Positions 1-64,000 of a DNA stretch of 64,000 nucleotides are shown piece by piece (positions within the stretch are counted from its first letter, which is position 1; the number at the start of each line of letters is the position of its first letter). Below the pieces are notes generated by a model. That model was not told the origin of the DNA. It made no database searches and worked only from the letters and a program-made list of their open reading frames with translations. The position numbers and the translations under genes were made by a program. Source of the stretch: Apoderus coryli (Eukaryota > Arthropoda > Insecta > Coleoptera > Attelabidae); contig OU452199.1 of NCBI GenBank assembly GCA_911728435.2, forward strand, positions 3,916,860 through 3,980,859, written 5' to 3'.

Positions 1-232
1 TGACAGGACATTGGTAACGGGACCTGTACTGTATTTAACGAATCTTAAATTTATTTTTCTCAACACTCATAGAATGAATACTTATCTGTTTAATAAACAA
101 AGCGAAATTTATTTGTTATGAAAGGAATGGGAAAGGCTGGATGAACCGAACGATTTGTTTAATAAATATTTTAGTCCTTTATTTAGTTTTGCATATAGGG
201 CTGAGATAACACCCTCTTTAACTTTGTTGTTT

Positions 233-580
233 CACCCTGTAGAAGAAAATGTTAAATACAAAAGTTTTAGGGCTTAATGTAAACTATTTACAGCATATAT
301 TATCGTATATACAGGGTGTCCCAGTAACGCGCTAGAAATCACAGTTAAATATTTTTTCAAAGGAACACCCTGTATATTATTTTTTTTATTACAGACTAAT
401 TTATACTGATTCCAAAAATACCATATTTGATGGGTCTAAATGTAATAAACAGGGTGTTACATTTAAGAAATATAACTAACGCGTTACTGGGACAACCTGT
501 ATATATACGATAATATATGCTGTAAATAGTTTACATTAAGCCTTAAAACTTTTGTATTCAACATTGTCTTCTACAGGGTG
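233..580. repeat. Palindromic MITE with a nested inner MITE
   Basis: The stretch 233-335 is nearly the reverse complement of 477-580. The outer ends read CACCCTGTAGAAG and CTTCTACAGGGTG. Inside the arms sits a second inverted pair, TACAGGGTGTCCCAGTAACG on the left (310 onward) and CGTTACTGGGACAACCTGTA on the right (ending near 502). The TACAGGGTGTCC end resembles that of the long-armed transposon at 38434-41241, so a transposase of that kind may have moved the inner unit; that is inference. No coding potential. Confidence 0.8.
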
Positions 581-644
581 AAATAACTGGGACCTTTACT
601 ATTTTTAATATACTTACATAAATGATTTATAGATACAGATTTCA

Positions 645-1210
645 AGAAAATTCAAACATGATCCACTCTGCTGACGACACAACTGTCCCTTTAGGAGAGT
701 TGGTTAAACTTGTTCAGAATAACATAGGCAATTGGTTTCTTCCAAGTAAATTGAACTTAATGCAAGATAAAACCCAAAATATTAGATGACATTAAAGCCA
801 CAAAATTATTTTTTAAAAACTTTTAAAAATCTGTCTCAAAATGATGATGATGAGCAACTGAGGATGTCCGAAACATGTTTGGCGAACGCAATAAATAATC
901 TAATATTGAGATCACACTCTTCTGCAATTTGTGGAGTACTTTTTCTAAATTTTAAACCCCAAAACATGAACTTTATTTTTGTTCTGCACTCGCATTGATG
1001 TCCAGAGCAACGTTCGCGTTGAGTTTCTTGAGGTTTATCTTGATCCTGAATTAACCACGGACAATGTTCATGTTCGGCAGCATGGATCCTCACTGTCCAG
1101 GATTATCAGAATGCTCGCAGAGTGTTTCCATCACCAGTCTCTTGACTGACTTTAAATTACAAAGGCGATGTCTACGTATAATTATTACAATTTTATTATT
1201 GAGAGATTCT
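645..1210 (+). pseudogene. Jockey-like LINE reverse transcriptase fragment
   Basis: Two short pieces of one reverse transcriptase lie in order on the plus strand. The first (about 650-790) reads ADDTTVPLGELVKLVQNN followed by NWFLPSKLNLMQDKTQ, the catalytic ADD box and the following WF..KL.L...KTQ segment. The second (about 1015-1130) reads VEFLEVYLDPELT, the LGV.LD..L segment that normally follows. Roughly 210 bp of unrelated sequence separates them. There is no start codon or promoter, and the frame is broken, so this is a dead fragment with both ends missing. Confidence 0.65.
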
Positions 1211-1488
1211 TCAATGCATCCATCACGTTTATTTAAACGGAAGACCCTATAGATATTATTTTTGCTTTCGATTCAGACATCTTATTAAATGTTTTTGAGA
1301 TAAGGTTTGTTTTCTCTAAAGTGTATAGTTAACTAGATAGGGTAAAGTAAGGTATATTCGTGATGATTTTCGTTTTTTCGTTGAAGAGTAATGGAAATAG
1401 CATGCGTTGTTGCTACAATTGCGATTATGAGGAAACTTAGAAAATTACTTAAATAAACTTTCAAATGACTGTCCTAGTCTCTCTCTCT

Positions 1489-3100
1489 CTAGGTGCCATC
1501 TCCGCGACGAAGATTGGCGATCATATTGGCAATTCTTATTTTGGATGCAGCTGCTCTAAAAAGCTCTATCGAGGAATAATCAAACCACTCTCTCAAGTTT
1601 CTCAACCAGGATATCCTTCTTCTACCCACGCTTCTTGTACCTTGGATCCTTCCCTGCATTATCAATTGAAGTAAGGCGTATCTTGGTCCACGAGTCACAT
1701 GGCCCAGATACTGCAGTTTTCTGCTTTTAATTGTTATTAACAACTCTCTTTTTATGTTTAGTCGCTCAAGTATTTCTAAGTTAGTTATCCGATCGACCCA
1801 TGACACCTTCAGTACTCTTCTGTACACCCACATTTCAAAAGCTTCTAGTCTTTTGGTTATTTCTGCGTTCAGAGTCCATGCCTCGACGGCATAAAGCAGA
1901 GTGGCAAAAACATAACATCTAACTAGTCTCAGTCTCAGTTTTAGGCTTAGACCTCTATTGCACAAAACTCTTTTCATGCTATTGAAATTGGACCTTGCTA
2001 TTTCTATGCGAGCTTTTATTTCTTTCGTGTAGTCGTTATTACAAGTAACTGTTGTTCCAAGATAAGTATACTTCTCTACCTGTTCGATGGGTTCACCTTT
2101 GACGATTATCTGTTCGTTGTTAGTCTGGGCCTTCTTTGTTATTTTCATGAACTTTGTTTTGTTTACGTTGAGTGTAAGGCCGTATTCTTCGCTATATCGA
2201 ACAAGTTTGTCCATGATTCTTTGTAGATCTTCCAGGTTTTCCGTTAAAATTACGGTATCATCAGCGTATCTTAGAACAACTATATAGGCACTCCATTTAC
2301 TTTTATTCCTGCACTGTCATTTTCCATTGCCCTTTTTAGAATCTCTTCAGAGTAGGCATTAAACAAAATAGGTGACAGAACACAACCTTGACGTACACCT
2401 CTCTTTATTGAGATGGTGCCAGAATTTTGTTGATCTACTTTGACGATGGCATTTTGGTTGTAATAGAGATTTGAGATGATTTGCAGGTCTTGGTGGTCTA
2501 GGTTTTTACATTGTAATATTTCCATCAACTGGTCGTGGCGGACCCTGTCAAACGCCTTATTATAGTCGATGAAGCAGGCATATACGTCCTGATTAACATC
2601 TAGGCATCGCTGCACTATTACGTTGAATGCGAATAGTGCTTCTCTTGTACCTAATCCTTTGCGAAAGCCAAACTGACTGTCACTTATATCCAGATCGAGT
2701 TTCTGGTGGATGCGGTTGAGTATAATTTTTAACAGTAGTTTCAAAGTGTGGGACATGAGGCTTATGGTACGGTGGTCACTGCACTCTTTTGCACCCGATT
2801 TTTTGGGTAAACATATGAAGACTGATGAGAGCCATTCCTTTGGTAGTTTTCCAGACTCATAGACGCTGTTCAAGAGTCTCACCACGACATCCATATCTTG
2901 ATCACTTATGATCTTAAGAATGTCGATAGGAATTCCGTCGGAGCCAGGAGATTTACCGTTGCTCATGTTGTTTAGTGTGTGGGTGACTTCGTCCTTCGTG
3001 ATTTCGGGACCTGTGTCTTTCAGTCCTACCCTAGCTACGGATGTGATATTTCTCACATCGTCGAAAAGGTCTTTTATATATTCCTGCCATCTCTTCAGTT
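1489..3100 (-). pseudogene. RTE-like reverse transcriptase, 5'-truncated and frameshifted
   Basis: Minus-strand LINE polymerase. From 3100 down to 2280 it reads the N-terminal reverse transcriptase blocks: KSPGSDGIPIDIL, the FIDYNKAFDRVRHDQL block and GVRQGCVLSPILFN. A frameshift at about 2278-2290 moves reading into the next frame, where YADDTVIL carries the catalytic aspartates and the thumb region follows (TYLGTTVTCNN, then WVDRITNLEILERLN and RKLQYLGHVTR). The end of the protein lies at 1489 with almost no 3' UTR. The tail resembles the endonuclease-reverse transcriptases of the RTE clade common in insects. The endonuclease is missing, so this copy was cut at its 5' end near 3105. Not functional. 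Confidence 0.85.
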
Positions 3101-3223
3101 TCGTGACTAGGATATGTAATTTCGTGATATGGGGTAGGTTTATTCGTGATACTACAATTAATGCTAAAAATTGGTAGGTAAGATTTTATTAACAGTTACA
3201 TTGTATCATTAACGCATACCATC

Positions 3224-3382
3224 TTATTCTGAGTCACCACTGGTATTTCCAGTGCATCGATTGCACATTAAAACAATTTCTTCGTCAGATGCTTGACATT
3301 TTAGGTGATATCGTACCAAACAGTAGTAACATTGTATCCACTGTGCTCCATTTTTTTTCTTACAATCTAATGTGCAATAACT
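3224..3382 (-). pseudogene. PHD-type zinc-finger C-terminus of a lost transposase
   Basis: A 52-codon open stretch ends at a stop at 3224-3226. It reads SYCTLDCKKKNGAQWIQCYY and continues with CLVRYHLKCQ and then LMCNRC. The spacing C-x3-C, W-x2-C-x2-C, H-x2-C, C-x2-C matches a C4HC3 PHD finger. Such fingers end many insect proteins derived from DDE transposases; here no catalytic region is left upstream. Which transposase family it came from cannot be told. Confidence 0.55.
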
Positions 3383-4792
3383 TTACCTTTAGTTTAGGAT
3401 TGTAGTATATTATAAACATAACATTATCTAAAAATATGGAATAATTTTAATGCACACAAAAAAGATATTTAACATTGAATAACCCTTGTATTTTTAATGT
3501 CTTCAAAGCATGAAAAATATTGTAACAAACAAGCTCCACGGAATAAACAATTACGGTAAAATTAAGTCAAAATTTGTTAATTAGTGTGTACAGGAAGATT
3601 CCTCATCTAAAATACTAGAGATTAATATAAATTTCATTATCTCAGCTTTCAATTATTCCTGTTATTTCTGTAGATCGCTTCCGAGTTGCAAAACCCGCCA
3701 AAAATCACAACGTAATAAGCACCACATGTAAACAAAGTTTTCTAATGCCTGGAATATTCGTGATATAGAAACGCGACAGATTTTATCATCTAGTAGGAAC
3801 ATACACTTACTACTATGCGAGATATCATCCATCTAAAGCAAAAGGTAACTTGCTGAGAAATTTTCATAATTCTATCATGAACTTACCTATATCACGAACA
3901 TACCTTACTTCATCCTATTAATTTTAAAAGTCAAATAACATGCCCCATTGTAAGCCATTTTTTATAGTTACGCCAATGCGTTTTGCAAATAGTAGGTATT
4001 TCATAAGATGCCCATAAAAATCTTGATTTTTTCAAATGGAACACCCTGTATATTATCTCACTATTAAAAATCCAACATTCTAACGGTTCAAAAAATATCA
4101 TAAAATTTATTGGTTTAATAACAATTTTTTTTAGAAAAAAAAAATCAGAGCAAACAAACCTTATATGAAAATCATTTAATATGATGTCCCTGTATAAATG
4201 GCATCTATTTTAGAATGTAGTCCTAATAGAGGTCAACAAAATTTGCCGTTGAAAGAATTTTGAAAATCTGAATAGTGGTGGGTGACTCACCCTGTATATT
4301 ATCGGATCGGTCGAAGCGATATAGATTTATTAGGATTTTGTTTGTAAAGAATCAGCATATTATAGAGTTTCCCAATCACCACGCATTGGACAATTGCGTA
4401 AAATTAAACACAATCTGTATTCGCGTGCAGACTTTAAGGAACTGAAATAAGCTCCTTAACAATCACATTCAAATCTGGCACTCGCGTTGTCAGCAGTAGT
4501 TGACCACCTACCAATTTCTATAAATACTTTTTCAAGTAAACATTATAATATAACCAAAACCAAAAAACTCGTCCACTAACAAAGCATAATCTTTTATTTT
4601 CTCATTTTGTTCTTCGGTCAAAAAACTAAATTAGTATCTATATTATACAGGTTGTTTTAAAATGCACGCATGCATTTTCGTATATTATAATACAACGACA
4701 TATGTACATCAAGAAACAGCTGATGTTCAAGATGTATCCGTGATCAAGGTAGTTCGACGCGACAAGCAGATGTTTTCGTTAATATTATTTTT
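3383..4792. other. Non-coding stretch with two CACCCTGTATATTAT copies
   Basis: No gene seen. Two copies of CACCCTGTATATTATC lie in the same orientation at 4042 and 4288, about 246 bp apart, and may mark the ends of one or two decayed mobile elements. The right inverted end of the transposon remnant lies at 3892-3915. Confidence 0.5.
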
Positions 4793-5089
4793 TTAAGACA
4801 GAAGGCACGCGCCTATCTCCGAGCCTCCATTGGAGCACGATGTATATAGTCTGTTCCTTGAGAAACGCAACGTGGAAGCTTGTCGCCAATTATAATAATA
4901 GTTACGTTGCAGTGCCGTATCTTCGTGACTGGTGTCATCATCCTGAATGGTTAAATTGTAGAACAGAGGTAAACTTCGTTGGAACAAGCTTGTAAAAATA
5001 AGAGCTAGCAAAGCGACGAAAGCTCTGAGGACGTGCAGACCTCTGGCAGGTAAAACTTGGGGTTGAAATACTGCGATGGATCTGCAATA
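4793..5089 (-). other. Weak candidate exon with a hydrophobic segment
   Basis: The minus strand is open from a possible splice acceptor (ATTGCAG at about 5090) to a stop at 4793. The reading contains VLRAFVALLALIFTSLF, which looks like a signal peptide or membrane segment, followed by a polar tail with several tyrosines and cysteines. There is no ATG in this frame, and no neighbouring exon was found. It may be chance. Family not recognised. Confidence 0.15.
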
Positions 5090-5274
5090 TGATTGTGAGA
5101 CCTATTATGACAGATAGGGCAATAGTTTGGCAATGTAGGATAGAAAAAAAATGTTTTTATCTTTTTTACCCTCTTTTCGAGCGCCAATGTGATTTATTTT
5201 TTATGGTTAATGTTTCAGATTGTAATCTATTAACGCAATGAAAAGTTATTCAATATTTTAGATAAGTTTAAGAA

Positions 5275-5395
5275 GCATTAATTTTTTAAAATTTTAAACC
5301 CTTTATCTACGCTCAATGTTACCTAAAAGTTAATCAGCACCTAGACATATCCTGTAGTATTTTTGTACCAAATTTGGTTAAAATATGTTAACACA
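5275..5395 (-). repeat. Fragment of the 16.4-18.6 kb repeat family
   Basis: This stretch includes CCTTTATCTACGCTCAATGT and TTTTTGTACCAAATTTGGTT. It is a diverged reverse-strand copy of the block seen at 16720-16850 and 17400-17510, and in the same orientation at 18380-18470. It is a short relic of that family without its ends. Confidence 0.7.
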
Positions 5396-6144
5396 CACAG
5401 ATATTAAAAAAAAATCATGAAACTAGTAGCATCTATATATACAAAAATTAAATATTACATGAAATGGAGAGCTAAAAATAGTGGCTGCAAATCTGAACCT
5501 TGGGGTACACTACAATCTGAGTTAACAAATGGCTCTCGATTACACCACAACCAAAGTTTTTTGCGTCCAATCACGAAACTCAATTGGACTGGCTCATCGA
5601 GTAGTGAAAAACCACTAATGAGCAAATTGAGATTTTTAAATTGATTTTGATTTCATAATCGGGCAAACAACACTGCGCAAAGAAATGTTAAATTGACAAT
5701 ATAATAAGATACATATTGCAAAAACAGACGTCACTTTAAATAATAACAATAGGCAACCAAAATATATTTTATCTCGATGCACGTTTCGCTCCCTAACATT
5801 GTCTGGATCCTTAGGAGAATTCCTTGCTCCTTTTAAAAGAAAATTGATTAATAAAAGCTTCCTTAAAATAAATATTGCACAACTAAATACGTGAAATATA
5901 ATATAAACAATTAATTCCCGATTAATAATGTCAGGAATTCCAACGGAAGACTTTTGAACTTGACATTCGTGCGGCATGAGTCAATTTTCGTAAATGTTAG
6001 TAGGGACATTTTGATTCATCCTGATAGTTATCATCTACCCTAAAATTCTCATTTAGATAGGATCACTTTTGTGAATGACACGAGACCTCAACCTCAAGGC
6101 TTCTTTTATGATTTCAAATCAGTCATAAGACATTCTAATCCACT
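5396..6144. other. No gene seen
   Basis: AT-rich. Near 5768-5822 the minus strand holds a degenerate hammerhead-like module (CTAAGGA, then GCGAAACG), described under findings. The open frames here lack family motifs. Confidence 0.4.
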
Positions 6145-6775
6145 CCGACTATAGGGTATTGCGTTCTGAATGTAAACGACTTTCTAAACGGTGTTACCGA
6201 GCTTTCATAGCTGACACTGAGTATAATTTACCGCATAATCCTATATAGGGCATTTTGGAACTTTGCAAATAGTAAACGCATAGTTAGTATCGTGTTTCCT
6301 ACGGAAATGTTCTGGAATGACCAAAGAGTAGTTATCGGCCCTGAATTGGCAAATCTTTTTGCTGAGTATTTTGTGTCCGTCAATTTCGATGGCATTTCAA
6401 GGTGTAAGATATCGATTTCAAATGTATACTGGTTTAGCTGCTTTGGATGTGAATAAAAGAATGAATGAAGATGAAATTCCACCAATTTTTGTTCGTAATT
6501 GTGCTTATATGTTGGCTAGACCGCTTCATCTGATTTATTGCAAATCATTGAGACTGGAGTCTTTCCGGATTATTGGAGAGTTGAATAATAAATGTTTTGT
6601 TATAAATTGTAGTAGATCAAGGATCCCTACACATTATAATTAGAGTGTTGATGACTCTGAATTGAGCTCTGTTGACATAGTCAAAGATCTTGGTGTCCTG
6701 CTTGATTGTTCTCTGTCGTTTGCTCTTCACATTATTCATATCACTACTAAAGCATTTAGAATGCTGCGGGATTTC
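6145..6775 (+). pseudogene. Internally deleted Jockey-like LINE
   Basis: Plus-strand pieces in the correct order: the region before the reverse transcriptase (RSECKRLSKRCYRAF near 6165), then LANLFAEYF near 6345, then the first reverse transcriptase block (LAALDVNKRMNEDEIPPIFV, about 6433-6490) with LARPLHLIYCKSL. The catalytic centre is missing: the text jumps at about 6590-6650 to VDIVKDLGVLLDCSLSF near 6675, which belongs after the active site. Stops and frameshifts are present throughout. Dead element. Confidence 0.7.
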
Positions 6776-6835
6776 TGAGAGGAAGTACTGCCGACTTCAG
6801 CGACATGAATTCGTTTAAGTGTTTGTACGACTATA

Positions 6836-7405
6836 AGGGGAGAAAACGGTGTCTTCACAAATACGGGAAGGGATATTATTAGAGAACTTCTGAAAGTACA
6901 CTTTTCCGGCTGCGAAATTACAAATATGTCACTGGAAAATTGGCAGCATACGAATCTGGGACCCAAAATAAAGGCTACCAGAGAGAGTTGGCAATACGCA
7001 AAGACAGTGATAAATTGTAGTAAAATTAAATGGGCCTTGAGAACATTTAAACCATATAAATCGCCGGGAATTGACGGCATTTATCCAAAAATGCTGCAGG
7101 AGGGAGGGGACTCCCTGATTAGCAGCCTGTGTATGGTATTCCGGGGCAGTCTGGCACTGGGATATCTGCCAAAAAGTTGGGTTGAATTTGACATAAACTT
7201 CGAAGTGCATATTGTGGACCGCGAAGTTCTTGATAAAGACTGCATACGGACACTGAGAGGGATAACCTGGTTTACAGACGGGTCAAAAACCGAAAGTGGA
7301 AGTGGTGCAGGAATATACAGTGAGACAAGGAACACGAATCTAAGATTCTCACTGGGGAAAAACACATCCGTATTTCAAGCGGAAGTGTTTGCAATTCTTT
7401 TCTAG
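6836..7405 (+). pseudogene. LINE with reverse transcriptase fused directly to RNase H by deletion
   Basis: From 6836 the frame reads TGRDIIRELLKVHFSGCEI, then ALRTFKPYKSPGIDGIYPKM and LGYLPKSW, the start of an R1/LOA-type reverse transcriptase. At about 7177 it jumps without a frame break to the RNase H domain: WFTDGSKTESGSGAGIY (first catalytic aspartate) and FQAEVFAI (catalytic glutamate). Everything between, including the reverse transcriptase active site, is gone. The open frame from 6926 is 159 codons long. The stop at 7405 lies inside the RNase H domain, so the product could not be active. Confidence 0.75.
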
Positions 7406-8877
7406 CTTTTGGGAGCTCGAGCAGCGAGCTTTGAGCTTTCTCAGTGATTTAGTATTAATTTATTGTACAGCCCCAATATTTCATTATTTGTCATGTGTAC
7501 CACATCACATGGAACGCTCTATATTTTAGTTAAAACTTCGGATCATGATACACTTGAGTTAAAAAGACGTTGATGGCACGTGCAGCAACTGGACGTAACA
7601 TGTAACGTCTTTTATTTTATTTCATGTAATATAAATATATACCATCAGCTCAGCAACCGAACCAACATTATATACGGGTAGGTTTTTTACGAGAAAAAAC
7701 ATTGTTATGGAGCTCAAGGTGCAATTCATAGACACTTATTACGGCTATCATAAAGCATCTTGCAAGCTGTTGCGTCTTAAGATACGAACACTAATTTGTA
7801 ATTGTGTCACAGACTCTCCCTGGTATTGTTGTTAGTAAAAATTGATTACATAGACATTTACCAGCACTAGTAAATATGGATACTTTTCATAAATGGATTT
7901 TTTTTTTAGGATGACGTTCCAATTAAAAACAGACTGCAAGTGAAAAAATCCCGATGGCAGCCAGTCGGAAAAGTAGATTTTTGATTTATGTATTTTTTAT
8001 TTATACTTAGTCTACCACTGACACCCACTATTAATAAACAAATAATGGAATATTCTGACATTCGCCAAATATAACCAAAGTGTCACATTGACAGTTATTT
8101 TAACTGAAATACCCATTATACTATAATGCATACGTAAGTACGGTCTTATTGTTATTTCACAGGTGTTTATTTGTCAAAATAATTACAGGTATAGCGGGTG
8201 ATGATATTTTTTTCATTTTTTGTTACTTTATATTGACTTACATTTACTTAAATATGCCAGCGATGAAAAAACTCTCCAAATAAATATTGTAGAGATTTAA
8301 GTGCTCTATCATTTGATATGTAACATCGGTATTTTCTATTAACAACGAAAAAAATATGATTTTTTTAAAACTTTGACAGGCCGCCATTCTGAAATTAGCT
8401 CTCCGATTTCAATCGCCAACGAACTCACGCGATTCCATGACCTAGCCGATTTTTTAACCAAATTTTGTTTCGATTGGTCAAAAAATGCGGCCTAGAACGT
8501 TCTAGGCCTAGAACGTTCTATATAGCTATATAAACTTTTGAACTGAGGTCATTTTTAGGATCCAGGGGTCATAAAATGAAGTACTGCATAAAAATTTTTC
8601 AAAATTTTGGTTGTGTCGATCTCCTGAATAGTTAGATTTTTTTTTAAAATCTACTAAAAAACACTTATTTACAAAAAACTTTCACTGCCTTAAATATTGC
8701 CGAGTCTTTTTAAAACACCCTGTATAATTGAGGCCACATTACCATACAGGAAACTTCGTAAATACACACAATTGAGAAATGAGAAAGCGAAGTTTTTAGA
8801 TATTTCGGGAAGTTTGATTAATTATTGAAACTAAATTTATAAACAACAACAATTTAATATAATAAAAGTGACAATTT
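7406..8877. other. Non-coding region 3' of the DUF389 gene
   Basis: No gene seen. It contains a 28-bp perfect palindrome at 8493-8520 and a CACCCTGTA copy at 8716. An ATTAAA near 8853-8858, read on the minus strand just past the DUF389 stop, could serve as a polyadenylation signal, though it lies very close to the stop. Confidence 0.45.
8493..8520. repeat. 28-bp perfect palindrome with two AGAACGTTCT units
   Basis: The sequence is TAGAACGTTCTAGG followed exactly by its reverse complement. Each half holds AGAACGTTCT, itself palindromic and containing GAAnnTTC, the two-unit core of heat-shock elements. Whether any protein binds here is unknown. Confidence 0.6.
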
Positions 8878-11800
8878 TCATTTCTTAATTAAAGGATCGG
8901 TTTCTGATGGAGTTACTGTAAATATCTTACTACCACTGAACACTTTCTTCACAGTACCCATGCCCTGAAACGTACTGGCTGAGAACATTGGCGACGCTTC
9001 GTGCATTCCAGCATGAAGATCATCAGGAATAAACGTTGGCGCCAGATTTCTTCGGGTGTTCAAATTATTTCCTACACTCGTGCCAGCCATTAAATTACTC
9101 GATGCCGAATCACCTGTGGACTGTGCATCATTTTCGCGCAACAGATTGTTGTAAATTTGAGACAATCTCCGCGATTTTTGATTGGAAGTTTGCTGGTTGA
9201 TGTCGACCATACAGGGTGACCAAGTGTGTTGGGAATGTCGCATTTGTGAGCGAAAGTTCTCATCGGCAGCGGAAAGGTGATGGAGATCGTTTTTTAATGA
9301 TTCCGAACGACGATACCGTGCAAATTCTTTCGGTAAATTGATAATTATATTGTTCTCGTCCATGTTTGGAAAAGTTCGGTTGTAGTCACGAGCGATTTTA
9401 ATGTCGTTTTGGAAAAAACGACGTTTGGCTTGATCGCGGATCATTGATGGAAGAGCGACTTCTTTTATCTGAAACACGAGAAGTTTCAAATAGTAGAAAT
9501 AATTCGAGCGACAGTAAAAGTGTCCCATTAAAAAAATGCAGTTTGGTTTTTATTATTATTTTTATTTATTCAAAAAATATCAAATTGCGAAATTTAACTT
9601 GAGGATGCTGGTGTTCACTAACTATAATATTTGTTGATGGTAAACGAAGCAAACGAAACTTATCAGAAAGGGAAAATCTATAGTTTAACTTTCATGTTTG
9701 GACAGCTGCATTTGCAAAAATACATGCTTCTCAGCATTGAAATGCAATCTAGTTCCAATTCTTTCTTAGTAGAAAGGATCTGATTGCCACTCACACACTC
9801 ACAAAAATCCAGGTGGAGGTCAGCTATGAAATGCCTCTTGCATTTTTTTAAAATGTCGCTAAATCGATTTTCGAATTCTGGTGCACTTGTGTCAATCTAT
9901 TTTATTTGAGGTAAATGTGAGACTTCCTCAAAATCAAGCACACTGAAGTTGTTTTGAATAGTTCAGATAAAAGTTACAAGCTGACTACTGTCCACAGAAA
10001 TCTTATATTATATATATATATACTCTAGAATGATAATCCCGTAGTACAAAAATGTAACCAAAAGTGTAGAGCTGTCCATAATGCGCATGATCACCAGTAT
10101 CTTATTTTTCAACAGGACCGGCTTTGATTAATGTAATATTACTGTCATGTTATAGGTATATTTAAAATTAAATTTTACCATTTGGTAACATTCAAATAAA
10201 AAAATGGAATAACGGAATTTAAGAAATAAAAAATTACATTAAATATCTAAATACTTTATTGTCTAACAGGTACAACCCAATAATAATAAATCTAAGCAGA
10301 AACGAGAAATAAGTAAAAATTCTAATACTGGAAAATATCTTAAGGACATGAGCATTCTAATTATTTATTTTATTATTAATTAATATTTGTTTGTTTATAC
10401 AACCACCTTAGGCGTCTTACCTCTTTACAGCCTTCAAAGACGGGGTGCAAGAAACAGTGACTTCACAAATATTTTCCGTGTCCATGTAAACCACTTCCAT
10501 ATCATCCGTACTACTCGCAATAGTATTTTGTGACAAAACATGGTTGGTAGAACTTGTATTCTCAGCAATTTCATGGAGGATTCTATAATTAAGTATATTC
10601 CAGTTTAACAACAGAATTCAAACGAACTTTGTATACCTACACAACGTAGGAAATATATTCTTGACATACATATCATGCATTTTTGACAGACTGCTTTTAA
10701 GTAACCAGTGTCTTGATATCAAACGATTAACAATTTAACTTTCACTCTCATTTACATAATCTCTTCTTTTCAACAAAAGTTTGGGAACTGCATCGGGTAC
10801 GAGGGTGATCCTCTTGCCGTCTTCTCTACAAATGATATCTTCTGCAGCGAAATGCTTACTGCATATGACATTCCCATCACATAAATTTTCTGTACTAGGA
10901 TCCCAATGCCCGCATCCAAACATCATGTCTTTTTTTTGTCAAGCTAAAAATGAGTATCATGCCAATGGTATCATATTGACTCAAACTCAGACTGTTAGAA
11001 ACCCGAAACAATAACTTACTGAAAATATTTAATACCAGGAATGAGACCTTCATTTTTTCACCACAACACTATACACCTCATTGTTTGTTAAATAAACGAA
11101 CTTAAACCAAAATAACAAATATTAAAAACAATTTTAATCACAAATATCTATCAACAATTAAAATATACCACGAACAAAACCATAACTCAATTATAAAACC
11201 TATCTGAATTGTTGTGAAGGCGACTCTGACAGATATTCCCACTACGAGAAACGTAATTTGCGAAAACAGACGCTGTTGCGAAATTTAATAAGATTTGGAA
11301 AAAAATGTTTCGTTCATATTGCTGAAAACTAAACAGTAAGCAATTTTACCGATAACATTTAATTATTTGATTTTGTCAAGCAGTTTCGTATGACGCAACA
11401 TATGGATTTATTTATAAAATAGATATGTCGCATAAATTCTGTAAGGCGAACGACAAAATAGTTTTAAATATGGCAGCTCTGTACTGAAAATAAGATACTG
11501 AGGAGCATGCGTAGATCGTGAAAACTCTGCATACCCGTTACACTTTTTGGTATTCGGCTGGATTTAATTAGCATTCTAGAGTACATATATAATATAAGAT
11601 TTCTATGCTACTGTCAGACAGATTAGGGCTTTCATCGAGGTAGGTATAGCGAAAAATATTTACAATTGTTTGATGCGACTGTGAATGTTTGCAACTTTTT
11701 GCCAATTTGAAAATTATTTTGCTATTTTGATTGCACAATTTTTCATAAGCACTTCGTCCCTAAGAGGTTTTTTCGCAATTTGCAGCGCTTTTCGTAAGAC

Positions 11801-14800
11801 AACACTACACTTGATATGTCAGATTTAAAAAAAAAATAATAATGTTTTTGTTTTAGTTTTTTCTTATATTCAGCAATGATAGTCGTGGCTTCTTGAATAT
11901 TCGAGGGAGATCGAGCAAGATCGGTCCGAGTTCCACTACTTTTACTTTACTGCGAAATTCTATCGGTCGCCAGTGGCGTCCATGTTATTTTATTATATTA
12001 TATTATTTATAGCTGCCACTGATAGTATAAATGTGTGTGTGTTGGACAGCTCTGGTTTTGAAAAAATACAATGCATAGGATATCTTACCTTAAATACAAT
12101 AATGCCCGCAAAATATATACAAACAATATTGACAAATGTCAAACACATACTAACTGCCCCTAAAGACAGAAGCTCCAATGCTCTATTCGTCGAGTAAAGT
12201 TGCGTTTGAGTTAGAGAACCATAATGACCAGCTTTGAAATAGTAGACAGTGGCTAAAGACCATAAAAGACCCTACAAATTAATCAAATTTAGTCATAGAG
12301 TTTAGTGGAATTGTATATGAAATCCAACTTACAGCATTTACAGCTGGAGGCATCAGTGATGTTGATATTGCTACTCCCACAAGAGATGTAGTGTTATCGC
12401 TTAAAATTCCTACAACGACAGCGGCTCCAGCTAATAGAGCAATTTCAGCACCGACCCATAGTGATCTAAGCTCCCCTCTATAAGGAAACAATATTTACAT
12501 AAATGTACCAATGAGAGATCGGTAGTGTTTTGCTTACCCTGAGATCATTTGATAGGTAGGCCAATCAGGATTAACGTATTTGTCAGTTATGATGCATATA
12601 ACTGCCCCATAACAAAAGCCTACTAACGTAGCTATTCCAAGGCCAATGAGTTCATTTCTTACACCAACTTTTTGAAGATATTTGTCCCTAATAACGGAAC
12701 CGAAGGTTCCGGCTAGTACCGGGCCCTGCAATAACAGACAATGATAATTTTTGTTACTTCATTACCTGATGTGATGTAATTTTACACAGGGTGTATCGAA
12801 TTTTATCGAAATTTATCTTACCATCATCGGTGAAATTAGCATACTTGAGACCATTGTAATAATGTTGTTTTCAACGAAACCAATTGCACAAAGCAAACTG
12901 AAATAAACAATACTAAACAATTACCCATCCCTTAAAATATCAATTGAGCACTACCTTGACATTAGAAGCAGAAAAACAAAGTCGAATGTGATAATGGCGT
13001 GTGATTTGACGTTTTGTGCTACTTGAGCTACTGTCAAACGCGCTCTGACCGAAGCTAAAAACAGATTCCAACCAGAATCTTCTTTCTTTACATTGAACCT
13101 GCACATAAATAGACAGAAAAGTAAGCAATCAATTTGAAGTCAAACAAAACTTACTCGCTATCACTGTCATCCAGTCTAACCCTATCTTTATTGCTTTTAT
13201 TTTTCTTTTTCATGCCACAATAATGAATTGTGCATGGAATAACGCTCACGATACTATTGAATTTCTGTCCGATATTATCCTCCTGCAATGTCTCCAGGAT
13301 TTCTTCACACTTTTCTGCACATTCAACTGGAAACATAATTTGGTGGTATTGATCATTGGTTTTGCTCCAGGTTGCGTTGGTGATATCTAAACGATCCAAG
13401 ACATTACGAACAACCTGAAACGGGAAAATGGTGTCAAGCTCAATTAAAATTTGTGAGAGGCTTGACATGATTTTGATTTTATGCCGCAAGATTCATGCCA
13501 ACTCATTTTCGAGCTACTCTTCAAAGACGAGTTCAATCAAAGAGGCAATTCTTGAAAACTGGAGCCTATAGACTAGCCAAGAGCTCAAACGGCTGCTGTT
13601 ATTTGGAATACCCCACCATTATCCATACGAAATCCATCTTAAGATAGCTGAAAATTCATTTTCATCTGACTGTGGAATTACTGCTTTCTGATACCACAAA
13701 TTTTGATTTTCATTAATGATTTACCGCTACATCTGCCATGCTCTGACCTGACATTGTTTGCAGACGATTCAACTATTGTCGATGTTGAACTGTCGAGTGA
13801 TGTTCTGGCCTCAAGTATGATTAATTCACAGGCGAGGGCTGCGGACTGGTTTGCAGCTAACAAACTCTGTATGAATGCCAATAAAACAGCTACTAAAATA
13901 TTTTCTGATGGTCTGGTAAAGTTTTTGAGTGTCACTTTGGACCAAAAGCTTACCTGGGCGGGTCATGTCGAGGTTACCATTGCCAAGTTGTCTAAGGTTG
14001 TGTTCATGTTGCGAAGCTTGAAGGGTGAAGTCTCTTTTAATGTTTTGAAATCAGCATATTATGGCCTTCTTCACAGTGTGGCTTCATATGCTTTGTCAAT
14101 TTGGGGACACTCTTGTCATGCTAGTCGGGTATTCGTAATCTAAAGACGAGTGGTTCGAATAATGACAGATTTAAAGTTTAGAGAGGATGTCAGACCTAAA
14201 TTTAAAGAATGTAAAATAATTACACTCCCGTGTCTCTATATCTACAATTCAATTATGTATGTGAAAAATAATTACAATCTGTACATAAGGCATGATGAAG
14301 TTCACAACCACAATACCAGAAACAAAAATGACATTCTTCCTGAATATATGAGGTTGGGTAGAAGCAGAAATTCTGTGAATTATTATGGTCCCACATGCTA
14401 TAATCATTTGCAAGGTAGTTTAAAAACACTGAGCCTTGCAATGTTCAAAAATATATTAAAAAACTACTTAATTGACCAGGCTTTTTACTCCATTGATGAA
14501 TTCCTCAGCACTGACTTTCTGTTTTGATTAAGTTAGATACATTTCTATGTTTTTATGTTGTGTTATGTAATATTTTAATATTTAATATGACTTGTGGAAA
14601 CCTTTTTCGGTAATGTCATGTAATGACAATAAAAAATACTATCATTCGTCTTTGACGATGTACGCTGTTCAGAAAGTGTCAAACTGAAGGAATCCAATAT
14701 GGATGATCAGTATAAAATTGAATGAGTTTATGAAAGCTGGAAGAAAAAGTATACACAAAACTGAAAAATAATAAGAAATGAAAGAAAGTAAGGCCAAGAA

Positions 14801-15591
14801 GAAATAAAACGATACGAAGACTAACTAGAACGATATGAGGGTAAATAAGAAGTCGAAAGAAAGGAATAATAACGCAAAGCTGAAAAAGGAAGAAGAAGAA
14901 CAGAAAAAAAAACAGAAAAAAAGAAGCTATGCGACAACTTAAACATAAAAATTTAACAACGGTTTCGAAAAACAAAAACAACGATGATAATATAAATTAA
15001 AAACGGCTTAAACGAAGAAAAACCAGAATTGAAACTACATATTATTAGATAGATAACACTATATCTATAGAAATACTTAAACATTGTAAAGATTGGCAAC
15101 CTCGGCGAAGCTGAGAACGAAGAAAAGCGAAGAAGAACGAAAACAACTCGACGATAAGATAAAAAAAAATGAAGAACGAATGCAACTCGAACAAGGAATA
15201 ATTAATGCAAAAATTTATATAAAATATCTTAACCCAATTGGTTCTGTCGACCTACGTACTACACCAGATTTTCAGAATGTTCCACAGTGTAGTTTCTCTC
15301 TATAATCTACTATATATATAGAAATGAAGGGTAAAATAATAATTTAACACCTGCGTGACTTACCTGTTCCATAGATTCATAATTTTTAAAATCCTTGTTA
15401 CTAGACCCAACATTATTACAACTCCTGTAATTGTAACCGTAGACTTGTTCACTTGATAGATAGTTGTTACTGGACAACACCGGTATTACTTTAGCTTTTT
15501 CATCAATCGTAACACGTTTTTTTAAATTTTTTAACAATAACTTTTCCTGTTCTTCACTTGGTATTAATATTATAAATACTGAACCTGACAT
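8878..15591 (-). CDS. DUF389-family multi-pass membrane protein, eight exons
   Basis: Exons on the minus strand: 15591-15364, 13414-13155, 13098-12955, 12897-12822, 12725-12538, 12477-12333, 12271-12089, 9468-8878. All introns are GT-AG and the phases agree, giving 1815 nt and 604 residues. The start ATG opens MSGSVFIILIPSEEQEKLL. Residues 77-163 hold the N-terminal domain (VLDRLDITNATWSKTNDQYH; EILETLQEDNIGQ). From about residue 195 to 408 hydrophobic helices carry the family's signature runs: NIITMVSSMLISPMMGPVLA, LVGVAISTSLMPPAVNAG and LLSLGAVSMCLTFVNIVCIY. The last exon adds a polar, probably disordered 196-residue tail ending DPLIKK. DUF389 proteins are mainly known from prokaryotes and their transport role is unproven; with seven introns this is a resident eukaryotic gene. 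Introns 2-6 are 56-96 bp, while introns 1 (1949 bp) and 7 (2620 bp) carry mobile elements. Attaching the last exon rests on splice fit and the VFKIKEVALP junction. Confidence 0.88.
9993..11607 (-). mobile_element. P-superfamily transposon, internally deleted, in DUF389 intron 7
   Basis: The ends are inverted repeats of about 120 bp (9993-10118 and 11486-11607) starting CACAGAAATCTTATATTAT and CATAGAAATCTTATATTAT. Directly outside lies CTACTGTC on both sides (9985-9992 and 11608-11615), an 8-bp target duplication. A THAP zinc-finger fragment is encoded inside on the minus strand. THAP domain, 8-bp duplication and CA-starting ends together point to the P superfamily. At 1615 bp it lacks room for a full transposase, and no catalytic region was found. 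It lies in the same orientation as its host gene, inside an intron. Confidence 0.78.
10735..10926 (-). pseudogene. THAP zinc-finger fragment of the P-type element
   Basis: The frame reads FGCGHWDPSTENLC, then ICSKHFAAEDI and LVPDAVPKLLL. ICSKHF is the second zinc-binding pair (C-x2-H) of a THAP domain, and the AVPKLLL run matches the usual domain end. The first pair may lie in an upstream exon whose ATG is at 11079-11081 (MRCIVLW, then a TGA where the second cysteine is expected). In P-type transposases the THAP domain binds the transposon ends. The frame stops at 10735; a second open piece at 10417-10611 has no recognisable domain. Confidence 0.65.
13690..14636 (+). pseudogene. 5'-truncated Jockey-like LINE in DUF389 intron 1
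   Basis: Plus-strand, opposite to its host gene. It starts in the reverse transcriptase palm (FINDLPLHLP; LFADDSTIVDVELSS with the catalytic pair), continues through WFAANKLCMNANKT and the thumb (SVTLDQKLTWAGHV), and after a stop at 14141 keeps the same reading frame from 14150 onward (HNHNTRNKNDILPEY; VNYYGPTCYNHL) to a stop near 14527. A short 3' UTR ends at about 14636 with AATGACAATAAAAAATACT. The 5' truncation and short tail fit target-primed reverse transcription. Not active. Confidence 0.82.
14640..15310. other. Purine-rich intronic stretch
   Basis: Within DUF389 intron 1. The plus strand is dominated by GAA and AAG runs, so a frame at 15093-15305 looks like a charged coiled coil (KKSEEERKQLDDKIKKNEER). 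This can arise from base composition alone. I see no domain, splice structure or start context. Confidence 0.35.
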
Positions 15592-15900
15592 TCTTTCTAT
15601 ATTAATAACACAAAGGAATTTTTAATATTTCACACCAATTTAATATTTTTTGTTTATAAAAATATTAATAAATAACATTATTTCTCATGCTGCCTATCAA
15701 AATTTCAAGGTCACTCTTCCAGACTACTTATTTGTTTGTTTTGGTGTTTCAGTCAATTCTATCTAAGTAGGCGTTGAACGACATCACAAGACACTAGATG
15801 CTGCTGATATACAAGCAATGTTGACTAGATTTTGTTAAAATTTCTTAATATCTAAAATACCTACCTATTTGATTAGGTGACCTGAGATAGGATTTTTATA
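15592..15900. other. Upstream region of the DUF389 gene
   Basis: Any DUF389 promoter should lie here or beyond. No clear TATA box or other element could be assigned. Confidence 0.3.
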
Positions 15901-16267
15901 CAGTGAGCTCCAACATTATGGAATAAATTCAAAATCGACTTTTAAGAAAAATCCTGTGACAGATCGATTTCTATTCAAATATAATTTTTTGACTATATCG
16001 TATCATTTACGTCATCCACCTGGAAGTGTTGACGTCATCAATTATTTTTTCCAATGGGAATAAGGGTCGTCAATACCTCATTTGAAAGGTTATTCAGTGA
16101 TGTAAAACTTAACATAATTATTTATACAGGGTCTACAAAAAATATTTATATTTTGAATTAAATTAATTTAAACAACAAGAAGTATGTACATACATGTTTT
16201 ACGCGTACATACAAATAAAAATCGACCTGTCACAGGGTTTTTCTTTCCATAGTTTTGGCGCTCACTG
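15901..16267. mobile_element. TA-flanked MITE with CAGTGAGC ends
   Basis: The left end CAGTGAGCTCCAACATTATG and the right end (reverse complement CAGTGAGCGCCAAAACTATG) are inverted repeats of about 85 bp including a shared TGTGACAGRTCGATTT segment. TA lies directly outside both ends (15899-15900 and 16268-16269), as expected for Tc1/mariner-type insertion. The element is 367 bp and non-coding. Confidence 0.82.
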
Positions 16268-16421
16268 TATATTGATAATATTGTATATTGATGTTTGTTT
16301 AAGCAAAGGTCGTATTGATTCCTACGCGGGTTACATGGTGAATCAAGTATAAATACAATTTTACTGCTGCTGCTAACTAATAGCTAACACCAAAATGCCC
16401 CTCAATCCTAAAGAAAATAAA

Positions 16422-18600
16422 CTGTTGCTCTCGAGGCACGAATAACTCTCCATATTTAAGTGTAAAGTAATAATTTTATGACCTTTTTGTCATTTATCTA
16501 AAATTTATAAATATTTTTTTTGTTTTAGACATCAGCTATTTTTTAGCTCTCCATATCATATATGTAATATATGTATATATGGAGACTATTAGTTTCATGG
16601 AAAAATTTTTTTTTTAATTTCACCAGAAATACTTGTTTTTGGTCATTTTATACATAAATAAGTAGTTTTAAAAAAATGTCTGTCTGTCTGTCTGTCTGTA
16701 TCCACTAAAACGCAAAAACCGCTTAACAAATTTTAACCAAATTTGGTACAAAAATACTATTGGACATGGCAAGGAGCTGATTAGATTTTGGGAAACATTG
16801 AGCGTAGGCAAGGGGTTTAAAAGAGGGTTCAAAAATTAAAAAAATTCATAGTTCTTAAACTTATCCGAAATACTGCATAATTTTTTACGCATTTAATTGA
16901 ATATAACCTAAAATATTGAACATAAAATATTAGACCACATTGGCGTGCGAAAATAGTGTAAAATGGGGTAAAAAAGATTAAAAAAAAAAGTATTTCTTAA
17001 AAATAGCAGAAATATTAACTAGTTATTTATAGTTTTGATAGAATAGAACCTATAAAATGTGTCATGAATAACTTACTTTCATAGGCGTTCGTAAATAGTG
17101 GAAAAGGGGTCAAAACATAAAAAATATATATTTCCTAAACTTATTCGAAATATGGAATAATTTTTCATAGTTGTGATACAATATAACCTAAAAAATGCAG
17201 CATAAAATTTTTATTTACATAGGCGTTCGTAAATAGTAAAAAAAGGGGTAAAATAAAAAAAATTAAAATGTAAAAAATTTTATATTTAACTAGTTGAATT
17301 GGTGTTAAAAATACACGACAAAAATTAATGTACCATAGGCGTCCGTGAAAATTCTATAAAAGGGTCAGAAAAAATTTGTATCCGTGATAACTCAAAAACA
17401 ATTTAACGGATTTTAACCACATTTGGTACGAAAATACTACAGGATATTTATAGGTGGTGATGAACATTGAGCGTAGGCAAGAGGTTTAAAAGAGGGTTCA
17501 AAAATTTAAAAAATCATAGTTCCTAAACTTATCCGAAATATTGAATAATTTTTTATAGTTGTGATAGAATATAACCTAAAAAATGTTACATAAAAGAATT
17601 AGTTCACACAGGCGTTCGAAAATAGTCTTAAAAAAGGGTCAAAAACGAAAAAAAAATGTTTCCCAAATATACCAGAAAAATTGGCTAATTATATATAGCT
17701 TTCATATAAGATAACCTAAAAAATGCAGCATAAAATTTTTATTTACATAGGCGTTCGTAAATAGTAAAAAAAGGGGTAAAATAAAAAAAAAAATAAAATG
17801 TAAAAAATTTTATATTTAACTAGTTCAATTGTTGTTAAAAATACACGACAAAAATTAATGTTCCATAGGCGTCCGTGAAAATTCTATAAAAGGGTCAGAA
17901 AAAAATTGTATCCGTGATAACTCAAAAACCACTTAACGGATACCCTACAACATGCAGCATAACAATTTTGTTTACATAGGCGTTCGTAAGTAGTAGAAAA
18001 GGGGGCAAAATAAATTTTATAATAAAACTAAAAAAAATCAATTAATTTGCATTCAAGAACTTTTCCTAGATCTGAAATATAAAATATCTGCGTATAAATA
18101 GTGCCTCCAAAGAGAAGAAAAAGGCACAAAACCCGATACTTAAAAAAAAAAATAGCTGATGTCTAAAACAAAACAAAAATTTATAAAATTTAGATAAATG
18201 ACAAAAAGGTCATAAAATTATTACTTTTACACTTAAATATGGAGAGCTATTCGTGCCTCGAGGGCAACAGCTAGTTTCGAATGTCAATGTGGTGTAATTG
18301 TTTATGTTTAATATTTTAGGTTATATTTAATTAAACGCACAAAAATTTATTCAATATTTCGGATAAGTTTAAGAACTATGATTTGATTTTTGAACCCTCT
18401 TTTAAACCCCTTGCCTACGCTCAATGTTTCCCAAAATCTAATCAGCTCTTTGCTCTTTGTACCAAATTGGGTTAAAATCTGTTGAGTGGATTTGCGTTTT
18501 CGTGCATACAGACAGACAGACAGAAAGACAGACGGATTTTTAAAACTACTTATTTATGTATAAAATGACCAAAAACAAGTATTTCCGGTGAAATTAAAAA
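16422..18600. repeat. Complex repeat with crossing inverted pairs and tandem blocks
   Basis: Pair A: 16422-16512 is the inverted copy of 18181-18270 (core CGAGGCACGAATAACTCTCC). Pair B: 16610-16697 is the inverted copy of 18508-18597 and carries a GTCT/AGAC microsatellite. Their order is A, B, A', B', so the pairs cross rather than nest. Between them the block AGGCGTTCGTAAATAGT recurs at about 17083, 17221, 17748 and 17978, and 17195-17420 repeats at 17723-17945 with a 528-bp offset. GTCT microsatellites occur in INE-1/Helentron-type elements, a possible but unproven relation. Confidence 0.75.
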
Positions 18601-19838
18601 AATATCTACAAAAATAAAAATTATTAATATTTTAATTAACAATTTCCGTATAATTTCTAGGTCCTTCAAATGATCCTGATTTTTATAAGAAAACGATTCC
18701 CACCTCAAGTAATACGAAGTAAAATCACCAATAACCCTTTAGAAGAAAAAACAAGAAAAAAAACAACAAACCAGTTTAGTAAATATATGCAAAACACAGA
18801 TATTAATAATCAAACAAAAATATTATAATCCGAACTCTCTTCCGACAAGATAAATGAAACCATTTATTAACCCATTGTACTTCAAGAAAAAACTAACAAA
18901 CACTTAGACTCTCTTCCTTCTTAATAATTCCGTTTTGCATAATATTTATCGCAGGTAGTGTCGCATTACATAACGCATAGGCCTAATGAGCGCTGGACCG
19001 GGGTCCTGGGGGTCCATAACCATACAATAAAATACAAGAAAAGGGTTAGGACCTCGATGCCCTTTGGTCACACGGTATGAAAGGTGCAGATGCTGTATGG
19101 ACCGTCCACAATATCATGATTTACGGCCTTCAAAACGTTTCCGTAGGCATGACTTGCATAATAATAATATTAGGATGAAAGAAAACAGGTTTTTGAATTA
19201 AAAGTGTTGGTATTAGGTAACGGATATTTTGTCTGATTTTTGTTTATACGTCATTAAGGGATGGTGTAAAAAGTCAAGCCATAAGATGATAGTGTTAGCA
19301 CTGCTTGGCTATTGTTCTGGACTTTGGTTCCGTTGGTTTTAGCGTCTATAGATGTTTTTGTGTAACATGATTTAATGTGGGTATTGTTTGGACGTATGGG
19401 AGAAAAGAGGGACAATGGGTATTATGGTATGTTCATTAGGTACAACAGTTTGTAATCGAGCTGTAAGCCGTTTTAAAAATTTTAATGAATAGGACAAATC
19501 ATTGTATTGCAAATGTTGTCAATGGAAATTTAAAGTTAAACATTTAAAAAATGGTACACCTCTGTTTTTTTTTAAATAAAAATTATTTCTAGAATCCTTG
19601 CTCAATTTACAACAAAAAAAACTTCCTCGGTCTTTTTTGTTCGACACATCATTTGCCAGTAAAAAATAAAAATTGTTTAAACAACTGGAATTCAAAAAAA
19701 TTTCATTCTGTCGTTGCAGAATCCGTCGATATAATATTCAGAATAATCGTATACTTCGTACTTTCGAACAATCCGAGGCTGAGGTCTTGGAAAACAGCTC
19801 AGAACCTTCACATACCTAAGTCTAAAATATTACACAAT
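18601..19838. other. No gene seen
   Basis: A somewhat GC-richer patch lies at 18960-19150 without an open frame of note. The remainder is AT-rich and without motifs that I recognise. Confidence 0.4.
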
Positions 19839-21489
19839 GTTTAGTACCCATTGAACCCCCCAAGTTTTTATTACGTACGCCGATGACTTTTAAACTAAGT
19901 TTTTATAGGTTACTATGTATGTTTGATTATTTTTTAACTCTTATAAAATTTCGATCAAATCATTTGTTTTTGAGATATTTTGAAAAGTATTGGCCCTTGT
20001 GGTCTACGCGGCTCACGGTATTTTCACTACTAAATCAATCATATTTAATTCAAATTACCATTACCGTGAATCAAATGAAGTACAGTTTTCAAAAAGGTAA
20101 TAACTAAAGATGAAATTGTTTATTATTTTGAACTTAATTTGAAGCATCATTGTCAAATATTAATTATTTAAACATATTATTTTAAAAACTTGAAAATGTA
20201 ACTAAATAAACATTAGAAAAACTACCAGTCTAAAGAAATTGCTCGATATGACCCCCATTTTTTTCAATGCATATGCGAGCTCTTTTTAGTAAAGAAAATC
20301 TTAGTCTTTGGAAAAATATGAGGCTTCCACCTAAAGTCTTCCCCAGCTTGTAAGATTATATCTATTACCTAAATGATTTTCACTCAAAATCGGATCCTTA
20401 TAAACAAAATCTTTCATACTACCTGGGACTGAATAGTCCAAGGCAGTAAGATCTGGAGATCAGGGTGGACATTAAACAGGAGCATCTTGGCCTCGCCCAA
20501 TCCAGCGTTGGGGAAAGTTTCCATGTAAGTATCTCCTTACATTCCTAGCAAAATCTGCTGGTGCACCATCAAGTTGAAACCAAATGTTTTGTCTGATCAA
20601 GAGAGGCAAATCGTCAAGTAAATCGGGTAGTATGTTTTGAAGAAATGCTAAAAATGATTCACCAGTCAAATTCCCTGGTAAAATTACAGGACCCAAAAAG
20701 AAATTATCCACGACACCAATCCACACGTTGACTTTAAAGTTTATACTTGATGATGTGTCTCTACTACGGCATGAGGATTTTATTCTGCACAGATATGTGT
20801 ATTATGAATATTTGTGACCCCGTTTCTAGTAAAGGTAGCTTCGTCCGTAAACAAAATATTTTTGATGAAGTTTATATCTCTGTCATCATGCATTTCGCAT
20901 ATCCACCTACATAGTCTAGATCTCAGCTCAAAGTCTTGAGGCAGCAGAGATTGTACTTCTTGAATGTGGTAGGGGTAAAGCTGCTGTCTTTTTAAAATCT
21001 GGTGTACTTCAGATTTCCCAATGTTTTCAACATGTCGGACAAGAACTCTGGTACTAATATTTAGTGTCTCCTCGATGCTTGTTAAAATACTCTCCTCTTT
21101 TTCGGGTTGAATTATACGGGGTCGACCGCAGTTCCCTCTACGCTCTTCCCTAAAACTTCCACTGCGCCTTAGTCGCTTAACCAAATTTGAAAAATACCTT
21201 CGTTTTGGATGAATTCCTAGCGGCTAAACTAGCGTTAGAGTTACATTTTCCTATTAAATAAACAAAAATACAATTTTACTGATTATAATCAATCAAATGT
21301 CTTTATATCAGAGCTGCCAAGGCATCAAACAAGAGCCAATACTTTTCAAAATATCTCAAAAACAAATGATTTGATCGAAATCTTATAAGAGTTAAAAAAT
21401 AATCAAAAATACATAGTAACCTACAGAAACTTAGTTTAAAAGTCATTGGCGTACGTAGTAAAAACTTGGGGGGTCAATGGGTACTGAAC
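19839..21489 (-). mobile_element. Mariner/Tc1-superfamily transposon with about 165-bp inverted ends
   Basis: The left arm 19839-20007 (GTTTAGTACCCATTGAACCC) is the inverted copy of 21325-21489. The body encodes a broken DDE transposase on the minus strand. The ends differ from those of the 38.4 kb element although the transposases belong to related groups. A target duplication could not be read with certainty. Confidence 0.78.
20330..21184 (-). pseudogene. Broken DDE transposase of the 19.8-21.5 kb element
   Basis: From 21184 the frame reads a DNA-binding part (GNCGRPRIIQPEKEESIL; VGQILK-like VHQILKRQQLYPYH) and the first catalytic block LFTDEATFTRNG. Stops and a frameshift occur at about 20730-20790. 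The next frame continues with VNVWIGVVDNFFLGP, the second block IWFQLDGAPADFARNV, and RWIGRG. After a further stop the third block SPDLTALDY is seen near 20440. All three catalytic aspartates survive, but the frame is broken at least three times. The type is the insect ITm group with QLDGAP and SPDL-x-x-LD motifs. Confidence 0.82.
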
Positions 21490-22130
21490 ATCCCGTATTT
21501 TGGCTATTAAGAAATTGTTTTTTGTGTTGTTTTTTGGAAAGAAGTAGCTCTTTATGCTGAAGCAACACACTAAACTTCAATCCAATATCTCAATAAATAC
21601 TAGAATTATTTAAAAATATTGGTTTTAAATTTTCAACTTTGACGCCTTGTATATCGAACATGGAGAGCTAAAATGAAAAATTAAATATTAAAACTCATAT
21701 TATTTTTGCACAAGGAATCTGTGGTTAACGGATTTACCTCCTTTTTCCGGACACCCTGTATAACAACCAACACAACGATCTGTTTTACTTTGTATGTTAT
21801 TTGGTTATAATATAAATTTTGAGAGATAATAAAGCCGATAATCATGCCAGTCAGAGATAGAGGCAGTTATAACACGTGCTCAATCAGCTGACACTTGCAT
21901 CTGCTGCCTTCATCGACCACAGACTCCGTGTGTGGTGTAATTAGCTATATTACAAGGGCTATTTATATGTATACGTACATTTTTTTTAAATAACACCCTA
22001 TACAGTATAAACAAATGAAAATAATTTCGTGGCAAAGCGGACTAAAATGTTGGTTTCACCTACACAAGGAATTTTGTTTAATTTAGCAGGGCCCCAGTCT
22101 AATTCAATAGAACCAGACCGAGGCATGGGT
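21490..22130. other. No gene seen
   Basis: Contains CACCCTGTA at 21752 and an ACACCCTATACAG variant near 22003, probably ends of decayed small elements. Confidence 0.4.
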
Positions 22131-22190
22131 CGACAGATACTGACGAATTCGTTTCGCTCTTGTTATGAGCTCGTCAGAGTACCATAGTCG
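22131..22190 (-). ncRNA. Hammerhead ribozyme
   Basis: Read on the minus strand from 22190: stem I CGAC-TAT-GGTACT, core CTGACGA, stem II GCTC-ATAACAA-GAGC, core GAAA, stem III ACG-AATT-CGT (sharing the last A of GAAA), cleavage base C at 22142, then AGTATC-T-GTCG closing stem I. GGTACT pairs with AGTATC (six pairs, one G-U), and CGAC with GTCG beyond an internal loop. Every conserved core base is present (CUGANGA, GAAA, U before the C). Self-cleavage after C22142 is predicted from the known fold, not shown. Such ribozymes often belong to Penelope-like elements or retrozymes; no such coding region is seen nearby. Confidence 0.8.
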
Positions 22191-22801
22191 TTGCCCATCT
22201 ACAAATATCAGCCTGCATTTAAGCACAATAGGATACACAACAGTAGACACATGTAAACACGTATCATCTACATGTACATAGTAATGCATATCCTATACCA
22301 TGCAGAGGCCGAAAAAACTCAATGTATAGGTAAAACCAGTCGTATAAATAGAAATAAATATAAATTATTTTCATTTATTATATTTACGGACATGAAATCC
22401 TTTTAATTAAGTATAAACAAAACTTCACAAATGGAAATCGTTCAATTGAACAAATGATTTCTTGCGATTTCCAAGCAAAAATAAAAAAAAAATTGTATCA
22501 TATCTGTTATTACGTAAAAAAAAAGATATTACTGTGCATGTATATTATTTCAAATAGCAAATAATATTCTTCTGCCCGCCTTCTCTCTTCTTTAGTGATG
22601 ACGAAAATCGTCGTTTTGTTGGACGTCGATTGCACACAACTTTAGCTATACGTTTTCTCTCCAAATTACAGTGATTAAGCATGCTGTTGCAAATACATGA
22701 ACAGAACAACAAGTACGTATATAGGGTGATTTAAATGAGAAAACAAGCAAAAAGACGTTGACGATTTCTGGACAATACACTATTGTTTGTCCGATGGAGC
22801 C
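22191..22801. other. No gene seen
   Basis: Unique-looking AT-rich sequence between the ribozyme and the 3' tail of the next LINE. Confidence 0.35.
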
Positions 22802-23427
22802 TTTAAATAAATAAATAAATAAACTTTATTGGCCATAATACTGTACATACAATGTATACATTGGCAAATCAAACAAATTAATACTTAAAAACTACAACAA
22901 ATCCAAAAACAAAAACACAGTATTACATACAATTACAAGAACACATAGTAGCCCATAGGCAAGAATATCATATTTATTTTCGTATATATAAAAACAAAAA
23001 TAAAAGAATAAAAAAAAAACATGCAATCACAATAGAGAACGTAGACCCTCGAACGCGCGCATCCCAAATGACCATTCCACTAATGGGTCGCACATAGCTC
23101 AGAGAATTCCTGAAGTGTATACACAGCACCATCCGCCAGGAAGCGCTTTAGCTTATTTTTAAATGCATTTATTGACTGTGCATTTTTGATCGCCGTCGGT
23201 AATCGATTAAAATAATATTGACCCGAGTATACTGGGCTCCGTTTAAAAAACTCATGTTTAGCCCGTGGGAGATACAAGCTATTCGCCCCCCGAGTATTGT
23301 GCCCGTGCAAACTACCTAGAACTAAGTCTAGAAAGCCAAAGTAACCTTCTATTTTACTCAAAATAGCACTCTTCTGTTGTTTTAGCCAAAGAAGTAAAAT
23401 CTCGACATCCAGAAATTTATTTAGCAC
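22802..23427 (-). pseudogene. 3' end of a Jockey/CR1-like LINE
   Basis: The minus strand ends in an AATAAA-type tandem tail (AATAAATAAATAAATAAA at about 22802-22824 as read on the plus strand). Upstream, the last 115 codons before the stop at 23080 read HNTRGANSLYLPRAKHEFFK, RSPVYSGQYYFNRLPTAIKN and FKNKLKRFLADGAVY, the usual C-terminal tail after the reverse transcriptase in such LINEs. The polymerase centre is missing, so this is a 5'-truncated copy. Confidence 0.75.
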
Positions 23428-23769
23428 CTTCCTGGGTTTACTCTAACTTTACTAAAACTCTCAATTAGTTGCTGTTTGGTCTGACAACCATCCCTTGTCT
23501 GTCTCGTCCTCGTTTGAATTTGTCTTCTGCTACTGTGATCGTTTGTTTGACCATTTTTTGGCAAAGTTTTGGTCAATTCAGGACACACTAGAGTCGAGAG
23601 TTCTTTGCTATCATGGAATCCTTCAGTTCTACTATGACAGAAGCACTGGAATTATTGCTGAATCTTCCACGTTTGGATATCACGATATAGATTGTTTTTC
23701 GGAGTCGTTTAGGCGGTTTGGCCTCCCCTCACTTCGACCTGCAGAAGATCTTTTGTGAATGACTCTAAT
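23428..23769. other. Spacer between two minus-strand LINEs
   Basis: No domain seen. It may be the 3' UTR of the R1-like element that ends at 23770. Confidence 0.35.
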
Positions 23770-25640
23770 CTATGAATTGCCCAGCTGTCCCACACTTTTC
23801 ATAAAGTTTATGATTTCTCTGGGGGCTAAATTCCTTGCCTCGTCGGGTATTAGGGTCACCCCTCCAAGGTGTGTGCATTTAGCCAATTTTGACGGTCTGC
23901 AATGACCACTTCAAATGGGATTTCAAAATCATGTTTGCGTGGCAAGGCGTCCGACGGTTTTCTTCTTGAATCCAAAGGTATTAGATTCAGGATTCCTATG
24001 TGTCCCTCTAGATCGCCAGATTTGTATTCCATTACCTGTACCAGTTTCAGAGCGCTAATTGCTGCCTCTTTTTTGACTAGGACAGGCAAAGGTATTAGAT
24101 GCAGCAACGTTTCCATCGCTGCTGTGGGGCAAGCTCGCATTGCCCCTGTTATTCCTAAACATGCAAACCGTTGCAACTTTTGAAGACGGCATTGTATATG
24201 CTTAATATTAACTTTTGGCCACCATACTAATGAGGCGTATGTGACCATGGGTTTAATGACTGTTTGGTACACCCAGTATGTGAGCTTTGGCTTTAGCAGC
24301 CAAGTCCTACCGAGTAGCCTATGACACGTCCATATGGCCGCTGTGGCTTTCGATATGGTTTTCTCTATATGCTGATTCCAGATTAGTCGTTTATCCAGGA
24401 TTACTCCCAGGTAATGACTTTATCTATATCTTTATGAGTGACTTTATCCGAAAGGCAAATTTGCTCACCGCTGAGAGTGGGGTTAATAATGTCCACCTTT
24501 CTCTTTCTCGTGAATGGTACCAACACTGTTTTTTTCGGATTTATATTCAATCCCTCAGCGTCGCACCAGTTTTTAATTTTGTTTAATGCAATTTGCATGC
24601 GGTTGGATATAACCGATGTGTGTTTTCCCTTAACTGTGAGAACAATGTCGTCGGCGTAGCTTTGCAAAGTAAAGCCTGCCCTATTCATTTTTGAAATGAG
24701 ATGATCCAGCACTAGTGACCATAGAAGAGGGGACAGTACACCGCCTTGTGGGCATCCCCTAGCCGCTGTCACTGTTACAGACACTTCTCCTATTTCAGCC
24801 GTAATGACACGGTCTTTCAAAATTGCCTGAATCCATTTCACCAGTGAGGAGTCGACACTCCTCTCTTCTAGTGCTCTACTGATGGATTCATGTGAGGTAA
24901 TGTCAAAAGCACCCTCTATATCAATAAAGGCACATAAGGATACTTCTTTTGCCTTAAATGACTTCTCGATGTCTTTTACTAAGCAGTGCAAGGCATTAAT
25001 TGTAGATTTTCCCGCTTGGTAGGCGAATTGCCTTTTGTGAAGCGGTTTCCTATTTAAAGTTTCATTTCTTAGGTATTCGTCTATTATCTTTTCCATAGCT
25101 TTCAGTAGGAAGGAGGTTAGACTAATAGGCCTGTAGGACTTAGGGTCATCCTCTGTGGCGTCCTGTTTTCGGTATAAAGGCTACTCTAGTTTCCCTCCAA
25201 GCTTTGGGAATATGGCCGAGGATAAGGCTTGCTTTGAACAGTCTTTGCAACGATGGTTGCAGTATTTCCAGACCTTTCTGGAGGAGGGCCGGAAAAATTC
25301 GGTCCATACCTGGTGATTTGAAAGGCTGGAAACTGTTTATCGCCCATTCTATGCGATTTTTTGTGAATATTTTCCCCGCAAGTTTTTTACCAGAGGGGTT
25401 GGGTCTATATGGTACCCTTGCCGTTCCGGTAGCTGCTGGAGTTCGTTCACAGATTCGCGACCCTGGAAAGTGAGTTTGTAATAAGACTCTAAGACTTTTC
25501 GACCGATCATTAGTAAATTGGACATTTGGATCTTTGAGTAATCCTATGCCATTGGAGTGATCCTTCGATAGGACTTTCTGCAGTCGCTGTGCGATATAAG
25601 GATGGAAACTAGGCCGGGATTCACTAGAGATGCTATGCTA
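23770..25640 (-). pseudogene. R1/LOA-like LINE, RNase H deleted
   Basis: Reading from 25640: LLKDPNVQFTNDRSKSLRV and LLQTHFPGS, then FQPFKSPGMDRIFPALLQKG. A frameshift near 25170 leads to the palm (QFAYQAGKSTINALH; CAFIDIEGAFDIT; AARGCPQGGVLSPLLW; LQSYADDIVLTV with the catalytic aspartates). Another frameshift near 24400 leads to the thumb (WTCHRLLGRTWLLKPK; VIKPMVTYASLVWWPK). The text then jumps from NWLNAHTLEG straight to LIPDEARNLAPREIINFMKS, the end that normally follows RNase H. The RNase H domain is therefore missing. At least three frame breaks make it inactive. Confidence 0.8.
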
Positions 25641-25648
25641 AAGAGAAC

Positions 25649-25742
25649 TTAGAGCCTTGGCAGACCATACCCAATAGAGTTAACTTGATATGGGTCCCGG
25701 GGCACTCGGGAAGTGAGAGAGCAGATTGGCTGGCTGGGACAT
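25649..25742 (+). pseudogene. RNase H C-terminal fragment, opposite strand
   Basis: The plus strand reads VNLIWVPGHSGSERADWLAG, the last conserved RNase H block with the catalytic aspartate in ERADWLAG. It directly abuts the 5' side of the R1-like LINE but points the other way. It comes from an R1/LOA-like element, possibly through inversion. Confidence 0.65.
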
Positions 25743-26673
25743 ATTTGCATATAAAGAAAATAAAGCAACGTGTCTTGTAAACCGGTTATTAGTGTTCAAT
25801 CTCTGAAAGTCCTTCATCAGAGTCGATTTAGGGGCCTTCAGTACCTTTTTACATCTATGTAGTTTTTCATTATTTCCAGAATCAGTGAATTACGTGCACG
25901 TGTCTGGCATTCTTATCTCAAATAGGAGTTGAACATATGCTATAAAAGAAGTTTTGTGGAGTAGAAAAAATAAGTTACACCATTTGTAGTCAAAAACTTC
26001 TTCTTCTTACAAGGCAGATTAAGAAAACAATTTTCAAGCAGCACACATTCTAGAACGATAGAATCTAAAAAGAACAAGTTTGACAATATTTTCTCAAGCT
26101 ACTCGGTTAACAAATAACTTTTTGCATTTCGATTAGCGAAAACTTTCAGACCACCCTCGTAGCACACAATGATGTCGCCAGTATAATGAGGACAGAATAT
26201 CTAGTTGATGATTCTGCCATCCTCCACTGGTCAGATAACCATAATGAGAAACCAAACGGTTGGATAGACAAATATGTAGCTATGAATACATTGGTTGGTG
26301 GACATTATGGTTAACAGTACAGGCACGCGTCGCTCGGTCGTCTCCTTTTGCTATGGCCCGAGCGAGCACCAAGTGAAAGGCGGAAATTGTGTCCTCATCG
26401 TCAACTGCTGTAACTATACTGCTACTAGTAATAAGCAGAGGCGTACCAACTATTTTCATTCAAATAGAAAAACGATCTTCAACTCAAAGCCCTTGACCAC
26501 TTGAAACCCGTCTAAACATGTTCTTCATGAACGATGGCGAACGACCGTTGCTTAGTTTCCTTCCCTGTTATGGTCGTTTTTACTAGACCTAGACCCCTGT
26601 CATCTCTTGATATCTCAAAAATGGTTTATTTAATCGGAAGTAAACAAGAACACTTTTTTTTGTTGAAGGCTCA
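25743..26673. other. No gene seen
   Basis: Several open frames but no family motif. The sequence around 26310-26410 is richer in GC and has no detected homology that I can name. Confidence 0.35.
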
Positions 26674-26681
26674 GTCTACTC

Positions 26682-27718
26682 CAGTGCTTCCCAAAGTGGT
26701 CCAGGAAGACTCGACGGGGATCTACATTGGCGTGAAAAAGATGGGGGTCCACGAAAAATTCTCTGGTTTACTAGAAAATACTCAAACAGTTAACGAAGCA
26801 AAAAAATTAAAAATTTTCGGCGATTTTTGACAGGCTATATTTCGGTGAAAAATGGCATTTTGCATGCAACAGATGACGCGAAAAATTAATATTGCAAATT
26901 TTGTGCTCTACAGCACATTCTTAAAGGATTTTTTTCCAGTTAGGACCAGATAGCCTGTTTCTATAGCATTAATTTCCTTTTTTAAAACCTCCCTGAATTC
27001 GGTGCATGTTTATCAAGATTCTACTCACTTTTTGAAAGTAAAGATCCAGATTTAAAAGAAAACCTGATCAAATTGAAATCAGAAATGGCGTGTTTGAGAG
27101 ATTTGCAGTCACAAGGGGGCAGCCTAGATTTAGCAGCAACAAAGGGTGTCATTTTGGCGTTTCTTGGAAAATTTTATCCCAGGTTCCAAACTTCAAAGGC
27201 AGAATGTCTTGATGAGGATATTCAGGCATACGTTCAACATTTAAATGTCCTGCAGGAGGACCTCAAAAATGGATTTGAATATATTCTGATGATGGAAGTA
27301 CCACCATGGATCATTGTCTCCCCATTTGATGAAACGGAAGTGGCGAATGTGTTATTAGAAGAGGAGCAACTCGAGTCTAGCACCAATGAGCAGCTAGGCT
27401 GTGGGAAATTGCAAGAAAAGCGGTTATTCATTACAAAACTAAGCCCAAATAGTAACTAGTACATCCTTCATTTTTAAATCATTTTAATAAATATGTACTA
27501 CACAAGAAAACATATTATTTTTCTCTTTATTTTTACCACTAGGTACTCCGAATTTAGGGATGGAGTTCAGCCGCGACCCAAATTTCCATCGATAGATCTA
27601 ATCTTCACATTGTTTGACGACTTTTGGGAATATGGTCGAAAGGTCACAGAAGGGGGTCCACCAAAATCAGGACAATATTGAAAGTGGCCTACGGAAAAAC
27701 AAAGTTTGGGACCCTCTG
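26682..27718 (+). mobile_element. hAT transposon, 1037 bp, with perfect 8-bp target duplication
   Basis: The left end CAGTGCTTCCCAAAGTGGTCC matches the inverted right end CAGAGGGTCCCAAACTTTG. GTCTACTC lies directly outside both ends (26674-26681 and 27719-27726). The C-A-G start, the TTCCCAAA core and the 8-bp duplication with TCTA in it are standard for hAT. Inside is only the C-terminal part of a transposase, so it is a deletion derivative. Confidence 0.88.
27017..27459 (+). pseudogene. C-terminal hAT transposase remnant (ZBED5-like)
   Basis: The frame reads DPDLKENLIKLKSEM, FLGKFYPRFQTSK, HLNVLQEDLKNGFEYIL and VPPWIIVSPFD. This order matches the region after the catalytic centre in hAT transposases related to ZBED5-type proteins. 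The BED finger and the catalytic residues are absent. About 147 codons stay open. Confidence 0.68.
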
Positions 27719-27726
27719 GTCTACTC

Positions 27727-28014
27727 AGTCTTTATTATACAGGGTGGTAAAAATTTAAGCACGAAAACCCTATTTTACGAGGTTCCTACTTATGATCATT
27801 ATATAAAATGTTTGTTAGATATTATACAGAGTACTTGAAAGGTTTTTCAAGAACGACTGGCACCTTTTAGGGGTCTATATCTCTGTAGGAAGGCCAGTAG
27901 GAAAAAAAATTGTTATCTTATTATTGTTTCATGTTCTTTATCCGAGAGATTTCCTACATTTTCCGGAACACCATGTATATAAAAATGTTGTTCTTTTGCT
28001 CTCCTATTTCAATG
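27727..28014. other. Short non-coding spacer
   Basis: Contains TACAGGGTGG at 27738 and ACACCATGTATAT near 27967, which look like decayed ends of small elements. Confidence 0.4.
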
Positions 28015-28566
28015 CTCTATTTTTTTCAAAATATTCCTCATGAAGATCTATACACTTTTGCATGCGTTTGAATCAATTGTCGAAGCACTTTTGCCATTCT
28101 GCTTGAGGTATCTCCAAAACATGCATTCTGAATGCAGCAACCGCTTCTTCAGGTGTCGAAAAACGTTGATCTCTCAGTTTATTTTTTACGTACGGGAATA
28201 AAAAGAAGTCATTCGGTGCCAAGTCAAGACTATACGTCGGATGACTCATCAAATCGATGTTTTGGGTGCTCAAAAATGCAGTTGTTTGAGCCGATGTGTG
28301 AGAGCTCGCATTGTCGTGGTGAAGAGTGACACGTCTTCAGCGGTTGGTTTTCCTGATTTCCTGCAAGACAACCGGCAAACAAATCGTTGTGTACCACTCG
28401 GAATTGGCTGTTCTGCGTTGTTCTAGTGGTACGGTTACGATATGTCCAGTTTTTCCGAAAAAACAGGCAACCATTTGCTTGGAAGTGCTTCGTGCGCGAA
28501 CAACTTTTGTTGGATTTGGCTCATCTTGAAACACCCACACAGTCGACTGCTGTTTACTTTCGGGCT
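28015..28566 (-). pseudogene. 3' part of a mariner transposase (copy A)
   Basis: Closely similar to 57050-57570 (copy B). The minus strand reads FLSTQNIDLMSHPTYSLDLA followed by PNDFFLFPYVKNKLRDQRFS and IPQAEWQKCFDN: the third catalytic block and the C-terminus of mariner. The upstream part is in another frame. Similarity to copy B ends at about 28566, where BEL/Pao sequence begins; the opposite end of the same mariner reappears at 30542-30638. Confidence 0.82.
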
Positions 28567-30244
28567 CACAAGTGGGTACCGACAAAATTAAATGTTGCAG
28601 ACGAAGCTACGAGATGGAATATAAAAGAAATTGACAAACGCGACATCGTTTCAGAGGAATAGTTTTCTGGACCTAAGTTTTTAAAATTAGAAAAAGAATT
28701 TTGGCCAAAAGAAGAACGTGAGGATTTTAATCAATACGAAATAGACGAAATGAAATCATGTCAAAAATTAGAAAGAGTATGTCTAGTCGTAGAATTTAAA
28801 GATATTTTACCTGAAATTAGAAGATTTTCGAAATATATGAAATTACTGAGAAGCACAGCATGGTGTCTAAGGTTTATTAAAAAATTGAAGAAAGATAATT
28901 ATGAAACGTCGAAATATTTATCTCTACAAGAAGTCCAGGAAGCTGAAGATGTGTGGATTAAGCAGTCTCAGCGAGAAAGTTTCGGCAAAGAGCTACAATG
29001 TTTAAAAACTGGAGAATTCATAACCAAAAAATCAAAGTTAATTGCCTTGTCTGAACTTCAAGAAGGAATAATTGTACTAAGTGGAAGAACAAAGCTAGCA
29101 ACATCCATGGTAGAAAGTGCGAAATCTCCTGCAATTTTAGACCCGAAACATGAATTTACGAAACTTCTCTTGCAATTTTATCATGAAAAGTATAATCACC
29201 AAGGTGTGGAACTAATTTTGAACGAGATCAGACAGAAGTTTTGGATACTTAAAGGTCGAGCAGCTGTCAAAGATGCAAAAATGAGAAAGTGAAGCCGACA
29301 GCACCACTGATGGGACTACTTCCCGAATGTAGACTGCAGAGACAGCACAAGCCATTTGTTGACCTAGGAATGGATTACTTTGGACCTATAAATGTTGCAA
29401 TAGGACGAAGAAAAAAAAACGATGGGGTGTTCTGTTTACGTGTTTATCAGTGCGTGCAATTCATCTCGAGATAGCACACAGTCTTAATACCAATTCAGCA
29501 ATCATGGCGATCGAAAGAATGACAGCTAGACGAGGTAATGCGAGAAGAATTTTCTGTGACAACTGGACCAACTTTGTAGGTGCAGCTAAAGAACTAAAGT
29601 TGGCAATAGATGAGATGAAGAAAAGTGGAATAGAAAATGATTTAAATGTCACAGGAATTGAATTTAAATTTAACCCTCCAGGTGCACCTCACATGGAAGG
29701 TGTTTGGGAAAGACTCATACAGTCCGTAAAACGTATTATTGGAAAAATCCTACATGATCAGTCCTTAAAAGAAGAAACGTTACTTACTCTATTTGCTGAA
29801 GCTGAGAACTTAGTTAATTCGAGGCCTATAACGAAAGTTTCACTTGATCCAAATGATCCTGAAGCGTTAACACCCAACCATTTCTTATTGGGATCATCAA
29901 ACGGTGAAGGTTTGCCAATATCAACTGCAACGGCGAATAATTTAAGATCAGAGTGGGGCAAATGTAGGCTCTTAAGCGATATGTTCTGGAAAAGATGGAT
30001 TCGTGAGTATCTTCCCACACTGAATAAGAGGAACAAATGGACAATAGATCAAGCACCGTTGAAAATTGGTGATATTGTAGTGTTAGTTGACGATAACTGT
30101 CCAAGATATAAATGGAAGATGGGAAAAATATCTGCCTTGTATCCTGGTCCCGATCAAAGAATACGTGTTGTCGATGTTACTACGATGAACAACACCTATC
30201 GAAGACCAGTCAATCGTTTATGTAAATTAGAAGTTGACGAATGA
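28567..30244 (+). pseudogene. BEL/Pao retrotransposon, 3' half of pol
   Basis: Enters in the RNase H end (WVPTKLNVADEATRW), followed by the integrase zinc-binding region (FYHEKYNHQGVELILNEIRQ) and, after frame breaks near 29290 and 29450, the integrase core. DLGMDYFGP carries the first catalytic aspartate, IFCDNWTNFVGA the second and MEGVWERLIQS the glutamate. The end of the protein (RYKWKMGKISALYPG; RVVDVTT) stops at 30244. Gag, protease and reverse transcriptase are absent. Integrase would insert DNA copies of the element; here the frame is broken twice. Confidence 0.85.
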
Positions 30245-30306
30245 ATCTCCCTTTGAATACCACGAGAATAGTAGAAAACTACGAGTTTCTCTACCAGCAG
30301 GGAGGA

Positions 30307-30541
30307 TGTTGTTTTATTTGTTATCGTTTCATATTTTAAAAGAACACTATGTATATAATTTAAATAATGTTAATGTTTACACTAGGTATAATTTGATATA
30401 TCCAGTAAGTTGTTATTTTTTAATGAAAAAAATGAATTAATGATTGAATTGTCAAGAAAAACGTCAGAAAAAAATAAAGAATTTTTGAAGTAAAATTAAA
30501 AGAAAATCATTGAAACCTTGTTATTCGAAATAAAAATAACA
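30307..30541 (+). repeat. 3' LTR of the BEL/Pao element
   Basis: A purine run (GCAGGGAGGA) ends just before TGTTGTTTTATTTG at 30307, and AAATAAAAATAACA ends at 30541, where mariner sequence resumes. TG...CA borders, a polypurine tract and an AATAAA inside fit a 235-bp LTR. The 5' LTR is missing. Confidence 0.7.
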
Positions 30542-30638
30542 TATAACCTCAAAAATGTCCAACTTTATGATAGAACTGTCAGTTGCCAGATTGCAACACC
30601 AGGGTTGCCAAATCCCGAAATATAAAAGGCAACCCTCG
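30542..30638 (-). mobile_element. 5' end of mariner copy A
   Basis: 97 bp almost identical to 58138-58234 of mariner copy B, ending in CCCTCG followed by TA. It carries the 5' terminal inverted repeat of the mariner whose other half lies at 28015-28566. The middle of the gene was lost together with the 5' part of the BEL element. Confidence 0.85.
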
Positions 30639-30640
30639 TA

Positions 30641-31547
30641 TTTCAATTTGTTTGAGTTGGGTTGGGTTACCGAACCTGACAAAAGAAAAAATAAGGTTCA
30701 AAAAAGAATACTACTACTACTACGACCTAAGTTTTTCAGAATATTATTAACAAAAAACTAAATTAAAATAAATCAATTAACTCCACTCCTAATATGGGAC
30801 TATTTCATTAATTCTAAAGCTTTTTTGAATCTTTTGGTCGAATGATGAATCTTGCCGGGAATTCGGGACATTAGGATGAATCTGGTGGAGGCCATTCAAA
30901 GGCCATTGCAGTTCAAAACTCACCGAATTCAGGTAGGTATATGGATAGGACTCCATCTGATTCAATCTACGCCACTGTCTGTAAAAACTGTTAATGCTAT
31001 ACGTTGTCTTAAGGTAAGTAAGTAGGTATCGTTACTTATCTATTATTGTCTTATTCAATAATAATTTTATGTGGCAACTCGACAGATTGAAATTCAGTGC
31101 CGGACTTGTATCATGAACAAAAGAAATCTTTTGTTTTTCTTTATTGGCATTATGTGTTTAATTAACAATGTGTACGTATTAAGATACCTACGTTAATATG
31201 GATTGTTGCTACGTGTTGGTATTTGCCACTTTCCAAAATTGTTACATTGTCGTCTGCATATTTATTTTGGGTACATAATGCCGACGCAATGTTCCGTCAA
31301 GTTTTTATATAAAAAATCATAAATCACTTTTCAACGTAGAATAAGATGTACTAATCTGTTTTATTACAGGGCCATTCGTAAAGTTATTGTAACGAAAATT
31401 ATTTTTTCCTTATGGGACACCCTGTATAAATTTGGATTTTTTTACAGCCCCTAAAATTGAGATAATGTTTCTGTTAATACACACACCGGCAAGATAAATT
31501 GTATGAAATTAAAGATATTTATTTTATTTATTTCTTGTGGTGCCTAG
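30641..31547. other. No gene seen
   Basis: AT-rich. CACCCTGTA lies at 31418. A short inverted pair (ACAGGGCCATTCG near 31366 and ATGGGACACCCTGTA) may be a minimal MITE. Confidence 0.35.
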
Positions 31548-31555
31548 GTCTAGAC

Positions 31556-32600
31556 CAGCGGTTCCCAAAGTGGGCGATAACGCCCCCTTGTGGGCGCTGC
31601 AGGCCTAAAGGGGGGCGGTAAGAGACCCTGAAAAAAATGGAGGCGTTGTGTAGAGGCTTGGGGGGCGATTTGTAATTTTATCTAGCTAGAAGGACTCTTA
31701 GACACCGACTGAGCTCTCGACTCTCGCCTACAACTTGTGAACATCAACTAATATTAATTAAGATATTGCTCAAACTCGGTTCGATATTTCTCTCCGCGTA
31801 GTTCATATATCTGTACTGTTTTACACAGTAAATAAATGAAAAATCATGTCAATCGGTCGCTCCGTTTCGAAATGAAAGCTGGCTGAAAACATTGAAGGAT
31901 CATTGTGCAATCATCTGAGGACTAGTCAATTCTCAATTCAGCTCGATGAGTCCACTTTACCAACTAATGAAGCATTGTTGCTGTCTTACGTGAGGTTTAT
32001 TAAAGATGAGAAAATATGTGAAGATGTATTGTTTGCTAGAAATTTAGAGACCGATACAAAAGGCGAAACCATATTCAATACATTGGAAAAGTTTTGTGAT
32101 GAGAAAGAGATTCCAGATGTCCTTGCTGTACTTTGCGTTATTCATAGACAACATTTGGTTGCTAGAAACTTAAGTGAACGACTATTTCAATCACTGCAAT
32201 ATGTCATCAAAGCAGTCAATAAAATCCGTAACAGCTCTTTGAATGATAGATTATTTCATCAGCTTTGTGTTACTAATGACGAAGATTTCAACCGTTTGTT
32301 GCTTCATACTGAAGTGCGTTGGCTATCAAGAGGCTCGATTTTACAACCTGTTTGACTCTGTGATAGAGTTCTTGGAAACTAAAGATATAAAGGATTGCGC
32401 AACAAGCTCATTACATCAAAGAATGATATAGCTTACATGACAGACCTGTATAAATTGTTCAACGACATGAATCTCCAACTGCAAGGCGATGAACTAAATT
32501 TAATTAAAACAAAAAATGTCGTTGCTGCTTTCGCAGCCAAACTGCTTCTGCACAAAAAGAATATGGGCAGACGTGAGTTTCAAAATTTCGCTTAATTATG
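31556..32600 (+). mobile_element. hAT transposon remnant, right end lost
   Basis: Starts CAGCGGTTCCCAAAGTGGG, typical of hAT, and is preceded by GTCTAGAC (31548-31555), which fits the hAT target preference. A transposase remnant follows. I could not find the other end or the second target copy. Confidence 0.7.
31880..32597 (+). pseudogene. hAT transposase remnant (ZBED-like)
   Basis: The frame reads DESTLPTNEALLLSYVRFIK, then FARNLETDTKGETIFNTL and CVIHRQHLVARNLSERL, then LLLHTEVRWLSRGS, all conserved in hAT transposases of the ZBED5/SCAND3 kind. Between LAVL and CVIHRQH the stretch that carries the second catalytic aspartate is deleted. After a stop at 32355 the sequence continues in other frames (FDSVIEFLETKDI; MTDLYKLFNDMNLQLQGDEL). 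Confidence 0.78.
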
Positions 32601-33278
32601 TATAGAAATAAATAGAAAATTTCAAATGACTCATGGTGCAGATTATAATGAAAAAAATTGATTTCCAGCGTTACATTATCCAAATAATATAAAATAGGGG
32701 TTGAACAAATGCTGAGAAATAACACACAACAAATAAAAAATAAAAGAGAGTTTATTCGTGGTGTACGTTTTCTGTATCCGGTGGAGCATGTCGTCCGGTG
32801 TCCATATTACTTCCATATAATGTTTGTAACCGTCATCTCAATTTCCCCCGCATTTATTTTCCCGCGTTATAATGTTTTATAGGTGTAGTAGCAATCGCAA
32901 GGTGCATACGAGGTATTTTTTGTGTGTATGTTGTGTGTGTTATACCTACCTATCGAAGTACGGATATCTACAGGAAAGAGGGTGACTGACTATCCATTAA
33001 CGGAGAGATACACGGAATCTACATCATGCACTATCACTAGTTATTGCTTCGATAAAAAGCAACTATTCTATTGCTTTTTAAACAGCAAAAATATATATAA
33101 AAGAACACAACCGAAAAGGTACGTGATATTAATAAAAAAGTGCTTCAAATCAATGAACGTCAACATTAAATTTGAGCCGATGATGGGTGACATTAATACA
33201 ATGAACGTTCGTACATAAATTCGGTAGCGAATTCTGTACGTTGAATTAATAAATAAAGAACATAAATTTATGCTCGCC
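32601..33278. other. No gene seen
   Basis: AT-rich; the end of this stretch contains TAAATTTATGCTCGCC, which leads into the 65-bp tandem array. Confidence 0.35.
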
Positions 33279-33538
33279 GGTTATTGATCTTACGAATGAT
33301 GGACATTAATTTATAACTCCTGTACGTTAAAACGATGTTACCAGGTTGTTAATGTTACGAACGATGAAGATTAGTTTATGTCTCCAATACGTAAAACCGA
33401 TGTTAGCTGGTTATTAATGTTACGAACGATGAACATTAATCTATGACTTTTGTACATTAAACCGATGTCTGAAGGTTATTAATGTTACGAACGAGAAACA
33501 TGAATCTATGACTTTTGTACGTTAAACCAATGTTAGCT
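33279..33538. repeat. Four tandem copies of a 65-bp repeat
   Basis: Units at 33279-33343, 33344-33408, 33409-33473 and 33474-33538, each exactly 65 bp, starting GGTTATTAATGTTACGAACG. The first unit is the most diverged and units 3 and 4 the closest. A decayed piece continues to about 33640. Non-coding; probably a minisatellite within a larger element. Confidence 0.88.
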
Positions 33539-33889
33539 GATTATTACATTGGGTTATAATAATTGTTTTACGTAATTGTGTTCGCCGGAAATTATTATTA
33601 CGAAAGATTGAGATTATTGTTCTGTATTCAATCAATAATCGCGAGCATATAGGTACATATGTATTATGTGTACTGCAAAGTGCAGTATGGTTCAAATATA
33701 CTAGTACCAATGGTTAGAGAATTTAAAAGCCCAAATAAGACTCAAAATTATCTTGCTGTACGTTCATTGATTTGATGCACCTGCTTTGTAAATAAATTAA
33801 ATCATATTTGTACGACACTCGAAATCTAAAGGCTTTATTTTTAATTTAGTTAATATTAAATGCTAAACATGTCAGATTCGTCTGTCGTC

Positions 33890-34600
33890 TGAGGTGAAAA
33901 GGGAGAAAAAACTATATTTGGAAACTAAAGTCCGCGGAAATTCTTCTAAACAAAATTAGAAATTATTACGAGATCTAAACATTTATGCAAGGGAAAATAT
34001 CACAATACCGTCTTTTATTCATGATGTTGATAATATTAATGATTTTTTTGTGGCCACTTCTACCAACAATCCGGACCCAGGAACGATCAATTTTTACTTA
34101 GGTAATAAAATTAGGCCTGATATTAACTTTGAATTTACAATGGTGGATCATGGGGAGATACTTGATGCATTGCTTGGGATTAAGTCAAATGCTGTAGGCA
34201 GTGACATGATCACTATTGATATGCTAGTAGTCGTAGTTGTCCGTTTATAATGCCCTTTATACAGCATCTAGTTAATTACTATATAGAAACGAGGAACTTC
34301 CCAACATGTTGGAAAGAATCCAATGTCATTCCAATCCCAAAACTAAAACTCCATCAACGTTTAAGGATCTTATAGACCGATTAATATACTCCCAGCGATC
34401 TCCAAGGTTATTGAGAGAGTGATCTGCAATCAAATATATCTTGATGGGCATGGGTTGTTGTCGGAGGTCCAGTCTGGGTTCCGTCAGGGTCACAGTTGCT
34501 CCACGACATGACTTAAAATACTGGATGATGCATTGGGGGCGGTAGATCAGGGTCGATTGACGGCATTGCTGCTGTTGGACTACGCAAGGGGCATTTAACC
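33890..34600 (+). pseudogene. Jockey-like LINE, upstream part (interrupted)
   Basis: Reads LNIYARENITIPSFIHDVD, EILDALLGIKSNAVGSDMIT, then after frame breaks NVIPIPK, PISILPAISKVIERVICNQI, LLSEVQSGFRQGHSC and LTALLLLDYARG, the first reverse transcriptase blocks in order. At 34600 a DNA element interrupts it in the middle of the LDYARAFD block; the LINE resumes at about 35700. Multiple frameshifts. Confidence 0.72.
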
Positions 34601-35702
34601 GCACACAGTAAAAAAAATAGCGTAGAATTTTACACGAAAAGTGGTCTATATAAGTCCACACCATTTCGTGTATATTCTACCCTAACATTTGTGGTAACTA
34701 CCGTTTACAATTGACACAAACCAGTGTTATACATAACACACCATATTGTGTAAATTTTACACCAATTCGTGTTAAAAATACACAGAGCAGTGTAATCTAA
34801 TTCATTTCTCCGTGTAAAATTTACACAAAACATTATTAGAGTACACTGAGAGGTGTAATTTATTTTTCTACACTAGGTATTAAGTATAGAGAGAAAAAAA
34901 AACAACTATTGGATTTTTTTTAGACTTGTTTATTATATTCAAAAACACATAAAATATCTGAGTCATATTACAAAGCAACGTATGCAAAATATCAAAAATA
35001 TACAAAATTGCAACAGTACAACTGAAACATTTCTAATTAAAAAACAACAAACTACTTACGTAACGTTTCGTATACATTTAAGTATAGTATCTAAATAAAA
35101 ACATATTTTGGAACTAGATACAACATGGCATTTTTAGTTAAATCCATAGTAAAATTATAGGGTTCTTTGTACTTTAAACACTTATTGAATCACGTTTCTC
35201 AGTCTCTAATCAGTTTTACGTATTTTCTCACAAAATTTAATTGAATTTACAAGTTAATATATCACTCACTTTTATTTGTTTTATAAGACGTTTTAAGTTT
35301 TAACCCTCTACGAGACTCAGTACTTAATTCTGTACATGGACGAATCAAAAACAATCTGGAACTGCGTCGGTGACGCCAGACAAACGACACGCGCATGCGC
35401 CAACTTGGACCTATCATATTATACACTACAGGGTGTATAATCGTTCATTGTGCAGTGTAAATTTAAATATTTTTAGTGTACAAGTAATGCGAGTGGGGTA
35501 TAAAATATCACAGTGTCTGAGAAAGTAACACGGAACAAGCAAATAACTTGATTTTACATTGTAGTGTGTGAAATATTATTTTACCAAATTTGATTTCGTT
35601 ACTAGGCCGGCACAATACGAATAATGGTGTAGAATTGTTACACACAAGGCGTTTACCACTCCGTCGTGTAATTATACACAGGATTTTTTTTTACTGTGCA
35701 TT
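34598..35702. mobile_element. Nonautonomous DNA element inserted in a LINE
   Basis: The borders are inverted: GCACAGTAAAAAAAAT on the left, ATTTTTTTTTACTGTGC on the right. The first and last roughly 280 bp are crowded with GTGTAA and TTACAC motifs in both orientations, while the middle is plain AT-rich sequence. Such subterminal motif crowding is known from transposase-binding regions of some DNA transposons. It has no coding capacity and no clear target duplication. Confidence 0.72.
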
Positions 35703-35999
35703 GGTCATGGTTTGTTGCTGGCCATTGTGGGTTACCTGGGCTTTGGGGAGTCTGCTGTGTCTCTACTCGGAACGTATGTGAATGATAGAAGTCAGGTTTT
35801 CATTTTGGGAACGGCAGTGTCTGGGCCCAGGACATTGCGTAGTGCCGCAGGGCATCCAGGAATCATTGCCTTTTTTTATGTATCAGGGTTTTTGTTGTTG
35901 TTATTATTATGCAGTTATCTTTAGTATTGCTAATATGTTAAGCTAGGAGGCTGTGCATCGACTTCGCCTTTTGTGTAACTTTTCTAAGTTCTCAATAAA
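35703..35999 (+). pseudogene. Jockey-like LINE, downstream part
   Basis: Continues the interrupted LINE: HGLLLAIVGYLGFGESAVSL, GTYVNDRSQVFILGTAVSG and PRTLRS, then a jump to a short 3' UTR that ends CAATAAAGTCATTTATTATA. The catalytic ADD region is missing. Confidence 0.68.
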
Positions 36000-37539
36000 G
36001 TCATTTATTATATTATAATTATTAATCAAAATAACAGGTTTTTAAGTAAACAGTGTGCGCCTTTAGAATAGACTTATAGAACCCATAAGTACGGTTGAAT
36101 TGCAGATTTTCTTCCTTTAAGGTTTATTATATGTTCTTCTATTTCTTGAACTGTTTTAGCACAAAATAAAAAAGATTCTTGAGAGTCTTTTATTGTGTAC
36201 TTTAAATGGCTTATCTTTCCACTGGCACCTTTGGAACATAGCTTAGCGGATAGCACTAAATATCCATGAAGAGCCCATAAAATTTCTCCCCTCGTATCGG
36301 CGGGTTTTTAACATTACAAAGGAATACCGCACTGTGTTTTTTTTGTTTTAAACTGACTTTAGTTTTGTACTTTACTAAATGGTACTTATATAAAAGGATT
36401 ACTACTTACCTTATATTTCTACATTTGTTGTATTATTTGGGAACAAATTTTAAAAATAGATTTAGGAACACACTTCACTTTTCAACTGTATACATTTAAC
36501 TAAACAAAACAAAAAGGACGCGTAAACAAAAAGTCTATGAGAATGTCATAATGTCAATGTTTTGAGTATTCAGTCTATGGTCCCGGTGCATTGATTTGCG
36601 CGCGTTATTCAGAATTTAACGGTTAGGTCGTAAAATTAATGCTTAGCATCCATTGAATCAACGATGATCGTTTATTAGTTTTTATGTTCGCTGTTCATAG
36701 GTGTATGATTTACAAATTATTGTGTTAAAGGCGAAGAGCATAAATTAATAAATTTAAAACATTGAAGCAATAAATAGTGACATTACATTGATGAAAAAAA
36801 AAACATAAATTTTCGATGTCTTGCATTTATTGATTAATGTTTCATCGTACATTGTTTCTATGTATGAAATTATTAATTTATGATCAAAATTCATTGTAAC
36901 AGTGACCAATTCATAATATTAATGTTCAAAATGTTGATGACAACCATTCATTGGTTTTACGTACAATTTATTTTTCAGTGAAAAATATTGTAAAAAAAAC
37001 AAGTCCGGAAAATACGTTTTTTTTTTGGACGAATAGACAAAATTCTGTGAGTACAAAAAAACTATTTTCGGGCGTGTTGCGTACAATATTTTTTCGGCAA
37101 CCGTGTAGAATAATAAATCAATAAGATGACACATTTCTTTATTCTACATTTTAATTCTTATTTGAATTGAACAGAACAGAAAATACTACACTGAAAAAAA
37201 GATTTGTCTGGATCAAAAAAAAGTTATTTAGAAGAAATATTCCATGTACTTGGCCCAAAGGTGCTGCTACTTGGCATAAATAAATATTTGTTTATTCTGA
37301 ATACACATTTTTTTATATTAAATCTATGATTTGTTCTATCCAAACAAATAATTTGTTCCGGAAAATCTCAATCAATAAATACTTTGTTTGTTACAAATAA
37401 ATATTTATTTCTTCGAACAAGTTTTTTTTCTAGAAATTAATTTACAAATATTTTTGTTAATAAAACTAGGAACTGTTTAGATGAATTGTTCAAAAAACAC
37501 CTATACACACGTAATAATTTGGGGATTGTTTCATTTATA
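36000..37539. other. No secure gene; ATTAATG-rich and MITE-like stretches
   Basis: A minus-strand frame (36074-36300, with HLKYTIKDSQESFLFCAKTV) has no family that I can name and no splice partners. From about 36640 to 36920 there are imperfect units such as ATTAATGTTCAAAATG that resemble the 65-bp array. From 37190 a CACTGAAAAAAAG start and repeated AAATAAATATTT look like one end of a MITE. Confidence 0.3.
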
Positions 37540-37642
37540 TATATTTTCATAAAATTAAAAAAAAAACAAAAAAATCAAAATAACATTTTTAATGATTTTG
37601 ATTTTTTTGTTTTTTTTTTTAATTTTATGAAAATATTTTCAA
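37540..37642. repeat. Long near-perfect hairpin
   Basis: Two arms of about 42 bp, TATTTTCATAAAATTAAAAA on the left and its inverse on the right, surround a 13-bp loop. The same TGATTTTGATTTTTT plus ATTTTATGAAAATATTTTCA text is found in the palindromic MITEs at 52.7 kb and 60.35 kb. Confidence 0.75.
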
Positions 37643-38433
37643 TATGATGTTTGGTCCTAAAAATGAAGAGGAATTATTTGAAAGTAGACTTATCTACTTA
37701 TATCCCTAAATCAAGTTTGTATTCTCTTCGTTGAGACGGCCAATAATCTGGGGCTGCTCTTTAATGAAAATTTGCGCTTTCAAAGACATATTTCGTATGT
37801 GACCCAACATGCTTTGTATTGATTAGAACGAGCATTATCAAGGGTTACAGTTGTCTCGAGGAAAGAACACATTATAAGTCTCCAGGAATGCTCCAAAATC
37901 GTTAACTAATCGCAGGAAGCTTTGTAAAAATCGTTAGTCTTGATAATTTCCCCTATTTCAGACTGGACGACCCTTAAAACTATATAAAATAAATCATAAT
38001 TATTATAATCTTAAATGTAAACAGAAATAAGACATATAATAGCCACTTTTATGATACAAAAAATAAAAGTCAGCTGGACACAAAGAGCTGAAAAAATTAC
38101 AAATTCTACATGGTCGACGAGAGACACAATGGCATTGCAGAGAAACCATTTAATCTCTCCTGAACAAAAACGGAAGAAGTGCTCCCTTTTATATTTCCGG
38201 TGACTTTCGACACTTAATGTGTGTTATTTTCTTGTTGTGTAGGTATAGGTTTTCGAACAAACAGAACCGGTCCCAGGTAGGTAAATGAGAGGTCGTGTCT
38301 AAAAGAAACCCTTTATGATTTACAGGGGACCTGTGATATGATTACAAAAAACAGGAGTGTATATTTCAGAAGTTGTGACTCCTTTGAGTTTGCGCAAAAT
38401 ATGTTTGTCCTTTTCTAGAATCTCAAAAATATA
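37643..38433. other. No gene seen
   Basis: No domain or repeat family recognised before the long-armed transposon. Confidence 0.35.
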
Positions 38434-41241
38434 CAGGGTGTCCTACGCTGGCAACCCATTAGATTATTTCAGAAACTACTTCGAATTGAATTTTACTCAA
38501 ATAATATAATAGCAACGGCATAGCACTTCCGGTTATACCGGAAGCTGATGGCAACTTTGTTATTTTAAATGGAACACCCTATAAATTATTACATTTTTGG
38601 ATTCTAAATAAGATTTCAGACATATTTCATGTATCATGTCCTATACCTAACGTCAGTCGTTTTTGTCTTATATCAAGATTTATGTCAAAATTGACAGTTT
38701 AGGGCTCCATAAGAATTCCGGTTTTTCCTTGTAAATCAGTATTTAATAATTATTTTGCAGGTATTTTCTTATTAGGTGGGATCTTCTTTTTCGAATTGAC
38801 AAGACATTTTCTGATTAGTTTATACAGGATAGTCAAAAAATTATATTGAAAACGGTTCAAGAAATACAGTTGAAAGTCAATTTTTTCAAATAGAATGGGT
38901 ATATTATTATTATTTTATCTTCCTTAGCATTAAAAAATAATGCAATTTTGTAATAGGTTATCATTTTCTAAAATGCATAGTTTTCGAAATATCGTCATTT
39001 TAAATTTTTCTGCAGCGCCTACCGTTGTCTCTCTGGAAGATAGCTAATTAATTTAGTTAGCCATGAAAATAATGGCATTTCTCTGAATTAGCATAAACGT
39101 CAAACTAAATATGAAATTAGTTGTTGCTATTTATCAATATTTGTGACCATTATATTTTACAATAACTATTACAAAATGGAAAATATTTATTCATATATGC
39201 TGATATTGTAAATGTGTTATTAATCCATGGAGAATGAGTGTAACAAAGTGATTAATAGAACCTGTAGAGTTTTTAACGAGAGAAACCCGCATTTGCCAAC
39301 AATGACTAGAGAAAAATTAAGAAGAATTTTGAGAAATCAAATACGGTGGGGGCAGTGTCATGCAAATCGAGTACTACAAAAACCTGTAACTACAAATGAG
39401 GATAATGTGGTAAATGTTTTGGCATATTTTAATACATATCCTGAATCATCAGTGCGTGCTGCTGAACAAGATCTATGAATTTCTAAATCCTCTGTCCAAA
39501 AAATATTAAAAAGTAGTGGTTTACATCCATTTAAATTCAAATATCTTTGTGCTCTGGAAGCAGGTGATGCCGAACGACGTGTACGGTTCTGCGAAACCAT
39601 TTTAACACGAACGCAAGAAGATCCTGGGTTTCTGCAAAAAGTGATTTGGACAGCTGAGTCGAAATTTTCGAGACATGGAATCTTTAATAGACAAAATAGT
39701 CATTTTTGGGCTTCTGAGAATCCGCACGCTATTCGTGAACGAAATTTTCAAAATAAATGTAGTGTGAACGTTTTTTGTATGGTGAAAGACAGACATGTTG
39801 AATATTTTATTTACGAGCATAATTTAAATACGGAAGGTTATCTTTATATTTTGCAAAATGTTGTGGCGCATTTTTTGGATGATCTACCATTAAATGAATT
39901 AAGAAGTTGTTGGTACCAGTTAGATGGAGCACCACCTCACTGTGGAAATAGAATCACACAACAGCTTAATGAAATGTTTGAACATCGATGGATCAATCGT
40001 TTAGGGCCTTGGGATTGGCCAGCGAGATCTCCAGATCTATCACCGCTGGATTTTTATGTTTGGGGTGCAATTAAATGTATTCCAACCCAATTCCAAAGAA
40101 GAATTAGTTGGACGCATCCGAACTTCATTCGAAGCCTTACCTGGAGTCCAAATTGCACGAGCTGTCAAGAGAAAATTTATTGAACGGGTAAATAAGTGTT
40201 TAAGACTAAATGGGGGTCGTATCGAACAATTAAATTAGTTTTGTTATCGTTAGTTGATTAACTTTTTTTAGTTGAGAATTTATTTAGTTTAATCTTCTGT
40301 TCATTTCTGCTGTATTATTTTAAATTTTAGTCTTAGTTCGTTGTAATACTTGATTTGTATACCTCCCAACCTGCTCTAAATGATTTCTCAAAATTCTTCC
40401 TAATTTCTCTAGTCATCGTTAGCAAATGGGGGTTTCTCTCGTTAAATACTCTACAGGTGATATTAATCACTTTATTTTATTCTCCATGAATTAATAATAA
40501 ATTTATAATATCAATAAGTATTTTTCATTTTTATTAATTTGACGTTTAGTTTGACGTTAAAATGGCAATAATTTCTTGGCTAACTAAATTAATTAGCTAG
40601 CTTCCAGAGAGACAACGGTAGGCGCTGCAGAAAAATTTAAAATAACGATATTTCAAAAACTATGCATTCTAGAAAATGATAACCTATTACAAAATTGCAT
40701 TATTTTTTAATGCTAAGGAAGACAAAATAATAATAATATACCCATTCCATTTGAAAAAATTGACTTCCAACTGTTTTTCTTGAACCGTTTTCAATATAAT
40801 TTTTTGACTACCCTGTATAAACTAACCAGAAAATGTCTTGCCAATTCGAAAAAGAAGATCCCACCTGATAAGAAAATACCTGCAAAATAATTATTAAATA
40901 CTGATTTACAAGGAAAAAACGGAATTCTTATGGAACCCTAAACTGTCAATTTTGACATAAATCTTGATATAAGTCAAAAACGACTAACGTTATGTATAGG
41001 ACATGATACATGAAATATGTCTGAAATTTTATTTAAAATCCAAAAATGTAATAATATATAGGGTGTTCTATTTAAAATAACAAAGTTGCCATCAACTTCC
41101 GGTATAATCGGAAGTGTTATGCCATTGCTGTTATATTATTTGAGTAGAGCATATTTGACAATATAGACACTGAAATTTTCAAAATTCAATTCGAAGTAGT
41201 TTCTGAAATAATCTAATGGCTTGCCACCGTAGGACACCCTG
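38434..41241 (+). mobile_element. Mariner-superfamily transposon with about 0.9 kb inverted arms
   Basis: The element starts CAGGGTGTCCTACGCTGGCA and ends with the inverse; TA lies outside both ends (38432-38433 and 41242-41243). The left arm (38434 to about 39355) and right arm (about 40365 to 41241) are inverted copies with only scattered differences. The left arm runs through the transposase start codon into roughly the first 43 codons, so the beginning of the gene is present twice. The transposase lies between. Total length 2808 bp. Confidence 0.88.
39227..40238 (+). pseudogene. Near-intact DDE transposase with a lost catalytic aspartate
   Basis: The N-terminal helix-turn-helix part (RVFNERNPHLPTMTREKLRR; SSVRAAEQDL) is followed by an in-frame TGA at 39476-39478, then continues ISKSSVQKILKSSGLHPFKF. 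The block that should read TDE reads VIWTAESKFSRHG, so the first catalytic aspartate is alanine. The second, WYQLDGAPPHCGN, and third, RSPDLSPLDFYVWG, are kept. A frameshift near 40080 moves the last 50 codons (KEELVGRIRTSFEALPGVQI) to the next frame. One stop, one frameshift and one active-site change make it inactive. Related in type to the transposase at 20.3-21.2 kb. Confidence 0.87.
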
Positions 41242-41326
41242 TATACAAAAAGTTATGCAATGGCCAGGGCATTATCGTCAGTTTTAATTGAACTGTGAGA
41301 TGTGAACTTAATTTTTTAACGAGCGT

Positions 41327-42735
41327 GGGCAGGTGGACGTGATCTATACCGATTTTGCGAAGGCTTTTGATAGAATTGATCACTCTATATTACTTTGTAA
41401 GCTAGCAAGATTCGGTTTTAGAACTTCAGCAGTTTCTCTTATTCAATCGTATTTATCGCCGAGACAGCAGTATGTTTCAATCAGTGGGTATGATTCTCCG
41501 TGCTATGTAGCAAGCTCTGGGGTACCGCAAGGTTCAAATTTAGGCCCCCTGTTGTTCATATTGTTCATAGATGACCTCGGGAGGGAATTGGCTTGCCGGA
41601 AGTTGTGTTTTGTTGATGATCTCAAGATATTCTCACAAATAGGAACTGTGGATGATTGCTTGCAGCTTCAGCATTCCATTAACATAATTAAAGAATGGTG
41701 TCAGAGCAACAAATTGTGTTTAAATGCTGGAAAATGTAAAGTTGTGACGTACACGCGGAAGCAATCTTTCCTCAGTTTTCAGTACAGTATAGGTGATGAA
41801 GTTTTGCTAGTTCTTGAATCTATAAAGGATTTGGGAGTTCTGTTTGACAGAGAATTTTCGTTTTCGGAACATATTACAGTTATGGTTGGAGATGCTCTGA
41901 GGATGTACGGTTTTATTACGAGAAGTTGTAGATCTTTTACAGATGTGAATGCCATAAAGTCTCTTTATTTCGCATATGTCCGTTCCAAGCTGGAATACTG
42001 CTCTTTTATATGGTACCTGCTATAAAGTTTGCATTGAGAGAATTCAGCGGAAATATCTAAAGTATCTTTCTTTTAAAATTGATGGAGTTTATCCAGAACA
42101 GGGTGTACTTTATAGTGAATTAACAACACGATTTGATTTTCTCAGCTTGGATCTGCGTAGAAGGATATGTTCCGTGTGTTTTCTTTATCGGCTGTTGCAT
42201 GGTAAAATAGCTTGTTCAGAGCTCTTGGCTGAAATAAATTTTTTGATTCCTAGAATAAATTCAAGATATAATTTTCCGTTTTATAATGTGAGAGCGAGGA
42301 GTAACATATACGAAAGGTCACCCATATACACAATGTGCGATAATTTTAACTCTGTTGCTGACTGCTGTGATATTTATTCCGAATCACTGACATTAGTTAG
42401 AAGGTCAGTCACATTAATGTTGAGTCAGTCATCTTCCTGATTATTTTCGAACCTTAGCACTAATCTATTTTTCTCAATGTATGTAAAACATGGTTTTTGA
42501 TTGTCTACATTAACATTACTTGTCATTTATAGTAACATTTAGTAGGTTAAGATGTTGTTAATGTATATTTTTTAAGAATGATATATTTCTTTTTTCTTAT
42601 GAGTATTGGATGATTCTTATTAAGTATCGTGGTGTCTGGTAGTGTTTATAGTAATAATCATATTTTTTAAATGTGCTCTGTTAATGGTATGTAATACTGT
42701 TGGGCAATAAAGCAATTATTATTATTATTTTCAAG
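41327..42735 (+). pseudogene. Jockey-like LINE 1, 5'-truncated
   Basis: Starts abruptly in the reverse transcriptase palm (VDVIYTDFAKAFDRIDHSIL), then [20 protein letters not shown] and LCFVDDLKIF (catalytic VDD), KEWCQSNKLCLNAGKCKV and IKDLGVLFDREFSF. A frameshift near 42010 moves the C-terminal part (RIQRKYLKYLSFKIDGVYP; NVRARSNIYERSPIYTMCDN) to another frame, ending at 42440. The 3' UTR ends CTGTTGGGCAATAAAGCAAT plus an ATT repeat. It begins 86 bp after the long-armed transposon. Confidence 0.85.
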
Positions 42736-43239
42736 GACAGAAGGACTTTTCGAAAAATTACAATTTACGTTTTTTTTCATGATTAGATGTCCCCAATTCG
42801 CTCACAAATTTTGACCACCTATTTTAGGCTGATAGATTAGGTTGACCTGAGTATCACTTAACTTTTCCCAAAACTTCTAATGTACCATCGACCAGCATTC
42901 ACCGTGTATATATAAATATAATTCAAGTACCCATGTTATAACCACCCCATTGTCCGTTACAAATGGATACATTTAACAAGTAAAACTCATCAACACTTTT
43001 TCCGGGTGTGCACGTGCTTCGATAGACAGATAGTTCCCACATCCTATACCTCTACCAATGTTTGTATCCTGTGTTAGAAAATGCACAATATACTTAATGT
43101 CTACTTATACAATTCAAGACCTCATTAAATCCTTCTTAAATAAATTACAACAAACACTTGTAACACTTTTTTGTACCTGTATGTTGTTTCTAAAATGGCA
43201 TAGCATTATTCAAAATCACTAGAGACAATAAAGTTCTAA
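42736..43239. repeat. Dispersed repeat and non-coding spacer
   Basis: 42740-42835 is the inverted copy of 60650-60745 (shared text GGTGGTCAAAATT and TCTAATCATGAAAAAAA). The rest is AT-rich without a gene. Confidence 0.6.
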
Positions 43240-45190
43240 TTCAATTTAAAAATTCGAGACGTTTGTGTAAGGAAGAGCAGAAGATTGCGTTTAGTGAGTA
43301 TATCTCTAGAGTGCAGAGTTCTCTCAATGACGATCCTCGGAATTTTTGGTCTTTTTTCCATAACAAAACTGGAACCTCGCGTATCCCTGCCACTATGTGG
43401 AAGGACGATCAATCTTATTCTGATCCTCAAGCCATTGTCGACTCGTTAGGTAGCAAACCCATGGTGTTTTTCTTAAATCATCTAGTTATCTTGCGCCGAA
43501 TGTTCCTGGAAGCTCTAATACTGTCAATATCGGCAGATTGAGCTGCCAGACATATTTGCAGCTTCTAAACGCCTTAAAAACAAATTTACCTCTGGATATG
43601 ATAATATTCCCTCTCTTTTTGTCCGAGATTGCATTGCTGTCTTTTCCATTACAGTCAATTTTCAATCTAATTTTGAAGTCGGGAATGTATCCGGATCTAT
43701 GGAAGGTATCGAAAGTTGTTCCAGTCTTTAAATCCGGCGAAAAGTCTCATATTAATAATTATCGACCAATTTGTCTATTGTGCAATTTTTCTAAATTATT
43801 TGAATCAATTTTATATGACCGGATCTATACAGCTGTGAGACGTCAGATTTCACCTAACCAGCATGGTTTTATGTGTGGCCGGTCCACTGTCACCAATCTG
43901 TCAGTTATTACCCACTGTATCTCTGAAACTCTTGATCACGGCGGTCAACTGGATGTAATCTATACTGATTTCACCAAAGCCTTTGATAGGCTAGACCATG
44001 GCATATTGCTGAGTAAACTGCATACGCATGATGGATTTCCTTCCGGCTTGATATCTTTATGCAACTCATAATTGCATGATCGGAAACAATATGTCTTTTA
44101 CAACGGCTTTAAATCTTGTTTTTACTCGGCCACGTCAGGAGTACCCCAGGGTTCTAACTTAGGTCCATTGTTGTTCCTTCTTTTCATCAATGACCTGGAC
44201 TGGTGTTTACTTCAGCGTACTCTAGTTTTCGCAGATGACTGAAAAATCTTCGCCTCCATAGATTCAGTAGCAGATTGCATAAACCTGCTGCATGATCTGT
44301 GTGCTCTAGAAAGGTGGTGCGACAGTAACAAATTGTCTCTTAACATTCGTAAATGCACATGTCTGCGTTTTACACGTAAAACAACGTTTATTGACTATCC
44401 GTATGCAATCTCCACAAATAAACTTGAACGATGTCGGGTATTCACGGATCTTGGTGTTACCTTCGATCAGAGGTTCCAGTTTTTGGAGCATATGGAAAGA
44501 ATGGTTGGTGAGGCATCTCGCATGTATGGCTTTATAATGCGTAACTGCAAAGGCTTCAATAATACCTCTGCCCTTATCAACTTGTTCAATGCCTATGTGA
44601 GGTCAAAATTGGAGTATTCTTCCATCATCTGGTATCCTCAGTATAATATTCATAAACTAGAGGTCGAGCAAATTCAACGTAGATTTTTGAAATATTTAGT
44701 TTTTAGAACCGATGGTGCTTATCCAGTAAGAGGTTTCGATCATGAATTGTCACTATCACGTTTTGACGTTCAGAGTCTGGAGTACCGAAGAATTCAGAGC
44801 TCATTAACCATCTTATATAAATTGCTTAGAGAAAAAATCGACTGCTCTTTTCTGCTATCTTGCTTGAATTTGTTAGTTCCTAGGTTAAATACCAGATCCA
44901 ATTTAACATTTCACTTACACAGAGCTAAGACCAATGTACTGTTAAGATCGCCTGTTCATGTCATGTGTTCTAATATTAATAGAGTTTCTGATAGGTGTGA
45001 CATTTTTACAACTACAGTCAATCACCTGAAAATGGTAGCTGCAGAGACATTTGTGGTTTAGGTGTGTGTATGTGTGCGGAATTAATTAGGATTTATAAAT
45101 TAGTATTTTAGTTTATTTAAGCATTTAATTTTTTAGTTTGTAATATTGTCCTTTAAATGGGAAACTGTTGGGCAATAAACGCTTTATTTA
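43240..45190 (+). pseudogene. Jockey-like LINE 2, same family as LINE 1
   Basis: Longer copy of the same family. Upstream region FWSFFHNKTGTSRIP, then after frameshifts VSKVVPVFKSGEKSHINNYR (motif before the fingers), [55 protein letters not shown] and LVFADD followed by a TGA at 44238-44240. The thumb and C-terminus (CRVFTDLGVTFDQRFQF; RIQ-like QIQRRFLKYLVFRTDGAYPV; RSPVHVMCSN) end at 45061. The tail CTGTTGGGCAATAAACGC matches that of LINE 1. At least three frame breaks. Confidence 0.86.
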
Positions 45191-45699
45191 TTATTCAAGA
45201 CTCACCCTGTATAAGAAAAGAGTAATAAGCCTATTTATGTATCATCTATAATAGAAAACAAAATGTTTTTATTTTAAAGATATACAAACAAAAGGAGACG
45301 CGAGCTGCGTGAGTATCAAATATAGTAACATCCGTTCAAGACTGCACAGTGTTGTCATTTTTGCCATATTTCTCGAAATGACCACGAAAATGCTACATCG
45401 AAAAAGAAGGCTAAAACAGTAGTCAAACTACCAGGATGCATAATGCATTATTATAACTTGTGGGCAAATTTGACCACCTAATAAATACTTGTTTTGTTCA
45501 GACAGAAGAAAGAACTTCGAATTACAGGACAATAATCAATACATAAACACAAATAATGCACAAGTTCAAAAATACAAATGACAAAAGGAAAATATATTTA
45601 ACAAAATGGTAAAAAATAGTCAAATATGAAATAGCACACCATAAATTAAAATAATTTCAGTTATGTGCCCTGTACAACAAAGCTTGCTATCAAATAAAA
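45191..45699. other. No gene seen
   Basis: CACCCTGTA at 45203. No other feature recognised. Confidence 0.35.
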
Positions 45700-45875
45700 C
45701 CCCCGATCCAGATTGTTACTGCAAATGACAATTGGGTTCATCATTATGAACCAAGCAGGACTCCAAGCAATAAGAAGACTCATTGGTGACCGTCTTCTGG
45801 GCTTCAGAAGGAATCGTATTGATTTATTATGAAGATGGTACTTCTATAACTAGGGAAGATCTAGTTTGACAGCAG
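45700..45875 (+). pseudogene. Mariner transposase scrap
   Basis: Reads DNWVHHYEPSRTPSNKK, then in another frame TVFWASEGIVLIYYEDGTSI. These are the block just after the first catalytic aspartate and the following beta-strand region of mariner transposases. Both ends are missing. Confidence 0.6.
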
Positions 45876-46734
45876 CAATGGAGGTATATTGATGAACCTC
45901 GCACAGGGCATTGCAGTTAGAGATTTGGAAGCTTCACAAAGAATTTTAGAAACTGGGCACATTGAGGAATTTTACTTATGTGAGAGATTGAAATTTTTCC
46001 TCTATTCAATAATTACCTTTTCAAAATCATGGGCTCAATATCCATTGAAAAATGTTCAAGTATAGTTTGTTGCAGTTCTGTAAAAGATGTGGCAACCCTG
46101 TCTATGATAGATGAGGATGAGAGCGATCTTCATGTGAGATGAGTAGCGAAGCGTGATGGATGTGATAATATAACAAACTTAAGTTGGAACAGACAAGACA
46201 CAAATGTATAATATGTAGGTACCTACATGTTAATCTATAGGTAGAGACCAGGTAAATCCACTAGGTAGGTATACCTTCACGTTTATGTATGTATACAAAA
46301 CAAAGGAAATGATACGCTATAAAACACAAAACAACTCACGTCTTCGTCTGTTTGAAGATTATATAGTTAGTAGGTAAGTAATTATTTTTACTTCGTTGGC
46401 AAAATTTAAATAAATGAGATTATTTCTGGGAGATTTTGTTTTTTTTTAGGTAGAGGCAGTGGCGGCAGCTCGTAAGGTCTGAAAGAGGTGGGACACAACA
46501 AGGTGGAAATAAGGCAATAACATCCAAAATTTTTTCTCCATCTCAATAAATGCATAGAAATTTATACATTTGCTGTTTATTTTAAATATTCACTATATGC
46601 AGGGCTTTTTTACATTAAATTTCATTAAAATATTCTATGTCTTGAAAAAATTGCACTGTATTTGTGTAATAGATGGTATTGAAGCAAATTATGCCCCCGT
46701 ATTTCGCTTTCTCAGCTATGTTATATTGTTGCAT
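45876..46734. other. No gene seen
   Basis: AT-rich, with several TAGGTA/TACCTA words. No family recognised. Confidence 0.35.
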
Positions 46735-47882
46735 GACACAATTGTGGAGGACGCAACGAGAGTTGTTACCTTCTGGAGTGGGTTGACTACTGAGTCTGCG
46801 ATTGACTATGTCCTTGTTTGTGATCCTGAATTGGTGCGAGCTGATAATTTTCACTTGGGATTTTCGGACCATATGGCTCAGTTGTGTAGTTATGCCATTG
46901 AGAGTACTGTGATACTTCTATTCTCGCGTTTAGACAGCGACTGATTACAGCGATGTGGACACCGATTTCAGCGAGTTCTGGAATCATGTGCTGTGGTGTT
47001 TTAATGTAATTTTTCCCGCTGTTAGGTGTAGGTCGAGGCCTGGGTCGCGTGCGCTCTCTGAATAGTTTTTTCTCCTGAGCTCCAATCTCTTTACGAGGAG
47101 CTAAAGCATTTGGGCTGGTTGAGGGGGCACGTGAGTGAAGCTCATGTATGCGAATCATATGCTGCATTGATGAGGACTGTTAGTCAAAATGTTAGATCCG
47201 AAAAAATAAATAATTTCAACAACATACTATCGATCTCATCCAATAAATCTAAGACTATCTGGAATACCTATAACAGCCTGATGAGAAAAAATAGAAGCCA
47301 TTCAATCGTCGGATGGGGTTTATGCGACTCGACCTTTGGAGATTGCATCGGTGTTTGTTGACCACTACTCTAACATTATTGAAAGGAGGTTGCGTGATCA
47401 CTTTGGCTATGGTCTGTCGGGTGCCTGCTCCAGAGGGCTTGTGAATGATAGGTCTATGTTTTTAGCCCCTATCAATGAGTGCGAGGTCATGAACACAATA
47501 CGCGGATTACCCAATAAAAAATCGACGGGTCCGGACGGATTTCCGGTGCACTTGTTGAAATGCAGCGCGGCGGAGTTTGCTCCTTACCTACTTATGTCAT
47601 ATTTTTAATGCGAGTATGTTGAGCACTGCTCTTAATTATCCTTCTTTATTGTGTTTTGACGTCTTGTGTGGTGACGAACTGTTGTTTTTGTTTGACGTTG
47701 TATGTTTATGGTTTAATGTACATATACAGGTATTTTTGTGTATAAGTTTTACCTATAGGTTGATACCATTGAATTTGTGTTTAGATTTTATATTGTTTTA
47801 CTGTTTATTTACTTGACATGCCTATGTACTATAAGATTTTTGTACTAACTCAAGGCTAATAAAGTTATTATTATTATTATTA
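46735..47882 (+). pseudogene. LINE with endonuclease end and internal deletion
   Basis: Begins in the C-terminal part of the endonuclease (TESAIDYVLVCDPELV; GFSDHMAQ carries the conserved DH). The connecting region (SEAHVCESYAALMRTVS; NKSKTIWNTYNSLMRK; IASVFVDHYSNI) leads to the first reverse transcriptase block NKKSTGPDGFPVHLLK. Soon after, the protein breaks off near 47600, and a 3' UTR ends CTAATAAAGTTATTATTATT at 47880. The reverse transcriptase core is deleted. Confidence 0.75.
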
Positions 47883-48609
47883 ATACGCGGCTTCTCTCTG
47901 TCAACGCCGCACAACGGATACCGACCAGAGTGTGTATACTATCTATTATATTTACCATGGTAGCGGCGGTGAATTGCGGTGACCTCTGCCTCTAAATACT
48001 TTGATCGCGGTTTTAAAAATTCAAATCGACGTAGTCTTAGAAATATTATAATAGGATTGCTTCACCGAATTACATTGAAAAATTTTCAACTGAATTTTAT
48101 ATTCCACTAAATTCGAAGGACTATTGTTGTCTATAATAAATAATCTATTATACAAACCAGCTTTTCCACGAAAACTTATATAGTAATTGTGCGGAAACTT
48201 TTATGAGATGTATGTCGGAGAGTTCTATATACCTATATACCATTTTATTGTTATTTTGTTGAATGTGTTATATGTGGGCGGGACATACATAGGTACATAT
48301 ACCCCAAAAAGCCAGGGGGTTCGTTCTCCTGTCTATTGTTGTTTTCCTGCTGTAGCCAGCCAGGTCCGGTCGATATCACAGCATAGCCAGAGTAAAGCAT
48401 CGTTCCAGTTGCCGTGGAAACGGCTGGGCTTCACACCTGGATTTGCAGCGACGGCGTGCGATTTGATAGGTCTAACATTTTCCATCTTGCCGAGAACATT
48501 TTCATCTTTTCCTTTTTTAATTCTTTTTTGTGTTTGGGAATAATATCGGTTACATAAAGAAATTGTAACACAAGGGTGTAATGTCCTCCATACTCTCATT
48601 TCGATCAAC
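47883..48609. other. No gene seen; GC-richer patch at 48320-48480
   Basis: The patch reads ordinary frames without a motif. It could be a decayed SINE or part of the neighbouring LINE; not resolved. Confidence 0.3.
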
Positions 48610-49122
48610 TTGAACACGATTAGGTATTCTTCGTATATGGTATCGTCTTCTTATTTGTTGTCCAATATCCATTTTCATGTACCGTCTAGGAACAATAGAT
48701 ACTCTCACCTTTTCCACGAGGAATTTCACCGTACAAATTACGGAGGAAATAATTTTGTCCCTAGAGTGGCCAGGATGGCGAATTCTTGCTTAAGCGTTGA
48801 TTTCTTTGCGCCTATAAGTGAATTTATTCGCCGTTTGAAATGTGAGCGTCGTGACGGCAGTTTTGCGTAAGTCGATCGATGCCTGTTGCGTTGACGATCA
48901 TGGTTTTCCTTTTATTCCTGGCGTGGGTCTTGCGAATAGCTTTAGTATAACTTGAATTATGTTTAAATTGTCTACTTATTGTGTAATTTAAAAATTCTTA
49001 GATTTTGTAAAATTGTTGAATTTGTGTAGTATTGCATGGAATTATATTTGTTATATTATATTGTATGCTGTATAAATGGACTTTGTCCGTGAATAAATAA
49101 ATAAATAAATAAAATTATCTAT
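48610..49122 (+). pseudogene. 3' end of a LINE
   Basis: Reads RYSHLFHEEFHRTNYGGNN, FVPRVARMANSC and FAPISEFIRRLK, the C-terminal H-F...FVPR..R.W/N pattern after many LINE reverse transcriptases. A 3' UTR follows with the tail GAATAAATAAATAAATAAA near 49100. Confidence 0.6.
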
Positions 49123-50199
49123 GCACTAATGGGTTAAACAACGAGGGAAATACAGGGTTTTGTTTTACACCCTGTAAATTACAGCGGTCGAAAACATTAA
49201 AAAATCTAGCCTTATCGCCCTAATCCCAAATAATTAGTCTCTAATATCCTAGAAACTCATGCCTCTATCTCTTCTGGTTATTAAAATATTCGACTTTGAC
49301 ATGAAGGCTGATGATTATTATTATGAAAAAAACTACCCGCCTCTATCAAACCTTTACACAACAACATTTGACCCCTTATTTATTTATATAATAATTTTAA
49401 CTACCTTACTAACGGTCTTAAGAACACCGACATGACCATTCCATTGTCCGTTAGTTAGGGTCAAACCCAATAACATTCTACAAATATTAAATATAAATTA
49501 TTTAAATAAAAAAAAATCTATTTTACTTTTCGTTTTGATAAATTACAGGGGTATAATATGCTTTTAATAAATATTATATTTCCCCTTTCTTCTCAAAGGT
49601 AGTAGTAGGTAAACCTATTAATGAAACTTTGGCACTTGTATTGCGTACAAAGAAAAATGTAAATTTGTAATAATGTTAAGGGGTAAGAATATATTAAATT
49701 TTGAAAAAAAAATGGCATCTAAGTACCTACCTTTACAAAAATAATTGGATGTCTTCGGTTAAATTAATGTGACTCATTTATTTAACGTCTATTTAATATA
49801 CCTAACCTACTTGAGGTATTACTTCTATCTATTTGAAATCTACATTAAAATAGAAACAGTTTGACATAATATTTTTTGTTTGTTGAGAAATTCATGTCGA
49901 AAAAATAAATACCTATATGGTTAAGCGTAATGAATTATAACGAATTTTACTAACCATACAAAATGAAGGATTGTTCATAGCAATACTATTTGAATATCTA
50001 TATAGTTGCATTTTGTATTAATTTATAAAAAACGTTACATTTTTGGATTCTAAATAATAATAATATATTTATTTGTAGTTCAACATAACATAAAATTCAA
50101 ATTCTACAATACATACATTTATAATGCATAAACACAAAGGAACTACAAAATGGGTTAGATGGCAGTTAAAAACTAGAATAGAAATCTAACCTCAAAAAT
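49123..50199. other. No gene seen
   Basis: Very AT-rich. CACCCTGTA at 49168. Short tandem TATG and TAGGTA runs. Confidence 0.4.
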
Positions 50200-51790
50200 G
50201 TATGTATGTATGTATTTGCTCTTCTTTATTGGCCGCAGCTACCAGGGCTATTTGGCCAGGGGTGATTGAACACCTTTATACTCGTTCGGATAACACAAGG
50301 GGTGAGTCCCAAACCGCCACAAAACCTTGAAAGATAAGAAGATCCAATTTAACCTTTACTTATTCATATACCCACACCAGAAGCACAAACCCACTCTAAA
50401 GTCTCAAATTACATGCTATCAAAAAGCGACCTACGAATTCAACTACTCTAGGCGAAAGCAATTCATGCACTACAAAACCCAACCAAAGTGGCGCCACCAA
50501 GTTCTTGATACAACTCTTTACTTTGAGCAACATACTGTGGACATTCGAAAAAAATATGTTGTAAAGTTTCTTCTTCACCACATTCACAAAGCGCACTGTC
50601 CCTCACATGAATCTTATTCAAATGTTTTCCCGATAAACAATGATTAGGTACTCCTCATACGGCACAGTGTAACTAAATCTTTTCTGTTATTATTATAGCT
50701 TCTAAACCATACCCTTCTATATGGTTTCTCCACCATAGCAACATAGTTCACACCCTTAGTTCGTCCAGCCGACCTCCATTCTTCGCTCCACCCAACCCAA
50801 ACGCTGTCCTGGAGTACTCCCAGGAGGTCCATATACGGTATCAAATACTCAGCTAATTCTTGCTTTTCTCGTCCTCTATTCGCCAATTGATCGGCAATCT
50901 CATTGCCTTTAATTCCACAGTGAGAGGGAACCCATGATAATGTTATTATTATTCTGTTTTCCCTTTTCTCAGCATTCAATTTTTTAGTTTCCAAAGTTAT
51001 CCTGTCCATTTTCCCATGTAATCCTATTTTTTTCAGTTTCATAAGAGCAGCTCTCGAGTCGGAGAATATACTATATTTTCCAGGTTCTGAACAACACATT
51101 TCTACTGCTCTTTTAATAGCAATAATTTCAGCTGTACATATTGAAAAATAATCCGGAACTCTTTCTGCTATGGAGATATTTCTCTGTGGGCAAAAAATCC
51201 CTATCCCCACTTGGTTGCGTTCTTTTTTAGACCCGTCAGTAAAAATTTCTACGTGGTTTTCCCAATGTTCTGCCACATATCTTCTAAATTCTACAGCAGA
51301 GGTCTCATCTTTGGATAATTGGGATAGGAAAACTGGTATGGTAAAGTACTGCAACTCATATGCATAATCATAACAAGGCATAGAAACATCCTGTATCATT
51401 TTGCCAAAATAGGCAGAACAAGAATCGAATGCGTCCAATAGAGGAGGACTGCTCCCTCTATTCCAATAACTAAAATTTTCATTAAAACTTATATATAATT
51501 TTTGTGTAAATTCTCTGACAAAATTATTATGAGAAGAAAATGATTTCATTATGAACTTCTCCGCTAACCAGATTCTCCTATATCTCAAGGACATTTCCGC
51601 GGCCTCAGACAGAATGATATTGGTCGGCGTAGATATCATTAAACCCAAGCATAAGCGAAGGGCCTTGTACTGAATCCTATCAAGTTTGATGAGATTAGTT
51701 TTGGCGCATCTGCCCAAAACAATACTTCCATAATCCAGATGCGACCGGACATATAAAATAAATTACAAATTCTAAAAAATACCACTGTAC
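50200..51790 (-). mobile_element. 5'-truncated LINE of the I/LOA kind
   Basis: The minus strand ends in a TATG-type tandem tail at 50197-50217 (plus strand TGTATGTATGTATGTAT). Coding text begins at about 51790 (YVRSHLDYGSIVLGR) and includes the RNase H frame described next. After a frameshift near 50650 a C-terminal zinc-binding stretch is read (ALCECGEEETLQHIFFECPQ). The reverse transcriptase is missing. Confidence 0.8.
50644..51717 (-). pseudogene. LINE RNase H frame, 357 codons without a break
   Basis: From 51717 the frame reads the end of the thumb (KLDRIQYKALRLCLGLMIST; LSEAAEMSLRYRRIW), then a full RNase H: EIFTDGSKKERNQVGIGIF, ICTAEIIAIKRAV, YSIFSDSRAAL and ITLSWVPSHCGIKGNEIADQ. The four catalytic acids (D in FTDGS, E in TAEI, D in SDSR, D in EIAD) are all present. 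RNase H removes RNA from the RNA-DNA hybrid during retrotransposition. This is the longest uninterrupted frame in the window, which suggests a fairly recent insertion, but without the polymerase it cannot act alone. Confidence 0.85.
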
Positions 51791-52534
51791 ACATAATTAG
51801 GGAAATAGAAAGGGTGTCTCGTGTAGCGCAATCAAAAATAACCAAAAATAACTAGAAATACTCACTATCAAATACCCATGTTTATAACGATTAAAACTAA
51901 GAAACTACATTTAGAGTAAATCTGCTAAAGTGGATTCAACAAACGTTCATTAATTTTTTTTTGAACGAACCAATATTCAGATGTTTTAGGTTATGCGGTA
52001 GGTTGTTATAGATATTATAGATCTGAAATGAAAAGGATCGTTCAAATATTGCAGTTCTGGGGGAGGGAGGGGAAAGAAGATTTCTAAATCTGATATTAGG
52101 GTTATTCTTTCGTACTGAACTAAGTGAACAATCTGATAATTGTCAGTTCATTCACGATTCTGCGTATTCTTTCGACATCGGTCACTTCTACCAAACTGAT
52201 TAAAATTCCTACCCCCCTTGCAGCTTACTGATCAACCTCTAGGCACCGGTTAGTTCGTTCAGTTAACAGTTATTAACCTCTAAAAGTACTGAATATTGAG
52301 AGATAATAATTGGAATATGACTTCGAATCAAACCAATAAATTGTAAAAGTTTAAAACATGGATAATAATATCATCGAAGAACTAATTTTCCAGTTTTCAG
52401 AGCAGATTTGGTTGTTTTCACAAGGTTTCGAAGATTTATATCAAAATTGACGTTTTCCATATAATATGCAGTCATATTGTGACAGACAAAAATGTCGACC
52501 GAAATTGTACTATAGAGAATTTCTCACTATACAA
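51791..52534. other. No gene seen
   Basis: No family motif recognised between the LINE and the palindromic MITE. Confidence 0.35.
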
Positions 52535-52960
52535 TCCACAGATAGAGTTTGGAAGAGGAAAAACTTTTTTATTTGTCGATTTAGAAGAAGAAGTCATTCT
52601 TTATAAAAACGTCTGCTTGTGTCGAAACTACAATTTCAAATACCAAATTTACGATTACTATACAGGGTATATCAAAAATAACATTTTTAATGATTTTGAT
52701 TTTTTGTTTTTTTTTTATTTTATGAAAATATTTTCAAAACCGTGATTTGTTACACCAATTGTGCAAAAAACACTAATAAACTTTTTTGTCAAATTGGTTA
52801 ATTTCATAGCTACTATTAAAATAATAATTAAAATAATAGAATTAAAAAAACAAGAAAATCAAAATCATTAAAAATATTATTTTTGATATTATACCCTGTA
52901 TAGTAATCGTAAATTTCGTATTTGAATTTGTAGTTTTGACATAAGAACGATACCTGAATT
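52535..52960. mobile_element. Palindromic MITE, copy 1
   Basis: The stretch ACTACAATTTCAAATACCAA followed by ACGATTACTATACAGGGTAT (about 52627-52672) returns inverted at 52890-52945. The text from ATAGAGTTTGGAAGAGGAAA through to GTCATTCTTTATAAAAACG is shared with copy 2 at 59.9 kb. Confidence 0.78.
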
Positions 52961-53600
52961 GGTTTGCGAATAATTGCTGGGTTTGGAAACAAAAGAACAA
53001 GGCTGGCCAGCCGGGAAGCCGTTGAATACGCCAGATTGGGTAAGGTCTTAAGGCCACGTTTTTTGTTCTGTTTCTATAATACAAGTTTCATAGGATTTGC
53101 CAACAGTCCATTTTTCTCTAGTGAGTAACGCTACAACCCCATTGTTTTTTTAAGGTAGCAAGATCGATTTCGACGAGGGTCCTATTCGTGACTGTTTTCA
53201 GTAAAACTTGCTTTAGTAAAGCAGTTTGATAGTTTTCTGAGAAACATTTTCACTCCATTTGGCAAATAAAGGAGTTCCTGAACGGCAATTAATAATAATA
53301 ACAGGACATAGCAGCTCTAATTCAATTAAACCGTAGTTGAATATTAACCAAGAACGCCATGGTGAAATAATCAACACCATGCGAGGAACACTGGAAATTA
53401 ACAATCCGTCAACTTCAGCAAACTCTTCTTCCAATTTAACATTTACCAATTGTACTTTTCACAACTGTAGTTTTAAATAAAAATGAATAATATTTGTTTG
53501 ATTAAAACTAATACATTTTGTATTGAAAATTAATAAACGTCAGATTGACAATCAAATTTTTGATATCTACAAAGTAAAAAATTATCTTATCGAATACTCC
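52961..53600. other. No gene seen
   Basis: No domain or repeat family recognised. Confidence 0.35.
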
Positions 53601-53755
53601 TCCGGCCTTGATAAATACTCAAGATTTTGTCATAGAGAATCCTTCAAGCGAGTTGCTCAAGGATAATAGCCCTCGGCCTGCGGCCTTGGGCTATTATCAA
53701 GCAACACGCTTTCGGCATTCTCTATGACAAAATTATCTCCGTATTATCAAGACCC
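53601..53755. repeat. Large hairpin
   Basis: The left arm CCTTGATAAATACTCAAGAT...TGTCATAGAGAATCC...GGATAATAGCCC is mirrored by GGGCTATTATC...GAATTC-like GCATTCTCTATGACA...TATTATCAAG. About 65 bp pair on each side around a GC-rich turn (CGGCCTGCGGCCTTG). It is probably a MITE or snapback element. Confidence 0.75.
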
Positions 53756-54374
53756 TAGGTGTTTAAATTGTACAACTTTTCTCTAATTGAACCGATATTG
53801 TAACTCCTACAGTTTCCAAGATTCCACTGCTATCTCATTCTTATCTTGGACGCAGTGTATACTCAATAAACAACCCTGGTAAGAATGTTTACAAAATAAA
53901 TAATTCAAAGCAAATTTACTAACAAATTCCTCGATTCTATATATCAATTTTAAGACATACACCCTCCGCTCTCATTCTGCCTGTAGCAGCGTCACTCCCG
54001 GGTCGTCGTTAAGGCAACGGCGACCGACGCTGGCACCATCAAGACGACGCTGGCATCTCATTGGTCCGCAGACCGTATCCGTTGCTGCAGAGCGACGTCT
54101 AAGTCCGACGCACCCTTCACTTCTCTTCCTTCTCTTTTCTAACCCTCTCATTATATTTTATGGCCATATATAACGTGCATTATTTCCAACAACTGCCGTC
54201 GGTTCTGACTCATCTCACGTGTACACGCTGTACTATACCTGGGATAGGATTCAGGGGAGAAAGTCACCTGAAAGGGCTAGAGACAAACTGCACACGCCAA
54301 ACGGATTAGGAGAGAGGTTCGAGGTCATTTTTGGAAAAAAGATATAACATATAAAATCTTCATTTCATTTTTAA
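53756..54374. other. No gene; GC-rich patch at 53990-54120
   Basis: The patch (GCAGCGTCACTCCCGGGTCG and on) is far richer in GC than its surroundings, with an AATAAACAACCC shortly before. It could be part of an LTR or a CpG-rich regulatory stretch. Not resolved. Confidence 0.3.
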
Positions 54375-54640
54375 CTTGCTTAAATTTCTTCAAGGCAAAA
54401 TTAAACCTGAAATTCAAGAAGAAGAACACCAAATCACTGGCATTCCTGATAAAATCGTACATTGTTGATGCCTTTGCCGAACATTTTAGAATATCCTATA
54501 CACACTCTACGAAATTTGCTTTATATATAATATTCCTATATCTTTGGAGTTATTGCCATTGGATATTCCAGATGTATCTGAAGAGCAAGCTATAGCAGCT
54601 TGAAAGAAACCCTGAAAATACATCGTAACATGATGAAGCC
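54375..54640 (+). pseudogene. LINE scrap before the reverse transcriptase
   Basis: Reads LQGKIKPEIQEEEHQITGI, then FAEHFRISYTHSTKFA and PLDIPDVSEEQAIAA in differing frames: the linker and start of the reverse transcriptase in Jockey/CR1-like LINEs. Both ends missing. Confidence 0.55.
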
Positions 54641-54720
54641 TCTATAGTTTACCTATAAAAAGAATGAACGCTGTATTGCCCATGTAAATCTCTAATATCA
54701 TAAATATATGATCAACATAC

Positions 54721-54907
54721 CAACTTTTCGAGGGGTTTCTATTATATTGTCTACAGTATTCCTCATAAGTTCCAAGTCTCGCGTTAGCACACCTTCTACA
54801 GCGGTTAACATCTCATCGCACACCGCACCAACGCAGACCCGATCCAAGATTCTGATGTTACAGAGTCTAGCGGCATTTAGACCGGTGCCACCACAGGGCC
54901 AAGTCAA
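54721..54907 (-). CDS. Possible internal exon of an unknown host gene
   Basis: 187 nt open on the minus strand between a splice acceptor (CTTATTAG at 54908) and a donor (G|GTATGT at 54720). It reads LTWPCGGTGLNAARLCN, then ILDRVCVGAVCDEMLTAVEG and LELMRNTVDNIIETPRK. Codon use is mixed with many G/C third positions, unlike the AT-rich surroundings, and it lacks any mobile-element motif. I do not recognise the family. No neighbouring exon was found in the window, perhaps because introns are long or elements intervene. Confidence 0.4.
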
Positions 54908-55339
54908 CTAATAAGTTTGAACACATATTTTGAGTATAAGTCTGACAGGAACTAGCCTGTACGAGTGTGTTCTTATAATAATTTGTTGAACAGATTTTGA
55001 ATTTTTTTATAAAAATTTGTTACTCTATATTTTCGCATTAAGGAAATTAAAGACTTTTTTGACACGACTGAGTATATTTTAATAGTTGACAGACTAGTTT
55101 CGACAAGCTTAATCATTAGTGATGCTTTCCTCGATAATTCAATTACAAAGCGTTCTTATATAGTTCTGTAGTTATATTTGATTATTTACCATGCCACTAT
55201 CCTTTATTTCGTCACATTAAATAGCTTTAGGCCGGTCCTGTATGTAGTTTGATTTATATATTTCTCATTCCTTCCTTGCCTTTTAACTGCAATAAATTCT
55301 TTTTATTATTGTTTATATGTATGTATATATACTCCTGAG
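54908..55339. other. No gene; degenerate hammerhead-like module
   Basis: Near 55090-55130 the minus strand reads CTAATGATTAAGCTTGTC followed by GAAACTAG, a decayed relative of a hammerhead core. Nothing else recognised. Confidence 0.35.
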
Positions 55340-56430
55340 GTGAATTGAGATGTTTCTTACAAAAAGAATTTTCCAAGTTAGAGCGAATGGTGCATTATCC
55401 GCTAAATTGCCGGTCTTGAGTGGTGTCCCGCAGGGGTCTGAACTGGGGCCATTGCATTTTCTGGCATATATATGAGACTTATCAAGAACCATCACATCAA
55501 CCATGAGCTTCTTTGCTGATGACACCAAATTTTTTTGTAACCCACTGCGAGACGATAATGAATTCCAGATCGACATTGATGGGGTAGTGTCCTGGTCGGC
55601 GGTTTGGTTGATGAACTTGAATTTGGAGAATTGTCAGGTACTACATATCGGAGCTAATAATCCCAGGACTCCATATTTCATCAATGGAAATGCCGTTAAA
55701 TCTGTAAATCAGCAGAAGGATCTTGGTGTCATAGTAACAGCGGATTTGAGGTGGGAGGCCCATATTTTCGCCACAGTGAAGAAAGCTAATAGACTGTGGT
55801 ATCTGATACAGAGAGCTTTCAAATCGAGATCAAACTCTCTAATATTGCAATTGTATAAATCGTATGTCAGACCACTATTGGAATATGCCAACAGCGTTTG
55901 GTCCCCCTACTTCATTAAGGACATAGAGGCATTGGAAAGGGTTCAGAGGAGATTCACTAAGCTACCTCATGCACTTAGCCATATACCATATGAGGAGCGA
56001 TTGAGGCTTTTAAATTTGACATGTCTTTATGATTGACGACAACGAGGCGATCTAATTCAAACATATAAGATACATAGTGGCTACTACTCGGTGAATCTCG
56101 ATGTATTTCATCCTGCTAGAAATCCTAATCTGCGTGGCAATAGTAAGAAACTTGACAAGAAGAGATGTGCTAGACTTCCTCGGAAGAATTTTATAACAAC
56201 AGAGTTGTATATGCATGGAATTCATTACCTGAAGAGGTGATAATGGCGCAAACGGCTGACAGCTTTAAGAACAGGCTGGACAATTCATGGAGGACAATGG
56301 CGATCAGTTGGTCCACTACTCGCTATAGAAGATTAGTGAAGATGACATCAATATTTCAAAACCCTCAAATTAGGAACTGAGCAACAGTTTCATCGGTTTT
56401 ACCGTTTACTGTTTTGCGACTAATAATAAT
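55340..56430 (+). pseudogene. CR1/L2-like LINE, 3' half
   Basis: Reads PVLSGVPQGSELGPLHFLAY, a stop, then SFFADDTKFFCNPL (catalytic ADD), NQQKDLGVIVTADLRWEAHI, YKSYVRPLLEYANSVWSPYF and LERVQRRFTKLPHALS, then after a TGA at 56034 RGDLIQTYKIHSGYYSVNLD. The order and the LEYANSVWSP/RRFTK pattern resemble CR1/L2-type elements rather than the Jockey-like copies elsewhere in this window. The 5' half is missing, and the tail runs into an A-rich stretch at 56420-56445. Confidence 0.78.
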
Positions 56431-56759
56431 AAAAAAAAAAAATAATAATATTTACATACAGTTAGATTGAAGGTTTACTTGCCGAATGTTTGAGGTGTGA
56501 GGATGTCTTGCAGTGCCTTCTGAAGGTTTACTCATTTCCTTCTCGGGTCTTCATTGATTTAGGAAAGCAGTAGTTGTTATTTTGGTATTTAGGGCTATAG
56601 TTAAGTTCATTCTGTAGTGATTTATGAACTGAACTGTATCGGGCCATGCCAAGCTTAGCAGGCGATCATCTGTATCGCGTTATTAATTACGTCATGTGAC
56701 TTACCTACCTGTTTATGTGTTTGTTGTAATTTTTCTTTTTATTTTAATTTGTTTAGTAG

Positions 56760-56952
56760 TTAGTCCAATAGTACTTGTTCATTCTCCCGATTATACGGCT
56801 TTTGCGCGACAGGTGTTGCTGAATTCTTAATGACTGCTTTAGATGGCGAAGTTCTTTGGAAGGGTGGTTGACGGGGGGTAGCATTTGGCGAACCGTAGGA
56901 GTAAGAGTTATTCAATTGCAGTAGCAGCACCTTTGTAAGGAAGCATTTTTCG
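56760..56952 (-). other. Weak candidate terminal exon
   Basis: A minus-strand frame follows a possible acceptor (TTACAAAG near 56940) and reads NNSYSYGSPNATPRQPPFQR, TSPSKAVIKNSATPVAQKP and a stop at 56760. Proline- and serine-rich, with no domain seen. It could be the tail of a gene lying to the right, or chance. Confidence 0.2.
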
Positions 56953-56979
56953 AATATATTTTCATGACACAAACTGATA

Positions 56980-58234
56980 CGAGGGTTGTCTTTTATATTT
57001 CCGGATTAGAGAACAAAAACTAATATTAATCATCGAAAATCACTTTATTGTTTTTCAAAATATTCTCCATGAAATTCTATACACTTTTGCATGCGTTTCA
57101 ACCAATTGTCGAAGCACTTTTGCCACTGTGATTGAGGTATCTCTGAATGCAGCAACCGCTTCTTCAGGTGTCGAAAAACGTTGACCTCTCCGTTTGTTTT
57201 TTACGTACAGGAATAAAAAGAAGTCATTCGGTGCCAAGTCAGGACTATACGGCGGATGACTCATCAAATCGATGTTTTGGGTGCTCAAAAATGCAGATGT
57301 TTGAGCCGATGTGTGAGAGCTCGCATTGTCGTGGTGAAGAGTGATCCGTCTTCGGCGGTTGATTTTCTTGATTTCTTGAAGACAACTGGCAAACAAATGG
57401 TTGTGTACCACTCAGAATTGACTGTTCTGCGTTGTGGTACGGTTGCGACATGTCCAGTTATTCCAAAAAGCAGGCGACCATTTGCTTGGAAGTGCTTCGT
57501 GCGCGAACAACTTTTGTTGGATTTGGCTCATCTTGAACACCCATACAGTCGACTACTGTTTACTTTCGGGCTCATACGCGTAAATATACGATTCATCACC
57601 TGTCACGATGTCATAGACGTGTTTCGAAGCACCGCGAACGTATTTTTTGAGCATTTCTTTCGACCAATCGGCACGAGTCTTTTTTTTTGAGCGATTGACA
57701 AATTGTGTGGGATCCAACGCGAACAAATTTTTTTGACAGTCAAATGTATATGCAATATTGAATGTATGCTGGTCCCACTAATGCCTAAGGTTGTATCAAT
57801 CACTTGATAGGGCACATGACGATCTTGCAATATCAGTTCGCGCACAGCATCAATGGTTTTCGGAACAACAACTGATTTTGGACGACCTTCACGAAAATCG
57901 TCTTGGACTGAACTACGACCCCGATTGAATTCACCATACCATCGATAAACACTGGTCCTTGATGGGACTTCATCGCCAAAAATTGAATTAAGTTCATCCA
58001 TGCACTGTTGCTGAAAGTTGTAAAAAATAATCGCACGAAAATGTTTAAGATTTAATTCCATTTTGGGCCGAGATGAATCTTTTAAGTTACTGTAAACAAC
58101 ACAAATAGCGCTCGTATATCAAAACGTTCTGAGTAGGTATAACCTCAAAAATGTCCAACTTTACGATAGAGCTGTCAGTTGCCAGATTGCAACACCAGGG
58201 TTGCCAAATCCCGAAATATAAAAGGCAACCCTCG
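56980..58234 (-). mobile_element. Mariner transposon (copy B), 1255 bp, both ends present
   Basis: Inverted ends CGAGGGTTGTCTTTTATATT (left) and CGAGGGTTGCCTTTTATATT (right, inverted), each flanked by TA (56978-56979 and 58235-58236). The transposase lies on the minus strand and is frameshifted. Copy A of the same family is at 28.0-30.6 kb. Confidence 0.9.
57055..58061 (-). pseudogene. Mariner transposase, frameshifted
   Basis: The N-terminal part (58061 to about 57690) reads FRAIIFYNFQQQCMDELNS, SVYRWYGEFNRGRSSVQDDF and REGRPKSVVVPKTIDAVREL, the paired helix-turn-helix region that binds the transposon ends. After a frameshift near 57690 the catalytic half follows in other frames: VTGDESYIYAYEPESKQ, ITLHHDNASSHTS and HPPYSPDLAPNDFFLF, containing all three aspartates of the D,D,34D centre. 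Several further frame changes up to the end at 57055. Inactive. Confidence 0.88.
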
Positions 58235-58236
58235 TA

Positions 58237-59497
58237 TTATCCTGTATAATGTTGTTTTATAGTTAAAATAGGGACAGGACTATGAATTCAAATCACTTAG
58301 GGCATAGGGTGTGTGTCTCCAAAAGCATATCGTTGCTATAGCAGTCTATTTCATCCATGCAATATGTATATGGACCTTTTATAAAACCATTGCATGATTT
58401 CGCTTTTCCCGAGAATGCTATTACATATATCGATCTGTTCTCGGTAGACTTATTTGCTCTCCTGACTTTTCCGAATAGAGCAAGCAGAGGAAATATGGAA
58501 GGGATCCAGCTCACGTGTAATAACAAGGGAAAATAGGTCAAGCCCTACTACGTTCGATATTGCTGGCTGCTGGACTTCTTTTTTTAACTTGCTGTGTAAA
58601 TCTCCCTTTGTTACATGCCAAATTGGAGTTTTAGAGAGTTTTTTGTGCTGTCAGATATCCATAGCTGTGCATTGGTGCATTTTTTATGGTTTTATTTATA
58701 TGATTAAATATAGAGCAGAGCAACTGTATTACTTTTGAGTGATCGAAGCACTTCACAACAAATCGTCGCTTGTTTTTTTCAGAAAAACTGGTCATGTGGC
58801 ATTCTAGAATCATTCTGAGGGTCAATTGACAATCTGACCGTCACTGGGTTCTTGAAATTCTTCTACAGCATGTCTCATCTTCAATGGACTATTAAAGCTT
58901 TTGCAAAAGCATATAATGTTTGTCCAAAATACTACGAACAACGAAATGATTATTGAAATTGAAACCATTTAGATTCCTGGGCATTCATCAACATTTCTTT
59001 GACTGAAGTCTTTTGAAGACTATAGTTCAGTTCTCTTCTGCAAACGTCAAAAATCTAATTCTAGCTTCCATAGCTCCTGATGGTGTAATGAACTAGAAAC
59101 AGCCAATTAAACTTTTCTCTGCAAATCACACAAGTTTACTTGAGTTGTTCACTGAATCTACAATTAGTTAACATCATCCCTGAATTATATTCAAGATAAC
59201 GTTTATCTTGCTGTAGGAATTCAACCAAAAGCATATCGTTGATAGTAGATATATGTCTTCAGAAAACTAAAGCAACACTTCTATGTTGCTGTGAAATATA
59301 ATTTCAATGAATATCTGCAAATAGTCTAGGATTTCTTGAAAGAACTTTCTAATATAGTCATCTAGGATTGCCTTGTGTGATTCTATATTTCATAGTTGTT
59401 TATTAATTTATTTCTTTCAACAAATTGTTACGCTGCCACTGCCTAGTGAGAGTTGTGAAAGAACTGCATGCAATGCCGTGTAGAGCTCGATTTTGGC
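58237..59497. other. No secure gene; probably hAT-derived in part
   Basis: The minus-strand frames (for instance 58293-58541) have no firm motif. The stretch precedes a hAT-like fragment on the same strand and may be its decayed C-terminus. Confidence 0.3.
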
Positions 59498-59877
59498 TCA
59501 TAAATTATTTTTATTGTGGTTTTTTGGGACTTGCTGTAAATGGGCTCTTATCGTTGTCAGCAAATCTAATGTAAAATTCATAATGGTTGTAATGAAACAA
59601 TTTTCTAAAAATACGAGGGTATGAATAATTCCATTATCAAGTGCTAGAGTATGAACATCTCTTCTTGAATTATTGATATTGAAGCAAGCTTCTTCCGTCT
59701 TCAAAATTGTCGAAAATTGCATCCAGTGCTATAGAAATCGGTTTTGGCAACTGTAGAAAATCTTCAACCATACTTTTAATATAAATATCTGAAACTTTTT
59801 TAAAAATCACTGGATCAATTTGATCTTTATGGTCTTTACAGATTAATAACAATTTTGGCCACTCATTTACATACAAT
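59498..59877 (-). pseudogene. hAT transposase fragment
   Basis: Reads EWPKLLLICKDHKDQIDPVI, then LQLPKPISIALDAIF with a break, and in the next frame EACFNINNSRRDVHTLALDN. The run L-x-P-I-S-I-A-L-D resembles the conserved helix after the insertion domain in hAT transposases. Short and broken; moderate certainty. Confidence 0.4.
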
Positions 59878-60275
59878 GTGTCCAGGGATAGAGTTTGAAA
59901 GAGGAAACACTTTTTTATTTGTCGATTTAGAAGAAAAAGTCATTCTTTATAAAAACGTCCGCTTGTGTCAAGTTCAAATACCAAATTTACGATTACTATA
60001 GAGGGTATATCAAAAATTAAATTTTTAATGATTTTGATATTTTTGGTTAATTTCATAGCTACTATTAAAATAATAAAATTAAAAAAAAAACAAGGAAATC
60101 AAAATCATTAAAAATGTTATTTTTGATATACCCTGTATAGTAATCGTAAATTTCGTACTCGAAATTGTAGTTTTGACACAAGCAGGCGTTTTTATAAAGA
60201 ATGACTTTTTCTTCTAAATCTACAAATAAAAAAGTTTTTCTTCTTCCAAACTCTATCCGGGGACACATTGGATAG
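59878..60275. mobile_element. Palindromic MITE, copy 2
   Basis: The left half, from GGATAGAGTTTGAAAGAGG through GTCATTCTTTATAAAAACG, is mirrored in the right half ending CCAAACTCTATCCGGGGACA. Arms are about 170 bp with few differences, around an AT-rich centre. Shares its sequence with copy 1 at 52.5 kb. Confidence 0.82.
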
Positions 60276-60279
60276 TAGC

Positions 60280-60450
60280 TATGAAATTAACCACTTTGAG
60301 AAAAAAGTTTATTAGTGTTTTTTGCACAATTGGTGTAATAAATCACGGTTTTGAAAATATTTTCATAAAATTAAAAAAAAATCAAAATCATTAAAAATGT
60401 TATTTTTGATATACCCTGTATAGTAATCATAAATTTGGCATTTGAAATTG
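60280..60450. repeat. Half copy of the palindromic MITE
   Basis: Carries AGTTTATTAGTGTTTTTTGC, the ATTTTCATAAAATTAAAAA block and ATACCCTGTATAGTAATC, which match the inner part of copy 1, but lacks the mirrored half. Confidence 0.7.
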
Positions 60451-60959
60451 TAGTTTCGAATTTTTTTCTTATTGTCCTACGACTATTATTTTCTGAGATA
60501 TGCTACCTGTCCACCCTTAATGGAATACCCGGTATATAGTATATAATATCCTACCTGAGGAACGCAGAAAACATGCCGAAACGTTATAGTAGTAACAAAC
60601 AGGGAAAAAAAAACAAATCCTTGAATTTTTAATATACAAGGTATTTCTAAAATAGGTGGTCAAAATTCGTGGGCGAATCCGACACGTCTAATCATGAAAA
60701 AAACCTAAATTGTAATTTTTCGAAAAGTCCTTATTTACAAAGATACAGGGTGTTAACGATGACTGCCTGAGGACGATTTTTTTTTGAAATATTTTCGAAA
60801 CGAGTAAAGATGAATTAATCAAATGTAGCGTATTGATTCACCTAGTTAAATGTCGTAAACTGACATGAAATTGAATAAACAAGGATGACCATAGGCGGGT
60901 AAACGGGGCCTTAATTGTAACCTAATTTTTTTTTCTTGTGACTTTTATTCCATGTGTGT
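60451..60959. other. No gene; repeat shared with 42.7 kb and a hammerhead-like module
   Basis: 60545-60585 reads CTGAGGA then GCCGAAACG on the plus strand, a degenerate hammerhead-like core. 60650-60745 is the inverted copy of 42740-42835. TACAGGGTG lies at 60744. Confidence 0.5.
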
Positions 60960-61260
60960 CAAAAATGTGATAATAATAAATATAATAATAATAAATATAT
61001 ATTTATTTAACATAATAAAACATACTTAACTAAACCCTTTCTACTATTTGAGAATTACTAAGCTAAAAGCTTGTCAGCCATTCTCAAATAGTTCGAGCAA
61101 TAGTTTATACTTTCATCCCTATAAAGACAACGATAAAGCAAAATAAACAAAGCAAAAAACAGCAATTCAAAAAAGAAAAAAAAAACATTCGCTGCCCTAA
61201 AATAAAGAATAATACCACAATACATTCCTACATTATGTAGGTACATAAATAAACACCCTT
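60960..61260 (-). other. Possible LINE 3' tail
   Basis: An ATAATA/AAATAT tandem run at 60968-61005 followed by AT-rich sequence resembles the tail of a minus-strand LINE. No conserved coding text remains, so this is weak. Confidence 0.3.
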
Positions 61261-62944
61261 ATACTTATATAATATTACATACCCAGCAACAAAATAGGTA
61301 AACTACTAATAGTAGATAAATTAAGTGAACAAGTGGATAAAATAAAGTTTTTTATATAAAAAGACATACTTGTTTTTTCTCGAAAAACTCAAACTACTGT
61401 ATTGTTATCTACAAGTAAAACTAGGCATAAGTCATTTTGCCCAAATGGAACACCATGTATATTATAAAATGGCAACTATGTTGAATAATAACAATAAATA
61501 AAAAATACTCTATCCTCCGTGAGACCCCCTGTACCTATATGCGATATTTATGGTGATCCATAGTAAAATTTGAAATTGGAGACACAACTTTTGGGCTAAT
61601 AAATAGGTATACCTATTTGGACGAAAACTATCTACCTAAAGGTAAACCAGCAGTAGGTATAATAAATACTCTTCTACGATTTCTGCTTACTGATCACGTA
61701 TGAGTACATTCACCGATGAAATAAAATGAAATATCAATAACACCTTTATCCCTGCGATAGATTGGAATTTTGTGTGTACGATGCAATAACATCGATTATG
61801 CAAAATACAAATAATAGATAGATATTGCAACATTTCTTTGTGGTCTGATGTGGAATTATTTATTAAATTTGAACATTTAGTTTAGGTTTATTCGGGCTTA
61901 CAGTAAAAATAACTAAACTTTAAAACTGGGGTTCGCTTGTCATAAACTTTACGTTCCACAGGCTCACATTTCGTCCATTCACCACTATAGGTGCCCTCAG
62001 GGCATAATAAAACTATAATATATAACATTTTCACTGCGTCTGGTTCTTGTACCTATATGGCTTGTCGAATTCAGAAGGAACTTATTATCCTTTAGAAATA
62101 AAAACAAGTTCAAAAAGCTAAAAGATGGGAACTAGAACTATGTAACACATATTATATATTATTTTATTTCATAATTACCATAGCTACCAGATAGTTTAAA
62201 TGGTATACAGGATGACATAGAAAAAAGTAGATTGCCATACAATAGAGGACACTAAAATAAGGAAAAAAGTTCCCATTAACATGGGTCCGCAATGCCTTCG
62301 GTTAAAAGTTAGTTGAATTTTAATTTTCTTTTTGGGTTCTTTTGAATATCTTTAGCCAGAGACGCAAGAAATGGATAAAATGTGGTATACAGGGTTTTTT
62401 TTATCATGCTAAATTCAAATATGATCTTAGTTTTGTGTCCTCTCTTGTGTGGCACTCTGTATAAGTATATAATCCCCTGAGAAATAAATAAACAATCCCT
62501 ACGTCAGTACGCCCCTGCGGCCTTAATGAAATTCCATTGTTTTAAATAGGGTTACAAAATTGCATTAATTTATACGAGGCGGATCAAAAGTTATCATTAA
62601 AAACTGAATTTCAGGTCTAGTTTTTAAGAGCTCATAACTTTGCAGCGAAGGCCGATTCGACAAAACTTTATATGAACTTATAACCTTCTTTTTTCACAAT
62701 CTACCCCAATCTAATTTATTAATCTAATCTAATTTAAACTTTAGACGAATAAAACAAGTTTCCCCGTATATTATAATTCCTATGCGGATTAATTGCTGAT
62801 CCAAACAAATCAATATAGACGTTTTCTGTATGATTTTGCCAATAAAATAAAATAATAGATATACTATATTCGTCAGCATTTAAAATATATACCTATTAAT
62901 CGTTATTCGAGAATAAATTTTGTTGTAACAAAACTGATGAGTTT
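61261..62944. other. No gene seen
   Basis: AT-rich with ACACCATGTATA near 61450 and TATACAGGGTTTTTT near 62389, both decayed relatives of CACCCTGTA. No open frame with a motif. Confidence 0.4.
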
Positions 62945-62957
62945 GATAGATAGTTAA

Positions 62958-64000
62958 TTATGTTTCGGAAGTTCATTGCATTTACTGATTTGTTATTAAA
63001 CTTATTCAAACAGTGGCGGGTTGCAAAAAATTACACTGCCCCGCAATATTTGTGTGGTGTCAATTTTGATTCGCTATTTGAGGGTAAATCAATGGAATCC
63101 ATATTAAATGAATTCTACTCAATTTTATACAATGCAATTGAACTCTATGTACCAGTTAAGAGAATTTCAAATAGAAGATTTCCATGATGGTTCAGCACAT
63201 ATTTGAAAAGTTGTGTATTCCATAAAAATCATGCACACAAATTGTATAAAAGTTCTGGATCACAGCACCATTACCACGAATTTGTTAGGTTACGTACATT
63301 ATGTAAAACCCTATCGCGAGGATGCTATACAAACTTTATTCTTTCTGTTGAAGACCAGATTCACGGTGATATAAGATCTTTTTGGTCTTTTGTAAACTCC
63401 ACGCGTAGAAATATCGAGTTACCTTCTGAGTTGTTTCTTGACGCGGATAGAGCTACTTCCGGACAGTCCGCTGCTGATCTCTTTGCTAGGCATTTCTCTT
63501 CGGTTTATACAGCTAATGACGTCAATGTTGCTGAGCGTCTTAGTGTTAATGATATTAACTATAACTCTCTAAAGATTTCAATATCGGAGATATACCAACA
63601 ACTTTCTACTCTGGACGCGAATAAGGGCCCTGGGCCAGATGGGTTACCTCCGAAATTATTAAAGCATTGCAGTTCTGTTCTGGCAAGACCTTAGCATGCG
63701 ATTTTTAACATGTCGTTAAACACTGGTTGTTTTCCTGAGATCTGGAAGTCCAGCTTCATTACCCCTATACACAAGTCTGGAGACAGGCATAATATTAAGA
63801 ATTATAGACCTATCAGTATAATCAGCATTATTCCCAAGGTATTCGAGAAACTTATAATAAATTATCTTCAACCTCTCCTAGGCAGTGCTATCATTGATCA
63901 GCAGTACGGATTTTTGCCACGAAAGTCAGCTGAGTTAAATCTGTTAAAATACACCAAGTTTATTATTGATACTCTAGAGAGTGGATCGGAGGTACATTCA
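62958..64000 (+). pseudogene. Jockey-like LINE, continues beyond the window
   Basis: Begins in the linker before the reverse transcriptase (NFDSLFEGKSMESILNEFY; VPVKRISNRRFP followed by TGA at 63186), continues KNHAHKLYKSSGSQHHYHEF, IRSFWSFVNSTRRNIELP and ADLFARHFSSVYTANDVN, and enters the first block LDANKGPGPDGLPPKLLK. After a TAG at 63692 the reading goes on: GCFPEIWKSSFITPIHKSGD, YRPISIISIIPKVFEKLI, DQQYGFLPRKSAELNLLKY. The catalytic region lies outside the window. Few defects compared with the other copies. Confidence 0.85.

Follow-up and report, generated by a model that had tools for sequence, protein, structure and literature searches.

A type I hammerhead ribozyme in a noncoding, retrozyme-like repeat of the beetle Apoderus coryli, probably copied by the machinery of Penelope-like elements

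A short minus-strand segment of the 64-kb stretch of Apoderus coryli DNA analyzed here (the window) has the form of a hammerhead ribozyme, which raises the questions of whether the resemblance is genuine and what kind of element carries and copies it. The answer reached, which is regarded as probable, is that the segment holds the type I hammerhead belonging to an abundant, noncoding, 524-bp retrozyme-like retroelement copied by the machinery of Penelope-like elements (PLEs). The earlier note on this DNA had placed all invariant core bases and three stems on the minus strand and the predicted cleavage at position 22142, and it was right in each respect (core bases by sequence, stems by sequence and structure, cleavage position by descriptor and structure). 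Two features came in addition: a further 5-bp helix (AUGGG/CCCAU) extends stem I, and the 10 nt of stem-loop III form a perfect palindrome. Read from 22198 to 22125, the minus-strand order is AUGGG-CAA-CGAC-UAU-GGUACU-CUGACGA-GCUC-AUAACAA-GAGC-GAA-ACG-AAUU-CGU-C-AGUAUC-U-GUCG-A-CCCAU, and the parts are as follows:

22125..22198, minus strand: type I hammerhead ribozyme, including the extended stem I (sequence, Rfam comparison, descriptor, structure)
22178..22198, minus strand: 5' strand of stem I, AUGGG at 22198-22194, CGAC at 22190-22187, and GGUACU at 22183-22178, with internal loops CAA and UAU (sequence, structure)
22184..22186, minus strand: internal loop UAU of stem I, opposite the lone U at 22135 (sequence)
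22171..22177, minus strand: catalytic core CUGACGA (sequence, descriptor)
22156..22170, minus strand: stem II GCUC/GAGC (22170-22167 / 22159-22156) with loop AUAACAA (sequence, structure)
22155-22153, minus strand: core GAA (sequence)
22143..22152, minus strand: palindromic stem-loop III, ACGAAUUCGU (ACG-AAUU-CGU) (sequence)
22141..22142, minus strand: predicted cleavage site, between C17 (22142) and 22141 (descriptor and structure)
22125..22141, minus strand: 3' strand of stem I, AGUAUC at 22141-22136, GUCG at 22134-22131, and CCCAU at 22129-22125, with single-base bulges U and A (sequence, structure)

Sequence, descriptor, and structure agree on the type I arrangement, with the invariant core CUGANGA...GAA...UH, three stems, and an open stem I. 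By analogy with other hammerheads, the UAU loop of stem I is presumed to be the place of the loop I-loop II contact. Palindromic stem-loops III are known for repeat-type hammerheads, and in an Aedes example stem-loop III would allow two molecules to form a 10-bp stem together (Perreault et al., PMC3088659).

The chance of such a structure was assessed with a hammerhead descriptor covering the three types on both strands. It gave a single match in the 64-kb window; a second ribozyme or tandem copy was looked for inside the window and none was found. In 60 random sequences of 128 kb with the dinucleotide frequencies of the window, there were 6 loose matches in total, and 1 with stems I, II, and III of at least 6, 4, and 3 bp, respectively (outer helices uncounted). 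When the core was fixed and its own flanks were shuffled, a stem I of at least 6 bp together with a stem III of at least 3 bp arose in 108 of 20,000 trials. Among the matches listed from IMG/VR, 120 of 122 usable occurrences of the core plus stem II completed a hammerhead by a rule of our own (4 of the 126 listed were omitted, their flank being too short), compared with 68 of 2,440 shuffled flanks. The 126 same-stem-II occurrences listed in IMG/VR viral contigs L001-L120, which are rich in such hammerheads, comprised 81 type I and 43 type III forms, also by our own rule, and four contigs (L002, L041, L043, and L046) had such a hammerhead twice. The IMG/VR pattern that included the palindromic stem III gave 2 matches, which were chance-like by eye and were set aside.

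No window match reached the Rfam gathering threshold. The best model was Hammerhead_HH9 (RF02275), at 20.1 bits vs a cut-off of 52, with an E value of 0.0066 on 160 nt and of 2.6 over the whole window. This model, an amniote intronic hammerhead, has a stem II near-identical to that of the window ribozyme (GAGCUC...GAGC); the window ribozyme, by contrast, belongs to a repeat element. The cut-off below which the window ribozyme falls is a curated database threshold and no structural definition. The earlier note had stated that the call should be dropped if no significant covariance hit was obtained; strictly, that is the result over the whole window (E 2.6), and it is outweighed by the genomic family described below. 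The ViennaRNA model, which leaves tertiary contacts out, favored a non-hammerhead fold for the isolated piece (-25.6 vs -20.4 kcal/mol for the hammerhead).

Copies were sought in the 428-Mb assembly of the same species. The pattern of core plus stem II had 1,890 matches (961 + 929), and the reversed pattern had 0. In the matches printed, the core and loop II were mostly identical, with some variants; among the copies listed, ATAATAA or other variants of loop II occur besides ATAACAA, which suggests several subfamilies. A DNA search with 21960-22420 gave 134 matches from the best 40 of 1,372 candidates, of which 54 (the window counted) were at least 330 bp long at 90-100% identity; the copies examined, a few percent diverged, are young. 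Dimeric copies, which had been suggested beforehand, were found in the genome search together with longer tandems. The tandem unit is 524 bp (524-525 bp, some neighbors at 515) with a GC content of 39% and one hammerhead, for which the cut is predicted after unit position 224. Arrays can be long, and in one of them seven copies on the minus strand precede five on the plus strand in 525-bp steps. A single unit folded as a circle reached -159.1 vs -120.2 ± 6.0 for shuffled sequences, and 0 of 60 shuffles were as stable.

Substitutions were rarer in the ribozyme (18 of 3,006, 0.60%) than in the rest of the repeat (208 of 15,368, 1.35%), counted without the 16 bases adjoining the ribozyme on each side (Fisher p 2.7e-4, the test taking related copies as independent). 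In about 60 copies, the free core position 7 was changed in 3, an invariant core base was changed in 4, and part of the core was missing in 1. The call of a canonical type I hammerhead on the minus strand at 22125-22198 is confirmed as far as sequence goes, because the genome holds 1,890 pattern matches vs 0 for the reversed pattern and because the ribozyme has fewer substitutions than the rest of the repeat. It is quite improbable that the hammerhead of the window copy, or of the whole family, is an inactive look-alike that persists through nothing but copying: this would agree with the weak Rfam score (20.1 bits), the misfold as minimum-energy structure, the broken core in 5 of about 60 copies, and the insertions showing no trace of cleaved ends, but the core bases of the window copy are all intact, 25 of 60 full 82-nt ribozyme blocks are identical to the commonest form, and the ribozyme has the lower substitution rate.

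A role in an intron or host gene was also considered and set aside. In twenty window frames Pfam identified no host gene, the matches being only to reverse transcriptase, RNase H, integrase-type, and DDE/HTH domains, and such a role is made superfluous by the high copy number of the ribozyme. The domain matches, which are read as remains of retroelements and transposons, are RVT_1 at 24404-25180 (minus strand), RNase H at 50647-51762 (minus strand), and, below threshold, Integrase_H2C2 and DUF5641 at 28663-30241 (plus strand), HTH_32 at 20783-21223 (minus strand), and DDE_3 at 39479-40180 (plus strand). The transposon content gives an arthropod-like impression. The window also has tandem repeats at 16937-17263, 17535-17793, and 33279-33546, whose periods are 138-140 bp and 65 bp.

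A search of the genome with RF00163 (best 73 of 52,198 candidates) gave four loci, none of them that of the window ribozyme, on which this search therefore has no bearing. The four belong to a second hammerhead family, and two of them are over the cut-off. This family has the form CACCACTGATGAGTC...GACGAAACGGCCGTCTGGTG and was found at L123:1538 (minus strand), L124:1507 (plus strand), L125:1507 (plus strand), and L126:1538 (minus strand), with L125 differing upstream of the core. At L123 the hammerhead lies within a 335-bp near-palindrome, which may be a head-to-head element.

The window copy was aligned to the 524-bp unit, which divided it as follows:

22004..22015, no strand: left target-site duplication (TSD) AGTATAAACAAA (12 bp), exact direct repeat with 22410-22421
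22016..22365, minus strand: left arm, from unit ~350 (end A, outer) to unit 1 (inner), by alignment to the 524-bp unit
22362..22409, plus strand: right arm, from unit 339 (inner) to unit ~386 (end B, outer, ~35-bp tail), by alignment to the unit
22410..22421, no strand: right TSD AGTATAAACAAA (12 bp), exact repeat of 22004-22015

Positions 22010-22365 match unit 1-356 at 97.5% identity, the alignment extending 6 bp into the duplication, and 22362-22408 match unit 339-385 at 95.7%; the right arm shares 4 bp with the left arm. At 394 bp (22016-22409), the insertion in the window is small but complete.

Insertions of the family were compared in a sample of 40 clusters from 38 loci, which were the best-scoring copies rather than random ones. 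Duplicates of one insertion were left out of the 38 loci, and clusters whose matched pieces summed to less than 150 bp, as well as short distant end pieces, were omitted from the counts. Ends were classed as A (unit 345-365, ~350) or B (unit 374-405, ~385), which are about 35 nt apart; a '34-bp extension' is known for Penelope. Two outward-facing inverted arms were present in 28 of the 40 clusters, and 25 of these 28 paired A with B (12 A/B and 13 B/A), the other 3 having another end; no A/A or B/B insertion was seen among the 28. In a set of 58 loci with 110 arms, 20 of which were added loci hand-picked from the upper part of 150 matches and not random, 91 of 105 arm 3' ends were at A (40) or B (51), with arms shorter than 40 bp and arm ends at the locus edge omitted. 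Opposite-strand neighbors less than 2 kb apart, among 100 listed of the 1,890 copies, were in the order '-+' in 13 of 13 cases. The inner junctions were variable, the shortest arms held only part of a unit and the longest several units in tandem, and copies with a single arm differed in their 5' ends. The 5' ends of single-arm copies cluster near unit 484-522, possibly at a transcription start, but this is given no weight because the first set was chosen for covering unit 1-356.

A DNA transposon or MITE with a hammerhead by chance in its terminal inverted repeats would also have inverted ends and target duplications, and the window copy taken by itself resembles a 394-bp inverted-end element. 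This explanation is nevertheless given hardly any probability: one end is always 35 bp longer than the other, according to the A/B rule, the freely variable inner junctions largely refute it, and the arms extend from part of a unit to several tandem units, with single-arm copies whose 5' ends vary.

TSDs of at least 11 bp were found in 21 of the 40 clusters, compared with 3 of 1,029 random pseudo-elements, and by hand tally in 20 of the 25 A/B insertions, 5 being without one. Their length was 12-13 bp in 16 of 21, and their GC content was 19% vs 32% nearby. The 12 clusters of the 40 that had no inverted arm, only 1 of which had a TSD of at least 11 bp, count against copying by PLE machinery. 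Ends A and B lie at a 12-bp stem-loop (unit ~318-375), A being in the loop and B ~10 nt past the foot; its stability has a z of -2.34, and 4 of 200 shuffles were equally stable.

LINEs also give inversions and duplications of such size, and in twin priming the inverted arm ends outward at an internal position that varies. Movement of the element by LINE machinery (target-primed reverse transcription with twin priming) instead of PLEs could draw on this and on the LINE-type reverse transcriptase frame (RVT_1) in the window. It is considered highly improbable: in 25 of 28 inverted clusters the outer ends are constant, one at A and the other at B, unlike in twin priming, the ends shown in the unit alignments have no poly(A) 3' end, and the TSDs concentrate at 12-13 bp.

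Copying by PLE machinery is favored by what is known of these elements. A purified Penelope-like protein from Anolis (PAc) cleaves the two DNA strands where the target is AT-rich and begins reverse transcription at two internal sites next to each other, explaining the optional 30-40 bp genomic tail; the PLE hammerhead, situated near the start of the ORF and upstream of the reverse transcription start sites, was dispensable for insertion in vitro (Frangieh et al., PMC11167929). The Penelope families of Adineta vaga have inverted pseudo-LTRs (pLTRs), partial tandems, and TSDs, with a 31-bp tail optional on one inverted repeat (PMC3846280). The hammerheads of PLEs are described as minimal, without helix III or loop contacts (PMC7761336). 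The copies of the unit bear the same insertion signature, with inverted arms and an alternative 30-40 bp tail (25 of 28 A/B) and TSDs (20 of 25).

PLEs are present in the same genome. GIY-YIG matches were scored for 150 of 1,260 candidates, and many were in minus/plus pairs with long frames; head-to-head PLEs are found, for example, around C14:14850229/14853032 and C16:15722695/15726036. At one locus (L183, 2623-7400, C5), RVT_1 and GIY-YIG lie in a 774-aa frame, which has a head-to-head partner frame of 718 aa. This PLE has a 13-bp TSD, ~30 bp extra at one end, and a hammerhead-like core, and by eye it sits in a BEL-like element. It was the only PLE insertion read to both ends, and its architecture matches that of the insertions of the retrozyme-like unit. 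Its 3'-end region folds no better than shuffled sequences, and no counterpart to the A/B stem-loop of the unit was found there. The unit had no BLAST match at E 0.1 in the other eight GIY-YIG loci compared (L175-L182); in L183 the best match (E 0.009) covered 25 bp and lay outside the PLE, so that none of the nine loci (L175-L183) matched the unit within its PLE part.

Look-alikes of the minimal PLE-type hammerhead, for example CACTCTGAGGATGATC...GATCGAAACGTTAGTG, were noted by eye at L125:2550 (minus strand), L125:2986 (plus strand), L176:2262 (plus strand), and L179:2429 (plus strand), the two at L125 forming an inverted pair. At L155:1678-2288, a copy of the element lies inside a PLE-related hairpin, beside the hammerhead-like core of that PLE. 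The flank was suggestive of a chimera of element and PLE, which was rejected in favor of an insertion into the PLE-related hairpin with a 9-bp repeat (GCTAACATT).

Coding capacity was examined in the region after the ribozyme, and no open frame longer than 133 aa was found in the best 150 of 4,495 candidate copies. A 47-codon frame runs from the ribozyme to end B; its first 34 codons had 42 non-synonymous and 15 synonymous variants, 5 stop variants, and 7 gap events, which is close to the neutral N:S expectation of 2.85. The frame was considered as the start of a PLE ORF and ruled out by this near-neutral variation and by the 133-aa limit in the 150 copies. The upstream flanks of 17 single-arm or irregular copies had no mutual BLAST match at E 1e-4 (low-complexity filter on). 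No PLE-type ORF, with a telomerase-like reverse transcriptase and, canonically, a GIY-YIG nuclease, was found in the 150 copies, and the 17 flanks were unrelated to each other.

These results bear on a further reading, by which the unit is a pseudo-LTR or internal-deletion derivative of a particular PLE family, the hammerhead is that PLE's own, and there is no separate retrozyme. Such an origin would account for the insertion architecture common to the unit and PLEs, for the 47-codon frame leading from the ribozyme up to end B, and for the order of parts, the PLE hammerhead preceding the reverse transcription starts and lying close to where the ORF begins (PMC11167929). It is thought unlikely, since the 150 scored copies have no ORF (133 aa at most), the first 34 of the 47 codons vary like neutral DNA, the 17 upstream flanks do not match each other at E 1e-4 with the low-complexity filter on, the unit is unmatched in the PLE parts of nine GIY-YIG loci, and its hammerhead is canonical whereas those of PLEs are described as minimal (PMC7761336).

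The element carrying the ribozyme is confirmed as non-autonomous. Retrozymes are noncoding by definition. The earlier note had proposed that the ribozyme marks a nonautonomous element and had contrasted it with PLEs and retrozymes, no coding region of either being visible; the first part stands, and the contrast falls, both by that definition and by the PLE-type ends, inverted arms, and target duplications.

Read from the DNA itself are the hammerhead, the tandems, the outward inverted arms, the fixed ends A and B, the variable inner junctions, and the AT-rich TSDs; copying of the noncoding element by PLE machinery could link them as follows. Tandem transcripts would cleave themselves at the hammerhead into 524-nt RNAs, possibly circularised, as in other animal retrozymes (PMC7229834). 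A PLE protein would bind the stem-loop at unit ~318-375, and its GIY-YIG nuclease would make a staggered cut of about 12 nt in AT-rich DNA. Each DNA 3' end would prime reverse transcription at one of the neighboring sites, one strand using A, in the loop, and the other strand B. Reverse transcription would run back across a single unit or several, and joining of both cDNAs would yield a head-to-head insertion. The template would be circular or uncleaved multimeric RNA, because the insertions are without a footprint of cleaved ends: at unit 215-240 there were 6 arm 5' ends out of 109, vs 5.4 expected, and 1 of 105 arm 3' ends was at unit 215-235. The lack of such a footprint also counts against the preferred reading, in which a part for the ribozyme in copying is presumed.

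More specifically, and only tentatively, it is proposed that a noncoding and probably circular ribozyme RNA parasitises PLEs by mimicking their site of reverse transcription start, one strand priming at A and the other at B. If this is true, a complete insertion always consists of two arms placed head to head, one with the tail and the other without it, and the strict A/B pairing (25 of 25 with both ends classified) would reveal an obligatory two-strand PLE integration on a single RNA. The strict rule of one tailed and one tail-less end is also a clue to how two strands are joined in PLE integration. The machinery that inserts animal retrozymes is left open in the literature, with LINEs or PLEs among the options, and PLEs are called a strong candidate on account of common hammerheads, tandem copies, and co-existence (PMC7229834). 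The role of PLEs has so far only been guessed, and here their mark is read in retrozyme-like insertions themselves; no report of such a mark for retrozymes was found in the open-access literature searched (subscription journals and preprints were outside the scope of the search). The genome holds 1,890 core matches and also many GIY-YIG frames, of which some are long and open, and this makes it directly testable which enzyme goes with the RNA template.

Among known systems, PLEs resemble the unit in having two adjacent internal reverse transcription starts (30-40 bp tail), inverted arms, partial tandems, target duplications, AT-rich targets, and a hammerhead upstream of the reverse transcription start (PMC11167929, PMC3846280). 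Unlike PLEs, the copies of the unit examined have no ORF for reverse transcriptase and GIY-YIG; the hammerhead is not of the minimal PLE form but canonical, with a full stem I, loops, and palindromic stem-loop III; and the TSDs are mostly 12-13 bp, compared with 8-10 bp in the quoted A. vaga cases.

Several hammerhead repeats of other animals are also comparable. The pDo500 satellite of Dolichopoda cave crickets is likewise an arthropod hammerhead repeat of ~500 bp in which the ribozyme is more conserved than the rest; unlike the unit, it is a satellite making up ~5% of the genome of one species, and no insertion ends are given for it in the relevant parts of PMC2837043. The hammerheads of Aedes aegypti, likened here by description, are insect interspersed repeats with a palindromic stem-loop III; an Aedes RNA was among four tested RNAs without cleavage, and dimers were possibly needed (PMC3088659). 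For the hammerhead W-elements of Schistosoma, possible TSDs are described, and no PLE link is drawn in the relevant parts of PMC8490949.

The metazoan non-LTR retrozymes (Cervera and de la Pena 2020, PMC7229834) have a canonical type I hammerhead, are noncoding and present in many copies, and form tandem units with a GC content below 50%, TSDs longer than 4 bp, a very stable predicted RNA fold, and, as demonstrated for other animal retrozymes, circular RNA. The unit has the corresponding properties, being a noncoding, tandem, multicopy repeat with a type I hammerhead, a GC content of 39%, TSDs longer than 4 bp, and an RNA predicted to be highly self-paired (0 of 60 shuffled circles as stable). 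At 524-525 bp, it exceeds the reported range of retrozymes (about 150-450 bp, with RNAs of 170-400 nt), and its head-to-head insertions with two alternative 3' ends have no equivalent in the pertinent sections of PMC7229834. The element is not called a PLE because the ORF was not found, and it is not called a textbook retrozyme because its unit is longer and its arms are inverted. Because the size criterion is a reported range and no mechanism, it is classed as a variant of animal retrozymes.
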